Positions 1 to 51,642 of a DNA stretch of 51,642 nt are shown one piece after another. The stretch spans positions 1 through 51,642 of the forward strand of contig NZ_JAMXFA010000033.1 in NCBI RefSeq assembly GCF_025370785.1, read 5' to 3'. The stretch is from Laspinema olomoucense D3b (GTDB lineage Bacteria > Cyanobacteriota > Cyanobacteriia > Cyanobacteriales > Laspinemataceae). The notes under the pieces are model-generated. The model was given only the letters and a program-made list of their open reading frames with translations. It ran no database searches and was not told where the DNA came from. The position numbers were made by a program, and so were the translations under genes. Position 1 is the first letter of the stretch. The number at the start of each line of letters is the position of its first letter.

Positions 1-219
1 ACAATTATGAGTTGGCTCTGGGGTCTAAAATTCAAAATTTTTCATTATAACATAGATTTTTTTTGCAAGAGGTCTAATCTGAGGCAATGGTCGAGCATTA
101 CGAACAAGATACAGAATGGCGAAAATTTCAAGGTGGTGGCATCATTGATTACTAATTTTACCGTTAGTAAATCCGGATGAGTTATAATCAAAATTAACCC
201 CCAGTTATAAAAAAATAGT

Positions 220-1023
220 ATGACCGAGACAGTAACCAAAACCGATTTACCACCGTTTTTCCCAGACCACACGCAATTACCTGAATCTGATGGTACGTTT
301 GTGAAGAATTTTCAAGAACATCCCCAAAGTCTGCTACTCACAGACTCCCTAACTTCCACCCTCCAACGCCTGCATCCCGATGGATATTATTGCATCGGTC
401 AAGATTGCGGGATTTATTGGCGTGAAACCGAACCCCCAGAAAAGGGTGCAGAGGCTCCCGATTGGTTTTATGTGGGCAATGTTCCCCCAAAATTACAAGG
501 ACAGTATCGGCGTTCTTATGTGATTTGGCGAGAACATATTGCGCCGAGAATCGTGTTAGAATTTGCTTCCGGAGATGGCAGTGAGGAACGCGACAGAACT
601 CCCTTATATCGGAGTGACGAGGGAGAGGTGACAAAACCCGGTAAGTTTTGGGTGTACGAGCAGATTATTCGGGCACCTTATTATGGGATTTTTTCGATCC
701 GAGATAGCAGTTTGGAGGTATATCACCACGTGGATGGATTCTATCAGCAGATGACCCCCAATGAGCGCGGCCATTATCCGATTCCACCCATGCAAGTGGA
801 GTTAGGAGTTTGGGAAGGAAGCTATCAAAATCAAACGCAAGAATGGTTGCGCTGGTGGGATTTGGAGGGGAATTTATTGCTGATCGGTCAAGAAGAAGCG
901 CAGAAAGAACGACAAGAAAAGGAATTGGAACGGCAAAAGCGGCAAGAGTTGCAGGAGAAACTGCGATCGCTCTCTCCGGAACAATTGGCGGCGTTGGGGA
1001 TTGATTTGGATGCGATCGGTTAA
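220..1023 (+). CDS. Uma2 family (DUF820) putative endonuclease
   Basis: The 267-residue protein fits the Uma2 family, a PD-(D/E)XK-like fold very abundant in cyanobacteria whose biological role is poorly known. Visible hallmarks are APDWFYV around residue 78, PRIVLEFASGDG around 109-120, and the KFWVYEQIIRAPYYGIF segment around 142-158, where the family normally carries the KxxxY-type core followed by YxIF. The last 50 residues are a highly charged Glu/Lys/Arg/Gln helix (likely coiled coil) ending in SPEQLAALGIDLDAI, a common tail of cyanobacterial Uma2 proteins. ATG at 220 is the first in-frame start. No operon partner is evident: the next gene is convergent. Family assignment is fairly sure; catalytic activity is inferred only. 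Confidence 0.8.
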   Translation: MTETVTKTDLPPFFPDHTQLPESDGTFVKNFQEHPQSLLLTDSLTSTLQRLHPDGYYCIGQDCGIYWRETEPPEKGAEAPDWFYVGNVPPKLQGQYRRSYVIWREHIAPRIVLEFASGDGSEERDRTPLYRSDEGEVTKPGKFWVYEQIIRAPYYGIFSIRDSSLEVYHHVDGFYQQMTPNERGHYPIPPMQVELGVWEGSYQNQTQEWLRWWDLEGNLLLIGQEEAQKERQEKELERQKRQELQEKLRSLSPEQLAALGIDLDAIG

Positions 1024-1078
1024 ATCGCCCTCTATTACTTCATGGTGCGTAATGGCAGTTGCTAAATTTTTCTCTAGT

Positions 1079-1579
1079 TTAGCAGTCTTGACGCGCTAAA
1101 ATCTCCATAACTCGGGCGATCGCCTCCTCGGGACTCTGTACAATTATCACTTTTTCGGGCGATAAACTGTTAAAAAACTGATAACTCTCAGGGCTATCAT
1201 TTAATAAGATAACTGGTTTACCCGCCTTCAATGCCAGGGCAATTTCTGAAGCAGTACCCGTTCCCATTCCGCAAGCAATAACCACATCGCTCGTTAGGAC
1301 GTTAATATTATTTCGGGCGCTACCAATGCCGGTAAGGATGGCAATATCAATAGCATCAGATATGCCAGTTTTATCTTCCCCCGGGAGGATGCCAAGGGTT
1401 AATCCATTAGCGGATTTTGCCCCTTGACTGGCGGCATCCATGACTCCGGCTTTTCTGCCTCCCGTTAATAAAATCCAGCCCTGTTCAGCGATGAGTTTTC
1501 CGAGTTGATAGGCATTGTTTAGATCGGGTTCTTTAGCATTAGAACCGGGACCCATGACGCCGATGATGGTTTTTTTCAT
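1079..1579 (-). CDS. SLOG/LOG-like Rossmann protein (TIGR00725 family)
   Basis: A 166-residue single-domain protein. MKKTIIGVMGPG at the N-terminus is a Rossmann beta-alpha start, LLTGGRKAGVMDAASQGAK (about 38-56) matches the nucleotide-binding GG..G-M segment of LOG/SLOG proteins, and CGMGTGTASEIALALKAGKPVILL (about 103-126) replaces the PGGxGTxxE motif. Related families hydrolyse or bind nucleotides (cytokinin-type nucleoside monophosphate cleavage, molybdenum-cofactor carriers), but the substrate cannot be told. It starts at ATG 1579, 19 bases after the stop of the DHH phosphoesterase gene on the same strand, so the two are probably co-transcribed, which would fit a shared nucleotide-related role. 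Function beyond the fold is unknown. Confidence 0.8.
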   Translation of the reverse strand: MKKTIIGVMGPGSNAKEPDLNNAYQLGKLIAEQGWILLTGGRKAGVMDAASQGAKSANGLTLGILPGEDKTGISDAIDIAILTGIGSARNNINVLTSDVVIACGMGTGTASEIALALKAGKPVILLNDSPESYQFFNSLSPEKVIIVQSPEEAIARVMEILARQDC

Positions 1580-1598
1580 GGCTACTGAACCCTTAATA

Positions 1599-2804
1599 TT
1601 AATTAGTGCTATGAATTAAATCATCTTTGGGACTAACTAATTTTAGCAGTTTTTGTTTGATTTGGAGGTCAAAGACTTCCCATTTCATGCGGGCAAAATC
1701 TTTGCTGTCGTTGCTGCCGGAGAGAAATCCCATCGGAATTTCAAATCCGCCCGCTTGCGATCGCCCTCCGCCAAAGAAGCGCCCTTGAGCATCTTTCCCA
1801 AAGGCTTCCTTGATAAATTCATCCGGGTCTAAGGTCAATTTATTAGTTCTTAAAGAACCTGTGACTAATTCGATATCATCGTCTTCATCGTGAACGATGC
1901 CATAGACAACGGCGGTATGAACGTTTTCTTCGGTGACGAGAAAATCTGCCGCTTGAGGGATGGCATCGCGGTCATCGTAACGCAGGTATCCGACTCCGGC
2001 AATGCAGAAATTATTCTGAACGATTCTATTTTTAAGCGATCGCTCGATGACATCCATCACCCGTTTAGACCGAGAGGCTTGCAAGACTGAACTAATCAAC
2101 TGACTATCATAAAATCGGCTTAAATAAGCCGCTGCCATAAAATCATCTTCCCGGGCTTGGCGCAGTTGATTGGTGTCCGATCGCAACCCATGCATTAACG
2201 CCGTGGCACATTTCACATGATCGCTGACGTTCATATCCAGGCGGAGCAATTCTGCCATCAAATATTGAGTAAAAATGGTGGCAGTGGCTCGAATATGAGG
2301 GCGAATATCCAGAAATTCCGCGCTTAATTCATCCTGAATCGTATGGTGGTCAATCGCCACAATCAGAGGAATCTGGGCAGTTTTTAAAATTGAAAATAGC
2401 TGAGAAGTTGTTCCCTGATTGTCAATCAACACGCAGCCGTTGTAAATAGACCAATCCTTAGATTTGGCAATTTCTAGGGGTAAGCGCTGCACGGGCAATC
2501 CGGTGAGTTTCACCAGGGCAATATTTTCCTGGTGACTGAGTGCTCCAGCATAGACAATATCTGAGTCAATATCATACTGGGCCGCAATTAATTTGTAAGC
2601 CCAAGCACAAGACATGGCATCGGGGTCCGGGAAGTCTTGGAGAACCACCAAGTGCCGATCGCCGCTATGGTGCTGCAAAACCTGCCGCAGTGCGTCGGCT
2701 TTCGTTGCACTTAGAGGATCTAGCCATTGCTTATCGCAAGAAACAAGCGGTAATGCTCCATCCCGAACGCCTATTTGAGCGAGTTCGGTGTTCAATTCCT
2801 CCAC
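1599..2804 (-). CDS. DHH/DHHA1 family phosphoesterase (NrnA-like)
   Basis: About 401 residues. The DHH domain shows DFPDPDAMSCAWAY (metal-binding D-x-D), an aspartate strand around VLIDNQG, and the signature VAIDHHTIQ. The C-terminal DHHA1 part has the glycine-rich substrate motif GGGRSQAGGFEIPMG. Relatives (NrnA, RecJ, GdpP) hydrolyse short oligonucleotides, pAp or cyclic dinucleotides with Mn2+; NrnA-like is the best guess and no membrane or sensory domain is present. The frame opens with TTG at 2819, but GTG at 2804 has a GAGGG Shine-Dalgarno eight bases upstream and was preferred. It lies 19 bases upstream of the SLOG gene, a likely two-gene operon. Fold very sure, exact substrate not. 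Confidence 0.85.
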   Translation of the reverse strand: MEELNTELAQIGVRDGALPLVSCDKQWLDPLSATKADALRQVLQHHSGDRHLVVLQDFPDPDAMSCAWAYKLIAAQYDIDSDIVYAGALSHQENIALVKLTGLPVQRLPLEIAKSKDWSIYNGCVLIDNQGTTSQLFSILKTAQIPLIVAIDHHTIQDELSAEFLDIRPHIRATATIFTQYLMAELLRLDMNVSDHVKCATALMHGLRSDTNQLRQAREDDFMAAAYLSRFYDSQLISSVLQASRSKRVMDVIERSLKNRIVQNNFCIAGVGYLRYDDRDAIPQAADFLVTEENVHTAVVYGIVHDEDDDIELVTGSLRTNKLTLDPDEFIKEAFGKDAQGRFFGGGRSQAGGFEIPMGFLSGSNDSKDFARMKWEVFDLQIKQKLLKLVSPKDDLIHSTN

Positions 2805-2949
2805 TAATTTTTCCCTCAATTCGGTGCATTCACTTCACAGCCAATCGCAGACCGCTAACCGTTTTGAGGTTATTGCCTGCGTTTAGAGAATAACTCTACG
2901 ATAGCGCTTCCAGTGCCGGAGGTGATGGCCGAAGTCATGAACTCTTGGC

Positions 2950-2987
2950 AAAAACCCCTCGTAGTTGAACCAACTACAAGGGGTTTT
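2950..2987 (-). terminator. Rho-independent terminator after the HNH gene
   Basis: AAAACCCCTCGTAGTTG at 2951-2967 and AACTACAAGGGGTTTT at 2972-2987 form a long near-perfect hairpin with a four-base loop. Read on the minus strand it ends in a U run. It overlaps the stop codon of the HNH gene and lies upstream of the DHH gene, so it closes HNH transcription. Confidence 0.8.
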
Positions 2988-3483
2988 AAGCACCTATTAC
3001 ATATTTTTGCCACTCTTGATGTAGCCCGCTTTTGAGATGTTTACTCACCTCAAAATAAAGGCTGCTGTAGGGTCGGCGGGGTATTCTGGCTAAAGGCATT
3101 TTACTTTCCTCCGGGGTACGGTTTCCTTTTTTAACATTGCAGCCGACGCAGGCGGATACGAGGTTTTCCCAACTGTCGGGACCCCCCCGCGATCGCGGAA
3201 TGACATGATCTAAGGTCAATTCATCCCCGGAATAACCACAGTATTGACAAGTATGGCCATCGCGGTGTAGGATGTTTCTCCGGGTCAAAGGAATTTCATG
3301 ATACGGAATGCGGACGTAATGCCGAAGCCGAATCACCGTAGGCAGGGGAACATCAGAATAGATAAATTTCCCGTTATGTTCGACCTGCTCGGCTTTCCCC
3401 TTCAGCAATAGCACGATGGCCCTCCTCCAGCTCGTAATGTTGAGCGGTTCGTAGGAGGCGTTAAGGACTAGAACCTTGCCCAT
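2986..3483 (-). CDS. HNH endonuclease family protein
   Basis: 165 residues from ATG 3483 (MGKVLVLNASYEPLN, the typical start of this cyanobacterial/actinobacterial HNH family). The frame continues upstream to 3570 without a convincing start and would then abut the cyclase stop, so the shorter form was chosen. The HNH core is in the C-terminal half: C-Q-Y-C zinc knuckle (HTCQYCGYSGDELTLDH), the LTLDHVIPRSRGGPDSWENLV catalytic His/Asn segment, and a second C-x-x-C in ACVGCNVKKGNRTPEE. Such single-domain HNH proteins are widespread and usually not linked to a restriction system; the substrate is unknown. It lies 86 bases downstream of the adenylate cyclase on the same strand and is closed by a strong terminator. 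Confidence 0.88.
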   Translation of the reverse strand: MGKVLVLNASYEPLNITSWRRAIVLLLKGKAEQVEHNGKFIYSDVPLPTVIRLRHYVRIPYHEIPLTRRNILHRDGHTCQYCGYSGDELTLDHVIPRSRGGPDSWENLVSACVGCNVKKGNRTPEESKMPLARIPRRPYSSLYFEVSKHLKSGLHQEWQKYVIGA

Positions 3484-3569
3484 TGCGTCTCTATTAAAAA
3501 GAAGATTTTTACAGATGTTAGCACAGCTTGCCCAGACTGTGTAAAATTCCGAGATGTTTTTTTGAAACA

Positions 3570-5075
3570 TTAAGGGCCATGAATACCGGAGGCGGCGTCT
3601 ACGGATCCGATGGAAGAGGAGGTGGTCAGCTTGAGTTCCGCCGTGGGTTCATCCTTCCACCCTAGGAGGAGATAGGTTTTCATCATTCCCTTCCCTTTGA
3701 CGTTGATTGTGCCGCGAGACTCAAATTGGAAGCGATCGCGCAGGAGGAAATAGGTTACCTCGGAGACTTGAATTTGTCCCGGAATGCCGTGAGATTCCAT
3801 TCTGGAAGCCGTATTGACCGTATCCCCCCACAAATCGTAGATAAATTTTTTGATGCCAATCACCCCAGCGACGACGGGACCATTGTTGATGCCGATCCGG
3901 ATAGTGAGGGGAATTCCTGTTTCTGCCGCGAGTTGGCGGACCTCTCGCTGCATATCCAGGGCCATTTGGGCGATCGCCTGGGTACAATCGGGATGAGGTT
4001 GGGGAACTCCTCCCACCACCATATAAGCATCGCCAATGGTTTTAATTTTTTCCACTGCATACTGTTGCGCAAGTTGGTCAAAAATGGAAAATATTTTATT
4101 GAGTAACTCCACCACTTCTACCGCCGGTACTTCCGTCGAAAGCTGAGTAAACCCCACCAGGTCGGCAAACAAAACAGTCGCATTAGGAAAGCTTTCAGCA
4201 ATGGGATAAACCCCCTGTTTGAGTTGTTGTGCGATGGTATAGGGTAAAATATTCAAAAGGAGTTTTTCCGATTGGTCTCGGGCACTTTCTACCTCGGCTA
4301 CTAAATTTTCCAGTTCTTTTTTACTTTCTTGAATTTCTTTGAAATATCGATTTATTTGGTGATTCATGCGGTTAAAATCTATCAGCACCTCGCCTAATTC
4401 ATCTCGACGATTCTTGGCGAGGGCAAGACAGTCCAAATCTCCCGTGAATGCTCCGGGTGATTCTCCTACAGCAATTAAGGCTTTTCGGAGTTTCAAAATA
4501 GGAGCAATTACCGCTGGTGCGAGGGCAGCTAAAGTGGCCAGGGTAACAAAAATACAAATCAGAATGACTAAGCCAAAAATTCTGATAATAAAGGCTTTTA
4601 TTTCCTGGGATATTTGAGAAGAATCAAGGCGAACGATGACCAGATAGGGTTTCCCCTGGGCTTCCGTCCACATGGACATCTCATAGCGGTTACCATCGCG
4701 ACTCCGGAAGCGCACAGAAGGAGAATTTTTGACATGATTAAAGTTCAACTCCGGAACTTCACCAAAGTAGGCGATCGCCTCTCCCTCCTCGGTATAAACA
4801 TGACCGCCCTCTACCCGAGATTCTAACATTAACTGTTGGGCAACTTGGTGGATTTTGGGAGCAGTAATTTGGGAGCCACATAACCGCAATAGAGGAGAAA
4901 TACTGGCGACTCCAACATCTTCTAAATGCTGAATGAGTTCGCGTTCCCGGCGATAGGCGGAGGGGAGTAAAATCAGGGCTTCCACTACAACAATGCTAAT
5001 AAATACCCATAAAGCAATGCGACGCGATAAACGAGCGTTGAGCAGATTGAAAATAGAGGTGAATCCATTTAGCAT
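3570..5075 (-). CDS. Membrane class III adenylate cyclase with HAMP domain
   Basis: 501 residues. A transmembrane helix lies at about 18-38, followed by a periplasmic sensor region of about 130 residues, a second membrane helix near 165-190, a HAMP-like region (about 190-250), the coiled linker ending SEKLLLNILP, and a cyclase catalytic domain at about 290-475. Metal-binding aspartates are in VLFADLVGFTQ and TIGDAYMVVGG. Adenine-selecting Lys is in EKIKTIGD and Asp in FIYDLWGD. Transition-state Asn and Arg are in NTASRM. All key residues are present, so cAMP synthesis is expected. ATG 5075 is the first residue before a hydrophobic N-terminus. The second cyclase at 42600-44627 shares the catalytic layout but has a larger sensor domain. 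Confidence 0.92.
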   Translation of the reverse strand: MLNGFTSIFNLLNARLSRRIALWVFISIVVVEALILLPSAYRRERELIQHLEDVGVASISPLLRLCGSQITAPKIHQVAQQLMLESRVEGGHVYTEEGEAIAYFGEVPELNFNHVKNSPSVRFRSRDGNRYEMSMWTEAQGKPYLVIVRLDSSQISQEIKAFIIRIFGLVILICIFVTLATLAALAPAVIAPILKLRKALIAVGESPGAFTGDLDCLALAKNRRDELGEVLIDFNRMNHQINRYFKEIQESKKELENLVAEVESARDQSEKLLLNILPYTIAQQLKQGVYPIAESFPNATVLFADLVGFTQLSTEVPAVEVVELLNKIFSIFDQLAQQYAVEKIKTIGDAYMVVGGVPQPHPDCTQAIAQMALDMQREVRQLAAETGIPLTIRIGINNGPVVAGVIGIKKFIYDLWGDTVNTASRMESHGIPGQIQVSEVTYFLLRDRFQFESRGTINVKGKGMMKTYLLLGWKDEPTAELKLTTSSSIGSVDAASGIHGP

Positions 5076-5599
5076 CGATTTATCCGTTGTGTTCAGAACA
5101 ATTTAGGAGGATCTAGATAGCACCCGATATAACAGCAGACAACACGCGATCGCACCCTTTCCCAAAGGATGGTGTAGGGCACTTTTGAGGATGGCAACCC
5201 CTGTATTGTTCCCATTTTCCTCCACAAGTTAACCCGATCCTGGTCCCCATCCCAGATATTCACCCGACTTGGAAGGTTTCCCTACAAACTTAGGGTAACA
5301 AAACCTGGCGATCGATGCTAGACTTTATTTGGCGCTATATATCCACCCCGGTTCGATAGCATAACTTAAATGGTTACCCCGCCGGTGCAGACTGATGATT
5401 CCCTCCGATGATTTTTAGATAAAAAAGTTATTGAAGCCAATCCCCTAGAGCATCCAGGCATGAAACCTAAAATAGCGCTTTAAAGTTATTATAATTTAGC
5501 GGTTACCCGTCTTTTTTTAGAGCATTAGGATTGAGGGGGAAAGAGAGAGGGGTAAGCCCTTCCTAGGGTAGGTGGTTGTGGCAATCTATTACCCTTCCC
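5076..5599. other. 524-base intergenic region, no gene seen
   Basis: AT-rich gap between the cyclase start and the sensor kinase stop, both genes on the minus strand. There is no credible reading frame or long hairpin. It contains an ATTATAAT stretch around 5488-5495 that could be a -10 box on either strand, but no good -35 partner was found. Confidence 0.5.
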
Positions 5600-7909
5600 T
5601 TAAACGGGGATACTCGAAATAGATTCGGGCACTAAATCAGAATTAGAGATGCTGACTTTGAGGGGAAGGTGGATAGTAAAAGTTGAACCCTTGCCGAGTT
5701 CACTATCAACCGTAATATCACCCCCCATCATTTGTGAGAATTGTTTGGCGATCGTCAATCCCAATCCAGTCCCCCCATATTTGCGCGTGGTGGAAGTATC
5801 CGCTTGGGTGAAGGGTTGAAAGAGCTTATCCAGTTGTTCCCGAGTCATCCCAATCCCGGTATCTCTCACTTCAAAGACAATCATTTCCCCTTCTTTCTGA
5901 AAAACTCGAAGAAAAATCGTACCCTGATGGGTAAACTTACAGGCATTCCCTAACAGATTGAATAAAATTTGACGCACTTTGGTCACATCGGCATACATTG
6001 ACCCAATCTCCGGTTGACAATCCACTTGTAACTGATTCCCATTTTTCTGCACCAAGGGTTGCACGGTGAAGACAATCTCCTGAAGGGTAACGGGGACTTG
6101 AAAGGATTCTAAATATAACTCCATTTTTCCCGCCTCAATTTTAGACAGGTCCAGAATATCGTTAATCAGTCCTAACAAGTGTCTGCCAGCAGATTCAATC
6201 TTGGCTAAGTCAGCATTGATCTCATCGGATTCTAGATCTTCTCCTTCTTCCTGCAAAATCTCACTGTAACCAATAATTGCATTTAGAGGCGTCCGCAATT
6301 CATGACTCATATTAGCTAGAAACTGGCTTTTAGACTGGTTGGCCAATTCTGCCGCAACTTTAGCTTGGTAGAGTTCTCGTTCCACTTGTTTGCGTGCCGT
6401 AATATCTCGAACTACGGCAGAAATTGCAGTTCGCTTCGCATAATAAATCTTATTAGCGCTGACTTCTACATCGACGATTGAGCCATCTTTACGGCGATAA
6501 CGTCGTTCTCCTAAATGATAGGATTGTAAGGAGAGAGTGCGCTCAATGTTATACGCAATACTTTCAGATTCATGATCAATAAAATCTCCCAAAGTCAGGG
6601 AGAGAATTTCCTCACTATCATAACCCAGAAGTTTTTGAAAGGCTGTATTAGACTCGATAATCCGTTGGGTAGTGGGTTCAATCAGAAAGATACTTTCTGA
6701 GGTTTGCTCGATGACGGCACGATATCGCTGTTCGCTTTCCCGGTGCACTTGCTGAGAATAGTCTAAAGCATCTAACATTTCATTAATGCGGGTGGCCAGT
6801 TGGGAGAGTTCATCCACCCCTTGCACCGGGAGACGAACTGCCAAATCGCGATCGCTGCCAATGTGATTGACATTCTGACTCAACTGGGAAAGTCGCGACA
6901 GCACTACTTTTTCCAGAAGTAACAAAGTTAGCACCAAAAACGCCACCCCGACCACCAGGACCACCCAGAGGATAAAGTTAGCCGTTCGTTGACCTTGTTG
7001 GTAAATCTCACGTGGGAGTTCCACCCGCAACAACAAGGCGGGCTTGTTGTAAATATCTTTGAGTAAAGTATAACCGGCGATGGTTTGGGCATCCCACGCT
7101 TTGACAGAAATCGGAGTTTGGTCCGGCAGGACTACTGCTGGTTCTTGATCCATGTCTTTGGTGATAGTCTGCCGAATGGCTTGAAAATCCGGGGGAAGTT
7201 CGGGGGACTCCCATTCCTCTACGGTGATGGATAACTGGGTGAGTTCCCCAAGACGTTTAATTTCCTCCACACTGAGGTAGCGTCCCATAATTAGGGTCCC
7301 GCGAATGGGGCCTTCCGCTTCTCCGGTGAGAATAGGACGGGACACAACCACCATAGGGCCTTCAGGAAGCTCAAGGATGCCCTCAACCAGACTGGTGGTT
7401 TGGGGATGCTTGACGAGGAGACTGTTAGGGGTCAGGTATTGGCTTAAGGAGGCGATCGCCTCGGTATTTTCCTCCACCGATGCTCGTTTTCCCGTTTCCG
7501 GGTCGAATTTTTGCCCAAAGACGATCCGCCCACTGCGATGAATGTACAGCATCATATCCAACCGCAAACGGGCGATCGTGGCATCGTTGAGGTTAGTTTG
7601 GATATAGTCCGCGTTCTCATCTTCAATGAAGGCGTAGGTGTCATCCCAGGCAGCCCAATCGTTCGCGGTAAAGCTCAATTTGTCGATTTCATCGGATAAG
7701 ACATCCACCGCCCGTTTGACATTGCGGACGGTATCCTGCTGCTCAAATTTGGCAAATCCAGCCAGCAACAGGGTAGAGGAAGAGAGATAGATGACTCCCA
7801 ATAAACCGATCAGGGTTGCCCCCACGATGGGCAGGATTTGCCCCCGCAGTCCGAAGGATGCAAAAGGGAGTTTCAGGGATTTAGGCGGTTGAGGCATGGG
7901 TTTGGACAC
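5600..7909 (-). CDS. CHASE4-HAMP-PAS sensor histidine kinase
   Basis: 769 residues. Membrane helices at about 25-50 and 312-338 enclose a periplasmic CHASE4 domain, recognisable by [15 protein letters not shown] and the later [29 protein letters not shown] region (about 335-390), a PAS domain with PAC motif (about 395-515, ending [17 protein letters not shown]), a HisKA domain with phospho-acceptor His536 in [11 protein letters not shown], and a HATPase_c domain follow: N box [10 protein letters not shown]1 RDTGIGM, F box [10 protein letters not shown]2 [13 protein letters not shown]. No receiver domain and no adjacent response regulator. GTG at 7909 directly follows an AGAAGAGAAG stretch; ATG at 7897 is an alternative. 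CHASE4 ligands are generally unknown. Confidence 0.93.
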
Positions 7910-8188
7910 CTTCTCTTCTGGAATTGGGGGTTAAGACTGGGAAGTGGTCAGTTGAACGCTGGGAAAAATTGAGCAAGCAGAACGGAGTTCTCCAAGTCTT
8001 AATTTTTCATTCGGCGGATTTTGCCAAAAATCACCCGATGTCAGATTGCCCGATCGCGATTTAGCCCTATTTTTATTCTAAATACTCGATCGCAAATCTA
8101 AATTCGGTTGAACTTTGGGGAAATCTCCGGAGTCAGGGTTCGATTTATAGTTCAATTGTGGTGTGAGTGACTTGAGGAGTGCGTAGAA

Positions 8189-9379
8189 ATGCTGAGTTGG
8201 GAGGAAAGTCAGAGTATTTCATCAATGCGATGCGATCGCGCCTGGGTGGAGGTGGATGTGGGGGCGATCGCCCAGAATGTCCGCGAAATCCAGCATCTGT
8301 TATCCCCAAAAACTGACTTAATGGCAGTCATTAAAGCCGATGCTTATGGACATGGGGCCGTCACCGTCGCCCAAACGGTATTACAGGCAGGGGCGAAATG
8401 GTTGGGAGTCGCCACCATTCCCGAAGGCATCGAACTCCGGGAAGCGGGAATTACCGCCCCAGTGCAAGTTTTAGGGGCAACCTACACCCCGGACCAATTG
8501 CGGGCAATGGTGCGTTGGCGCTTGGAACCGACCCTTTGCACGCCGAAACAAGCTTTCGTGTTTTCTGAAACCCTGAGTGACCATGCGTATTCCGTGCCGG
8601 TTCATGTGAAAATTGATACCGGGATGTCAAGGTTGGGCGCACCGTGGCAAGAGGCGGCAGAGTTTGTGCAATTAGTCGATCGCCTGCCTCATTTGGAATT
8701 GTCTAGCATTTATTCCCATTTAGCTACAGCGGATAGTGAAGACCCCACGGTGATGCAACTGCAACATCAGCGGTTCCAGACGGCAATTCAGCAAGTTCAG
8801 GAAACGGGAATTGCTTTACCGCGCCTACATTTTGCCAATTCGGCGGCCACCTTAAGCGATCGCCAGTTACATTACGATATGGTGCGAGTGGGATTAGGGA
8901 TATACGGATTATATCCTGCTCCCCATCTGCGATCGCGCCTGAAATTACAACCGGCACTCCAAGTCAAAGCCCGAGTCACTCACATTAAGGCGATTTCTGC
9001 TGGAACCGGCGTCAGTTACGGCCATCGCTATATCGCCGATCGGGACATGAGAATCGCCGTAGTCGGCATTGGCTATGCCGATGGCGTACCCCGCAACCTC
9101 TCCAATCAAATGCAAGTCCTCATCCGGGGCCAGCAAGTGAGACAAATTGGGTCGATTACAATGGATCAGACGATGTTAGATGTGAGCAACATCCCCGACT
9201 TGGAACTCGGAGAAGTCGTAACTTTGCTCGGACAAGATGGCAACAACTCAATCACCGCTGACGATTGGGCCGATAAATTAGGAACCATTTCCTGGGAAAT
9301 CCTGTGCGGCTTTAAACATCGCCTACCCCGCATCGCCGTCGGTCAAACCTTAGAATGTTGGGAACAAGCCGCCACATAG
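8189..9379 (+). CDS. alr: Alanine racemase
   Basis: 396 residues. PLP-dependent interconversion of L- and D-alanine, supplying D-alanine for peptidoglycan. The PLP lysine lies in MAVIKADAYGHG around residue 50. The catalytic tyrosine lies in GTGVSYGHRY, and the C-terminal beta domain carries SITMDQTMLDVS. The N-terminus has a short extension before RAWVEVDVGAIAQN, where most family members begin. ATG 8189 was kept because GAGGAG lies about nine bases upstream; an internal ATG at codon 13 is the alternative. It is divergent from the sensor kinase and followed by a strong terminator, so it is monocistronic. Confidence 0.96.
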   Translation: MLSWEESQSISSMRCDRAWVEVDVGAIAQNVREIQHLLSPKTDLMAVIKADAYGHGAVTVAQTVLQAGAKWLGVATIPEGIELREAGITAPVQVLGATYTPDQLRAMVRWRLEPTLCTPKQAFVFSETLSDHAYSVPVHVKIDTGMSRLGAPWQEAAEFVQLVDRLPHLELSSIYSHLATADSEDPTVMQLQHQRFQTAIQQVQETGIALPRLHFANSAATLSDRQLHYDMVRVGLGIYGLYPAPHLRSRLKLQPALQVKARVTHIKAISAGTGVSYGHRYIADRDMRIAVVGIGYADGVPRNLSNQMQVLIRGQQVRQIGSITMDQTMLDVSNIPDLELGEVVTLLGQDGNNSITADDWADKLGTISWEILCGFKHRLPRIAVGQTLECWEQAAT

Positions 9380-9398
9380 GAGCAATTCGCGAATTACC

Positions 9399-9446
9399 AA
9401 CGGGAGAGGCGATTTATGAATTGCCTCTCCCGTTGATTATTTTTTG
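9399..9446 (+). terminator. Rho-independent terminator of alr
   Basis: AACGGGAGAGGC (9399-9410) and GCCTCTCCCGTT (9423-9434) form a perfect 12-bp stem with a 12-base loop, followed by GATTATTTTTTG. Confidence 0.9.
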
Positions 9447-9528
9447 AGTATAATTAGGACAGCGATCGCTTTTTTTGGTGTTTCGATAACCTAATGTAAA
9501 ATTATAGCATAATTCAGGAGGCAAATCG

Positions 9529-10362
9529 ATGAGATTTATTAATCCCAAAACCGACATCGCCTTTAAAAAAATCTTTGGTTCCGAACAAAGCAAGGATATC
9601 CTAATCAGTTTTTTAAATTCTATGCTTTATGACGGCCAGCCCATCATAGAAGATTTAGAAATCCTCAACCCCTATTTGGCTCCCCGGATCCGAGGGGTCA
9701 AAGAAACTTACTTAGATATCAAAGCAAAAATCACCGGCAACAAAACAGCGATCGTTGAAATGCAAGTATTGAATGTAGAGGGATTTGAAAAGCGCATCCT
9801 CTATAATGCCGCTAAATCCTATTCCATTCAACTACAGGCCGGAGAAGATTACAAATTATTAAATCCCGTGATTGCTTTGACCATCGTAGATTTTAAAATG
9901 TTTGCAGACTTTGACAAGGTAATTTCTCACTTTGTTTTGAAAGAAAAAGATTATCTGGTAGATTATTTGAGTTATGATTTAGAATTAGTCTTTGTGGAGT
10001 TACCCAAATTCACCAAAGAACTGGAACAGTTAGAAACGCTTACGGATAAGTGGCTTTATTTTATGAAAAGTGGCCGGAATTTACAAACCGTGCCAGAAAC
10101 CATGAGCGCCGTCCCCGAAATTGAACAAGCCTTTGCGATCGCCAGTCAAGCGAACCTAAGCCGGGAAGAATTAGAGGAGTTAGAACAGCGAGAAATGTTT
10201 ATACACGACCAGCGAAACGCGATTTTAAAAGCCGTCTCAACAGCAGTGAATGACAATAAACGAGAAATTGCCAAACAGTTGCTGAACTTATTAGATGAAG
10301 AGGCGATCGCGAAAACTACTGGCTTGAGCCTTGAGGAAGTCCAAAAATTAAAGCAGCAGTAG
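9529..10362 (+). CDS. Rpn family recombination-promoting nuclease / PD-(D/E)XK transposase-like protein
   Basis: 277 residues. The N-terminus (MRFINPKTDIAFKKIFG) is the signature opening of the Rpn/TIGR01784 family, RecA-independent recombination-promoting DNases of the PD-(D/E)XK fold. The catalytic elements are visible as ETYLDIKAKITGNKTAIVEMQ (Asp, then Glu-x-Gln) around residues 64-84. The C-terminal EELEQREMFIHDQRNAI and the LSLEEVQKLKQQ tail are typical. The start at ATG 9529 has AGGAGG eight bases upstream. It sits just upstream of hicAB. Such genes are scattered in cyanobacterial genomes and behave like accessory, mobile-type genes, though no terminal repeats flank this copy. Family assignment is sure. 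Confidence 0.9.
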   Translation: MRFINPKTDIAFKKIFGSEQSKDILISFLNSMLYDGQPIIEDLEILNPYLAPRIRGVKETYLDIKAKITGNKTAIVEMQVLNVEGFEKRILYNAAKSYSIQLQAGEDYKLLNPVIALTIVDFKMFADFDKVISHFVLKEKDYLVDYLSYDLELVFVELPKFTKELEQLETLTDKWLYFMKSGRNLQTVPETMSAVPEIEQAFAIASQANLSREELEELEQREMFIHDQRNAILKAVSTAVNDNKREIAKQLLNLLDEEAIAKTTGLSLEEVQKLKQQ

Positions 10363-10374
10363 AAGTAAAAGAAT

Positions 10375-10397
10375 TATAAGAGCGATCGCCTCTTATA
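10375..10397. promoter_or_regulatory. HIP1-centred palindrome before hicA
   Basis: TATAAGAG (10375-10382) and CTCTTATA (10390-10397) are perfect inverted arms around CGATCGC. It could be a weak terminator of the Rpn gene or an operator for the toxin-antitoxin pair; HicB proteins in some systems bind such palindromes, but this is inference. Confidence 0.4.
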
Positions 10398-10443
10398 CAG
10401 TCTGAATAGGGAGGACATCTACAGGAATGGTAGTTTTGAATTT

Positions 10444-10650
10444 ATGCCCAAAAAGATAAGAGAACTCAAACGTTTATTACGAAAAGCGGGGTTTAGTTCT
10501 ATCTCAGGAAAGGGGAGTCATACAAAATGGTATCATCCCCGACTCCCTCTCCCCATTATTTTATCGGGAAATGATGGAGATGATGCTAAACCTTACCAGG
10601 AAAGAGACGTTAATGATGGACTCAAAATAATTGAGGAGGAAATAGAATGA
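10444..10650 (+). CDS. hicA: HicA-type mRNA interferase toxin
   Basis: 68 residues. HicA toxins are double-stranded-RNA-binding-fold ribosome-independent mRNases. The conserved LRKAGFSSISGKGSHTKW contains the catalytic histidine (GKGSH) of the family. The length fits HicA (about 60-80). The stop overlaps the HicB start by four bases (ATGA), the usual hicAB arrangement. No strong Shine-Dalgarno precedes ATG 10444, which would fit lower translation of toxin than antitoxin; HicB has a much better site. Confidence 0.88.
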   Translation: MPKKIRELKRLLRKAGFSSISGKGSHTKWYHPRLPLPIILSGNDGDDAKPYQERDVNDGLKIIEEEIE

Positions 10651-10880
10651 AATCTCATTATACCCTAATCATTCAGTGGTCGGACGAAGATGAATGTTTT
10701 GTCGTCAGTTTGCCGGAGTGGGGCGAGTTGTGCCACACGCATGGGTCTAGCTATGAAGAGGCGTTAAACAATGCGGAAGAAGTGTTGGAACTGTTGATAG
10801 AATCTGCGATCGCCAACGGAGAAACTTTACCGGAACCGAAACTGTTTAGGCGATGGCTTCCCATCCCGTTGAGTCCATAA
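10647..10880 (+). CDS. hicB: HicB-type antitoxin
   Basis: 77 residues. The partial RNase H-like fold of HicB is seen as YTLIIQWSDEDECFVVSLPEWGELCHTHGSSYEEALNNAEEVLELLIE, where the family motif D-E-x-x-F-V-x-x-L-P-E-x is complete. There is no additional C-terminal HTH or ribbon-helix-helix domain, so DNA binding, if any, would have to come from elsewhere. The start ATG 10647 is preceded by GAGGAGG inside the hicA end. It neutralises the upstream toxin by binding it (established for the family). Confidence 0.9.
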   Translation: MKSHYTLIIQWSDEDECFVVSLPEWGELCHTHGSSYEEALNNAEEVLELLIESAIANGETLPEPKLFRRWLPIPLSP

Positions 10881-10881
10881 C

Positions 10882-10919
10882 AGGCGATCGCCTCTGGGAA
10901 TGAGGGGAGGCGATCGCTT
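10882..10919. terminator. HIP1-containing hairpin between convergent genes
   Basis: GCGATCGCCTC and GAGGCGATCGC-type arms flank a short loop right after the hicB stop. The gene on the other side is convergent, so the hairpin may end transcription from both sides. No clean T run. Confidence 0.4.
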
Positions 10920-11005
10920 GGTTTGAAATGACAGAGGGCGATCGGTCTTTCCTCCAATCGCCCCTTTCTCCTCTAAATTAGCACCGCCACATCCTCACCT
11001 CTGCA

Positions 11006-12898
11006 TCAAGGGTTTTGACTCCGAACCAGCTTGAGTTTTTCAACGAAGTCGGGAAACTCCCTTTTGACCCATTCTGGAACTCGGTACGCATCAATTGGAT
11101 CCTCTATTAATTGACGTTCTAAACACTCAATTATTTCATCTTCTATTTCGTTTACCAAATCAAAAGTTAAGACATTGAAACGTAGAACTCCGTTTGTATT
11201 AAAATCAATATCTAAAAATTTCTCTATATCTATTTCTTGCCCCAATCCTAAAACGATAAATTTCACTTGTTTATGAGACTCAATCTTTTCACCGGCTTGC
11301 TGAATACACTCCATGAAGCCTCCCTCATCATCAAACAGGCCATCGGTGTAGATGATGAAAAACGCTCCCCGACCCGCAGGCTTACCCTTTTGAACCCAAG
11401 TGTCAATACACTTCTCAAGGGTGGGTGCAATAAAAGTTTTCATTTTTGGGGGATTTTCCAAAAATAAGCTTTTCACGCGATCAACAGTTCTAACTGAATA
11501 TGGCCCCACTATATTTCTTTTACTGCTAAAAAAGTAGACTGTTACCTCATCGCAAATTTTTTGAGTTCTGTTCTCTTCTTTGTTTTGCTCTGACAGGATT
11601 GCACCTACATGACTCATGATCACTTCTTCTAAATACTCGTAACGAGTTTGGTCCCCCGTATCCGCATCTCTGAGCATCATGGAGGCACTTTGGTCGATTA
11701 AAATGAACACATCGCGATCGTAGATGGTCGAAAATGGCTCGGGCATATTATCCTCCAGTAAAGTTTCTGTTTTGGTAATCCAATTGCGATCAAAGACTTG
11801 GGTGTAAATTTGGTTGGCAACTTGTAATCGATCTTCTTCTTTTGCCACGAGACCTGAAATTAACAAATCCCAGTGCCTTGGGTCATTCTGCCGAAAGTCG
11901 ATAGGGCTTTGGGCGAGAATTTCCCGGTAAAGTCCGAGGGTCTTTAACTTTTCGGGTTTGCGGATGTTCTCCACTTTAGTGAACCAGTTTTCAACCTCCT
12001 GTAAATGTGATTGTCTATCCTGTCGCCTCCAGTCAGTGATAATTTTCTCAGTTACTACACGGTCAACCCGCGCCTCAATCTGATCGCTATCTTCGATTCT
12101 GTTATCTGTAGCCACCAAATGGCAAACAACTTGAGTCAAGAAAGGTTGACCTCCCGTCCAGTAGAGGATCCGTTCCAGGGTGGCGGCTGGATCGGGAGTG
12201 ACTTTTTTCAGACCGGGAAGCAGGGGTTTACATTGCTCTGGGGTGAGTCTCCCCAGTTCGATGCGATCGCCCAAGTTGAGAGTATAACTGGTGCTGGTCA
12301 TCAAATCAGACGGTTTGGCGACTCCCAGCAACACAAACGCTAATTTTTTAAGTTCTGGTTTGTCCGTCTGGTCTGACAGGTTTCGGATTACGCCAAAAAA
12401 TACATTTTGGAGCTTTAAATCTACTAAATCCTGGATCTCATCGATAAAAATTACTAACTTTTCTGCTGTGATTTTGCTGAGAATTTCCTCAAGCAAAAAG
12501 TTTTTGAATTGCAACCCCGGCGCTAGATCTGGGTGTCGATTCCACTCATTTTTGAGGCGATCGGGTAAATTGAGTTCCGGTAGGGGAACTTGTTTGCAAA
12601 TTTCATCCAGAAGGCTAAACCACAACACCCGCTCAGACTCAACGCCTGCGAACTCATGGATATTGATCCGCACGCAGATTAAATTTTCTTCTGTCAGGCG
12701 TTTAGCGGTCCTCACCATCAAGCTAGACTTGCCAGTTTGACGAGGAGCCAGCACAAAACAAACCCGGCTATTTCCCTGAGTCGAACGGCCAAACGGATAG
12801 AGTTGCTCGTCTGCTTCTCGCTCCACATAAGTGAGTGCGTCCAGGGGCAAGGTGCCGCCCTCGGTTTGATAGAAACTCTTAGAGTTAACAATAGACAT
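11006..12898 (-). CDS. AAA-like ATPase fused to a von Willebrand factor A domain
   Basis: 630 residues from ATG 12898, which follows GAGGAGG closely and leaves a 28-base gap to the upstream gene; a longer start at 12991 would overlap that gene. The N-terminal part is the cyanobacterial AAA-like ATPase (GGTLPLDALTYVEREADEQLY entry motif, Walker A APRQTGKSSLM at about 51-61, Walker B LVIFIDEIQDL), followed by a winged-helix-like stretch (about 300-375). The C-terminal vWA domain (about 393-600) has a complete MIDAS: DQSAS near 400-404, the Thr in FIAPTLEKC, and Asp in YTDGLFDDEGG. Fusion of these two modules is unusual to me. With the upstream HTH-ATPase it probably forms one operon. Function unknown; a signalling or conflict role is inference. 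Confidence 0.85.
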   Translation of the reverse strand: MSIVNSKSFYQTEGGTLPLDALTYVEREADEQLYPFGRSTQGNSRVCFVLAPRQTGKSSLMVRTAKRLTEENLICVRINIHEFAGVESERVLWFSLLDEICKQVPLPELNLPDRLKNEWNRHPDLAPGLQFKNFLLEEILSKITAEKLVIFIDEIQDLVDLKLQNVFFGVIRNLSDQTDKPELKKLAFVLLGVAKPSDLMTSTSYTLNLGDRIELGRLTPEQCKPLLPGLKKVTPDPAATLERILYWTGGQPFLTQVVCHLVATDNRIEDSDQIEARVDRVVTEKIITDWRRQDRQSHLQEVENWFTKVENIRKPEKLKTLGLYREILAQSPIDFRQNDPRHWDLLISGLVAKEEDRLQVANQIYTQVFDRNWITKTETLLEDNMPEPFSTIYDRDVFILIDQSASMMLRDADTGDQTRYEYLEEVIMSHVGAILSEQNKEENRTQKICDEVTVYFFSSKRNIVGPYSVRTVDRVKSLFLENPPKMKTFIAPTLEKCIDTWVQKGKPAGRGAFFIIYTDGLFDDEGGFMECIQQAGEKIESHKQVKFIVLGLGQEIDIEKFLDIDFNTNGVLRFNVLTFDLVNEIEDEIIECLERQLIEDPIDAYRVPEWVKREFPDFVEKLKLVRSQNP

Positions 12899-12926
12899 AG
12901 CCTCCTCTTTAGGAATTCTCCTAAGA

Positions 12927-14282
12927 TTACAAAGTATTCGTAAAAGATTTTTGATATAACTTAAATCGAACTTGAACTCCGGCATTGTCAATTTTAATTA
13001 ATCCTGCCTTTTCAAGCTGAAATTTAGAGATTTCATCAGTACAGGTTCCTCCTCGCAAAAGTTGGTCAAAGCAGTGCTTCAAATCTGTATTTTTGTAATT
13101 TTCGTAAATGATCGAGAATTTTTTCAGGAGGTGGTCTCCAAATGGTCCAGTTGGTAAAGTTGCTTGAGACTCCAGTTCCGACCAACTCATCTGTTCTTGA
13201 CTGATTTTGTACAGCGCCTGATTGACTAAGGTGGGATGACCACCAATCAGTTCCTTCAGCGGCTGCACTTCCTCCTCGCTCCACTCCAAGCGGTATTTCT
13301 TCGCTAGTTTGAGGATTTCCTCTGTATTAAATTCGGGTAACTCCACCTCCAATCCCACATTTTGCAGGATCGAGCCTTTGATATCCAATTCGGGATAGGG
13401 TTCAGTAGAGTAGGCGATCGCAATACTCGGCCAGACAATCGGCGACTGACTCACCACTTTCATCCGTTTTTCATTCCACGATCGCAGCAGCTTTAAAAAT
13501 GGATTCTGCGGTTTATCTGGCCCTAAAATTTCATCAATCCCATCAATCAGCAGGGTTTTTGGCTGCTGGATGGGAGTAAAAATAAAATCTTCGAGATAAT
13601 TGGTGCAGTTCAATCCACTTGATCGCTCCTTCTGCCAATTCTTTTCTAAAGGCGGTGGGTTCAGTTTGTCTACTGACTCGCTAAAGGTATCAGCGATCGC
13701 CTGAGTAAACCGCTTGAGCAGCAGGTTAAGATCCTCAAAGATTTCTGGATCCAGTGCTAAATCCGCTAGATCCACAAAACCCACCACCTGATTTTCCTCT
13801 CGCTCCAAAAAATCGCGCAGTCTCACCAGCAAGGAAGATTTGCCCATGCCACTGGATCCCTTAATCCGAATAAAGGGCAGAGAACCGCGATCGCTGCGAT
13901 CTGCCGTCAGAACTTCACGACATATCTCATCCGCATCCCTGGGTAGGTACAGTGGCGAATCTAACGGCACAATTCCGCTCAGGGGTTGGATTTTCACTGA
14001 ATCGGGGGTGTTCTTCTCCACCCATTCCGGCTTGTACTTCTTAAATAAGTCGAGGAGATCGCGGCGTTTACGGAAGCGATCTCTAATATGGTCATTCTCA
14101 CGGGTTAGACCGAACTCCTCATACAGTGTGGAGATTTGCTTCCGCACGGTTCCAGGATGGGTTCGCATCTCCTCAGCAATCTCCTCAGCCGTCAGTCCGC
14201 GCAGCAACCTCCGCAGCACCGCTTCGCGCTTCGGTGCCCGTTTCAACTTTTCAAGGGTCTGGAGGAACTGCTGGTAATTCAT
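12927..14282 (-). CDS. HTH-containing STAND-like P-loop ATPase
   Basis: 451 residues from ATG 14282 (AGAAGG just upstream); the frame is open further upstream without support. The N-terminus has a LuxR-like helix-turn-helix, LTAEEIAEEMRTHPGTVRKQISTLYEEFGL (about 29-59). A P-loop ATPase follows: LPRDADEICREVL entry, Walker A GSSGMGKSSLL near 141-151, Walker B TLLIDGIDEILG near 241-252, and GGHPTLVNQALYKIS, a sensor/GxP segment typical of AAA_35-like and STAND NTPases. The end looks like a winged helix. HTH-plus-STAND architectures are common in cyanobacterial regulatory and conflict modules; the partner vWA gene starts 28 bases downstream. It could act as a transcription regulator or as a sensor; not determinable here. 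Confidence 0.82.
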   Translation of the reverse strand: MNYQQFLQTLEKLKRAPKREAVLRRLLRGLTAEEIAEEMRTHPGTVRKQISTLYEEFGLTRENDHIRDRFRKRRDLLDLFKKYKPEWVEKNTPDSVKIQPLSGIVPLDSPLYLPRDADEICREVLTADRSDRGSLPFIRIKGSSGMGKSSLLVRLRDFLEREENQVVGFVDLADLALDPEIFEDLNLLLKRFTQAIADTFSESVDKLNPPPLEKNWQKERSSGLNCTNYLEDFIFTPIQQPKTLLIDGIDEILGPDKPQNPFLKLLRSWNEKRMKVVSQSPIVWPSIAIAYSTEPYPELDIKGSILQNVGLEVELPEFNTEEILKLAKKYRLEWSEEEVQPLKELIGGHPTLVNQALYKISQEQMSWSELESQATLPTGPFGDHLLKKFSIIYENYKNTDLKHCFDQLLRGGTCTDEISKFQLEKAGLIKIDNAGVQVRFKLYQKSFTNTL

Positions 14283-14451
14283 ACCTTCTAGGATATCGCA
14301 AAACTTACCGTGCGTACTATAAATGATTTTTGCGTATTTAAAAAAGTTTTTATTACCCGTTGTCTTGCGGCATAACCACCCATACCTACCCATTGCTATG
14401 CGTTATTTAGGTACTTTATCCTGGAGACATATCTGGATCAAACCTACTACG

Positions 14452-14496
14452 TTTCATAAAAAAAGAACGTAGACGCTACGTCTCCTAGCTATGAAA
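14452..14496. repeat. Nested inverted repeat
   Basis: Outer arms TTTCATA (14452-14458) and TATGAAA (14490-14496) enclose inner arms ACGTAG (14467-14472) and CTACGT (14476-14481). It lies between the HTH-ATPase gene promoter side and the terminator of the small transcription unit at 14494-14885. Function unknown. Confidence 0.45.
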
Positions 14497-14529
14497 AAAG
14501 GGCAAGTCGCGGTGCAACGCGGCTCACCC
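14494..14529 (-). terminator. Terminator of the small minus-strand unit
   Basis: On the minus strand GGGTGAGCCGCG (14529-14518) pairs with CGCGACTTGCCC (14511-14500) through G-U pairs and one mismatch, and is followed by TTTTTT. Good intrinsic terminator for a transcript arriving from about 14850. Confidence 0.7.
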
Positions 14530-14566
14530 TAAAACTAAAACGTGAATCAACGGCTGGGACTTCTAC

Positions 14567-14749
14567 CTATTTCCTGGGTCGCCGGGGGCTGCGGGTCATC
14601 CGATTGAATCCCGGAGTTGGATCTGGCGGCATCAGAGATAGGGTCGCGAAGATAAGGATAGTAGCCTCGTCTGCAATGACATCAGGCCCCTCAGACACAA
14701 CGCGGTAGCAAGTCAAAATAATAGCCAGAAACCGACACAGTTTCGCCAT
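14567..14749 (-). CDS. Candidate 60-aa small protein, no known family
   Basis: MAKLCRFLAIILTCYRVV opens with a short basic then hydrophobic segment, followed by an acidic stretch and a Pro/Arg-rich basic tail (RMTRSPRRPRK). ATG 14749 has AAGGAG about nine bases upstream. The frame lies in a self-contained unit with a consensus-like promoter and 5' hairpin (14825-14885) and a terminator (14494-14529). It could be a small membrane-active or secreted peptide, or the transcript could be a regulatory RNA with a chance frame. I do not recognise it. Confidence 0.4.
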   Translation of the reverse strand: MAKLCRFLAIILTCYRVVSEGPDVIADEATILIFATLSLMPPDPTPGFNRMTRSPRRPRK

Positions 14750-14824
14750 GATTTTTATCTCCTTAAAGGAAAGAGGATATGCTCATGGCTGGGGAGTTAT
14801 TGGCAACTCGGTCTGAGCAGAACA

Positions 14825-14885
14825 GAACACCTGGGACAAACCCCCAGGTGTTCTCATTCTAATTTGATTATCAGGTGGACGTCAA
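14825..14885 (-). promoter_or_regulatory. Promoter and 5' stem-loop of the small unit
   Basis: On the minus strand, TTGACG (14885-14880) and TAGAAT (14861-14856) are separated by 18 bases, a good sigma70-type promoter. The predicted transcript begins within a perfect 11-bp inverted repeat, GAACACCTGGG (14825-14835) with CCCAGGTGTTC (14843-14853), so the RNA would start with a stem-loop. Confidence 0.55.
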
Positions 14886-14937
14886 GATACCTAATCCAAG
14901 GCAAAAACCAGAAAGTAGAGTTTAAGCCGCAAAATTA

Positions 14938-15198
14938 ATGGAACTAACAACCCTAGAAGTTTCCGCCCAAGTCTTGACCCCTAGGGAAATTATCGACAGT
15001 CCAAAAACAGAATTTGATAAAATTAATGCAACAAATGCGACTATCTGCTGGTACTCTCCAACAGACGGTTCTGAGCAATTTGTAAAGTTTGCCGACTTAC
15101 CCGAGGACCAGCAGCAGTCGATCCGCAGGGGTCTTGAAGCCTTTGAGCAGGGACACTTCATTAGCCTCGATGATTACGAACAACAAATCCAGCGCTAG
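14938..15198 (+). CDS. Small protein with antitoxin-like C-terminus
   Basis: 86 residues, hypothetical. The last 35 residues (EDQQQSIRRGLEAFEQGHFISLDDYEQQIQ) resemble the C-terminal tail of ParD/CopG-type antitoxins, which often read GL-x-DIE-x-G-x-x-I-S-x-E-E. The N-terminal half has no ribbon-helix-helix that I can recognise. No toxin gene follows: the next gene is convergent. ATG 14938 lacks a strong Shine-Dalgarno, so the start is uncertain. It may be an orphan antitoxin or an unrelated small protein. Confidence 0.5.
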   Translation: MELTTLEVSAQVLTPREIIDSPKTEFDKINATNATICWYSPTDGSEQFVKFADLPEDQQQSIRRGLEAFEQGHFISLDDYEQQIQR

Positions 15199-15246
15199 TC
15201 TGAGTAAACAATTGCAGTGAACAGACAGCCTAATTCCTCCGAGTAG

Positions 15247-15266
15247 CGCCCGGTTTAAACCGGGCG
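15247..15266. repeat. Perfect 20-bp palindrome between convergent genes
   Basis: CGCCCGGTTTAAACCGGGCG is self-complementary over all 20 bases. It sits between the stop codons of the 86-aa ORF and the COG3146 gene and may help end both transcripts. Confidence 0.6.
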
Positions 15267-15274
15267 GATGAAGG

Positions 15275-16471
15275 TCACATCTTCAACTCTGGCATGGTTT
15301 CTTTGAACGGTAACCCCTCATTAATCGCATCGATTTGTTGGGCTTCCATCAGATTCACTTCCTTCAAATAAGGGCGAAGAATTTGACCCAAGCGCTGATT
15401 GTAAAAGCGATGTAAACTGTGATTGGGAGTTGCTGGAAAGCCTCGGCGTTTTTTGTGTTGTCCTCCGGCACCGGGGTCGAAGGATTGGATGCCATGTTCG
15501 ATTCCCCATTCGATGGGTTTGTAGTAGCAAGCCTCGAAATGGAGGGAGTCGATGTCGTAATTGCAACCCCAATATCGTCCATAGAGTTGTTCGCCTTTGG
15601 TGAGGCAAAAGGACATGGCGATGGGATGGCGTATATCATTGCCTTCAGGATAGGCGGCAATCAATAAGACTCGATCGCGAAAATTATGGTATAATTCCTC
15701 AAAAAAATGTTTGGTTAAATATTTACTCCCCCACCAGCCAAAGCGATCGCAATGGTCGCTATAAAATTGATACATCCGCAGTAACAAAGTATGGGGGATA
15801 TCATCTCCATGTAATGCCTTGACCTCAATCCCTGCTGTAGCCACCGCTTTGCGTTCCCGTTTGATGTTGCGGCGCTGATTGGCATTGAAGACGTTTAGGT
15901 AATCGTCAAAGGTGTTGAATCCTGTATTCTGCCAAATATAACTGTGATGTAGCCAGGGTGTATAACCGAAGCGTTCCATCCGCGATCGCCAGTCTGGATC
16001 GACATACAGGAAATTACAGCAGGAAATATTGTGGCGATCGCAAAATTCATCGATCGCATGAACCATAATCCCCGTAATTTCTTCCTCATCTTCTCCTGGT
16101 GCAATCAAAAACCGATATCCCGTTACCGGCGTGACTGGACTCATCCCCAACAGTTTGGGATAATATTCCACACCCAGGCGATAGGCTAAATCCGCCCATT
16201 GGTGATCGAAGACAAATTCCCCCCGAGAATGTCCTTTTAAATACATCGGCGCGGCAGCAATCAGTTCTCCCTGTCGCCACACCGTTAAATGATTCGGCAA
16301 CCATCCCGTTTTTGCCGTTGCACTGCCAGAGGCTTCCATATTGTGCAACCAGTTCCATTCAAAAAAAGGGGTTTGCAGGGGAATGGCGAGAGCATCCCAC
16401 GCCGTCTGAGGGACTTCGGCGATGTTGTCGATCCAGGCAACAGAGACTTGAGGCTTAAGCTGTTCCAGCAT
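15275..16471 (-). CDS. COG3146/DUF482 GNAT-fold (FemAB-like) protein
   Basis: 398 residues from ATG 16471. The family, often labelled peptidogalycan biosynthesis protein, has an acyl-CoA N-acyltransferase (GNAT/FemAB) fold. Recognisable segments are FFEWNWLHNMEASGSA near 37-52, FDHQWADLAYRLGVEYYPKL, the basic NANQRRNIKRERKA, SDHCDRFGWWGSKYL, LYGRYWGC, LHFEACYYKPIEWGIEHG, and the C-terminal FDPGAGGQHKKRRGF with NHSLHRF. The full length of the family is present. Substrate is not established; some link it to cell-envelope amino-acylation. It stands alone between convergent and same-strand neighbours. Family call is sure, function is not. Confidence 0.85.
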   Translation of the reverse strand: MLEQLKPQVSVAWIDNIAEVPQTAWDALAIPLQTPFFEWNWLHNMEASGSATAKTGWLPNHLTVWRQGELIAAAPMYLKGHSRGEFVFDHQWADLAYRLGVEYYPKLLGMSPVTPVTGYRFLIAPGEDEEEITGIMVHAIDEFCDRHNISCCNFLYVDPDWRSRMERFGYTPWLHHSYIWQNTGFNTFDDYLNVFNANQRRNIKRERKAVATAGIEVKALHGDDIPHTLLLRMYQFYSDHCDRFGWWGSKYLTKHFFEELYHNFRDRVLLIAAYPEGNDIRHPIAMSFCLTKGEQLYGRYWGCNYDIDSLHFEACYYKPIEWGIEHGIQSFDPGAGGQHKKRRGFPATPNHSLHRFYNQRLGQILRPYLKEVNLMEAQQIDAINEGLPFKETMPELKM

Positions 16472-16587
16472 TACCAACCGTTGAGGGTAGAGCGTTCACT
16501 TTCCTAGGGTAATCGATTCTTGGGATGCTGTGGGAGGGACTTTGGATCGGTGGGAGGGAATTGGGGGGGAAACGCCTTCAGGCATTA

Positions 16588-17295
16588 CTAAGAACTGGGG
16601 GAGGTGGAATCTTGCTGTCTGCGGAGGCGGTAGTGTAAGAATACCTCGGCGTCAATGGTTTTGACCTCTAAGAGTTCTAGGCGGGGTCCGGTTTGAGTGG
16701 AAAATCCGTTCCCATCTACCGGGGTGGGGGCGTTGGTGCCACCGATGAGCAGGGGGCAAATCGTGAGCCAGAGTTCATCAATGAGGTCCTCGGTGAGTAA
16801 GGAGGCGACTAGGTTTCCTCCTCCGAGGATGGCTAATTTTTTAATACCTAGGTTGGCGATTTGTTGGAAGGCATCGTGCCAGTCTACGCCACCGGAGGGG
16901 GTTTCGCTGACGAGAATTTTATCAAAACCGGAATGGTTGCGCCAGGGTTCGGCACCGGCGGGGGTGGTGACTAACCACCGGGGAACAGGTTGTTGGAACA
17001 GGGGGAGCTCGCGCGGCAGGTTGCCGCTGGCAGAGGCGACGATTTGCACGGGTTGGGGAGGTTTTCCGGCTTCTTCCCGCTGGTTAATTCGGTCCGGATT
17101 AATCACTCTCATGGCTTTGTCTTTGACGCGGAAGGTTCCGGCACCCGTGATTACGGCATCGGCAGCGGCGACTTGTTGTTCTAAATGGTTTTTATCGGCG
17201 GGGGAACCGAAGAGGAGGGGCGATCGCAGGGAGTCGGAAATTTTGCCATCGGCACTCATGGCAAGAACTACGGTAGTTACAGGGCGATCGCTCAT
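16588..17295 (-). CDS. RibD C-terminal domain reductase
   Basis: 235 residues from ATG 17295. RibD-C/DHFR-like fold: TVVLAMSADGKISD at the start, the NADPH-binding DAVITGAGTFRVKD (about 49-62), and LAILGGGNLVASLLTEDLIDELWLTICPLLIGG (about 155-187), which are the classic pyrimidine reductase motifs. The family reduces 5-amino-6-ribosylamino-uracil phosphate in riboflavin synthesis, but there is no deaminase domain here, so it may be a paralogue of the bifunctional RibD with another substrate. It lies 60 bases downstream of the Nudix gene on the same strand, so they could share a transcript. Confidence 0.85.
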   Translation of the reverse strand: MSDRPVTTVVLAMSADGKISDSLRSPLLFGSPADKNHLEQQVAAADAVITGAGTFRVKDKAMRVINPDRINQREEAGKPPQPVQIVASASGNLPRELPLFQQPVPRWLVTTPAGAEPWRNHSGFDKILVSETPSGGVDWHDAFQQIANLGIKKLAILGGGNLVASLLTEDLIDELWLTICPLLIGGTNAPTPVDGNGFSTQTGPRLELLEVKTIDAEVFLHYRLRRQQDSTSPSS

Positions 17296-17355
17296 GTTTG
17301 TCGGGGTCAATCACTAAGAGGTTCAATCTAGTTTAACTGACCCGGACTCCTGAGA

Positions 17356-17793
17356 TCACCTCAATAATCCCTCTGCCATAAACTTTAAAAAGATTTGTTG
17401 ATGAGGCTCTCCCAGAGGGCGGACTTCACCTGCTTTTTCCGAATAGCGACTACCGCGACGAATATCTTCCGGGGTCCAAAATCCCATATCCCATCCTTCA
17501 TGCAGAACTAACTCCTGAATATCCACAGTCAGCGGAACATTAAACACATGACGCACGACTTCTGGAGTTTCAAAACAACCGAACTCGGACACCTGTTTAG
17601 CTTCATAAGTAATTTCTTCTTGTAATTCTCTGTGCAAGGTTTCTATAGGGAGTTCGCCCGGTTCGAGATGTCCCCCAAATAAACCCCAATATCCCGGATA
17701 AACGATACCGGGTATATTATCTCGCAGTTGCAAAAGAAACTGACCCTCTCGATGAAGGATTGCGAGGGCCACCTGAACAGGTTGATCACTCAT
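17356..17793 (-). CDS. NUDIX hydrolase
   Basis: 145 residues. The Nudix box reads GHLEPGELPIETLHRELQEEITYE (around 41-64), keeping the Gly, first Glu and REL-x-EE core; the Gly near the end of the consensus is replaced by Thr. N-terminal VALAILHREGQFLLQLRDNIPGIVYPGYWGLFGG matches MutT-like family members. The protein should cleave a nucleoside-diphosphate-linked substrate with Mg2+; the substrate is unknown. ATG 17793 is preceded by GGAGAAAGAG. Probably transcribed with the RibD-C gene downstream. Confidence 0.92.
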   Translation of the reverse strand: MSDQPVQVALAILHREGQFLLQLRDNIPGIVYPGYWGLFGGHLEPGELPIETLHRELQEEITYEAKQVSEFGCFETPEVVRHVFNVPLTVDIQELVLHEGWDMGFWTPEDIRRGSRYSEKAGEVRPLGEPHQQIFLKFMAEGLLR

Positions 17794-18522
17794 GAGCTCT
17801 TTCTCCGGGTAAATTTTAAGGGTTTATTCTTCCCTAATATAAAAAAGGGATGATTCTATTTTGTCCTTTTCTGGAAGAATTATCGGTATTTTACACCGGA
17901 CTGTTGTAGTATTTTAAATTTTTTAAGCCTCCCAGGCCGGAGACGATCGCCCGCAACCGGATTGAGTATCATTAAACACCCTGGTGATCCGGGATTTCAA
18001 CAGCGATCGGCCTACTTTTAAAGCATCTATTTTCTAATCCTGATCAGGGTTTTCAACAATTGTACAGTCCTAAACTATTCTGTTTTAACGGTATTTAATG
18101 GATCCAATTATCCCAAGTTGCTCTGTAGTTGCACTTAAAAATTTTGGATAAATTTTCAATTACCCGTGTTTTCCCCTAAAAATTTGGGCTAATAATTGGA
18201 ACCATTATTCGGGTTTTTAGACTTATTTATTAACCCTCATACCAGCAAAATAGAAAGCTTGTACAGAGAACTTGTTTTTAACTATTGTAACAATATGACT
18301 GATTTATTCTCCCCAAAACCAATTTCCCTAGCTAAAACAGCCTAAAAATGAATTCCCTCATTTCTAATGCCTCAGTCTAGGAAAAACGAGGGATATTAAC
18401 TGCATCCTATACCAACTGCCTACCGGGTTAAAGATTCAACAAGTTACAAAATTTATTCTTTCCCGGGAGGCGACTGGGGGCATCAGAAACCTGCGTACAG
18501 TCGTTTGTTAGAGATTACTAAG
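17794..18522. other. Long AT-rich intergenic region upstream of the amidases
   Basis: About 730 bases without a credible frame, between the divergent Nudix and amidase genes. It should hold both promoters and possibly a long 5' leader. No clear riboswitch, tRNA or terminator was seen by eye. Confidence 0.5.
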
Positions 18523-20376
18523 GTGACCCAACGATTAGATTTGATTCCGAGTCCAAACCGTTCGAGCAAAACCGGAAAATTGCGGTTTATGCTATTGGTT
18601 TTAGCGATCGCCGCCTCCATTTTCGCCGCCTCTCCTGCCGTTGCTGCAAGATTAGACTCCTGGCGGTTTGAGCGCGATCGCAACCAACTCAACTTTAGAA
18701 CCACCGGAAACGTGCAACCCAAAGCACAACTCCTCTCTAATCCCACCAGGCTAATTATCGACCTACCGGGAACCACATTAGGTCAGACTACCGTGCGACA
18801 ACAGGTCGGGGGAACCATTCGAGAAATTCGAGTCGGCCAGTTTGAGCGGCAAACCAGCCGAATAGTCGTAGAACTCGCCGAAGGCTATACCCTCGACCCG
18901 GATCAAGTCCAATTTCGAGGCAGTTCCCCCAGTCAATGGAGCGTCCAACTCCCCACTCCACAAAGGGAAGTCGCCACTTCACCCACTCAAACCCCCGTCC
19001 CCCCGCCTCCAGAGGTTACCGTCAACAGCACTCTACTTCAAGGAATTGACGTCCTGGATGAAGGGTTTATTCTGCGAACTTCCGGACCTACCCCTGAAAT
19101 CGACCTGAGATGGAGTACCGATCGCACCTGGGTAACCCTGGACCTTTCCGGCGTGAAACTCTCCCCAGAAATCACCGAACGGGTGATGAAAGTCGATCGC
19201 CTCGGCGTCAACCGCTTAGAAGCGATTCAAGTCTCCGATTCCCCCCTCTTGTCCCGAGTCTTGTTGAATTTAAACGACACCCGTCGCAACTGGCAAGCGC
19301 AAGTCACCGACCTCGGTGAAGTCGTAATTTGGCCCCAAGGCGAAACCCCTCCCAGTGCTTCCAGTCTCCCCTCTGTAGCTACCATTGAGTCCGTGGAACT
19401 GGCGAATGATGGGACCTCCGTGGTCGTCAATAGCGATCGCCCCGTGGGGTACAAAACCGAATGGGATATCGAGACCCTCGCCTATAAAATCACCCTATTT
19501 TCATCCCAACTGGCCCAACCCCCCCAGGAGTTAAGAACTCCCTCCCAATCCTCCCTCTTATGGGTGCGGACCGTTGAGGAGGACCCAGAAACCGTCGTAG
19601 TCCTTGTGCAACCTGCCGCCGGGATTCGGGTGGGGGAAATTAGTCAACCCGCTGGGAAGCAACTCATGGTGCAGTTGCAACCGGAGAGCATTCCCCAGGT
19701 TCCAGTCCAGACCCCCCCAACAGTTGCCGCCGGGGAAAGGAGTGTACCGATCGCCGTTCCACCGCCCACCACTCAAACTCCCGCGCCGCGCACCCAGACT
19801 CCGGCCCCTTCGACTCCCCGAGTGCCAACTAGCCGCCGGGTAGTGGTCATTGATGCTGGACATGGAGGCTCAGACCCCGGCGCAATCGGCATTGGCGGGT
19901 TGCGAGAGAAAGAAGTTGTCTTAGATATTTCCCAACAAGTCGCGCAAATTTTAGAGCAAAATGGGGTAACAGTTGTGATGACACGCCAAGACGATCGCAC
20001 CATTGATTTAGCCCCCCGAACCCAATTGGCGAATCGAGTCAATGCTAATTTATTTGTCAGCATTCATGCGAATGCAATTAGTATGTCCCGGCCCGATGTG
20101 AATGGGTTAGAGACTTATTATTTCAATAGCGGGCAGCGGTTAGCTCAGACCATTCACCGCAGTATGTTGCGTTCTTTTGGTAATATGCGCGATCGCGGCG
20201 TCCGACGAGCTAGATTTTACGTGTTGCGCCATACCAATATGCCCGCAGTTTTAGTAGAAACTGGCTTTGTCACAGGGCGCGATGATGCCCGAATGCTGGC
20301 TAATCCAACGGAGCGAACACGCATGGCCGAGGCGATCGCCCAAGGAATCTTACAGTATATTCGAGAGGCTCGGTAA
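18523..20376 (+). CDS. AMIN-domain N-acetylmuramoyl-L-alanine amidase (long paralogue)
   Basis: 617 residues from GTG 18523; TTG at 18505 is possible. The choice rests on alignment with the tandem paralogue, whose MKVTQ start aligns here with TKVTQ, so the ATG itself is missing. A signal peptide (LRFMLLVLAIAASIFAASPAVAA) is followed by an AMIN domain (about 40-150), a second beta-rich module (about 165-285) absent from the paralogue, a third AMIN-like module (about 285-390), a Pro/Thr linker, and an Amidase_3 domain (about 445-617). Zn ligands are in IDAGHGGSDPG, the REKE Glu and SIHANAIS; catalytic Glu is in VLVETGFV. It cleaves septal peptidoglycan in the periplasm (AmiC type). Confidence 0.92.
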   Translation: MTQRLDLIPSPNRSSKTGKLRFMLLVLAIAASIFAASPAVAARLDSWRFERDRNQLNFRTTGNVQPKAQLLSNPTRLIIDLPGTTLGQTTVRQQVGGTIREIRVGQFERQTSRIVVELAEGYTLDPDQVQFRGSSPSQWSVQLPTPQREVATSPTQTPVPPPPEVTVNSTLLQGIDVLDEGFILRTSGPTPEIDLRWSTDRTWVTLDLSGVKLSPEITERVMKVDRLGVNRLEAIQVSDSPLLSRVLLNLNDTRRNWQAQVTDLGEVVIWPQGETPPSASSLPSVATIESVELANDGTSVVVNSDRPVGYKTEWDIETLAYKITLFSSQLAQPPQELRTPSQSSLLWVRTVEEDPETVVVLVQPAAGIRVGEISQPAGKQLMVQLQPESIPQVPVQTPPTVAAGERSVPIAVPPPTTQTPAPRTQTPAPSTPRVPTSRRVVVIDAGHGGSDPGAIGIGGLREKEVVLDISQQVAQILEQNGVTVVMTRQDDRTIDLAPRTQLANRVNANLFVSIHANAISMSRPDVNGLETYYFNSGQRLAQTIHRSMLRSFGNMRDRGVRRARFYVLRHTNMPAVLVETGFVTGRDDARMLANPTERTRMAEAIAQGILQYIREAR

Positions 20377-20607
20377 ACCGCAAAAGGGGTAAATCCAGGG
20401 GCTGAAAAAATAAATCAGCGCTTTCATGTTTTGTAACAGCCTATGCTATACTTCGGACATTCTTAACTTTTGTTAAGATAGCGACAAATGTCATGACAAT
20501 TAAAGTCGGCTCCCCGCAGTAAACCTGCTCAAGAAACATTTATGGGTGCAATGCTTTCAAGGACAGCGAGGGAGCCTCAAATCAGGCGTAGAGTTGGCAA
20601 GCAGAGT

Positions 20608-22104
20608 ATGAAAGTGACCCAATCCATCGATTTCCCCTATCGTCAAATCAGCCCATTGAGAAAAGCTAAACTTCACAACTGGATACTCCCGAGTCTGCTC
20701 AGTGGGTTTCTATTAGCGGCTCCCCCTGTGGAAGCGGCTCAACTAGAAACCTGGCAGTTTGAGTCCGATCGCAACCAACTCTCGTTTACAACCAGGGGCG
20801 GGGGGCAACCCACCGCTCAACTGTTGTCAAATCCCACGCGATTGGTGATAGACCTGCCCGGTACGACCCTAGGGCCTCAGAGTGTGACTCAGCCGGTAGG
20901 GGGAACGATTCGCGAAATTCGCGTGGGAGAATTCAACAATCAAACTAGCCAAATTGTGGTGGAATTGGCCGCTGGTTATACCCTCGACCCCCAACAAGTC
21001 GAAATCAAGGGCAGTTCCCCCAACCAATGGACCATCCAATTACCGGACCCCCACATCGCCGGATCCTCAGTCGCCCAGGGTTCATCCGCTCCTAGAGAAG
21101 AAGCTCCTCCCCAAATCACCGCTCAAGCTACATCAGGGTTAGCCACCATTCACGGCATCGAACTGGTTGATAATCAAGTGGTCATTAAGGCCGATCGCAC
21201 CCTGAATTACAACACCGAATGGGACCAAAAAACCCTCGCCTATCGGTTGACTTTGTACTCCTCCCACCTGGGAAATGATGTCAACCGATTACAACCGGAA
21301 CAAGGTTCCTCGGTGTTATGGGTTCGTCCCAGTCAAGAAGACCCCGAAACCGTCGTCGTCCTGGTTCAACCCGCTGCCGGAGTGCGAGTCTCTGGGGTTG
21401 AGCAACAATCCGGCGATCGCCTCGCCATCCAATTAGAATCCACCGAGATTGTCACCTCGGATCCCAACGCTCAGTTGACTCCCATCAGCAATCCTGACCC
21501 CACCCCATCCGTATCACCGGAAAATCAGCTACAGTCAGAAATTCCCCCCATCCCTGCCGGACGAATTGCCGTAGTTATCGATGCCGGACATGGGGGTAGC
21601 GATCCCGGTGCCGTCGGCATTGGGGGAATCCAAGAAAAAGAGATAGTTCTGGAGATCTCCGATCAAGTTTCCGAAATTCTGGAACGAGAGGGGATTACCG
21701 CAATTATGACGCGCCAAGACGATCGCACCATTGACCTAGCACCTCGGGTCCAGTTAGCTAATCGGGTCAATGCCAATTTATTTGTCAGCATTCATGCGAA
21801 TGCAATTAGTATGTCCCGTCCAGAAGTCAATGGATTAGAGACTTATTATTATGCCAGTGGCCGGAATTTAGCCCAGGCTATTCAAAATAGTATGATCCAG
21901 GATTTCCCCTCCATGCCCAATCGGGGAGTCAAACAGGCGCGGTTCTACGTGTTGCGCCATACCAGTATGCCTGCGGTTTTGGTGGAAGTTGGGTTTGTTA
22001 CAGGTGCAGACGATGCCCGGATTTTGTCCGATGCGGCACAACGGACTCGCATGGCCGAGGCGATCGCCCGGGGCATCTTAAATTATGTTCGCACGAATCG
22101 TTAA
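20608..22104 (+). CDS. AMIN-domain N-acetylmuramoyl-L-alanine amidase (short paralogue)
   Basis: 498 residues from ATG 20608 (MKVTQSIDFP); an in-frame ATG at 20542 would add a non-signal-like 22 residues. Signal peptide LPSLLSGFLLAAPPVEAA, AMIN domain (about 50-150), AMIN-like module (about 180-285), linker, Amidase_3 (about 325-498) with DAGHGGSDPG, QEKE, SIHANAIS and VEVGF intact. Tandem duplicate of the preceding gene but without its middle module. The stretch around 21774-21817 is identical at DNA level to 20046-20089, evidence of recent duplication or gene conversion. CTTAAC/GTTAAG arms at 20463-20478 upstream could be regulatory. Cyanobacteria commonly carry such AmiC tandems, needed for septum and septal pore formation in filaments. 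Confidence 0.92.
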   Translation: MKVTQSIDFPYRQISPLRKAKLHNWILPSLLSGFLLAAPPVEAAQLETWQFESDRNQLSFTTRGGGQPTAQLLSNPTRLVIDLPGTTLGPQSVTQPVGGTIREIRVGEFNNQTSQIVVELAAGYTLDPQQVEIKGSSPNQWTIQLPDPHIAGSSVAQGSSAPREEAPPQITAQATSGLATIHGIELVDNQVVIKADRTLNYNTEWDQKTLAYRLTLYSSHLGNDVNRLQPEQGSSVLWVRPSQEDPETVVVLVQPAAGVRVSGVEQQSGDRLAIQLESTEIVTSDPNAQLTPISNPDPTPSVSPENQLQSEIPPIPAGRIAVVIDAGHGGSDPGAVGIGGIQEKEIVLEISDQVSEILEREGITAIMTRQDDRTIDLAPRVQLANRVNANLFVSIHANAISMSRPEVNGLETYYYASGRNLAQAIQNSMIQDFPSMPNRGVKQARFYVLRHTSMPAVLVEVGFVTGADDARILSDAAQRTRMAEAIARGILNYVRTNR

Positions 22105-22114
22105 ATTTTAACCT

Positions 22115-22380
22115 GCACCCTAAAGGGTGGGGCGTTTGCGGACGAAACTTCCCCCGCCCCGCACCCTAAAGGGTGGGGCTATATGAACAAAGCCCGCCTG
22201 CGCGGGCTACTCCACGAGTTTGTTGCTATTTGTCAGAGATTTAGGGCAGAAACCCGGTTTTTCGTCTTGGGATGGGGGTTAGAAACCGGGTTTCTTGCAA
22301 TATGTTGTTATCGAGTAGCCTGCGTAGGCAGGCTTTGTTCGTATGCCTCCGGGCTTTCCTTACGGAACGCTACGCGAACA
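22115..22380. repeat. Cluster of dispersed repeats after the amidases
   Basis: The 411-base gap before deoC holds three repeat types. GCACCCTAAAGGGTGGGGC occurs twice (22115-22133 and 22161-22179). AGAAACCCGGTTT with AGAAACCGGGTTTCT form inverted arms at 22249-22295. A TGCGTAGGCAGGCTTTGT unit with imperfect palindromic arms follows from about 22317 to 22380. All three types recur elsewhere in the window. A small open frame here (22183-22428) is just translated repeat. Confidence 0.75.
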
Positions 22381-22515
22381 GCCTGGGGGTTTTTGCTACG
22401 GGTTGTTACCGAGGAGAACCGGATTTAGCATGATTCCACCCTCGGAATGTTTAAGTTTCATGAAAATTCTGATAAAAGTTTACAATAGTTACAGACATAG
22501 CAGGGAGAAACCGTA

Positions 22516-23208
22516 ATGGCTGCCAATCAGGGAGATATTGATATTGCTCCGCTTATCGATCATTCCCTACTCAATCCCACCGCTACCCCAAAACAGGTAG
22601 AACAGTGGTGTGAAGAAGCAGACCGATTCAAATTTGCCTCGGTTTGCGTCTATCCCGCCTACGTTCGTCAAGCGACTAACTACCTTCACGGCAAGAGTCC
22701 CAAAGTTTGCACTGTGATAGGCTTTCCCACGGGAGGCAGCACCTCAGCAACCAAGCTGTATGAAGCCCAAGAAGCCGTAGACAATGGAGCCACGGAACTG
22801 GATGTAGTGATCAATATTGGCTGGCTCAAAGCGGGTAAAAATAACGAGGTCCACGATGAGATTGCGGCGATTTGTGACAAGACAGATCGACCCGTGAAAG
22901 CGATTCTGGAAACGAACCTGCTGAGTGATGAAGAGAAGCGAGTGGCGGCAGAGATTTGCATGGATGCCGGGGTTGCCTATTTAAAAACCTGTACGGGATT
23001 TGCGGGTGGCGCTACCGTTGCTGACGTGGAACTGCTGAAGAAAATCGGTCGGGGACAGGTGGGAGTTAAGGCATCCGGAGGAATCCGTACCGTAGACCAA
23101 GCTATTGATTTAATTATTGCCGGTGCGACTCGCTTAGGGACTTCTTGGGGTCCTCATTTTTTGGGTTTATCCTCCCCCGGGGATGCAGAGTCAAACCAGG
23201 ACCGATGA
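22516..23208 (+). CDS. deoC: Deoxyribose-phosphate aldolase
   Basis: 230 residues. Class I aldolase converting 2-deoxyribose 5-phosphate to glyceraldehyde 3-phosphate and acetaldehyde. [11 protein letters not shown] near the start, [33 protein letters not shown], the Schiff-base lysine in [13 protein letters not shown] and the proton-relay lysine in [11 protein letters not shown] are all present. AGGGAGAAA precedes ATG 22516. It is 48 bases upstream of recO on the same strand; deoC-recO adjacency is frequent in cyanobacteria (from memory), so co-transcription is likely. Confidence 0.96.
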
Positions 23209-23256
23209 CCGATCGCCACTACCGCTGTGAGGTCCCTCTAACGAGAAGCAAACATC

Positions 23257-24183
23257 ATGAGTCGAACGTACAAAGCCACAGGCATCAATCTCAAAAGCAT
23301 CCCCCTGGGTGAATCCGACCGGATTTTAACGATTTTGACCCGGGAATGGGGTTTGATTCGGGCAGTGGCACCGGGAGTTCGCCAACCCAAGTCTAAGTTA
23401 GGGGGACGGGCGGGGTTATTTGTGGTGAACGAGTTGGTGCTCACTCAGGGGCGATCGCTCGATCGCATCACTCAAGCTGAAACCTTGGAATCCTATCCCG
23501 GATTGAGCAAAGATTTAGGCAAACTGACGGCAGGACAATATTTGGCGGAATTAGCACTCTGCCAAGCCCTCAGCGACCAACCCCAAGAAGAACTCTTTAG
23601 TTTACTCAGTGAACATTTAACTAGAATTGAGGGGTTGCTCATTACCGGCGATCGGCCCAGTACCACTCAAGTTCTGCCCTTACTCACCCAGGGGATTTAT
23701 CACTTACTGGCTTTAGGGGGAATTGCTCCCCAAGTTCATGCCTGTTGTCTGACTCAACGCCCTCTGAATCCAGATTTTCAGTCTTTAAACTGGCGAGTTG
23801 GGTTTAGTATCAGTGCCGGGGGAACGGTGAGTTTGTCCCCGGAAAATAGTTTCTCAAATTCTGGTAATACTGGCCTTAAACCTGAGTTGAATCATCGCTC
23901 ATCTGCCTCGGTTCAGGCTCCGACTCTCCCGCGAAAAATCGATCGCCAATTAAATGCTGTCGAGTTAGCAATTCTCCAACAACTGACGGCTGCCGAACTC
24001 CCTCAAGAAACCCACCTAAATTTACAGATCCAAGGCATGATGGGTGAGCGGCCATCGGTTGATCAAGTGTGGGTCTCGATTGAACATCTGTTACGGCATT
24101 ATGCCCAGTATCATTACGGTCAATCGATCCGCTCTGCTACCTTAATGGATACCTATATCCATTCATCAAGGGCGAGTTTTTAA
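23257..24183 (+). CDS. recO: DNA repair protein RecO
   Basis: 308 residues. N-terminal OB fold: YKATGINLKSIPLGESDRILTILTREWGLIRAVAPGVRQPKSKLGG (about 5-50), the region that contacts SSB and DNA; then the helical domain LTAGQYLAELALCQALSDQ and LGGIAPQVHACCL. The four-Cys zinc site of some RecO proteins is not complete here, which is common. It helps RecR load RecA onto SSB-coated single strands in RecFOR recombination repair. Slightly longer than typical (about 250), with a low-complexity Ser/Asn insert near 200-225 as in other cyanobacterial forms. Confidence 0.93.
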   Translation: MSRTYKATGINLKSIPLGESDRILTILTREWGLIRAVAPGVRQPKSKLGGRAGLFVVNELVLTQGRSLDRITQAETLESYPGLSKDLGKLTAGQYLAELALCQALSDQPQEELFSLLSEHLTRIEGLLITGDRPSTTQVLPLLTQGIYHLLALGGIAPQVHACCLTQRPLNPDFQSLNWRVGFSISAGGTVSLSPENSFSNSGNTGLKPELNHRSSASVQAPTLPRKIDRQLNAVELAILQQLTAAELPQETHLNLQIQGMMGERPSVDQVWVSIEHLLRHYAQYHYGQSIRSATLMDTYIHSSRASF

Positions 24184-24261
24184 CTCTCCCCTTAATCCCT
24201 GAAATCCTAAACATTCGTCCCTGAGATTAATTCAAAATAGCCGATTTTACCCTTACCCATA

Positions 24262-25866
24262 ATGCCATTATCTGATTCTAATTTAGAAACACAGGTTCCC
24301 CACTGGAATCCCTCAAATTCTGCTCAAAAAAATAACAGCCAACGGGGAGGAAGTCATCATCAAACCCACTATCGCCGTCCGGTTCAGGCGGAAAAACTAG
24401 AAGAAATTGACCGCAACAGCCGCTCACCGGGTCATAGCAATGGGCGATCGCCAACCTCCCCAGGCAAACCCCATCCCCCTGTGACATCGCAACAGCCAGA
24501 ACTTGAACCTAATCTGTCTACAAATGGTTCGGGCCCAATGGAACAAAATGTTCAACCCCCCTCACCGCCCGAACCAGAACGTGGGTTTATGCCGGTCTTA
24601 AAAAACCGCAACTTTTTAGTCCTGTGGAGTGGTCAGGTCTTCTCTCAGTTAGCAGATAAAATCTACTTAGTCCTGATGATTGGCCTAGTTGCCAGTCGCT
24701 TTCAAGCCGAGGGCCAAAGCATTAGCGGTTGGGTCTCAGCGATTATGGTTGCCTTTACCATTCCAGCGGTTCTCTTAGGCTCTCTCGCCGGTGCCTTGAC
24801 CGATCGCTGGTCCAAAAAAGGAATATTGGTATCCACAAATTTAGTGCGGGGCCTGTTCGTTTTATCCCTGCCGTTGCTGTTGTTTTTATCGAAAGGATTC
24901 CATCTGGGAACGTTACCCTTGGGATTCGCCTTAATGCTAATGGTGACCTTTGTTGTCTCCACCCTCACCCAATTTTTCGCCCCCGCAGAACAAGCGGTTC
25001 TGCCCCTGATTTTAGAACGACGGTTGTTGCTCCCGGCAAATTCCCTCTACACCACTACCATGATGGCCTCGGTAATCGTGGGATTTGCGGTGGGAGAGCC
25101 ACTGTTAGCGATCGCCGATCGCACCTTTGGTCATATCGGGGATGGGGTCGGCTTCGGCAAAGAACTGGTCGTAGGCAGCAGTTACTGCATCGCCGGGTTG
25201 CTGTTATTAATGATGAAAACCGGAGAAAAACCCAATCCGCCGGATACCGAATATCCCCATGTTTTTGAAGATATCCGCGATGGATGGCGCTATCTGAGCA
25301 ATCATCAGCGCATCAAGAGTGCCCTACTCCAGCTTGTTATCCTATTTTCCATCTTTGCGGCCCTAGCTGTCTTAGCGGTGCGTCTAGCAGAGGTGATTCC
25401 CACCCTTCGCACGGACCAGTTCGGGTTCTTACTCGCCGCAGCAGGCGCAGGAATGGGGGCCGGTGCCGCCCTCCTGGGCCATTTTGGACAGCATATTTCC
25501 CATCGGCGGCTGAGTTTGTTTGGTTCAATTGGGATGGCCCTGTCTTTGGGTAGTCTTTCTCTCTTCGGAACCCAACTTTGGGCGGCATTAGGGTTGATTA
25601 CCGTATTGGGGGTATTTGCCTCCTTTGTGGGAGTGCCCATGCAAACCACCATTCAGGCAGAAACCCCAGAAGAAATGCGGGGTAAGGTGTTTGGCTTGCA
25701 GAATAATGCGATTAATATTGCTTTAACCCTCCCCCTGGCCCTGGCGGGAGTCGCGGAAGCTATGTTTGGGTTAAAAGTGGTGCTATTAACTTTGGGGGCG
25801 ATCGCCATAGCCGGAGGCGTCTATAGCTGGTATATTTCGGAAACAGAACCCCATCCCTCCACCTAA
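24262..25866 (+). CDS. MFS transporter with long disordered N-terminus
   Basis: 534 residues. The first 110 residues are hydrophilic, rich in Ser/Pro/Asn/Gln and probably disordered. From FMPVLKNRNFLVLWSGQVFSQLADKIYLVLM the major facilitator fold begins, with about 11-12 membrane helices; the loop 2-3 motif is LAGALTDRWSKKGIL. It resembles MFS_3 (enterobactin exporter/permease-like) proteins of cyanobacteria. Substrate unknown. ATG 24262 is the first in-frame ATG; a later start is possible but cyanobacterial homologues also have such tails (memory). Same strand as recO (78 bases) and the GT4 gene. Confidence 0.85.
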   Translation: MPLSDSNLETQVPHWNPSNSAQKNNSQRGGSHHQTHYRRPVQAEKLEEIDRNSRSPGHSNGRSPTSPGKPHPPVTSQQPELEPNLSTNGSGPMEQNVQPPSPPEPERGFMPVLKNRNFLVLWSGQVFSQLADKIYLVLMIGLVASRFQAEGQSISGWVSAIMVAFTIPAVLLGSLAGALTDRWSKKGILVSTNLVRGLFVLSLPLLLFLSKGFHLGTLPLGFALMLMVTFVVSTLTQFFAPAEQAVLPLILERRLLLPANSLYTTTMMASVIVGFAVGEPLLAIADRTFGHIGDGVGFGKELVVGSSYCIAGLLLLMMKTGEKPNPPDTEYPHVFEDIRDGWRYLSNHQRIKSALLQLVILFSIFAALAVLAVRLAEVIPTLRTDQFGFLLAAAGAGMGAGAALLGHFGQHISHRRLSLFGSIGMALSLGSLSLFGTQLWAALGLITVLGVFASFVGVPMQTTIQAETPEEMRGKVFGLQNNAINIALTLPLALAGVAEAMFGLKVVLLTLGAIAIAGGVYSWYISETEPHPST

Positions 25867-25995
25867 CACCCAGAGTAAAGCGGTTAGCGACGGGCGATCG
25901 GCTAGGGAGAGTATAGGGTTCATTCTCAAAGGGCGATCGGCTTTCTCACCATTAGCTGCTAACTTTAACACTAATCGTTAATCCCCCAGACCCAA

Positions 25996-27204
25996 ATGCA
26001 TATCGCTTGGCTTGGAAAAAAAACCCCTTTCTGTGGCAATGTTACTTACTCTCGTGAAGTCACCAATGCTCTTTTAGATCGAGGACATCAGGTCAGTTTT
26101 TTCCATTTCGCTCAACAAGAAGCGGTAGAAGAAGCGGAAAACCTACATCAAGTGGAGTCGGATCTGGCCCTTAAAGCCGGGAAGGGCTGGCCGGTTGCCG
26201 CCTGTGAAGTCTCGTTACCTTGTCTTTATAAGTCCACGATCTATACCATTCCGACTCCAAAGTCGCGGAAGGTGTTGACTCAGGCATTACGGGACCTCAG
26301 ACCGGATTTGGTTCATGCCTCCCTTACCCTGTCCCCTCTGGATTTTGTCCTGCCGGAGATTTGTGAAGAGTTAAATTTGCCCTTGGTGGCGACGTTTCAC
26401 CCGCCTTTTGCTCACCACCGCTCTCGGCGATCGGGACGGCAACATTTGCAACATCTGACCTATCAACTGTACGCGCCGTTTCTGCCGAACTACGATAAAA
26501 CTATCGTTTTTTCTCAGCTTCAGCGGGAGTTACTGGGCAAACTCGGAGTCCCCAGTCGGCAAGTGGCGGTGATTCCGAATGGGGTGGATGTCCAGAAATA
26601 TTCCCCAGGATATTCTCAGATTAAGTCGGAACTGAACGCCGATCGCCTGTTTGTCTACCAGGGTCGGATCGCGATGGAAAAAAATGTGGAAGCGCTTCTC
26701 AAGGCGTGGAAGCAAGCGGACCTCGGTCCGAGTTGCAAGCTGGCGATCGTTGGGGATGGTCCCTTGGCTCCCTCGTTGCAAGCCTATGCAGGTGCAGAAC
26801 ACAATGTGATCTGGTTGGGATATGTGGCGGATGAACAGCGCCGCATTGAGATTTTACAAGGGGCAGATGTGTTTATTTTGCCCTCTTTAGTGGAAGGACT
26901 TTCCCTGTCGTTGTTAGAGGCAATGGCCTGTGGTTTGGCTTGTATTGCCACAGATGTCGGTGCAGATGGAGAAGTGCTCGCCGAGGGTGCTGGAGTGGTA
27001 TTGTCCGCCCAAGGGGTGACCACTCAGCTCAAAACGCTCCTTCCCCTGTTTAAGGATCAGCCGGAGTTCATCACCCAACTGGGCCGAAAAGCCCGTCAGC
27101 GCGTCCTCGATCGCTATACCCTCAGTCGGAATATTTCCCAGTTAGAACTGATGTATGAGGAGATTTTACAGGAGCGCCCAATGCCGGTGACGCAGTGGGC
27201 GTAA
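25996..27204 (+). CDS. Glycosyltransferase family 4
   Basis: 402 residues, GT-B fold. N-terminal acceptor domain starts MHIAWLGKKTPFCGNVTYSREV with HQVSFFHFAQQ; the hinge carries VAVIPNGVDVQKYSPG, and the donor domain LFVYQGRIAMEKNVEALLKAWKQ, LAIVGDGPL, VIWLGYV, and the E-x7-E motif in SLVEGLSLSLLEAMACGLACIATDVGADGE (about 296-325). It is predicted to transfer a sugar from a nucleotide-sugar donor to a lipid or polysaccharide. Substrates unknown. A terminator follows. Confidence 0.93.
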   Translation: MHIAWLGKKTPFCGNVTYSREVTNALLDRGHQVSFFHFAQQEAVEEAENLHQVESDLALKAGKGWPVAACEVSLPCLYKSTIYTIPTPKSRKVLTQALRDLRPDLVHASLTLSPLDFVLPEICEELNLPLVATFHPPFAHHRSRRSGRQHLQHLTYQLYAPFLPNYDKTIVFSQLQRELLGKLGVPSRQVAVIPNGVDVQKYSPGYSQIKSELNADRLFVYQGRIAMEKNVEALLKAWKQADLGPSCKLAIVGDGPLAPSLQAYAGAEHNVIWLGYVADEQRRIEILQGADVFILPSLVEGLSLSLLEAMACGLACIATDVGADGEVLAEGAGVVLSAQGVTTQLKTLLPLFKDQPEFITQLGRKARQRVLDRYTLSRNISQLELMYEEILQERPMPVTQWA

Positions 27205-27244
27205 GATAACCTCCCTGTTCTGGTGTGGCACGACCCCAACCCTC

Positions 27245-27267
27245 GCCCGCCCTTGCGGGCTATTTTT
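27245..27267 (+). terminator. Rho-independent terminator of the GT4 gene
   Basis: GCCCGC (27245-27250), loop CCTT, GCGGGC (27255-27260), then TATTTTT. Confidence 0.8.
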
Positions 27268-27313
27268 ATGGCAGTACAATTAAGAAAAAGTATGGAGTAA
27301 CCCGCAGATATAC

Positions 27314-27979
27314 ATGAATCCTGCCACGTTAAGTTCATCCCGTTTAAACCCTAACCTTCCCAAATGGCAACCGGCCACTTGGGAGGACTATTTAGCTTAT
27401 TGTGACGCTGAAAATTTCGAGCTTTGTGGAGCTTTTTATCATCAAGGATATCTGTTGATTGATACGGGGAATGAAGGCATTGATCATGCCCGAGTTAATA
27501 ACCTGTTTACCATGCTATTTTTTCTGTGGTTTTCTCAGCGCGGGCAAATTTGGGATGATTTAGGCGGCTGTGTGTTGGAAAAGCCACAACAGCAAGGGGC
27601 CGCACCCGATCGCCTGGTTTATATTGGGGCCGGGTCTCCCCAATGGCAAGCGGGAGAACGACGTCGGATTAATTTGGATATCTGGCGGGTTCCCGATTTA
27701 GTCGGTGAAGTTTCCGATACCACGTTGGCAACAGATCTGGATGAAAAAAAACAGCTTTATGCGGCTTTAAAAATTCCCGAATATTGGGCGATCGATATTC
27801 AAGGTAAGCGGGTGATTGCCTTTTGCTTACAGGAGAATGGCAAGTATGAACAAGTGAACTTTTCTTTAGCCCTTGAGGGATTACCCATCGCCTTATTATC
27901 CCAAACCCTAGAACGCTTAACTCACGAAACCAATGGCACAGCGGCTCAATGGTTCGCTCAACAGATTGCTAATATTTAG
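27314..27979 (+). CDS. Uma2 family (DUF820) putative endonuclease
   Basis: 221 residues. WEDYLAYCDAENFELCGAFYHQGYLLIDTGNEGIDHARVNNLF is the family N-terminal half. The PD-(D/E)XK core shows as GAAPDRLVYIGAG, RVPDLVGEVSDTTLATDLDEKKQLYAALKIPEYWAIDIQGKRVIAF (about 130-175), with Asp, Glu and the DxxxKxxxY helix complete. It is a better-conserved member than the Uma2 protein at 220-1023. Stand-alone gene with no partner; role of the family unknown. Confidence 0.85.
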   Translation: MNPATLSSSRLNPNLPKWQPATWEDYLAYCDAENFELCGAFYHQGYLLIDTGNEGIDHARVNNLFTMLFFLWFSQRGQIWDDLGGCVLEKPQQQGAAPDRLVYIGAGSPQWQAGERRRINLDIWRVPDLVGEVSDTTLATDLDEKKQLYAALKIPEYWAIDIQGKRVIAFCLQENGKYEQVNFSLALEGLPIALLSQTLERLTHETNGTAAQWFAQQIANI

Positions 27980-28023
27980 TAAATACCGACGTTTTAAACA
28001 GGGATAAATTGCATTAAGTTAAC

Positions 28024-28075
28024 GAAAAAACTCGGTTTCTTGTCCCTCGGTGAAGGTTAGAAACCGGGTTTTTTC
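28024..28075. repeat. GAAACCCGGTTTCT-family inverted repeat
   Basis: Arms AAAACTCGGTTTCTTG and GGTTAGAAACCGGGTTT face each other around a short spacer. A single half copy (AAAAACCCGGTTTCTTG) follows at 28270-28287, just after the larB stop. Part of the dispersed family seen at several places in this window. Confidence 0.75.
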
Positions 28076-28131
28076 CAAGTTTCTGCTAAGTTGCATTATA
28101 GCAATTTTCACATTTATGAGATACCGCTATT

Positions 28132-28228
28132 CGATCCCCCCTAGCCCCCCTTAAGAAGGGGGGGACATGGAAAGTCCCCCTTTTTTAGATGGAAAGTCCC
28201 CCTTTTTAAGGGGGATTTAGGGGGATCG
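28132..28228. repeat. 97-bp palindromic GATCCCCC...GGGGGATC element
   Basis: The ends CGATCCCCCCTA and TTTAGGGGGATCG are inverted copies. Inside, CCCCCCTTAAGAAGGGGGG and CCCCCTTTTTAAGGGGG are hairpins, and GGAAAGTCCCCCTTTTT is repeated directly. This CCCCCTTAAAAAGGGGG type of element is common in cyanobacterial intergenic regions (from memory). It fills most of the 311-base gap between the convergent Uma2 and larB genes. Confidence 0.8.
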
Positions 28229-28290
28229 TGAATGTACTTCACCACCAAGAGAAAGGCTATCAGTTAATGCAAAAACCCGGTTTCTTGTCT

Positions 28291-29079
28291 CTAGTCCGAA
28301 GTAGAGGTTTTTTCCGTTACTCGTTGTGCGGTTCGCAGGATTTGTCCGGCTAAAATTGCTGCACCATAGCCATTATCAATATTGACGACGCCGACACCAG
28401 CAGCACAAGAATTGAGCATGGTTAACAAGGGCGCTAACCCATTGAAACTGGCTCCATAGCCGATACTGGTGGGAACGGCAATGGTGGGTGCATTGGCTAA
28501 ACCGGCGACGACGCTGGGTAATGCGCCTTCCATCCCGGCGACGACGATTAAGACATCTGCCTCGGCGATCGCCCGCCAACTGGCAAGTAAGCGATGAATT
28601 CCGGCAACGCCGACATCCCAATACCGTTTGACTTCAAACCCCGAGAGTTCGGCAACGATCGCCGCTTCTTCTGCTACCGGGAGGTCCGCTGTACCGGCGC
28701 AAAGGATGCCGATTTTGCCCGGATATTTCGCCGTGGCGGAGGCGATCGCTGTGGAACAGATGCGAGCGGTGGGATAATAATACAACCCATGTACCCGCTC
28801 CTCAATCTCTGCAAACACCTCGGGCGTAATCCGGGTTGCCATTACTACCGGATGATGCTCTCGCATGGAAAGTATAATATCAGCGATTTGTTCCGGCGTT
28901 TTTCCCGGACCCCAGATGGTTTCAGGAAAGCCGGTTCGCAACGCCCGATGGCGATCGATTCGGGCAAAATCCCCCACTGGCTCAAATCCGAGATATTTTA
29001 ACTCTTCTACAGCAGTTGATGGACTCATTTTACCGGCTGCAACGGCTTCTAATAGGGATTGGAGCGTTTCGGGATTCAT
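28291..29079 (-). CDS. larB: Nickel pincer cofactor biosynthesis protein LarB
   Basis: 262 residues. The C-terminal two-thirds is AIR-carboxylase (PurE)-like: KIGILCAGTADLPVAEEAAIVAELSGFEVKRYWDVGVAGIHRLL, ADVLIVVAGMEGALPSVVAGL, PTIAVPTSIGYGASFNGLAPLLTMLNSCAAGVGVVNIDNGYGAA. The N-terminal domain (YLGFEPVGDFARIDRHRALRTGFPETIWGPGKTPEQI) is the LarB-specific part. LarB carboxylates and hydrolyses nicotinic acid adenine dinucleotide to make the pyridinium-3,5-biscarboxylate mononucleotide used for the Ni-pincer cofactor of lactate racemase-type enzymes. LarC and LarE are not in this window, as is usual in cyanobacteria where the genes are dispersed. Confidence 0.93.
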   Translation of the reverse strand: MNPETLQSLLEAVAAGKMSPSTAVEELKYLGFEPVGDFARIDRHRALRTGFPETIWGPGKTPEQIADIILSMREHHPVVMATRITPEVFAEIEERVHGLYYYPTARICSTAIASATAKYPGKIGILCAGTADLPVAEEAAIVAELSGFEVKRYWDVGVAGIHRLLASWRAIAEADVLIVVAGMEGALPSVVAGLANAPTIAVPTSIGYGASFNGLAPLLTMLNSCAAGVGVVNIDNGYGAAILAGQILRTAQRVTEKTSTSD

Positions 29080-29151
29080 GGGTGGGTGTTAATCGTGCGA
29101 TGCCATTAAGTTGAGGGTTTTTGCCCTAGAAATTGCCATTTTACCAGACCT

Positions 29152-30909
29152 CTATTCCTCCAGTCGCAATTCATAAATATTCCAAAATGCTCCCCCTATA
29201 CTAGAATACTGCACCCCTTTCACCCGATTCCGAACTGCTGTCATTGATAGTTGATTGACTAACTGAATCACGGGTAAATATTCTTGGGTAATCCGCTGGG
29301 TTTCGACATAGATTTCTTTGCGTTTGGCTTCATCAATTTCCTGGGAACCTTGAATATAAAGATCGCCCAGGCGTTGTTCCCACTCCGCAATTTCTCGTCC
29401 GACTAACGGGGTTTGCCCAGTTTGTGGCGGTTGGTTGAACATATGCAGTCTTCCTTCGGGAGACCATAAATTAGAGGACCAATGGGGTTCGGTTCCGCCT
29501 CCAAATCCAATGATTAGGGCTTCCCAATCTAGGGAATCGGATAATTTGGTAATCACCGCGTTCCAAGCGAGGGGTTGGAAATCCACTTGGATTCCAATTT
29601 GACTCAGGTTTTGCTTGATTTGAGCACCCATTGCTTCGCGAATTTTATTCCCGGCATTGGTAATTAAGGTAAAGCGCACCCGGTTCCCTTCGGAATCTAA
29701 GAGTTGACCTTGGTTGTTATAAGTAAATCCCTCTTCTTCTAAAAGTTGGCGGGCTTTTTCTACGTTGTAGTCGTAAACTTTTAAGCCTTCTTCTGGGGAA
29801 AGATAGTAAGGACTTTGGACGGAGATATGAGAGTTTATGGGGCGGCCCAGACCTTGGAAGGTATTCTCAATCATGGTTTCACGGTCTGTTGCATAGGCGA
29901 TCGCCTGCCGGAATTTCACCGAATTAAACCAGCGGGACTTAATTGGGTCCACTACGGGACGATTGCTATCCTCAAACCGACCTTTATTTAAATTAAAGGT
30001 CATAAAGGTGATTCCCGGGGCCGGTTCCAATTCATATAAAATCTTAAAGTTATTTCGTTCCTCTTGCTTTTTCAGTAAAGAAAAATCTTCCGGTCTGACG
30101 GAAATACTATCCAAAATTCCCGATAAAAATTGGACGACTCCGGTATCCTGAGATTCAACCACTTCCCAAGAAATTCGCTCAATATAGGGCTGAGGATTGC
30201 GCCAGTAATAGGGGTTTTTTTCAAAGAAAACTCGTTCACTGGGGCGGTAAGTAGCGAGTTTGTAAGGACCATTGACAATAATTTCTTCTGGGGGAGTATT
30301 AATGCCCCAGGTGGAGAGGAAGACGGGATTTCCTTCCCGATCTAAGGTTTCCACAGATTCGCGCAGGGCATGGGCGGGTAAAATGGCTAATCCGGCGGCT
30401 CTCAGGAAGGGGGCAAAGGGTTCGACTACGGTAAATTCTACCCGGCGATCGTCGAGTTTTCGGACGGTGGGAAAGGCGCGACTTTCGCCAATCCGCAGCA
30501 CATCAGCGGTACTGCTGGGAATTTTGCTATTAAAGTAAATGTCGTTATAGGTAAAAACCACATCATCAACGGTCAAAGGTTGACCATCAGACCATCGCAA
30601 ATTTTCTCTTAAGGTAAAGATAATTTGTAATCCATTTTTGGAGATTTCCCAGGATTCGGCGAGGATGGGTTCGACTTCTCCGGTGAGCGGATTTTCGGTG
30701 ACTAATCCTTCATAAGTATATCCAAAAATATTGGGCGATTCTTCACTGAGGGCGTAGTTAAAGGTTTTGGGGTCGCTGAGAATACTTAATACTAAGGGGG
30801 TTTGGGCAGCGGAGGTTTTAAATTGAGCGGGATTGCATGAGGATAAAGAAATTGCGACTAAAAGGGTGAGGGCGATCGCCACTCCCTGTTGCCAATATTT
30901 TTTAATCAT
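29152..30909 (-). CDS. ABC transporter peptide-binding lipoprotein (SBP_bac_5)
   Basis: 585 residues. An N-terminal lipoprotein signal, GVAIALTLLVAISLSSCNPAQ, has the lipobox LSSC with Cys near 25. The extracytoplasmic solute-binding family 5 fold follows: NPLTGEVEPILAESWEISKNG, FTLRENLRWSDGQPLTVDDVVFTYNDI, RQAIAYATDRETMIENTFQGLGRPINSHI, and VEKARQLLEEEGF. It binds oligopeptides, dipeptides or similar substrates for an ABC importer. No permease or ATPase genes are adjacent, so the transporter partners are encoded elsewhere. GGAGGAGAG precedes ATG 30909. Confidence 0.92.
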   Translation of the reverse strand: MIKKYWQQGVAIALTLLVAISLSSCNPAQFKTSAAQTPLVLSILSDPKTFNYALSEESPNIFGYTYEGLVTENPLTGEVEPILAESWEISKNGLQIIFTLRENLRWSDGQPLTVDDVVFTYNDIYFNSKIPSSTADVLRIGESRAFPTVRKLDDRRVEFTVVEPFAPFLRAAGLAILPAHALRESVETLDREGNPVFLSTWGINTPPEEIIVNGPYKLATYRPSERVFFEKNPYYWRNPQPYIERISWEVVESQDTGVVQFLSGILDSISVRPEDFSLLKKQEERNNFKILYELEPAPGITFMTFNLNKGRFEDSNRPVVDPIKSRWFNSVKFRQAIAYATDRETMIENTFQGLGRPINSHISVQSPYYLSPEEGLKVYDYNVEKARQLLEEEGFTYNNQGQLLDSEGNRVRFTLITNAGNKIREAMGAQIKQNLSQIGIQVDFQPLAWNAVITKLSDSLDWEALIIGFGGGTEPHWSSNLWSPEGRLHMFNQPPQTGQTPLVGREIAEWEQRLGDLYIQGSQEIDEAKRKEIYVETQRITQEYLPVIQLVNQLSMTAVRNRVKGVQYSSIGGAFWNIYELRLEE

Positions 30910-30974
30910 AATTGAGAGGCTCTCCTCCGAGGTATTTTAAGAATTTAGGGTGATGTTTTATTGTAGCGATGGCT

Positions 30975-31457
30975 TTAGGATTGAGACACTAATAAGGTGA
31001 CGGCATAGGCGGCAATTCCTTCTTCTCGTCCGACGGGGCCTAGTTTTTCGTTGGTGGTGGCCTTAATTCCGATGCGATCGCCTTCCATATTCAAGACTTG
31101 CGCAAGGCGATCGCGCATGGCGGAAATATGGGGTTTTAATTTCGGTCGTTCCGCCACGACGACGGAATCAATATTCCCCACTTCCCATCCCCGTTCGCGA
31201 ATCAGTTTATGCACCTGTGCTAACAAGTTTAAACTATCGGCCCCCGCCCATTGAGGATCACTGGGGGGAAAGTACAGTCCAATATCCCCTAAACTCAAGG
31301 CCCCGAGCATAGCATCCATAATCGCATGAGTCAGCACATCCGCATCGCTATGACCGAGTAATCCCAACTCATGGGGAATCCGGACGCCGCCGAGAATTAA
31401 CGGGCGATCGCTCACGAGTTGGTGGATGTCATAACCATTGCCAATCCGAATGTTCAT
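30975..31457 (-). CDS. ispF: 2-C-methyl-D-erythritol 2,4-cyclodiphosphate synthase
   Basis: 160 residues, full length. Fifth step of the MEP isoprenoid pathway: CDP-ME 2-phosphate to ME-cPP with CMP release. Metal ligands in GYDIHQL (Asp, His) and the [22 protein letters not shown] signature (His), substrate segment [19 protein letters not shown], and C-terminal [22 protein letters not shown] are all intact. Homotrimer in the cytoplasm. 65 bases upstream of the peptide-binding lipoprotein on the same strand; functional coupling is unlikely. CrtE downstream in the same isoprenoid route is encoded at 49835-50761. Confidence 0.97.
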
Positions 31458-31648
31458 CTGCTAGTTGCCTTGTTTTAGGGTCACTTTACTTTACCAGATT
31501 TGTCCCCCAGGGAGATATATAGTCCGTTGTGGCTCATCAAGATAGCGAGCCAAATCCTCCCAAAGAAAGCGGGGACTCCAGATAGGGAGCATTTTGCTCG
31601 CACTCCCAAGCTGCTCTAGTTGGGATCTCTTGGTCCAAGATGCTCCCC

Positions 31649-31708
31649 AGAAACCCGGTTTCTAGGCCCCGAAACTGATCTCAAAGTGAGGAAATGAACC
31701 GGGTTTTT
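31649..31708. repeat. GAAACCCGGTTTCT-family inverted repeat
   Basis: AGAAACCCGGTTTCTA at 31649-31664 and GAAATGAACCGGGTTTTT at 31691-31708 are imperfect inverted arms. The rest of the 330-base gap between ispF and the membrane protein gene (31458-31787) shows no gene. Confidence 0.7.
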
Positions 31709-31787
31709 GTGCCTCAAATATATAATTTGCCTGAAATCACAAAAGAAAAAACAATGTATCTCTTACTAAGGCTATTTTTGAAGTAAA

Positions 31788-32513
31788 TTACCGTTTGGAT
31801 TTACGCCGTTGACGAGCTTTCATCTGAGTCAACCCTAAATCACTGCGGAGGCGATCAAGATCCAGATCCACGGGATCTAGTGGGCCAGATTTGACTGGGA
31901 ATGGGGGATGAGGAGTTGTCTTCCGTGATTTTCGCCGTTGCTGCGCCCAAGACTCATAGCGGTAAAGACCCGTAGCGATCGCAAACCACACCGTTGCCAT
32001 TCCAAAAAAGAGACGGGGACTCACACTATACCCTACTTGACGTCCAAATACCCCAGCTAATTCCAAAGTCAACGAGTCCCCCAAAACCGCAGAAAGTATA
32101 GAAAAGACTAAAACCAGGGTTCCTCCCGTGACTACGAGGGAGAGGAAGAGAGCGACGAAGAGTGATACAAATAAAACAATTAATCCATTGACTCCTTCTC
32201 GCCAACTGTGCCAGCGCAACTGCACCCAAGGAATGGGTTGACCCTGCCATCGGCAACGCATCCATTCCAGCAGGCGGTAAGAATAGGCTATTCCCAAAAA
32301 CAGAACCACCGGAAAAAATAAGGGAAAAGGCTGGCATAAGCGCCCAGATACAACAGCAACTCCAGCCAGAAACGCGGTTTTAAAACCCGAACTTAGCCAA
32401 ATCATGGTTTCATCCCGTTGCCCGGATTCAGTAGATGGAAAGGACTCATTGTAACCCCTGACGAGCTGCGATCGCAAGTCTGTATCCCGTTGTTGGAATT
32501 CAGAAGATAGCAA
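31788..32513 (-). CDS. Hypothetical membrane protein
   Basis: Up to 241 residues. I do not recognise a family. About four or five hydrophobic segments are visible: SGFKTAFLAGVAVVSG (about 42-57), PFPLFFPVVLFLGIAYSYRLL (63-83), VNGLIVLFVSLFVALFLSLVVTGGTLVLVFSILSAVLG (108-145, probably two helices), and RLFFGMATVWFAIATGLY (166-183). The C-terminus is hydrophilic, basic and Pro-rich (RKSRKTTPHPP, KARQRRKSKR) and probably cytoplasmic. The start is uncertain: TTG 32513 opens the frame, and ATG 32405 is the first ATG. No operon partner. Confidence 0.65.
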   Translation of the reverse strand: MLSSEFQQRDTDLRSQLVRGYNESFPSTESGQRDETMIWLSSGFKTAFLAGVAVVSGRLCQPFPLFFPVVLFLGIAYSYRLLEWMRCRWQGQPIPWVQLRWHSWREGVNGLIVLFVSLFVALFLSLVVTGGTLVLVFSILSAVLGDSLTLELAGVFGRQVGYSVSPRLFFGMATVWFAIATGLYRYESWAQQRRKSRKTTPHPPFPVKSGPLDPVDLDLDRLRSDLGLTQMKARQRRKSKR

Positions 32514-32622
32514 CAGCTACAGCGCACAAAATGAGAGCGATCGGCGGCAATTTTCATAGCTTAGCGCCCGAGTGAAAACCTGACAATGACCGTTATAAAA
32601 AAATCTTTTATTGAGTACCAAT

Positions 32623-33561
32623 CTAGTCTAAATTAACTAAATTCAATTTATTTCTTTGCTCTTTCATTTCTACTATGATTTGAAGTTTTTGCATAAATTC
32701 ATCGGTTAACTGGGAAAATGCTTTGGCCCCAATGGACGTGGGATGAGTTAGAAAAACGGGGAGGAAACTATCCACCGCTTTAGAAACATTGACATCCATT
32801 GGAATTCTAGTTTTAAAAATTTTGGTTTCTCCAAAATCATCATGGACTCGGCGCATGACTTGTCGGTAATATCTACCTGTGAGTAAATTTCCAGACATAG
32901 TAAACACAATTCCCACCATTTCTAAATCAAGGGGATTTTCGTTTTTATAAATTTCCCTAAGTTGGTTGATTCGTCTTTCTAACAACTGAATTCCAATCAG
33001 AGATAGCGGTTCAGGTTTGGCAGGTAGAAGATAGTAATCACTAGCAACTAAGGCGCTTCGAGTCAATAAATTGTAACCGGGGGCGCAGTCTAGGATGATG
33101 AAATCATAATCTTTCATGACTGGATCTAAAATTCCCCGGACTAAAATTTGCTCTAATTTAGTCCAAACTTCTTCAAAGTTATCTTTACCGAGACGCAAGG
33201 CTTTTTTGTGGAGGACTTCGGATACCATGAAATCATCATAAATTTCTAAGTCCCCGGGCAAGAGGTCTAATCCTTTAACAGTGCCGATATAGGGTTTAAT
33301 AATATCTTGAATAGGTAATGATTTTTGGTCAATGGGTTGAATAAAATCATTGACTAAATGCTTTAAGGTGCGTTTTTCTTTCCGCAGTTTAGAAAAGTCG
33401 TGAGGAGAGACTAAACTGAGGGTGGCGCTAATTTGAGTATCCAGATCTACGACTAACACTCGTTTTTGATAATCTTTGGCTAAACAGGCGGCTAGGTTAA
33501 CGGTTAGGGTGGTTTTTCCGACGCCTCCCTTCATATTGATGGTTGAGATAATGTATGCCAT
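32623..33561 (-). CDS. ParA family ATPase (orphan)
   Basis: 312 residues from ATG 33561, supported by AGGAGA upstream and by the family start MAYIISTINMKGGVGKTTLTVNLA. Deviant Walker A KGGVGKTT with the signature lysine, Walker A' VLVVDLDTQISATLSL, Walker B FIILDCAPGYNLLTRSAL, and the LLPAKPEPLSLIGIQLLERRI segment are all present. ParA/MinD/Soj ATPases move plasmids, chromosomes or protein cargo along the nucleoid or membrane. No parB or parS-like repeats are seen nearby, so cargo could be something other than DNA. Chromosomal orphan ParAs are frequent in cyanobacteria. Confidence 0.9.
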   Translation of the reverse strand: MAYIISTINMKGGVGKTTLTVNLAACLAKDYQKRVLVVDLDTQISATLSLVSPHDFSKLRKEKRTLKHLVNDFIQPIDQKSLPIQDIIKPYIGTVKGLDLLPGDLEIYDDFMVSEVLHKKALRLGKDNFEEVWTKLEQILVRGILDPVMKDYDFIILDCAPGYNLLTRSALVASDYYLLPAKPEPLSLIGIQLLERRINQLREIYKNENPLDLEMVGIVFTMSGNLLTGRYYRQVMRRVHDDFGETKIFKTRIPMDVNVSKAVDSFLPVFLTHPTSIGAKAFSQLTDEFMQKLQIIVEMKEQRNKLNLVNLD

Positions 33562-33955
33562 GCCGTGAGTTCTCCTGAGTTTGATGCACGCTAGGACTAA
33601 TAAGCCCCCTCGGTTATCCCCGTTATTATAGGGGGTGATGGGTCTAATCCTTTGGGGGTTGTACCCCTTAGAGGATTTTTTTCCATCACGACACCACCGA
33701 TGGCACTGGGGTCCGGAAATGAGAGCAATCTCCAATATCACGCTGCTCTACCCCAATTCCATAAAAAATTCTAAAAATGATAACATATCGAGTTTAATGG
33801 AACTTTCCCGGAGAGGCGATCGCCCCTGTACCCTCACCGGATCCCTTGATGATGCGCTTCTGGCAAATCTGCAATCTTTAATTGACAGTTTTTATCAAAA
33901 GAGTTTCTGCGCCCAGCAATTAACCCCACCCGAAAATAGGGTGGAACCCAATTGG
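33562..33955. other. Upstream region of parA, gene content uncertain
   Basis: Contains a minus-strand TATAAT at about 33624-33629 without a clear -35 box, and a plus-strand open frame from ATG 33797 (MELSRRGDRPCTLTG...) running to 34063 against the conserved 78-aa gene. That frame may be chance. Confidence 0.35.
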
Positions 33956-34192
33956 TTATCCCGCCTGACGGGATGCCTGGTTTATCCTATCCTCAGCCGT
34001 CGTCTTGTAGCGGATGACCCTAGACTGCTGCTTAATCCGCCCGGACATACTCGCGTGCTGTAAAGTCATAAAGGCATTGAGGTCTTCCAAATCATATTTG
34101 GCACTGAGGAGATCTCTAAGCTGCTCCTCAGCTTCCACCGTCAGATAACCCATTGCCAATGCTTGTTGCACAATGTCCCGGATACGAATCAT
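33956..34192 (-). CDS. Conserved cyanobacterial small hypothetical protein
   Basis: 78 residues. MIRIRDIVQQALAMGYLTVEAEEQLRDLLSAKYDLEDLNAFMTLQHASMSGRIKQQSR resembles a short conserved cyanobacterial protein of unknown function that I have met in this form (recognition from memory). It looks all-helical, soluble and acidic in the middle. The last 20 residues (YKTTAEDRINQASRQAG) look like a run-on beyond the conserved part. The gene is upstream of parA on the same strand but 394 bases away. Confidence 0.7.
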   Translation of the reverse strand: MIRIRDIVQQALAMGYLTVEAEEQLRDLLSAKYDLEDLNAFMTLQHASMSGRIKQQSRVIRYKTTAEDRINQASRQAG

Positions 34193-34598
34193 AGTCAGGT
34201 TCCTCTTCTGTTCTTTAATGACTGTAGTATCGCCCTTTCCTCAAAGCTTCTCAGTGACGAGCATTTCCTGATTTCTGTGATGTTTCCTACCCTGGATAGT
34301 GAGGCGTTTTCCCGTATTGAGGTGATGACACCAAACTCGTGAGGTGATGGCGATCACAATCCGATTGTTTGTCCCCTTTCTACAGACCCAGATCTCTTCC
34401 TCCGTGGGGAGGAGATTGGCTGGGGTCTAGGACCCTGACCGGGACGGAGCGATCGCCTCTGCCCACCCCTGGATTCCAACCCAGAATCCCCCGCGAAATC
34501 AATGGTTTATCGGCGATCGCCTCGTCCCCGTAAAACACCCTAAACCCGCAAAAAAGCAGACGAGTTGTCCCCCCTTCTGCTACAATTAGTTTAGCCTT
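34193..34598. other. Gap upstream of the split tRNA gene
   Basis: 406 bases with no gene seen. TACAAT at 34581-34586 may be the -10 box of the tRNA promoter, about 12 bases before the mature 5' end; no good -35 partner was found. Confidence 0.4.
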
Positions 34599-34635
34599 GG
34601 GGCTGTGGCTCAGTTGGATAGAGCAAGCGCCTCCT

Positions 34636-35553
34636 GAAGCATCGGGCACCTTGGAGGAAACTCCAGGAGTGAATGTGGTCAAATTCAAGAAAGCCTAAGT
34701 CTGTTTTCCCCTTTCCAATCGAAAGCCAGGTAACAGATAGGGTAATCTTGAGCCAAGCCTTTGAACGGCTAAACAACAGCAGGCACCGGAAAGAATTGAC
34801 TTTTGATCCGGTCCCCCTCTGATTCGAGCTGTCAAAGGAAGGTGCAGAGACTGGTTTGAGAGAGCCCTTAGAGATGGACTTAAATGTCACATCCAAAGTA
34901 GAACAACGCGGCGTTTTAGTGGGGATGTTATTGGGTCAGGGAAAAAGAAATCAAAACAATTTCTATATTCCCCATCGAGCCACCCAAGAGAAGTACGTTT
35001 TGTTTAAAAAACAACTTCTTGAACAAATCACCCAACAGCCGGTTAGCATCCGACCTCGAACCACCAACCGGGGAGAGGAAATCCTCCGTTTAGAACCGAA
35101 GTTGATTCCCTTAACTCGGGTCTTGGTAAGGAAACTCTATTGCGGCGGGATCAAAACCGTCACCGCTAAGTTTCTGAACCTCTTAACTCCCGCCGGAATC
35201 GCTTTATGGTTTTTAGATAGAGGGTCCAAGTCCTTTAAAAAAAGGAATGGGAAAATTCACGCCCTAGAAGTGTATCTAAACACCGGCCTCTCCAAAAGCG
35301 AAAATGAAATCATTATGGATTATTTTTCGGAAATTTGGGGATTTAAGTGGGGGCTGAGTAAAACTTCGGATGGTTATCGACTCAGAATGGGGACTCAAGA
35401 GGGAAAACGATTTCTCGGTTTCATTACCCCTTACGTCCCGGAGAGTCTACGCTACAAAGTAAAAACCTCCTCAAACGTAACGGCCACCACCTACGGACCG
35501 CAAGTCTAAGGTGAAGGAATAGTCCAGAGAGTGAGGAAACTCACACAAATCTG
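34636..35553 (+). ncRNA. Group I (IC3-like) self-splicing intron in tRNA-Arg(CCU)
   Basis: 918 bases inserted directly after the anticodon. The exon ends with U and the intron ends with G, as in group I introns. Core elements match those of cyanobacterial tRNA introns: P4-P6 region GGTAATCTTGAGCCAAGCC at 34741-34759, P7 5' strand GGTGCAGAGACT at 34841-34852, and P7 3' strand GAATAGTCC at 35517-35525. P2 is capped by GAAA (34654-34665 region), and P9 is GTGAG-GAAA-CTCAC at 35531-35544. The coding sequence sits between the two P7 strands, so it occupies the P8 loop. P1/P10 pairing was not resolved by eye. Confidence 0.9.
34856..35509 (+). CDS. Intron-encoded LAGLIDADG protein with altered active site
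   Basis: 217 residues from TTG 34856 or 211 from ATG 34874. Two-motif LAGLIDADG_2 (I-SceI-type) protein: motif 1 GVLVGMLLGQGKR, motif 2 GIALWFLDRGSK, then LEVYLNTGLSKSENEIIMDYF, IWGFKWGLSKTSDGYRLRMG and FLGFITPYVPESLRYKV, the usual family ending. Compared with the consensus LLGDG and WFMDDGS, the catalytic Asp is Gln in motif 1 and Arg in motif 2, so DNA cleavage is doubtful. The frame is otherwise intact. The 5' end overlaps the intron core, and the stop lies eight bases before the P7 3' strand. Possible role: intron maturase or decaying homing endonuclease. Confidence 0.85.
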   Translation: MREPLEMDLNVTSKVEQRGVLVGMLLGQGKRNQNNFYIPHRATQEKYVLFKKQLLEQITQQPVSIRPRTTNRGEEILRLEPKLIPLTRVLVRKLYCGGIKTVTAKFLNLLTPAGIALWFLDRGSKSFKKRNGKIHALEVYLNTGLSKSENEIIMDYFSEIWGFKWGLSKTSDGYRLRMGTQEGKRFLGFITPYVPESLRYKVKTSSNVTATTYGPQV

Positions 35554-35621
35554 AAGCGCTAGGTCGCCGGTTCAAATCCGGCCAGTCCCGTTCTCTGTTA
35601 GTCTATATTACGAAAACTTCC

Positions 35622-35648
35622 ACCCGGTTCGTGGATCACGAACTGGGT
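35622..35648 (+). terminator. Hairpin after tRNA-Arg
   Basis: ACCCGGTTCGTG (35622-35633) pairs with CACGAACTGGGT (35637-35648), one G-U pair, loop GAT, followed by TGCTTGTT. Probably ends the tRNA transcript, although the T run is weak. Confidence 0.5.
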
Positions 35649-35692
35649 TGCTTGTTCGGTGACTACTGCATCAATAGTTGGTAACTAGAGAT

Positions 35693-36304
35693 ATGTTGTT
35701 GAAGATCTGTCTGAAAGGAAGACTTCACGGGAGTGCAAAAACGAAGCGGTCCCCAGGCAGATCTTTGGTAGGGCTGCTGTTGGGATTGTCCCTGCTGGGC
35801 GCGATCGCCTACAAACAAATCAGAAACTATATTGATACCCCCCAAGCCTTGTTAGTCTTGGGGGGAGCTTTAGAGCGAGAAGAATTTGCCGCCGAATTTG
35901 CCCGAAAAAATCCCCATTTAAAAATCTGGGTCTCGGGAGGCAGCAATCCAGAATATGCCGAATGGGTATTCTCCCAAGCGGGGATTGACCTAGAACGGGT
36001 GCATTTAGACTATCAAGCTCAAGATACCGTCACCAATTTCACCACCCTGGTGGATCAGTTAAAGTCCCAGGGGATCGAGAGTGTGTATTTGATTACTTCC
36101 GATGATCATATGCGCCGTGCCCAAGTGATTGGGGAGATTGTCTTAGGGAGTCGGGGGATCAGCTTCAAACCCCTCCCCGTCCCCTCGGGTCGATCGCCCG
36201 AGCCCATAGAAAAAGCCATTCGCGATGGGGCCAGAGCCATTTTATGGCTCACCACCGGACACACCGGGGCCAGGTTTGCCCCATCCCACGGGGAGGAGGA
36301 TTAG
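35693..36304 (+). CDS. YdcF/SanA family (DUF218) membrane-anchored protein
   Basis: 203 residues from ATG 35693. One N-terminal membrane anchor (SLVGLLLGLSLLGAIAYK, about 24-41) follows a basic cytoplasmic start. DUF218 fold: ALLVLGGALEREEFAAEFARKNPHLKIWVSGGSNPEYAEWVF, LDYQAQDTVTNFTTLVDQLKSQGIESVYLITSDDHMRRAQVIGEIV, GARAILWLTTGHTG. In this family an E/D-T-x-N motif and a conserved acidic/His segment line a putative active site; here these are QDTVTNF and SDDHMRRA. Relatives affect envelope permeability (SanA) or bind SAM (YdcF); function unproven. The stop codon runs directly into a G-rich repeat. Confidence 0.85.
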   Translation: MLLKICLKGRLHGSAKTKRSPGRSLVGLLLGLSLLGAIAYKQIRNYIDTPQALLVLGGALEREEFAAEFARKNPHLKIWVSGGSNPEYAEWVFSQAGIDLERVHLDYQAQDTVTNFTTLVDQLKSQGIESVYLITSDDHMRRAQVIGEIVLGSRGISFKPLPVPSGRSPEPIEKAIRDGARAILWLTTGHTGARFAPSHGEED

Positions 36305-36363
36305 GGAGGATGGGGGAGATGGGGAGGATGGGGGAGATGGGGAGGATGGGGAGATGGGGGAGA
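36304..36363. repeat. G-rich (GGGGGAGAT/GGGGAGGAT)n tandem repeat
   Basis: Imperfect tandem 9-mers starting at the YdcF stop codon. The complementary motif CATCCTCCC recurs at 36691-36720 next to the plsC stop and in the long array at 48381-48590. G4-forming potential on the plus strand. Confidence 0.8.
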
Positions 36364-36385
36364 CTTACAAGAATAGGTTTTTTAC

Positions 36386-36650
36386 ATTTAACTCCATCTC
36401 CGGTTCCCTCCCCTTAGCAAGGGGAGGGTTAGGGTGGGGTTCTTTTTGGGCGATCGCTACATAACGCACTGTTTAAAGATTAAGCGCCTGTATGGGTGCT
36501 GGTCCAACCTCTTTTTTCGTGACTTGGATCTTGCCACGTCACGAGCACCTCACCCACTAATTCTTCCTGACGTGGCGCAGGCCACGTCAGGAAGACCCCA
36601 CCCTAACCCTCCCCTTGCTAAGGGGAGGGGACCGGAGATGGAGTTAATCT
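36386..36650. repeat. MITE-like element with ~55-bp terminal inverted repeats
   Basis: The left arm (36386-36440) and right arm (36594-36650) are inverted copies with very few differences. Each contains CTCCGGTYCCCTCCCC, an internal TTAGCAAGGGGAGGG hairpin half and TTAGGGTGGGGT. The ~150-base centre has no gene. It contains a perfect 15-bp stem, TCTTCCTGACGTGGC (36562-36576) with GCCACGTCAGGAAGA (36581-36595), loop GCAG, and CGTGAC/GTCACG arms around 36518-36545. No transposase. A related single arm lies at 51272-51314. It could be a non-autonomous element or a large bidirectional terminator. Confidence 0.7.
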
Positions 36651-36690
36651 AAGGAGAATCCCCTTGCACTTAAAAAACATACTCTTGTAA

Positions 36691-36720
36691 GCATCCTCCC
36701 CATCCTCCCTATCCTCCCCT
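36691..36720. repeat. C-rich CATCCTCCC tandem repeat
   Basis: Three CATCCTCCC-type units ending at the plsC stop codon; inverted relative to the G-rich repeat at 36304-36363. Confidence 0.75.
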
Positions 36721-37358
36721 CATCGGCCTAAATCATGTAACCCATGAATTACCTCAACACACTTCTGAGTGATCGCCTCCAACTCCTCTCGCTTCGTGGA
36801 AGATGGGGCGGGGATCACCTCGCCGATGCGGATAGTTACCGGAACGGGTTTGGGAACGATGCTGCCTTTTTTGACGATCGCCTGAGTTCCCCAGAGACTC
36901 ACTGGTAATATAGGTACTTTAGCCTTAGCTGCAATTAGGGCAGCACCGAGTTTGGGGTTGTGAATGCGACCATCGGGACTGCGGGTGCCGTCTAAGAATA
37001 GCCCTGTTGCCCAACCGTCTTCTAGGGAAGATAGTGCCGATCGCATTGCTGCGCGATCGCTCTCTCCCCGACGGACTGGATAGGCCCCATACAAAGAAAT
37101 CACCTGTTTTAAACCCGGAACCTGGAATAACTCTTCCTTTGCCATAAAAGCAACCGGACGGTTCATACAGCTAGCCAGAATCGGAGGGTCGTAATCACTG
37201 GCATGATTGCTCACCACCACCAGAGGGCCGGACAGGGGCACATTTTGAGCGCCATAAATCCGTCCCCAAAAGTAGGTATGCAGCATGGGGCTAATCACAG
37301 ACCACTTTAACAAGTTATACAGAATTAAGCTGGCAACAGGTTCGCGGGTTTTTTCCAC
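36720..37358 (-). CDS. plsC: 1-acyl-sn-glycerol-3-phosphate acyltransferase
   Basis: 212 residues from GTG 37358; the next in-frame start would remove the N-terminal helix region. Acyltransferase motifs: I SNHASDYDPP (catalytic His and Asp, H-x4-D), II GAYPVRRGESDRAAMRSAL, III GLFLDGTRSPDGRI (family FPEGTRS, here LDGTRS), IV VPILPVSLWG. It acylates lysophosphatidate to phosphatidate at the membrane surface. It is the last gene of the minus-strand series plsX, fabH, fabD, plsC, so the cluster supplies both acyl chains and the second acylation step. Motif III with Asp in place of Glu (LDGTRS) is a small oddity. Confidence 0.92.
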   Translation of the reverse strand: MEKTREPVASLILYNLLKWSVISPMLHTYFWGRIYGAQNVPLSGPLVVVSNHASDYDPPILASCMNRPVAFMAKEELFQVPGLKQVISLYGAYPVRRGESDRAAMRSALSSLEDGWATGLFLDGTRSPDGRIHNPKLGAALIAAKAKVPILPVSLWGTQAIVKKGSIVPKPVPVTIRIGEVIPAPSSTKREELEAITQKCVEVIHGLHDLGR

Positions 37359-37455
37359 AAGAAATCAGCAATCAACAATGAGGAATGGAAACTAAGGAAG
37401 GAAAAATGAGGAATTAATACCAAATCCGGCAGTCAACGACCTGTTTTCTCCATGA

Positions 37456-37508
37456 CGCTGCGTAGGCAGGCTTTGTCCCTATAGCCCCACCCTTGAGGGT
37501 GCGGGGTT
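37456..37508. repeat. Dispersed repeats between fabD and plsC
   Basis: CGCTGCGTAGGCAGGCTTTGT is followed by ATAGCCCCACCCTTGAGGGTGC, both matching units in the 22115-22380 cluster (the second in inverted orientation). Confidence 0.7.
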
Positions 37509-37537
37509 AAAACAAACTCCGTCTGTTTTGGAGAAAA

Positions 37538-38419
37538 TTATGCCGGTAAGTCAGCCGCTGTGCTGATATTCTCGACGGCTAAATCGGAACAGGCGCGTTT
37601 GATTAAATTAGCCAAAACCTTGCCCGGTCCAATTTCGACCACGCTTTCGATGCCTTCTTGGGGGAGTTGTAACATGATTTCCCGCCAGCGCACCGAACCT
37701 GTCATCTGCTTGGAGAGACGCTGTTTTAACGCCTCAGCTTTGGTTTCCGGGGTGGGGTCGGTATTGGACAGAACCGGAACGATCGCATCGGTAAAGGGAA
37801 CGGCATCGAGAGCTTTTTGGAACTCAGCTTGTGCGGGTTCCATGAAGGGGGAATGATAGGCCCCGGCGACATTTAATTTGACTGCCCGTTTGACTTTGAT
37901 GGCGGCAATTACGGACTCTACCGCTTCGGGAGTTCCGGAAATCACCACCTGTCCATCGCTGTTGTCATTGGCGAGGACGACATCAGGAGTGGCACTAATT
38001 TGAGCGTCAAGCTGTTCCCGGTTGAAGCCTATGAGGGCCGTCATTTGACCCCCGGCGACGGTATTCATTAATTCAGCGCGATATTTGACCAGTTGTAAAC
38101 CAGCTTCAAAGTCAAAGACACCGGCGGCATAGAGGGCGACATATTCGCCTAAACTATGACCAGCAACGAGGTCTGGTTGTTGATGGCGATCGCGCATTAA
38201 ATCAACCAGAATGCTTTCTACAACATAGAGACTCGGTTGCGTGTAGAGACTGCTGCTGAGTTTATCTTCGGCGTTGGTGCAAATGTCCAAAACGGACCAG
38301 CCGAGAATCGTCTCAGCAGCGGCATATTTTTCTTGAGCAATGGGTAGGTTTGCTAAATCTACACCCATGCCTAGGGCTTGGGAACCCTGTCCGGGAAACA
38401 CCCATGCTGTTTTTGTCAT
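37538..38419 (-). CDS. fabD: Malonyl-CoA:ACP S-malonyltransferase
   Basis: 293 residues. WVFPGQGSQALGMG (oxyanion Gln) near 5-18, the nucleophile Ser in LVAGHSLGEYVAL near 92, Arg in KYRAELM, catalytic His in NVAGAYHSPFM and Gln in VVEIGPGKVLANLIKR are intact. It loads malonyl groups onto acyl carrier protein for chain elongation. 209 bases downstream of fabH on the same strand; the gap carries repeats, so it may have its own promoter or be read through. Confidence 0.97.
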   Translation of the reverse strand: MTKTAWVFPGQGSQALGMGVDLANLPIAQEKYAAAETILGWSVLDICTNAEDKLSSSLYTQPSLYVVESILVDLMRDRHQQPDLVAGHSLGEYVALYAAGVFDFEAGLQLVKYRAELMNTVAGGQMTALIGFNREQLDAQISATPDVVLANDNSDGQVVISGTPEAVESVIAAIKVKRAVKLNVAGAYHSPFMEPAQAEFQKALDAVPFTDAIVPVLSNTDPTPETKAEALKQRLSKQMTGSVRWREIMLQLPQEGIESVVEIGPGKVLANLIKRACSDLAVENISTAADLPA

Positions 38420-38510
38420 TTGTCAATTGGTCGTGATTATTAGGTCAAAAAAGAGAGGGTAAAGAAGTTGGCTCATACCCCATTTGGTTTTTAAAAGCCC
38501 GTTTGTGCCT

Positions 38511-38628
38511 AGCCTGCGTCATAGCAGGCTATAGCTTGATCGCCTTCCGGCGAGTAAGCCCGACTGTAAAAGCCCCACTCTTTTCTACGGGAACGCTACA
38601 CCGTTGGGGAAGCCTAGAACTCTATCAA
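38511..38628. repeat. Repeat-derived sequence between fabH and fabD
   Basis: AGCCTGCGTCATAGCAGGCT forms a hairpin and resembles the GCGTAGGCAGGC repeat; CGCCTTCCGGCG and a GGGAACGCTACACCG stretch (compare GGAACGCTACGCG at 22375) follow. No gene. Confidence 0.6.
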
Positions 38629-39660
38629 TTAGCCCCATTCAAAAATGGCAGAGCCCCAAGTCAGTCCCGCACCAAAACCGGCAGCGGCAATGACATCGCC
38701 GGGTTTAATTTTGCCTTCGCGGACTGCTTCATCCAAGGCGATGGGGATAGAAGCGGCGGAGGTGTTGCCATAGTTGGCGAGATTGCCCAGGACTTTATGA
38801 GTGGGAATCTTAAGTCTGACGGCGACGGCATCGAGAATGCGCTGATTAGCTTGATGGAGCAAGAGCCAGTCCACGCGATCGACCGGGATATCGGCGCGAT
38901 ATAAGGCTTTTTCAATCACTTCTGGTACTCGTTTGACGGCGAAGCGGTAGACTTCTTTCCCGTTCATTTGGATGAACTGGTAGGAGCCTTGGCCGACTGA
39001 AACCTTTGGAGTGAGGGCTTTCTCTTGGGGTTGGAAAGCCAGAGTCAGACAGTCATTTTGGGTGCCATCGCTGCACAACTCAAAACCGAGGAGGCGATCG
39101 CGAGTGGTATTGGCTTGCATAACCACAGCCCCCGCGCCATCGCCAAAGAGAATACAGGTACGGCGATCGCCCCAATCCACCCAGCGCGAGAGCACATCTG
39201 CCCCAATAACGAGGACATTTTTGTAGACCCCCGTGCGGATAAATTGGGCAGCGGTGACGAACCCAAACAGAAACCCAGAACAGGCAGCGGTGAGGTCGAA
39301 GGCGACGGCCCCAGTTGCACCTAGATTGGCCTGAATTTTGGAAGCACTGCCAAACAGGTCATCTGCCGTTGAAGTGGCCAGAACAATCAAATCCAGGTCT
39401 GTGGGTTGGAGACCGGACATAGCGACTGCCTTGGATGCCGCCTGAGTTGCCAGATCCGTGAGGGATTCTTCCACAGAAGCCACGCGTCGGGCTTGAATTC
39501 CCGTGCGAGACTCGATCCACTCATCGGAAGTCTCCACCATCTGACAAAGCGCTTGATTGTCTAGGACGTTCGCTGGAGTCGCTGAACCGCTTCCTGTAAT
39601 TGCAATGCCTACCCCTATTTCTTTCAAACTAGATTCTCCCTCGGTCGGTTCTTGAGTCAT
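38629..39660 (-). CDS. fabH: Beta-ketoacyl-ACP synthase III
   Basis: 343 residues. Condenses acetyl-CoA with malonyl-ACP to start fatty acid synthesis. Catalytic Cys in FDLTAACSGFLFG, His in WLLLHQANQRILDAVA and Asn in LGNLANYGNTSAASIP are all present. GIAITGSGSATPANVLDNQ and SDEWIESRTGIQ are the usual N-terminal signatures. The first ~15 residues (TQEPTEGESSLKEIG) are a short extension seen in cyanobacterial forms. 65 bases downstream of plsX on the same strand. Confidence 0.97.
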   Translation of the reverse strand: MTQEPTEGESSLKEIGVGIAITGSGSATPANVLDNQALCQMVETSDEWIESRTGIQARRVASVEESLTDLATQAASKAVAMSGLQPTDLDLIVLATSTADDLFGSASKIQANLGATGAVAFDLTAACSGFLFGFVTAAQFIRTGVYKNVLVIGADVLSRWVDWGDRRTCILFGDGAGAVVMQANTTRDRLLGFELCSDGTQNDCLTLAFQPQEKALTPKVSVGQGSYQFIQMNGKEVYRFAVKRVPEVIEKALYRADIPVDRVDWLLLHQANQRILDAVAVRLKIPTHKVLGNLANYGNTSAASIPIALDEAVREGKIKPGDVIAAAGFGAGLTWGSAIFEWG

Positions 39661-39725
39661 ACGCGGTTGTTTCGAGTATCCAAAGGCGCGATCGCAGCCA
39701 GATCGGTGTCGTCAACTTTTAGCCG

Positions 39726-40793
39726 TCAACTTTCAGCCGTCGGTTCGGGTACTGTCGTGAGCTGCTTTTGTGATTCAAACTGAGATTGCATTCGATCAAG
39801 CACATTGTGATCGATCGCATCTTTTGCCAAGCGAATCGCATTATAAACCGTGGGGCCTTGGGAACTGCCATGAGTAATAATGCAAATTCCGGCTACTCCC
39901 AATAATAAGCCGCCACCCCGTTCCACATGATCGACGCGTTGCTTAAACCGTTTCAGACTCGGTTTTAACAGGGTAACCCCCATTTTCCCCATAATTCCCT
40001 GGGTCAACTCTTCTTTGAGAATGTTTAAAACAATTTCCCCAAGACCTTCAGCGAACTTCAAGACGACATTGCCGGTAAAGCCATCACAGACGATCACATC
40101 AAAGTTACCCGACAGAATGTCGCGACCTTCCGCATTCCCAAAAAAGGGAACCAATGGATTGTCAACTAACATCTGATGGGTGCGAACGGCCTGATCGTTG
40201 CCCTTGGAGGGTTCTTCGCCGATATTGAGTAGTCCGACCTTCGGTTCTTCTACCCCCAAAACGTATTGGCTGTAAATCGTTCCCATCACCGCAAACTGTT
40301 CGAGGAACTTGGGACGACAGTCCACATTCGCCCCCACATCCAAAATCAGAACGGATTTATTAGGAACAATAGTCGGAAAAATGGCACCAATAGCTGGCCG
40401 GTCAATTCCCGGCAGCCGCCCTAAATGTAATAGGGCCGCTGCCATTGCCGCACCGGAGTGCCCTGCTGAAACAATGGCCTGAGCTTGGTTCTTTTTCACC
40501 AATTCCATAGCCACTCGAATGGAAGCGTTGCGCTTCCGTTTTAAAGCGCTTAAAGGCTCCTCGTGCATTTCCACTACTTCCTCAGCCGGAATAATTTCCA
40601 CCTGATTCAGATTGGGGAAATTGGCGTCTTTTTGATGTTCTTTGATGCAGGAGTCGATCTTTTGAGGATCGCCGACCAAAAGAACATCTACGTCCAACTC
40701 AGAGGCGGCTTGAAGCGCACCCGTAACGATTGCTGCAGGGGCATTATCCCCGCCCATAGCATCTATAGCGATCCGTGCCCGTGAAGATCCCAT
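39726..40793 (-). CDS. plsX: Phosphate acyltransferase PlsX
   Basis: 355 residues. Converts acyl-ACP to acyl-phosphate for glycerol-3-phosphate acylation. RIAIDAMGGDNAPAAIV at the N-terminus, ASIRVAMELVKKNQAQAIVSAGHSGAAMAAAL, ALLHLGRLPGIDRPAIG, LLNIGEEPSKGNDQ, FDVIVCDGFTGNVVLKFAEG and GGGLLLGVAGICIITHGSS are classic. First gene of the plsX-fabH-fabD-plsC series; plsX-fabH pairing is widespread in bacteria. acpP and fabG are not in this window. Confidence 0.97.
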   Translation of the reverse strand: MGSSRARIAIDAMGGDNAPAAIVTGALQAASELDVDVLLVGDPQKIDSCIKEHQKDANFPNLNQVEIIPAEEVVEMHEEPLSALKRKRNASIRVAMELVKKNQAQAIVSAGHSGAAMAAALLHLGRLPGIDRPAIGAIFPTIVPNKSVLILDVGANVDCRPKFLEQFAVMGTIYSQYVLGVEEPKVGLLNIGEEPSKGNDQAVRTHQMLVDNPLVPFFGNAEGRDILSGNFDVIVCDGFTGNVVLKFAEGLGEIVLNILKEELTQGIMGKMGVTLLKPSLKRFKQRVDHVERGGGLLLGVAGICIITHGSSQGPTVYNAIRLAKDAIDHNVLDRMQSQFESQKQLTTVPEPTAES

Positions 40794-41058
40794 TGATCGA
40801 AGTCATAGAAACCTTACAAATTTTACCAGAAGCCTTAAACCAACGCATAACTCTTCTGAACCGTTTCTAGGGATAATTTTTTTTTGGGTATTTTTCCGGG
40901 GAAGGGGTTACTGGGTGCAGCCTTGGAAAACCCGGTTTAGAAGGGAAATCTGGGTGTTTATGAAGTGGCGATCGCCCCCCTGATTCCAGGCGTCTTTTTA
41001 GGGTATCGCGTACAAAACCTTGTAAAAAGGATAAAGAACGCTTGAAGAATTTGTGGTA

Positions 41059-42375
41059 ATGCTGGATTTACTCAGTTCCGGTTTGCTCTCGGTGTGGTTG
41101 GATATGACGGGGCTAAAACTCTCTCGGGAAAATGCCGTGGAGTTAGTCCTAGGACCCGCGATTCCCGGCTATGTTCTGGCAGAGATCGCCGATCCACCCA
41201 CCGACCAACAGGTGCAGCAATACTTGCAGGGATTAGTCGCCAAGGGCCTCCAGAGGGAAGGGCAAGGGGTCTGGGTGCAATCGAGTCATCAACTCCTAGC
41301 GAATCACCAGGGGACAGTTCCCCTTCCTGCCGCTTCAATTACAAAAGTTGCCACCTCGTTAGCTGCTTTATTAACTTGGGACATCGATCATCAATTTGAA
41401 ATCCTGATAGGGACCACGGGCAAAATTGTCGATGGGGTCTTACAAGGGGATTTAATTGTCACCGGAGGAGATGACCCCTTTTTCATTTGGGAAGAGGCGA
41501 TCGTCCTGGGAAATACTCTCAATCAAATGGGAATTCGTCAGGTGACGGGTAATTTAATTATTACCGGCAACTTTTCCATGAATTTTTATGAGAATCCCGA
41601 GGTGAGTGCTGAAATGTTGCGGGAGGCACTCAACGAGAGTCTGTGGACTGAGGAGGCGGCCCAAGCCTATTGGCAAATGGCACCGGGGACGCCGAAACCC
41701 CAAGTGGCGATCGCCGGACAAATTGCGATCGCTGACAAACCCATTCCCAACCAAACCCTCTTAGTCCGCCATCGGTCCTTGCCCTTGCGTGATCTGTTGC
41801 AACAAATGAACATTTACAGCAACAACGTCATGGCCCAAATGTTAGCCGATGCCTTGGGCGGAGTCAACAAAGTTCGGAAACTCTCCTCAGAAGCTGCCGG
41901 AGTTCCCCTATCAGAAATTAAACTGATTAATGGGTCTGGTTTAGGACAAGAAAACCAAATTTCTCCCCGGGCTGCTTGTGGAATGTTTATGGCAATTCAA
42001 CAACTTTTACAACCCCAAAACCTCACCTTAAGTGACCTCTTTCCCGTTTCGGGTCGGGATGGCGGAACAATGGACTACCGAGCGATTCCCGGGGGTGCAG
42101 TTGTAAAAACTGGCACTTTATGGGATGTCAGCGCCCTGGCTGGAATTCTCCCCACCCAGGATAAAGGGTGGATTTGTTTTGCCATTCTCAACCGAGGCAA
42201 TTATTTAGATGGATTTCGACAAGAACAAGATAAACTCTTAACCCGATTTTTACAGACCTGGCAGACGAAACTACTTCCTCCGTCAGCAGTTCATAACCTG
42301 TTTGATGGGTATTCCAGTCAAGGTCATTTAGATGCCGTTAAACGCAATGAAATTTTATTTGAATATGGGGGATAA
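41059..42375 (+). CDS. dacB: D-alanyl-D-alanine carboxypeptidase, PBP4 type (peptidase S13)
   Basis: 438 residues from ATG 41059. The active-site Ser93-x-x-Lys96 lies in PAASITKVATS, SxN in NIYSNNVMAQML (near 253), and KTG in GGAVVKTGTLWDVSALAG (near 352), so all three penicillin-binding motifs are present. DLIVTGGDDPFF and LINGSGLGQENQISPRA are PBP4 hallmarks. The enzyme trims or cleaves peptidoglycan peptide bridges in the periplasm. The N-terminal 20 residues are only mildly hydrophobic, without basic residues, so export by a standard signal peptide is not obvious. Divergent from plsX. Confidence 0.9.
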   Translation: MLDLLSSGLLSVWLDMTGLKLSRENAVELVLGPAIPGYVLAEIADPPTDQQVQQYLQGLVAKGLQREGQGVWVQSSHQLLANHQGTVPLPAASITKVATSLAALLTWDIDHQFEILIGTTGKIVDGVLQGDLIVTGGDDPFFIWEEAIVLGNTLNQMGIRQVTGNLIITGNFSMNFYENPEVSAEMLREALNESLWTEEAAQAYWQMAPGTPKPQVAIAGQIAIADKPIPNQTLLVRHRSLPLRDLLQQMNIYSNNVMAQMLADALGGVNKVRKLSSEAAGVPLSEIKLINGSGLGQENQISPRAACGMFMAIQQLLQPQNLTLSDLFPVSGRDGGTMDYRAIPGGAVVKTGTLWDVSALAGILPTQDKGWICFAILNRGNYLDGFRQEQDKLLTRFLQTWQTKLLPPSAVHNLFDGYSSQGHLDAVKRNEILFEYGG

Positions 42376-42468
42376 CCTCTTAGCAAATAACTCTATACCA
42401 GGGAATTTTAAAATTATTAACTTCCTTGAATTAAGGTTGTTTTGTCTGACATCTCCTTACCCCAGTTA

Positions 42469-42543
42469 AGAAACCCGGTTTCTGATCCCCATCGGTGACA
42501 ATTAGCAAAAAATTGGCAAGAAACCCGGTTTCTGACTTCTTGA
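42469..42543. repeat. Two direct GAAACCCGGTTTCTGA copies
   Basis: AAGAAACCCGGTTTCTGA occurs at about 42468-42484 and again at 42528-42544 in the same orientation, each itself an imperfect palindrome. They lie between the convergent dacB and cyclase genes. Confidence 0.75.
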
Positions 42544-42599
42544 CTTGAGGACTCCCAAAAATAAGCGCCAATACCTGTCAGGATATCGAGTGCTAGTGG

Positions 42600-44627
42600 C
42601 TAACAGTCCTCCCGCCGACCCAAAAGCCAATAGGTCATCATTTCTCCTCTTCCCTTGACCTTGATCGTACCTCTTGGCTCTAGTAAGTATTTATTATGTA
42701 ATTTGAGATAAGTCGCATCGGTGACTTGAATGTATCCCGGTTTCCCGTGGGATTCCATCCTTGAGGCGACATTCACTGCATCACCCCAGAGGTCATAGAT
42801 AAATTTCTTAATCCCAATTACTCCGGCAATTACAGGACCCGTATTAATCCCGATCCGAATTTGTAGAGATTCCCCAAAAATATACTCCACCTCTTGCATA
42901 TAGGCGCGCATATCCAACGCCATGTTAGCGATCGCTTCAGCATGATCCGGTCGAGAAACGGGTAAACCACCCACTACCATGTAGGCATCCCCAATGGTTT
43001 TAATTTTTTCTAAGCCATACTTTTCAGTGAGTTGATCGAAGGCCGAAAAAATTTGGTTCAAACCTGCTACCAATTGCATCGGCTCTATTCGTGCTGAAAT
43101 AGTAGTAAAACCTACGATATCCGCAAACAAAATCGTGGCTTCTTCAAAATGTTCAGCAGGGGATTCATTAGTCCGTATGAGGCGCTCGGCAATTTCCGCA
43201 GGTAAGATATTCAAAAGTAATTGTTCTGACCTTTCTTTTTCTTGGCGCAGTTCTCCAGTTCTTTGATCCACTCTAGCTTCCAACTCTTCATTTGCCAAAT
43301 GGATGGCATCAAGAGAATCCTTCAGTTGTCTGGTCATGCCGTTAAAAACATTGGCTAATTTGCCAAGTTCAACGATGGAACTAACCTCCACTTGTTGGTT
43401 GAGATTGCCCTGCGCGATCGCTTCCGAAGCAATAGTGATCCGCTCCACAGGACGGATAATCCGGCGAGCGGTCAGGATACCCAACACAATTACCAAAATC
43501 AAAGTTGCTAAACAGAGCAGGATTGTAGTCTGAGTATTGGCATTAATCTGCTCCATAAAATCTGCTTCTGGAATAGTCACCACCACTAACCAATCAATAC
43601 CTTTACTATCTCGAAAAGGATCGACTCGGACAAAATAATTTTGACCATCGACGGTAAATTTCAGTTGATCAGATGCTTGGATATTTTTAAAATCATGAAA
43701 CTGCTCTAGCAAAGCTTGACTCGCTTTTTGGGTGATGGCATTGCTACTATTGACAACCTTGAGTCGTTCAGTTCGTTGGGTTGGCGGTTGGGCACCCTTG
43801 TCTGGGTAAGATTGAAAGGGCTTTTCCCCTGTAGAGGTGGCAATCATTTCTCCAGAACGTTCCAGAATAAAACTTTGTCCAGTTTTACCGATTTTAAGTT
43901 GGCTTAAAAAATCCCCAAACATTACCAGATTTAAGCTGGTCATCCACACTCCTTGGAGATCTCCAGTTTTGGTATATATGGGTTTGCCAGCCCCAATGTA
44001 TAGGTATTTACCTGTAACGTGACTAAACACTTTCCCCCAAAAAGCTTGCTTTTGCTGGACTGGAATTGTATAGTAGGAGCGTTTGCGGGGGTCAAAGTTA
44101 GGTTTCCCGACGTTGATAATTTTCCGGCGTTCCCCCTCTGGACTGGCGGTATAGGTAATCACAGCGTAGTTAGTTTCTACCTCCGAAGCACGGATGACGA
44201 GCTGGCCATCATCCTGCCGCTCACCAAGAAACATCTCCTGATTGGCGGCAACAAAAACTGTGGTAGCAACAAGAGGAAAGGCAGGGAGTTGTCCCCACAA
44301 AAACTTCTCTACGTCTCTCCCATTATTAAGATCGATGCGGTTTTGGCTCAGAGCTACATCATAGCTTTCAAACGATTGAAAGGGAATAGCAACCAGATAA
44401 GTTAGATTTTGCTTGATGCGATCGCTAATATCATTCCGCAACTGAGTAGCTACATCATTTACTGCTTTTTGACCGTTTCTATAGGAAAGATAACCAACAA
44501 CAGCCACTGCTCCAAATGTTTGGACCACAAATGGAACAATTAGCATGATTTGTAGGGGAACTTTCCTGAAAAATCCAAGTGATAAGGACCTTCTTGATTT
44601 ACCCAGCATAGCGACTTCTTCCGACAT
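42600..44627 (-). CDS. Membrane adenylate cyclase with Cache sensor and HAMP
   Basis: 675 residues. Membrane helix near 26-48, a ~300-residue periplasmic dCache-like sensor (PFQSFESYDVALSQ; FDPRKRSYYTIPVQQKQAFWGKVF; GKPIYTKTGDLQGVW; FVRVDPFRDSKGIDWLVVVTIPEADF), helix near 368-390, HAMP (about 390-445), a coiled segment ending EQLLLNILP, and a class III cyclase domain (about 480-665). Metal Asp in ILFADIVGFTT and TIGDAYMVVGG; adenine-specific Lys in EKIKTIGD and Asp in FIYDLWGD; Asn/Arg in NVASRM. Should make cAMP in response to an extracellular ligand, possibly an amino acid or other small molecule as for other Cache domains. The catalytic half is very like the cyclase at 3570-5075. Confidence 0.93.
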   Translation of the reverse strand: MSEEVAMLGKSRRSLSLGFFRKVPLQIMLIVPFVVQTFGAVAVVGYLSYRNGQKAVNDVATQLRNDISDRIKQNLTYLVAIPFQSFESYDVALSQNRIDLNNGRDVEKFLWGQLPAFPLVATTVFVAANQEMFLGERQDDGQLVIRASEVETNYAVITYTASPEGERRKIINVGKPNFDPRKRSYYTIPVQQKQAFWGKVFSHVTGKYLYIGAGKPIYTKTGDLQGVWMTSLNLVMFGDFLSQLKIGKTGQSFILERSGEMIATSTGEKPFQSYPDKGAQPPTQRTERLKVVNSSNAITQKASQALLEQFHDFKNIQASDQLKFTVDGQNYFVRVDPFRDSKGIDWLVVVTIPEADFMEQINANTQTTILLCLATLILVIVLGILTARRIIRPVERITIASEAIAQGNLNQQVEVSSIVELGKLANVFNGMTRQLKDSLDAIHLANEELEARVDQRTGELRQEKERSEQLLLNILPAEIAERLIRTNESPAEHFEEATILFADIVGFTTISARIEPMQLVAGLNQIFSAFDQLTEKYGLEKIKTIGDAYMVVGGLPVSRPDHAEAIANMALDMRAYMQEVEYIFGESLQIRIGINTGPVIAGVIGIKKFIYDLWGDAVNVASRMESHGKPGYIQVTDATYLKLHNKYLLEPRGTIKVKGRGEMMTYWLLGRREDC

Positions 44628-45286
44628 GGATATCTACCATAAGTTAAGAGGAATTTAATTGGCATTAATGAAACAGTCCTAGGGATTTGGGAGTGGTAGG
44701 GAAAAGGAATCCATTATTAAGATGGGGCGGGAATTGCATCACACCACTCCCCCAGGCTGTGTCAGTCCAGATTGAACTCAGCGACTACATAAGCTCTAAC
44801 ATACTATTCTCCTCTTCTGCTTGACCATCTTGATCTACGGTATCTATCTGCGGCACAGGTGTAGATTCTTGAATCAGTTATTCTAGCCAGCCTGTCTTAG
44901 CGTCCTTTTCTAAAGGTTAGACTAAGGGAGTGCCACTTAGGAAAGCCTTTTAACAGTGGCTCACCTGCTGGTAGGCCAACTTTGGCTTAGTCTAAACTCC
45001 AGATAAAAAGCTGAAAGCCTTTAGACTGCAGAACTTTATTACATTTATGACAACCGGATCCTGTACCCGTGTTATTTTTTTAAAATCCTCACTAATTTAT
45101 TGCATTAAATCGGGCTACTATTCATCAGTAACCTGAGTAGAAATGCTGGAAATTTTCATCTTCCAACTGGGATTATTCTTGAACAAAACTTCAAAAAAAG
45201 CTATAATATTGAGTTTGGCAGTCAAAGGCGCGATCGCGTCGGAGACCTGACCCATCATCTAGCCTCAAAAAAGGGTAAAGTCAGCC
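44628..45286. other. 659-base divergent region with a structured element
   Basis: No gene seen. It separates the divergent cyclase and putA genes. TTAGACTAAG at 44917-44926 and CTTAGTCTAA at 44986-44995 are perfect inverted arms. Between them are GCCACT (44932-44937) with AGTGGC (44955-44960) and GCCA/TGGC around 44974-44986, giving a possible three-way junction. No match to a riboswitch class I know. Confidence 0.5.
45179..45207 (+). promoter_or_regulatory. Promoter of putA
   Basis: TTGAAC (45179-45184), 17-base spacer, TATAAT (45202-45207). The predicted start near 45214 leaves a leader of about 70 bases before the GTG at 45287. Confidence 0.7.
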
Positions 45287-48265
45287 GTGGTAGTACAAGC
45301 GTCCAAAAACACAACCTACGAAGCCAAAACTCAAGAAATTGCCAAGCAACTCCTGGCGGCAACCCAGGAAAAGCGCTCATTTTTCGCCCAACTGCAAGAC
45401 CAAATGCGCTGGGATGATAAAATACTCGATTGGGCGATGAGCAACCCCGGTTTACGGGTCCAGCTATTTCGCTTTATTGACTGTCTCCCCGCCTTACGAA
45501 GCAAACCAGAAATTGCCCGTCACTTACAAGAATATTTGACGGTGGAAGAAGTCGAACTCCCCGACGCCCTCAAAAAACTAATTGGGTTTAGCGGAGGGGA
45601 CTCAGTTCCCGGTCAAATTGCCGCTACCACCGTATCCACTGCCGTAGAAACCCTGGCACAAAAATACATTTCCGGGGAAAACATTAAGCAAGCCCTCAAA
45701 ACCATTGAACGTCTGCGGAAGGACAAAATGGCCTTTACAATGGACTTGCTTGGGGAAGCAGTGATTACCGAACCTGAAGCGCAATCTTATTTAGAACGCT
45801 ACCTCGATTTGATGACTCAGCTAACCGATGTAGCTAAGAAATGGTCTAAGGTTCCTCAAATTGATGAAGCGGATGGGGAAACCATTCCCCAAGTGCAGGT
45901 TTCAGTCAAATTAACGGCATTTTATTCCCAATTTGACCCGATTGATGCGGAGGGCAGTGAAGCGCGGGTTATCGATCGCATTCGCACCCTCCTACGTCAC
46001 GCTAAAACAGTTGGGGCAGCGGTCCATTTTGATATGGAACAGTATCATTATAAAGACCTCACCCTATCCATTCTTAAGCGATTGCTGATGGAAGAAGAAT
46101 TCCGCACTCGCACGGATATCGGAGTTACCTTGCAAGCCTATTTACGCGATAGTAAGCAAGATTTGCAAGGATTGATTGACTGGGCGAAAGAACGGGGAAA
46201 TCCGGTGACGGTGCGCTTAGTAAAAGGTGCATATTGGGACCAAGAAACCATTAAAGCGATTCAAAAACATTGGCCACAACCTGTTTATAATGATAAAGCA
46301 GCAACCGATGTTAATTTTGAACAGATGACCGAATTACTGCTAGAAAATCATGAGTATCTATATGCGGCAATTGGGTCTCATAATGTCCGATCGCAAGCCC
46401 ATGCGATCGCCATTGCCCAAACCCTGAATATCCCGCGCCGTCGCTTTGAAATGCAAGTGCTTTACGGCATGGGAGATAAACTCGCAAAAGCCTTAGTACA
46501 ACAGGGATACCGAGTGCGCGTTTATTGTCCTTATGGGGATTTACTCCCGGGGATGGCGTATCTAATTCGTCGCTTGTTGGAAAATACCGCTAATAGTTCA
46601 TTTGTGCGGCAAAGTCAGGAAGATCGCCCAATTGAAAGCTTAATCGGACCCCCCCAAACGAATGGAGATGAGGCGATCGCCATTCACAATAAAGCCTTAC
46701 CCAATGCTGCACCCGATCGCGATTATGCTAAGACGAAAGAACGGGAAGAAGCAGCAGCGGCATTAGCCTCCGTTCGTCAACAATTGGGTAAAACTTATTT
46801 GCCTTTAATTAATGGCGATCGCGTCAATGCGCCGAATATTGTTAATTCTGTTAATCCCTCCAATCCTAGCGAAGTGATTGGCAAAATTGGGTTAATGTCC
46901 GTGGAACAAGCCGATCAGGCGATCGCTGCTGCAAAATCCGCCTTAACTCAATGGCGCACCACCCCCGCAGGCGATCGGGCGAACTTGCTTCGCAAAGCCG
47001 GAGAATTAATGGAACAACGCCGCCATGAATTATCCGCCTGGATGGTATTAGAAGTCGGCAAACCCTTACGGGAATGTGATGCAGAAATCTCCGAGGGAAT
47101 TGATTTTTGTCGCTATTATGCCGATGAAATGGAACGACTCAATAGCGGCGTGAATTACGATGTCGCAGGAGAAACCAACCGCTATCATTATCAACCTCGG
47201 GGGATTACCGTTGTTATTTCTCCTTGGAATTTCCCCTTTGCCATTCCCGTTGGCATGACAGTTGCTTCCTTGGTTGCTGGAAATTGCACCTTGTTAAAAC
47301 CGGCGGAAGTTTCATCGGTAATTGCTGCTAAATTTGCCGAAATTTTAGTAGAAGCGGGAATCCCGGCAGGAGTTTTTCAATATATTCCCTGTAAAGGTTC
47401 AAGCGTGGGTTCTCATCTTGTAAAACACCCGGATGTGAATACCATTGTGTTTACCGGGTCCCAAGAAGTCGGCTGTCAAATTTATGCAGAAGCGGCAATT
47501 TTGCAACCGGGACAAAAACACCTGAAAAAGGTGATTGCGGAAATGGGTGGCAAAAATGCCGTGATTGTCGATGAAAGTGCGGACCTCGATCCAGCAGTGG
47601 CAGGGGTGGTGCAATCGGCGTTTGGATATAGTGGACAGAAATGTTCGGCTTGTTCGCGGGTGATTGTGTTAGAACCCGTGTATGAAACCTTTGTGAATCG
47701 GTTAGTGGAAGCGACGCGATCGCTGAATGTGGGAGTGGCTGAGGAACCGAGTACCCAAGTGGGACCCGTGATTGATGCCAATGCACGCGATCGCATTCAA
47801 GGTTATATTGCCAAAGGGAAAGCCGAGGCGGAATTAGTCCTAGAAATGGCAGTTCCTCAGACAGGTTATTTTATTGGACCGACAATTTTTAGTAATGTCA
47901 AACCCGATGCTGCGATCGCCCAAGAAGAGATTTTTGGTCCCGTATTATCGGTAATTCGGGCTAAAGATTTTGATGAAGCGTTAGCCATTGCCAATGGCAC
48001 GAATTTTGCCTTAACTGGCGGGTTATATTCGCGGACTCCTTCTCATATTGAGCGCGCCTACGCCGAATTTGAAGTAGGGAATCTCTATATTAACCGGGGG
48101 ATTACCGGGGCGATCGTGGCGCGGCAACCCTTTGGTGGGTTTAAATTATCGGGAGTGGGTTCCAAAGCAGGAGGACCGGATTACCTCTTGCAATTTTTAG
48201 AACCCCGTCATGTGAGTGAGAACGTCCAGCGGCAAGGATTTGCGCCGATTGAAGGCGTGGATTAA
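45287..48265 (+). CDS. putA: Bifunctional proline dehydrogenase / L-glutamate gamma-semialdehyde dehydrogenase
   Basis: 992 residues. Oxidises proline to glutamate in two steps. FAD-dependent PRODH domain (about 80-460): VSVKLTAFYSQFDPIDAEG, VHFDMEQYHYKDLTLSIL, NPVTVRLVKGAYWDQET, IGSHNVRSQAHAIAIAQ, MQVLYGMGDKLAKALVQQG, RVYCPYGDLLPGMAYLIRRLLEN. ALDH domain (about 510-985): VISPWNFPFAIPVG, FTGSQEVGCQIY, catalytic Glu in IAEMGGKNAVIVDE, catalytic Cys in GYSGQKCSACSRV, EEIFGPVLSVI. No N-terminal ribbon-helix-helix repressor domain. The frame begins with GTG 45287. A good promoter lies 80 bases upstream. Confidence 0.96.
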   Translation: MVVQASKNTTYEAKTQEIAKQLLAATQEKRSFFAQLQDQMRWDDKILDWAMSNPGLRVQLFRFIDCLPALRSKPEIARHLQEYLTVEEVELPDALKKLIGFSGGDSVPGQIAATTVSTAVETLAQKYISGENIKQALKTIERLRKDKMAFTMDLLGEAVITEPEAQSYLERYLDLMTQLTDVAKKWSKVPQIDEADGETIPQVQVSVKLTAFYSQFDPIDAEGSEARVIDRIRTLLRHAKTVGAAVHFDMEQYHYKDLTLSILKRLLMEEEFRTRTDIGVTLQAYLRDSKQDLQGLIDWAKERGNPVTVRLVKGAYWDQETIKAIQKHWPQPVYNDKAATDVNFEQMTELLLENHEYLYAAIGSHNVRSQAHAIAIAQTLNIPRRRFEMQVLYGMGDKLAKALVQQGYRVRVYCPYGDLLPGMAYLIRRLLENTANSSFVRQSQEDRPIESLIGPPQTNGDEAIAIHNKALPNAAPDRDYAKTKEREEAAAALASVRQQLGKTYLPLINGDRVNAPNIVNSVNPSNPSEVIGKIGLMSVEQADQAIAAAKSALTQWRTTPAGDRANLLRKAGELMEQRRHELSAWMVLEVGKPLRECDAEISEGIDFCRYYADEMERLNSGVNYDVAGETNRYHYQPRGITVVISPWNFPFAIPVGMTVASLVAGNCTLLKPAEVSSVIAAKFAEILVEAGIPAGVFQYIPCKGSSVGSHLVKHPDVNTIVFTGSQEVGCQIYAEAAILQPGQKHLKKVIAEMGGKNAVIVDESADLDPAVAGVVQSAFGYSGQKCSACSRVIVLEPVYETFVNRLVEATRSLNVGVAEEPSTQVGPVIDANARDRIQGYIAKGKAEAELVLEMAVPQTGYFIGPTIFSNVKPDAAIAQEEIFGPVLSVIRAKDFDEALAIANGTNFALTGGLYSRTPSHIERAYAEFEVGNLYINRGITGAIVARQPFGGFKLSGVGSKAGGPDYLLQFLEPRHVSENVQRQGFAPIEGVD

Positions 48266-48380
48266 GGAGGATTGAGAAGTCTTGCAGACTGGCGGGGTTT
48301 TGAACCCCTGCCAGTTGCTGCGATACAAGTTTTTTTCCGCTATGAAAGGGGGAAACGACTTCAGTCGTGACGTTGAACTT

Positions 48381-48590
48381 CTCCCCCATCCTCCCCATCC
48401 TCCCCATCTCCCCCATCTCCCCCATCTCCCCCATCTCCCCCATCTCCCCCATCCTCCCCATCTCCCCCATCTCCCCCATCTCCCCCATCTTCCCCATCCT
48501 CCCCATCCTCCCCATCCTCCCCATCTCCCCCATCCACCCCAACTCCCCCATCCACCCCAACTCCCCCATCCACCCCAACTCCCCCATCCA
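48381..48590. repeat. 210-base CCCCATC tandem repeat array
   Basis: The first ~145 bases are imperfect 9-mers alternating CCCCATCTC and CCCCATCCT. The last ~64 bases switch to an 18-base unit, CCCCCATCCACCCCAACT, repeated three and a half times. The minus strand is strongly G-rich with runs of four and five G. Located between the putA stop and the folD start, 70 bases before folD. Open frames through it on both strands are translated repeat, not genes. Confidence 0.9.
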
Positions 48591-48661
48591 GACTATGAGA
48601 CAATCAAGAGAGCAATATTCACCGCTGTAGCCGGAGTGTTCCAGCAACTCCCAAGCCTATC

Positions 48662-49540
48662 ATGTCCAAAACAGCCGTTATCATAGACGGGAAAGCCGTC
48701 GCTGAAAAGATTCAAGGTCAACTGCGATCGCAGGTGGAAGAGTTAGCACAGAAAGCCAGTCGCCCGCCTGGGTTGGCGGTTCTGATGGTGGGGGATAATC
48801 CTGCCTCTGCTGCTTATGTTCGCAACAAGGAACGGTCCTGTGTAAAAGTGGGAATCGCCTCCTACGGACGACATTTCCCCAAGGAAACAACTCAAGAAGA
48901 ATTGATGCAGGCGATCGCCGAACTCAACGAGGACGATCGCGTTGATGGAATTTTGGTACAACTGCCGTTACCGAATCATCTGGATATGGTTGCTGCCATT
49001 AATCACATCCATCCCGATAAAGATGTGGATGGATTGCACCCGGTGAATTTGGGACGGTTGATGCGCGGGGAACCGGGATTATGTAGTTGCACTCCGGCTG
49101 GAGTGATGGCCCTGCTAAGAGAGTATGGCATTGATCCCAAAGGCAAACAAGCGACAATTGTCGGGCGCAGTATCCTGGTTGGCAAACCGATCGCCTTAAT
49201 GTTGTTGGCAGCGGATGCAACAGTCACAATGGCGCATTCGCGATCGCCGGATTTAGGCGCAATTACCCGCAATGCCGATATCCTAGTGGTGGCCGTCGGA
49301 CGTCCTGAACTGATTACCGCTGATATGGTCAAACCCGGGGCGATCGTCATCGATGTTGGCATCAACCGCGTCACCGATTATGAAGGCAAATCCAGGCTAA
49401 CCGGGGATGTCAACTATGACTCCGCCAAAGATGTGGCTGGATTTATCACCCCAGTTCCCGGCGGGGTTGGACCCATGACCGTGACTCTGCTGTTACAGAA
49501 TACTGTAGAGAGTTATATCCGGCGCTTAGGATTAGAGTAA
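48662..49540 (+). CDS. folD: Methylenetetrahydrofolate dehydrogenase / methenyltetrahydrofolate cyclohydrolase
   Basis: 292 residues, full length. Interconverts 5,10-methylene-, methenyl- and 10-formyl-THF using NADP. Catalytic Tyr and Lys in [11 protein letters not shown] (Y-x3-K), [27 protein letters not shown], the Rossmann motif [25 protein letters not shown] and [18 protein letters not shown] are all present. Followed by a strong terminator; monocistronic. Confidence 0.97.
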
Positions 49541-49558
49541 AGACTGATTTTTGAGAGA

Positions 49559-49605
49559 GGGAGTTCTAAGGGAGCCAAAAGTAGCCCCTTAGAGCTCCCT
49601 TTTTC
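49559..49605 (+). terminator. Rho-independent terminator of folD
   Basis: GGGAGTTCTAAGGG (49559-49572) pairs over 14 bases with CCCTTAGAGCTCCC (49586-49599), one G-U pair, then TTTTTC. Confidence 0.9.
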
Positions 49606-49834
49606 GCCCTATGATTTTCCAAAAAATTCAAGTGGTAAAAATACCTCAAACCCTTACAATAGTTTGAGACTCCAGGAGCAGCAAGCGGCCAAAGTTAGCC
49701 CGGTTGCCAGGTTTAGGGTCAGTCGCCTAGATCACTTGTAAACGGTGCCAAAAGCAGCGTAAGCTCATCATCAATGCCAACCGCCTCCAGCGGTGGAATC
49801 GTCAGCTCATAAGACAAGTACGAGGAAGGAAGGG

Positions 49835-50761
49835 ATGGTTTTAACCAACGATACGGATTCCGCGAGGAAACAATCCGAATTTGATTTATCAACGTATTTA
49901 GGGGAACGGCAGGCTTTGGTAGAAGCTGCACTGGACCAATCTCTGCCGATCAAGCCCCCAGAAACAATTTATGAAGCGATGCGCTATTCCCTGTTGGCGG
50001 GTGGCAAGCGTCTCCGTCCGATTTTGTGTTTAGCCAGTTGTGAACTGGTTGGGGGTACGGTGGAAATGGCGATGCCAACCGCTTGTGCTTTGGAAATGGT
50101 GCATACCATGTCCTTAATCCATGATGACCTTCCGGCGATGGATAATGATGATTATCGCCGGGGTAAGCTGACGAATCACAAGGTTTACGGAGAAGATATC
50201 GCGATTTTGGCGGGTGATGGGTTGTTGGTGTATGCCTTTGAAGTGGTGGCAACTCAAACTCAGAATGTTCCAGCACCTCGGGTTTTGAAGGCGATCGCCC
50301 AATTAGCTCATGCATTTGGGGCAGAAGGGGTCGTTGGGGGCCAAGTGGTAGACTTGCAATGCGAAGGCAAAACTGATACCACCGTGGAAACCCTCCATTT
50401 TATCCACACCCATAAAACCGGGGCTTTACTCGAAGCCTGTGTGGCTTGTGGGGCGATTTTAGGTGGCGCTTCTGATGAGGATTTAGAACGACTCTCCCGG
50501 TATGCCCAAAATATTGGGTTAGCCTTTCAGATCATTGATGATATTCTCGATATTACGAAGACTCAGGAAGAGTTGGGCAAAACCGCAGGAAAAGACTTAC
50601 AAGCGCAAAAGGCAACTTATCCGAGTATTTGGGGGTTAGAAGAATCGACCAGGCAGGCTCAAGCCTTAATTGAGCAGGCTAAGGCAGAATTGGCGAGTTT
50701 TGGAAATAAGGCTCTCCCCCTCCTCACCCTCGCGGACTTTATCACCAACCGCAGTCATTAA
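49835..50761 (+). CDS. crtE: Geranylgeranyl diphosphate synthase (polyprenyl synthetase)
   Basis: 308 residues from ATG 49835, preceded by GAGGAAGGAAGGG; an upstream in-frame start at 49793 is less supported. First aspartate-rich motif [19 protein letters not shown], second [43 protein letters not shown] near the N-terminus, and [19 protein letters not shown] are diagnostic. Condenses IPP units to C20-PP for carotenoids and chlorophyll phytol. 15 bases upstream of the PAP2-like gene, so the two are probably co-transcribed; crtE next to this membrane protein is a recurrent cyanobacterial arrangement (memory). Confidence 0.95.
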
Positions 50762-50776
50762 AAGGCGCTAAACACC

Positions 50777-51232
50777 ATGCAGGAGATCGGCAATATCATC
50801 GACAACCGCGTGCTGCTGGTTGCAACCCTAGCCTGTTTGATCGCTCAATCAGCGAAGTTAGCGATCGAACTGGCGAGAAATCGCAAGTTTAATTTTCGTA
50901 TTCTAGTGGAAACCGGCGGAATGCCCAGCGCCCATTCGGCGTTGGTTACGGCGTTAGCAACGGGCATCGGACAAACCGCAGGCTGGAATAGTACCGAGTT
51001 TGCCCTGGCTACAATTTTCGCTGTGATCGTGATGTATGATGCCGCCGGAGTCCGACAAGCTGCCGGAAAGCAAGCGCGCATCCTCAACCAAATTGTGGAT
51101 GAGTTTTTTAGCGAAGACCACGATTTGAATGAAGCCCGTTTAAAGGAGCTCCTGGGTCACACTCCGTTTCAGGTGATTGTCGGGGCAATTTTAGGGGTTT
51201 GTATTGCCTATATCGCAGGTCAAACCTATTGA
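50777..51232 (+). CDS. Divergent PAP2 family membrane protein (DUF212)
   Basis: 151 residues. Signature GGMPSAHSALVTALATGIG (about 48-66) corresponds to the PSxH motif of PAP2/haloperoxidase-type phosphatases, and MYDAAGVRQAAGKQARILNQIV (about 91-112) is the family second block. Four hydrophobic helices are predicted. In plants and cyanobacteria relatives are annotated as acid phosphatase/vanadium haloperoxidase-related; activity is unproven. The position just after crtE suggests a role with prenyl diphosphates or lipid phosphates, but this is inference. Confidence 0.9.
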   Translation: MQEIGNIIDNRVLLVATLACLIAQSAKLAIELARNRKFNFRILVETGGMPSAHSALVTALATGIGQTAGWNSTEFALATIFAVIVMYDAAGVRQAAGKQARILNQIVDEFFSEDHDLNEARLKELLGHTPFQVIVGAILGVCIAYIAGQTY

Positions 51233-51271
51233 ATAACCGAACTAATGGGAGACTAAACCCGTTTGAGCCAC

Positions 51272-51314
51272 CTCTGGTCCCCTCCCCAAAACAGGGGGGA
51301 GGGAACCGGAGACT
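51272..51314. repeat. CTCCGGTCCCCTCCCC hairpin between convergent genes
   Basis: CTCTGGTCCCCTCCCC and GGGGGAGGGAACCGGAG face each other across AAAACA. It resembles one arm of the element at 36386-36650 and probably acts as a bidirectional terminator. Confidence 0.6.
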
Positions 51315-51317
51315 GCA

Positions 51318-51642
51318 TTAGTCCAACTGAACGGTGCTGTCTAATAAAATTACGTTACCGCTATCTACGATAGTTGCAAAAAAACCGCGATCGCTCAGGG
51401 TTTGCAAGAGTTCATTGGCCCGGTTTTGTTCTCTGGTCGATGTGGCTAACAGATAAGGTCTTTGTCCATAGGACACTAATCCGATATCGGTTCTCAAGAT
51501 TTGCCACAACTCCGCAGCGACTTGGGGATTACTGAAAAAATCCACCAAGACGGCATAACCGTTTCCCAGGGGTTGCGGATTGTAGGCCCCGGCTGAGGGG
51601 ACGACCGGGAGAGGACTGGGGGTAGCCGCTACACCCGCAGGA
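51318..51642 (-). CDS. SPOR-like protein, 3' part only
   Basis: The frame stays open to the window edge, so the 5' part is missing; about 107 residues are visible. A Pro/Ala/Ser-rich linker (ATPSPLPVVPSAGAYNPQPLG) precedes NGYAVLVDFFSNPQVAAELWQIL, RPYLLATSTREQNRANELLQTLSDRGFFATIVDSGNVILLDSTVQLD. The beta-alpha-beta pattern, with YAVLVDFF and a NRANELLQTLSDRGF helix, resembles a SPOR domain, which binds denuded glycan strands at septa. Similar proteins are conserved hypotheticals in cyanobacteria. Function tentative. Confidence 0.65.
   Translation of the reverse strand, partial: PAGVAATPSPLPVVPSAGAYNPQPLGNGYAVLVDFFSNPQVAAELWQILRTDIGLVSYGQRPYLLATSTREQNRANELLQTLSDRGFFATIVDSGNVILLDSTVQLD

Follow-up and report, generated by a model that had tools for sequence, protein, structure and literature searches.

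What does a protein of a homing endonuclease family do inside a tRNA gene once its catalytic acids have been replaced? We addressed this question at a locus of Laspinema olomoucense D3b, within a stretch of 51,642 nucleotides that was analysed as a whole and is referred to here as the window. The initial annotation had described an open reading frame (ORF) at 34856–35509 as a LAGLIDADG protein that lacks both catalytic acids, is otherwise free of stops and frameshifts, and is a possible maturase. The features of the locus are collected in Table 1; residue numbers follow the TTG start of that annotation.

Table 1. Coordinates of the interrupted tRNA gene, its intron and the encoded protein within the window.
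Feature	Position	Strand	Basis or remark
5' exon of tRNA-Arg(CCT)	34599..34635	+	3' end is the anticodon CCT; ARAGORN on joined exons
Group I intron, 918 nt	34636..35553	+	RF00028 match; boundaries the same in 40 genomes
GGTGCAGAGACTGG, P7 5' strand region of the ribozyme core	34841..34854	+	In 40/40 ORF-bearing introns
P7.1 5' strand (GTTTGAG)	34854..34860	+	Just 5' of the ORF; helix positions 4–6 covary
LAGLIDADG_2 protein, 211 aa, catalytic acids replaced	34874..35509	+	PF03161; conserved ATG GAC start
Codon of Q28, first catalytic-acid position	34937..34939	+	Alignment to I-WcaI; orthologue set
Codon of R122, second catalytic-acid position	35219..35221	+	Alignment to I-WcaI; orthologue set
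P7.1 3' strand (CTCAAAC)	35470..35476	+	Within the last codons of the ORF
ACGGCCACCACCTAC, P3 3' strand and start of P8	35480..35494	+	Helix names assigned by eye; encodes the protein's end
GGTGAAGGAATAGTCC, end of P8 and P7 3' strand	35510..35525	+	Motif search
3' exon of tRNA-Arg(CCT)	35554..35590	+	ARAGORN on joined exons

The ORF interrupts a tRNA gene. When the two exons are joined, ARAGORN recognizes tRNA-Arg(cct), and it found no tRNA in the uncut window. The intron is inserted directly 3' of the anticodon (CCT^AA), between tRNA positions 36 and 37, and ends with a terminal G. It matches the group I intron family RF00028 at 34623–35546 with 42.3 bits (E 3.8e-9), which is below the gathering score of 50, and an Rfam scan of the window at the gathering threshold missed it. 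Elsewhere in the window, a single Rfam match, to CRISPR-DR28 at 22186–22209, scored 36.6 bits against a gathering score of 35 and could be a palindrome that arose by chance. No uninterrupted tRNA-Arg(CCU) was found among the 63 tRNA matches of the host genome, and the arginine anticodons UCU, CCG and ACG were identified by ARAGORN on loci covering the listed places. The interrupted gene is the only tRNA-Arg(CCU) found in this genome, although a UCU anticodon may also read AGG. Besides a scattered set of tRNA genes, the genome contains an array of 30 tRNA genes in about 5.5 kb (contig C68, 194000–201000).

The annotated frame is open throughout, and its product matches PF03161 (LAGLIDADG_2) along the entire profile (1–168 of 168) with 124 bits and an E-value of 8e-36, against a curated cut-off of 25, which places it in that family. 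The frame and end of the annotated ORF were retained and its start was not. TTG 34856 is present in only nine of 40 homologues, eight of them from the same genus plus L025, whereas 38 of 40 carry ATG GAC (29) or ATA GAC (9) at the position of ATG 34874, the exceptions being L038 and L039. Judging from this conservation, ATG 34874 is most likely the true start. Apart from a designed protein, the best sequence relative among solved structures is I-WcaI (PDB: 6x1j), with I-SceI a weaker match. Five named records from Laspinema, Oscillatoria and Phormidium contain a close relative of the protein. An AlphaFold2 model computed from six rows about 90% alike reached a mean pLDDT of only 60.7, with residues 1–42 below 50, and we therefore place no weight on its geometry.

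Within the order, 60 of 291 genomes have a match at an E-value of 0.001, comprising 40 close orthologues (at least 44% identity) and 20 distant relatives. A class-wide draw of 388 genomes, the order included, gave four matches at 1e-10, all in the order. All 40 close orthologues are encoded by the tRNA-Arg(CCT) intron, whose insertion site is identical in every one of these genomes. Their frame is unshifted in 37, counting two (L018 and L033) that are some residues short, and shifted in three (genomes G047, G037 and G060; loci L043–L045) at a poly-A run near residue 129; these three were excluded from protein and codon counts, and the introns of G037 and G060 are identical. The run contains nine or ten A in the frameshifted sequences, which represent two lineages, and five to nine in many in-frame relatives. 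The shift may reflect transcriptional slippage or decay. In genus g3, where dN/dS after the frameshift is about 0.9 on eight changes in one pair, the pair looks relaxed and the ORF looks like it is decaying. In three genomes of genus g66 (family f28) the protein is absent and the tRNA is continuous, as checked in the sequence of two.

Comparison with I-WcaI confirmed that both catalytic acids have been replaced. Q28, in the motif LVGMLLGQG, aligns with the D of LIGNILGD, and R122, in IALWFLDRG, aligns with the second D of WFMDDG, so that no acidic residue falls on the metal-binding eighth position of either motif. We take the aligned I-WcaI positions to correspond to Asp44 and Asp145 of I-SceI. 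The Q/R pair occurs in all eight genomes of the genus examined, and likewise in the five named records; given this recurrence, and exons that read as tRNA-Arg(CCT), it is neither chance nor a sequencing artefact. Since the eight rows belong to one genus, they represent one event at most.

Across the 37 unshifted orthologues, the first position is occupied by 13 different residues (Q8, D7, E3, K3, V3, C2, A2, H2, W2, R2, T1, N1, G1) and the second by nine (R17, K8, C4, D3, N1, Q1, A1, S1, H1). The first is acidic in 10 of 37, and a single genome, G215, is acidic at both, with Asp at each. Among 206 well-filled columns, the first position has the highest entropy and the third-highest rate, whereas the second ranks 29 and 37 by these measures. 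On a tree built without these two columns, they require at least 16 and 12 residue changes (ranks 7 and 29 of 206). Thirty columns are invariant, including L25, L26, G27, W118, D121 and G123, some of which adjoin the freely varying catalytic ones. Of these, D121 should presumably match Asp144 of I-SceI and not the metal-binding Asp145.

As a control, 16 distant relatives were aligned by the family profile: eight of the 20 distant genomes of the order, a second ORF of G079, a second ORF of the host genome and six of 16 phage records. Asp is present at both positions in 11 of these 16, compared with one of the 37 orthologues; the remainder are L047 (E/D), L046 and L048 (K/D), L053 (E/R) and L133 (N/R). 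L054 was aligned to the profile with an E-value of 24 for its first stretch. A search for tRNA-Arg exons in L046–L054 found none. L046–L048, from family f32, encode LAGLIDADG_2 proteins that are 33–35% identical and whose motif 1 carries K or E and motif 2 carries D; no Rfam match over threshold was found there. Two Crassvirales phages and another caudovirus (L128–L130) carry LAGLIDADG_2 genes of roughly 30% identity with both Asp residues intact. We set aside carriage by phage or plasmid: a scan of viral contigs that detects close relatives only returned none, no plasmid matched, and the 16 matching phage records are all distant, at below 60% identity.

The protein is maintained by purifying selection. 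The dN/dS comparison proposed by the initial annotation gave an omega of 0.217 over 37 sequences and 204 codons, far from neutral (log-likelihood -13187 versus -13843 at omega = 1), using a purpose-written codon model in which branch lengths were scaled and not refitted. Within four groups, first estimates from IQ-TREE logs gave 0.17–0.22. P(beta<alpha) exceeds 0.9 in 170 of 204 codons, with a median silent rate of 1.23 against a replacement rate of 0.18. The codons of Q28 and R122 rank 7 and 29 of 204 by replacement rate, with P(beta<alpha) of 0.98 and 0.999. Because both evolve below the silent rate, they are relaxed and not positively selected; some constraint remains at each, and neither is neutral.

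The protein has also descended largely with its hosts. The seven host families require seven changes on the protein tree, against a minimum of six, and the sole excess change places family f12 within f28, on long branches. Holding f1, f20 and f28 each as one clade was not rejected (p-AU 0.52, 0.53 and 0.19), and f14 already forms one clade. We found no horizontal spread to allelic sites. Since the tree follows host families so nearly, the protein appears to have been inherited vertically and not by homing. Conservation in seven families and this descent bear out the original argument against simple decay.

Within the intron RNA, the ORF occupies the loop of an extra helix, P7.1, between the P7 5' and P3 3' strands; an alternative placement in the P8 loop was dropped, as ORF-less introns locate the insert at P7.1. 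Of 38 ORF-bearing introns, 35, 34 and 35 have a pair at P7.1 positions 4, 5 and 6, compared with shuffled means of 21.2, 16.9 and 28.6, a contrast that is inflated by related sequences; at position 8, pairing occurs in 22 of 38 and does not exceed the shuffled level. L038 and L039, in which the P3 pattern was not found, were left out of the P7.1 and core counts. The tested P7 motifs are kept in 40/40 ORF-bearing introns and the P3 motif in 38/40, and GGTGAAGGAATAGTCC, with up to three mismatches allowed, was located in each of the 40, at a distance of 44 nt from the end of the intron. In the window, the final codons of the ORF contain both the P7.1 3' strand and P3, so that this stretch codes for protein and forms part of the ribozyme. 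In the two other group I introns matched in the host genome (L057 and L058), which lie in other tRNAs with flanks resembling tRNA-Leu(UAA) and initiator tRNA-Met by eye, P7 seems to pass straight to P3 without P7.1.

Seventeen stretches were chosen among the matches listed for the order. They comprise 12 ORF-less introns of 249–314 nt at the same site, three continuous tRNAs and two unusable stretches (L083, whose sole match had six mismatches and may belong to another tRNA, and L084, with no match). GAGACT of the P7 5' region is present in all 12 ORF-less introns, the ACGGCCACCACCTAC element also occurs in ORF-less introns in slightly varied form, and P7.1 is absent from two (L070 and L078). 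All 12 exceed the RF00028 gathering score (51.6–88.7 bits), and none of eight other ORF-bearing introns reaches it: seven score 32.7–46.5 bits and L014 gave no match at E 0.01. The tested core motifs are present in the ORF-bearing introns, and their low scores are probably due to the insert. The significant match in the window and the passing scores of its ORF-less site-mates identify the host element as a group I intron. These sub-threshold scores, in the window and in all eight others tested, together with the ARAGORN miss, suggest a reason for the lack of annotation of genes of this type. Presence and absence of the ORF require three state changes on a tree of the intron core that is itself poorly supported.

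The start of the ORF is close to the same helix. A Shine–Dalgarno (SD)-like match of at least four bases precedes the start in 22 of 40 introns, and in 19 of these 22 it begins 4–7 nt into P7.1; no such match was found before the start of the window ORF. Nine genomes, from family f20 plus G228 (L014–L020, L022 and L043), have ATA instead of ATG, and AAGGAG lies 8–10 nt upstream in all nine, versus none of 31 ATG-start relatives. Most of the genomes behind this association come from one family, and its Fisher p-value therefore does not count as independent evidence. In L015, L020 and L043 an in-frame stop sits just upstream of the ATA, and a conserved AUA start is therefore likely in the nine genomes.

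Given these properties, we consider the protein to be probably a dedicated group I intron maturase derived from a LAGLIDADG_2 homing endonuclease. A gene that is kept for its protein, at one site, without spread and without catalytic residues must do something else, and since the protein is found only within its intron, splicing help is its most likely job. The suggestion of a maturase is thereby strengthened, by the missing acids and the non-neutral dN/dS, while RNA binding, splicing help and loss of cleavage are what we infer from them. The unspliced transcript of the sole tRNA-Arg(CCU) gene identified would serve as its mRNA; the protein would bind the intron RNA and aid its folding, allowing the tRNA to be made, and would no longer cut DNA. 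In many relatives the SD appears to lie within the P7.1 5' strand, whose 3' partner is located some 620 nt further on, among the final codons of the ORF, so that completion of the fold would mask the site of ribosome binding and shut translation off. Introns that lack the ORF at this site imply that the protein is not needed everywhere, and since they pass the Rfam threshold and presumably splice without it, its help is at most conditional. The ORF-bearing introns retain their P7 and P3 motifs, so any dependence is invisible in the RNA. Several observations count against a maturase, namely the D or E still present at the first position in 10/37, the frameshift in 3/40, the lack of a good SD before the window ORF and the constraint left at the catalytic codons. 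More tentatively, the passage from endonuclease to dedicated tRNA-intron splicing factor may be traceable across seven families of one order, with synthesis timed by the protein's own substrate: the two catalytic positions would be free to vary while the fold is held, and, after folding of the intron, pairing with the final codons of the gene would draw the SD (or start region) into P7.1.

The protein might instead use its binding fold, on DNA or RNA, to repress or otherwise regulate the tRNA gene as an autorepressor or regulator. Conservation and loss of the acids would fit this too, and the LAGLIDADG domain of WhiA is among the fold-search matches to the low-confidence model. However, such a regulator could live outside its intron, whereas all 40 orthologues lie inside it and three f28 genomes with a continuous tRNA lack the protein, and we regard this role as unlikely. 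A nuclease that works by different chemistry, such as a nickase acting through the invariant D121, or an enzyme with one active site where motif 1 retains D or E, would account for the ten acidic first positions and the one genome with Asp at both. It would have to tolerate 13 and nine residues at the two sites while the orthologues share one insertion site, the nearly family-congruent tree carries no sign of homing, and D121 presumably equals Asp144 of I-SceI; this makes it quite improbable.

A dying homing endonuclease, which lost cleavage after the intron was fixed and is slowly decaying, is an expected stage of the homing cycle. The three frameshifts and the dN/dS of about 0.9 on eight changes in g3 agree with it, as do coral cox1 introns without both acids, for which PMC5344465 describes relaxed purifying selection. 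Yet an omega of 0.22 over 37 sequences from seven families, 30 invariant columns, some next to the free catalytic ones, and 37 unshifted frames of 40 disfavour decay, and we judge it very unlikely to explain the gene at large. Finally, the frame might be preserved chiefly for the intron RNA structure that its DNA specifies, as P7.1 and P3 overlap or border its ends, where the silent rate of several codons is low. The codon analysis, in which constraint on replacements extends over 170 of 204 codons, and the existence of introns without an ORF render this explanation barely credible.

Arguments on how a selfish DNA-cutting gene turns into a splicing helper draw chiefly on a small number of organellar examples. 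In the present order, one intron and its protein are common to about 40 bacterial species, beside intronless and ORF-less states, with at least 16 and at least 12 changes at the catalytic positions. The question thereby becomes open to test: one can ask which of the introns are able to splice in the protein's absence, and whether cleavage persists in any orthologue, above all the one with Asp at both positions. LAGLIDADG maturases are already a known kind, as many characterized maturases are degenerate or bifunctional LAGLIDADG endonucleases according to passages of PMC3073962, with further precedent in part of PMC3943268. In the passages covered, PMC5733544 deals with introns of other cyanobacterial tRNAs; those of tRNA-Arg(CCU) are mentioned in passing only. 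Our search of mostly openly readable papers found no LAGLIDADG protein reported in a cyanobacterial tRNA-Arg(CCU) intron and no bacterial tRNA-intron case of this type.

Among solved structures, I-WcaI and I-SceI are the best matches in sequence, the designed protein aside, and in fold. I-WcaI has Asp at both catalytic positions, as I-SceI presumably does, whereas the Laspinema protein has Gln and Arg. The bI3 maturase of yeast mitochondria, which we take to have lost its endonuclease activity and to reside in a cytochrome b intron, offers a possible functional parallel. Like the Laspinema protein, bI3 (PDB: 2ab5) has an intron-encoded LAGLIDADG fold, and it serves as splicing factor of its own intron, according to PMC2813881; in the fold search with our low-confidence model it was a weak match (rank 20, E 0.033). 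The Laspinema protein differs in belonging to a bacterial tRNA intron and to LAGLIDADG_2, with catalytic residues that are hypervariable across 37 orthologues. Coral cox1 intron ORFs have likewise lost both motif acids with Ka/Ks below 1, but PMC5344465 reads them as degraded, with raised Ka, in contrast to the strong conservation over seven families observed here. A bacterial group I intron protein reported to stabilize and activate its intron (PMC3984707) is similar in that respect and differs in belonging to the rRNA intron of a hyperthermophile. Lastly, I-Ssp6803I also comes from a cyanobacterial tRNA intron, that of tRNA-fMet, with its own protein (PMC1995217), but it is an active endonuclease of the PD-(D/E)XK family.
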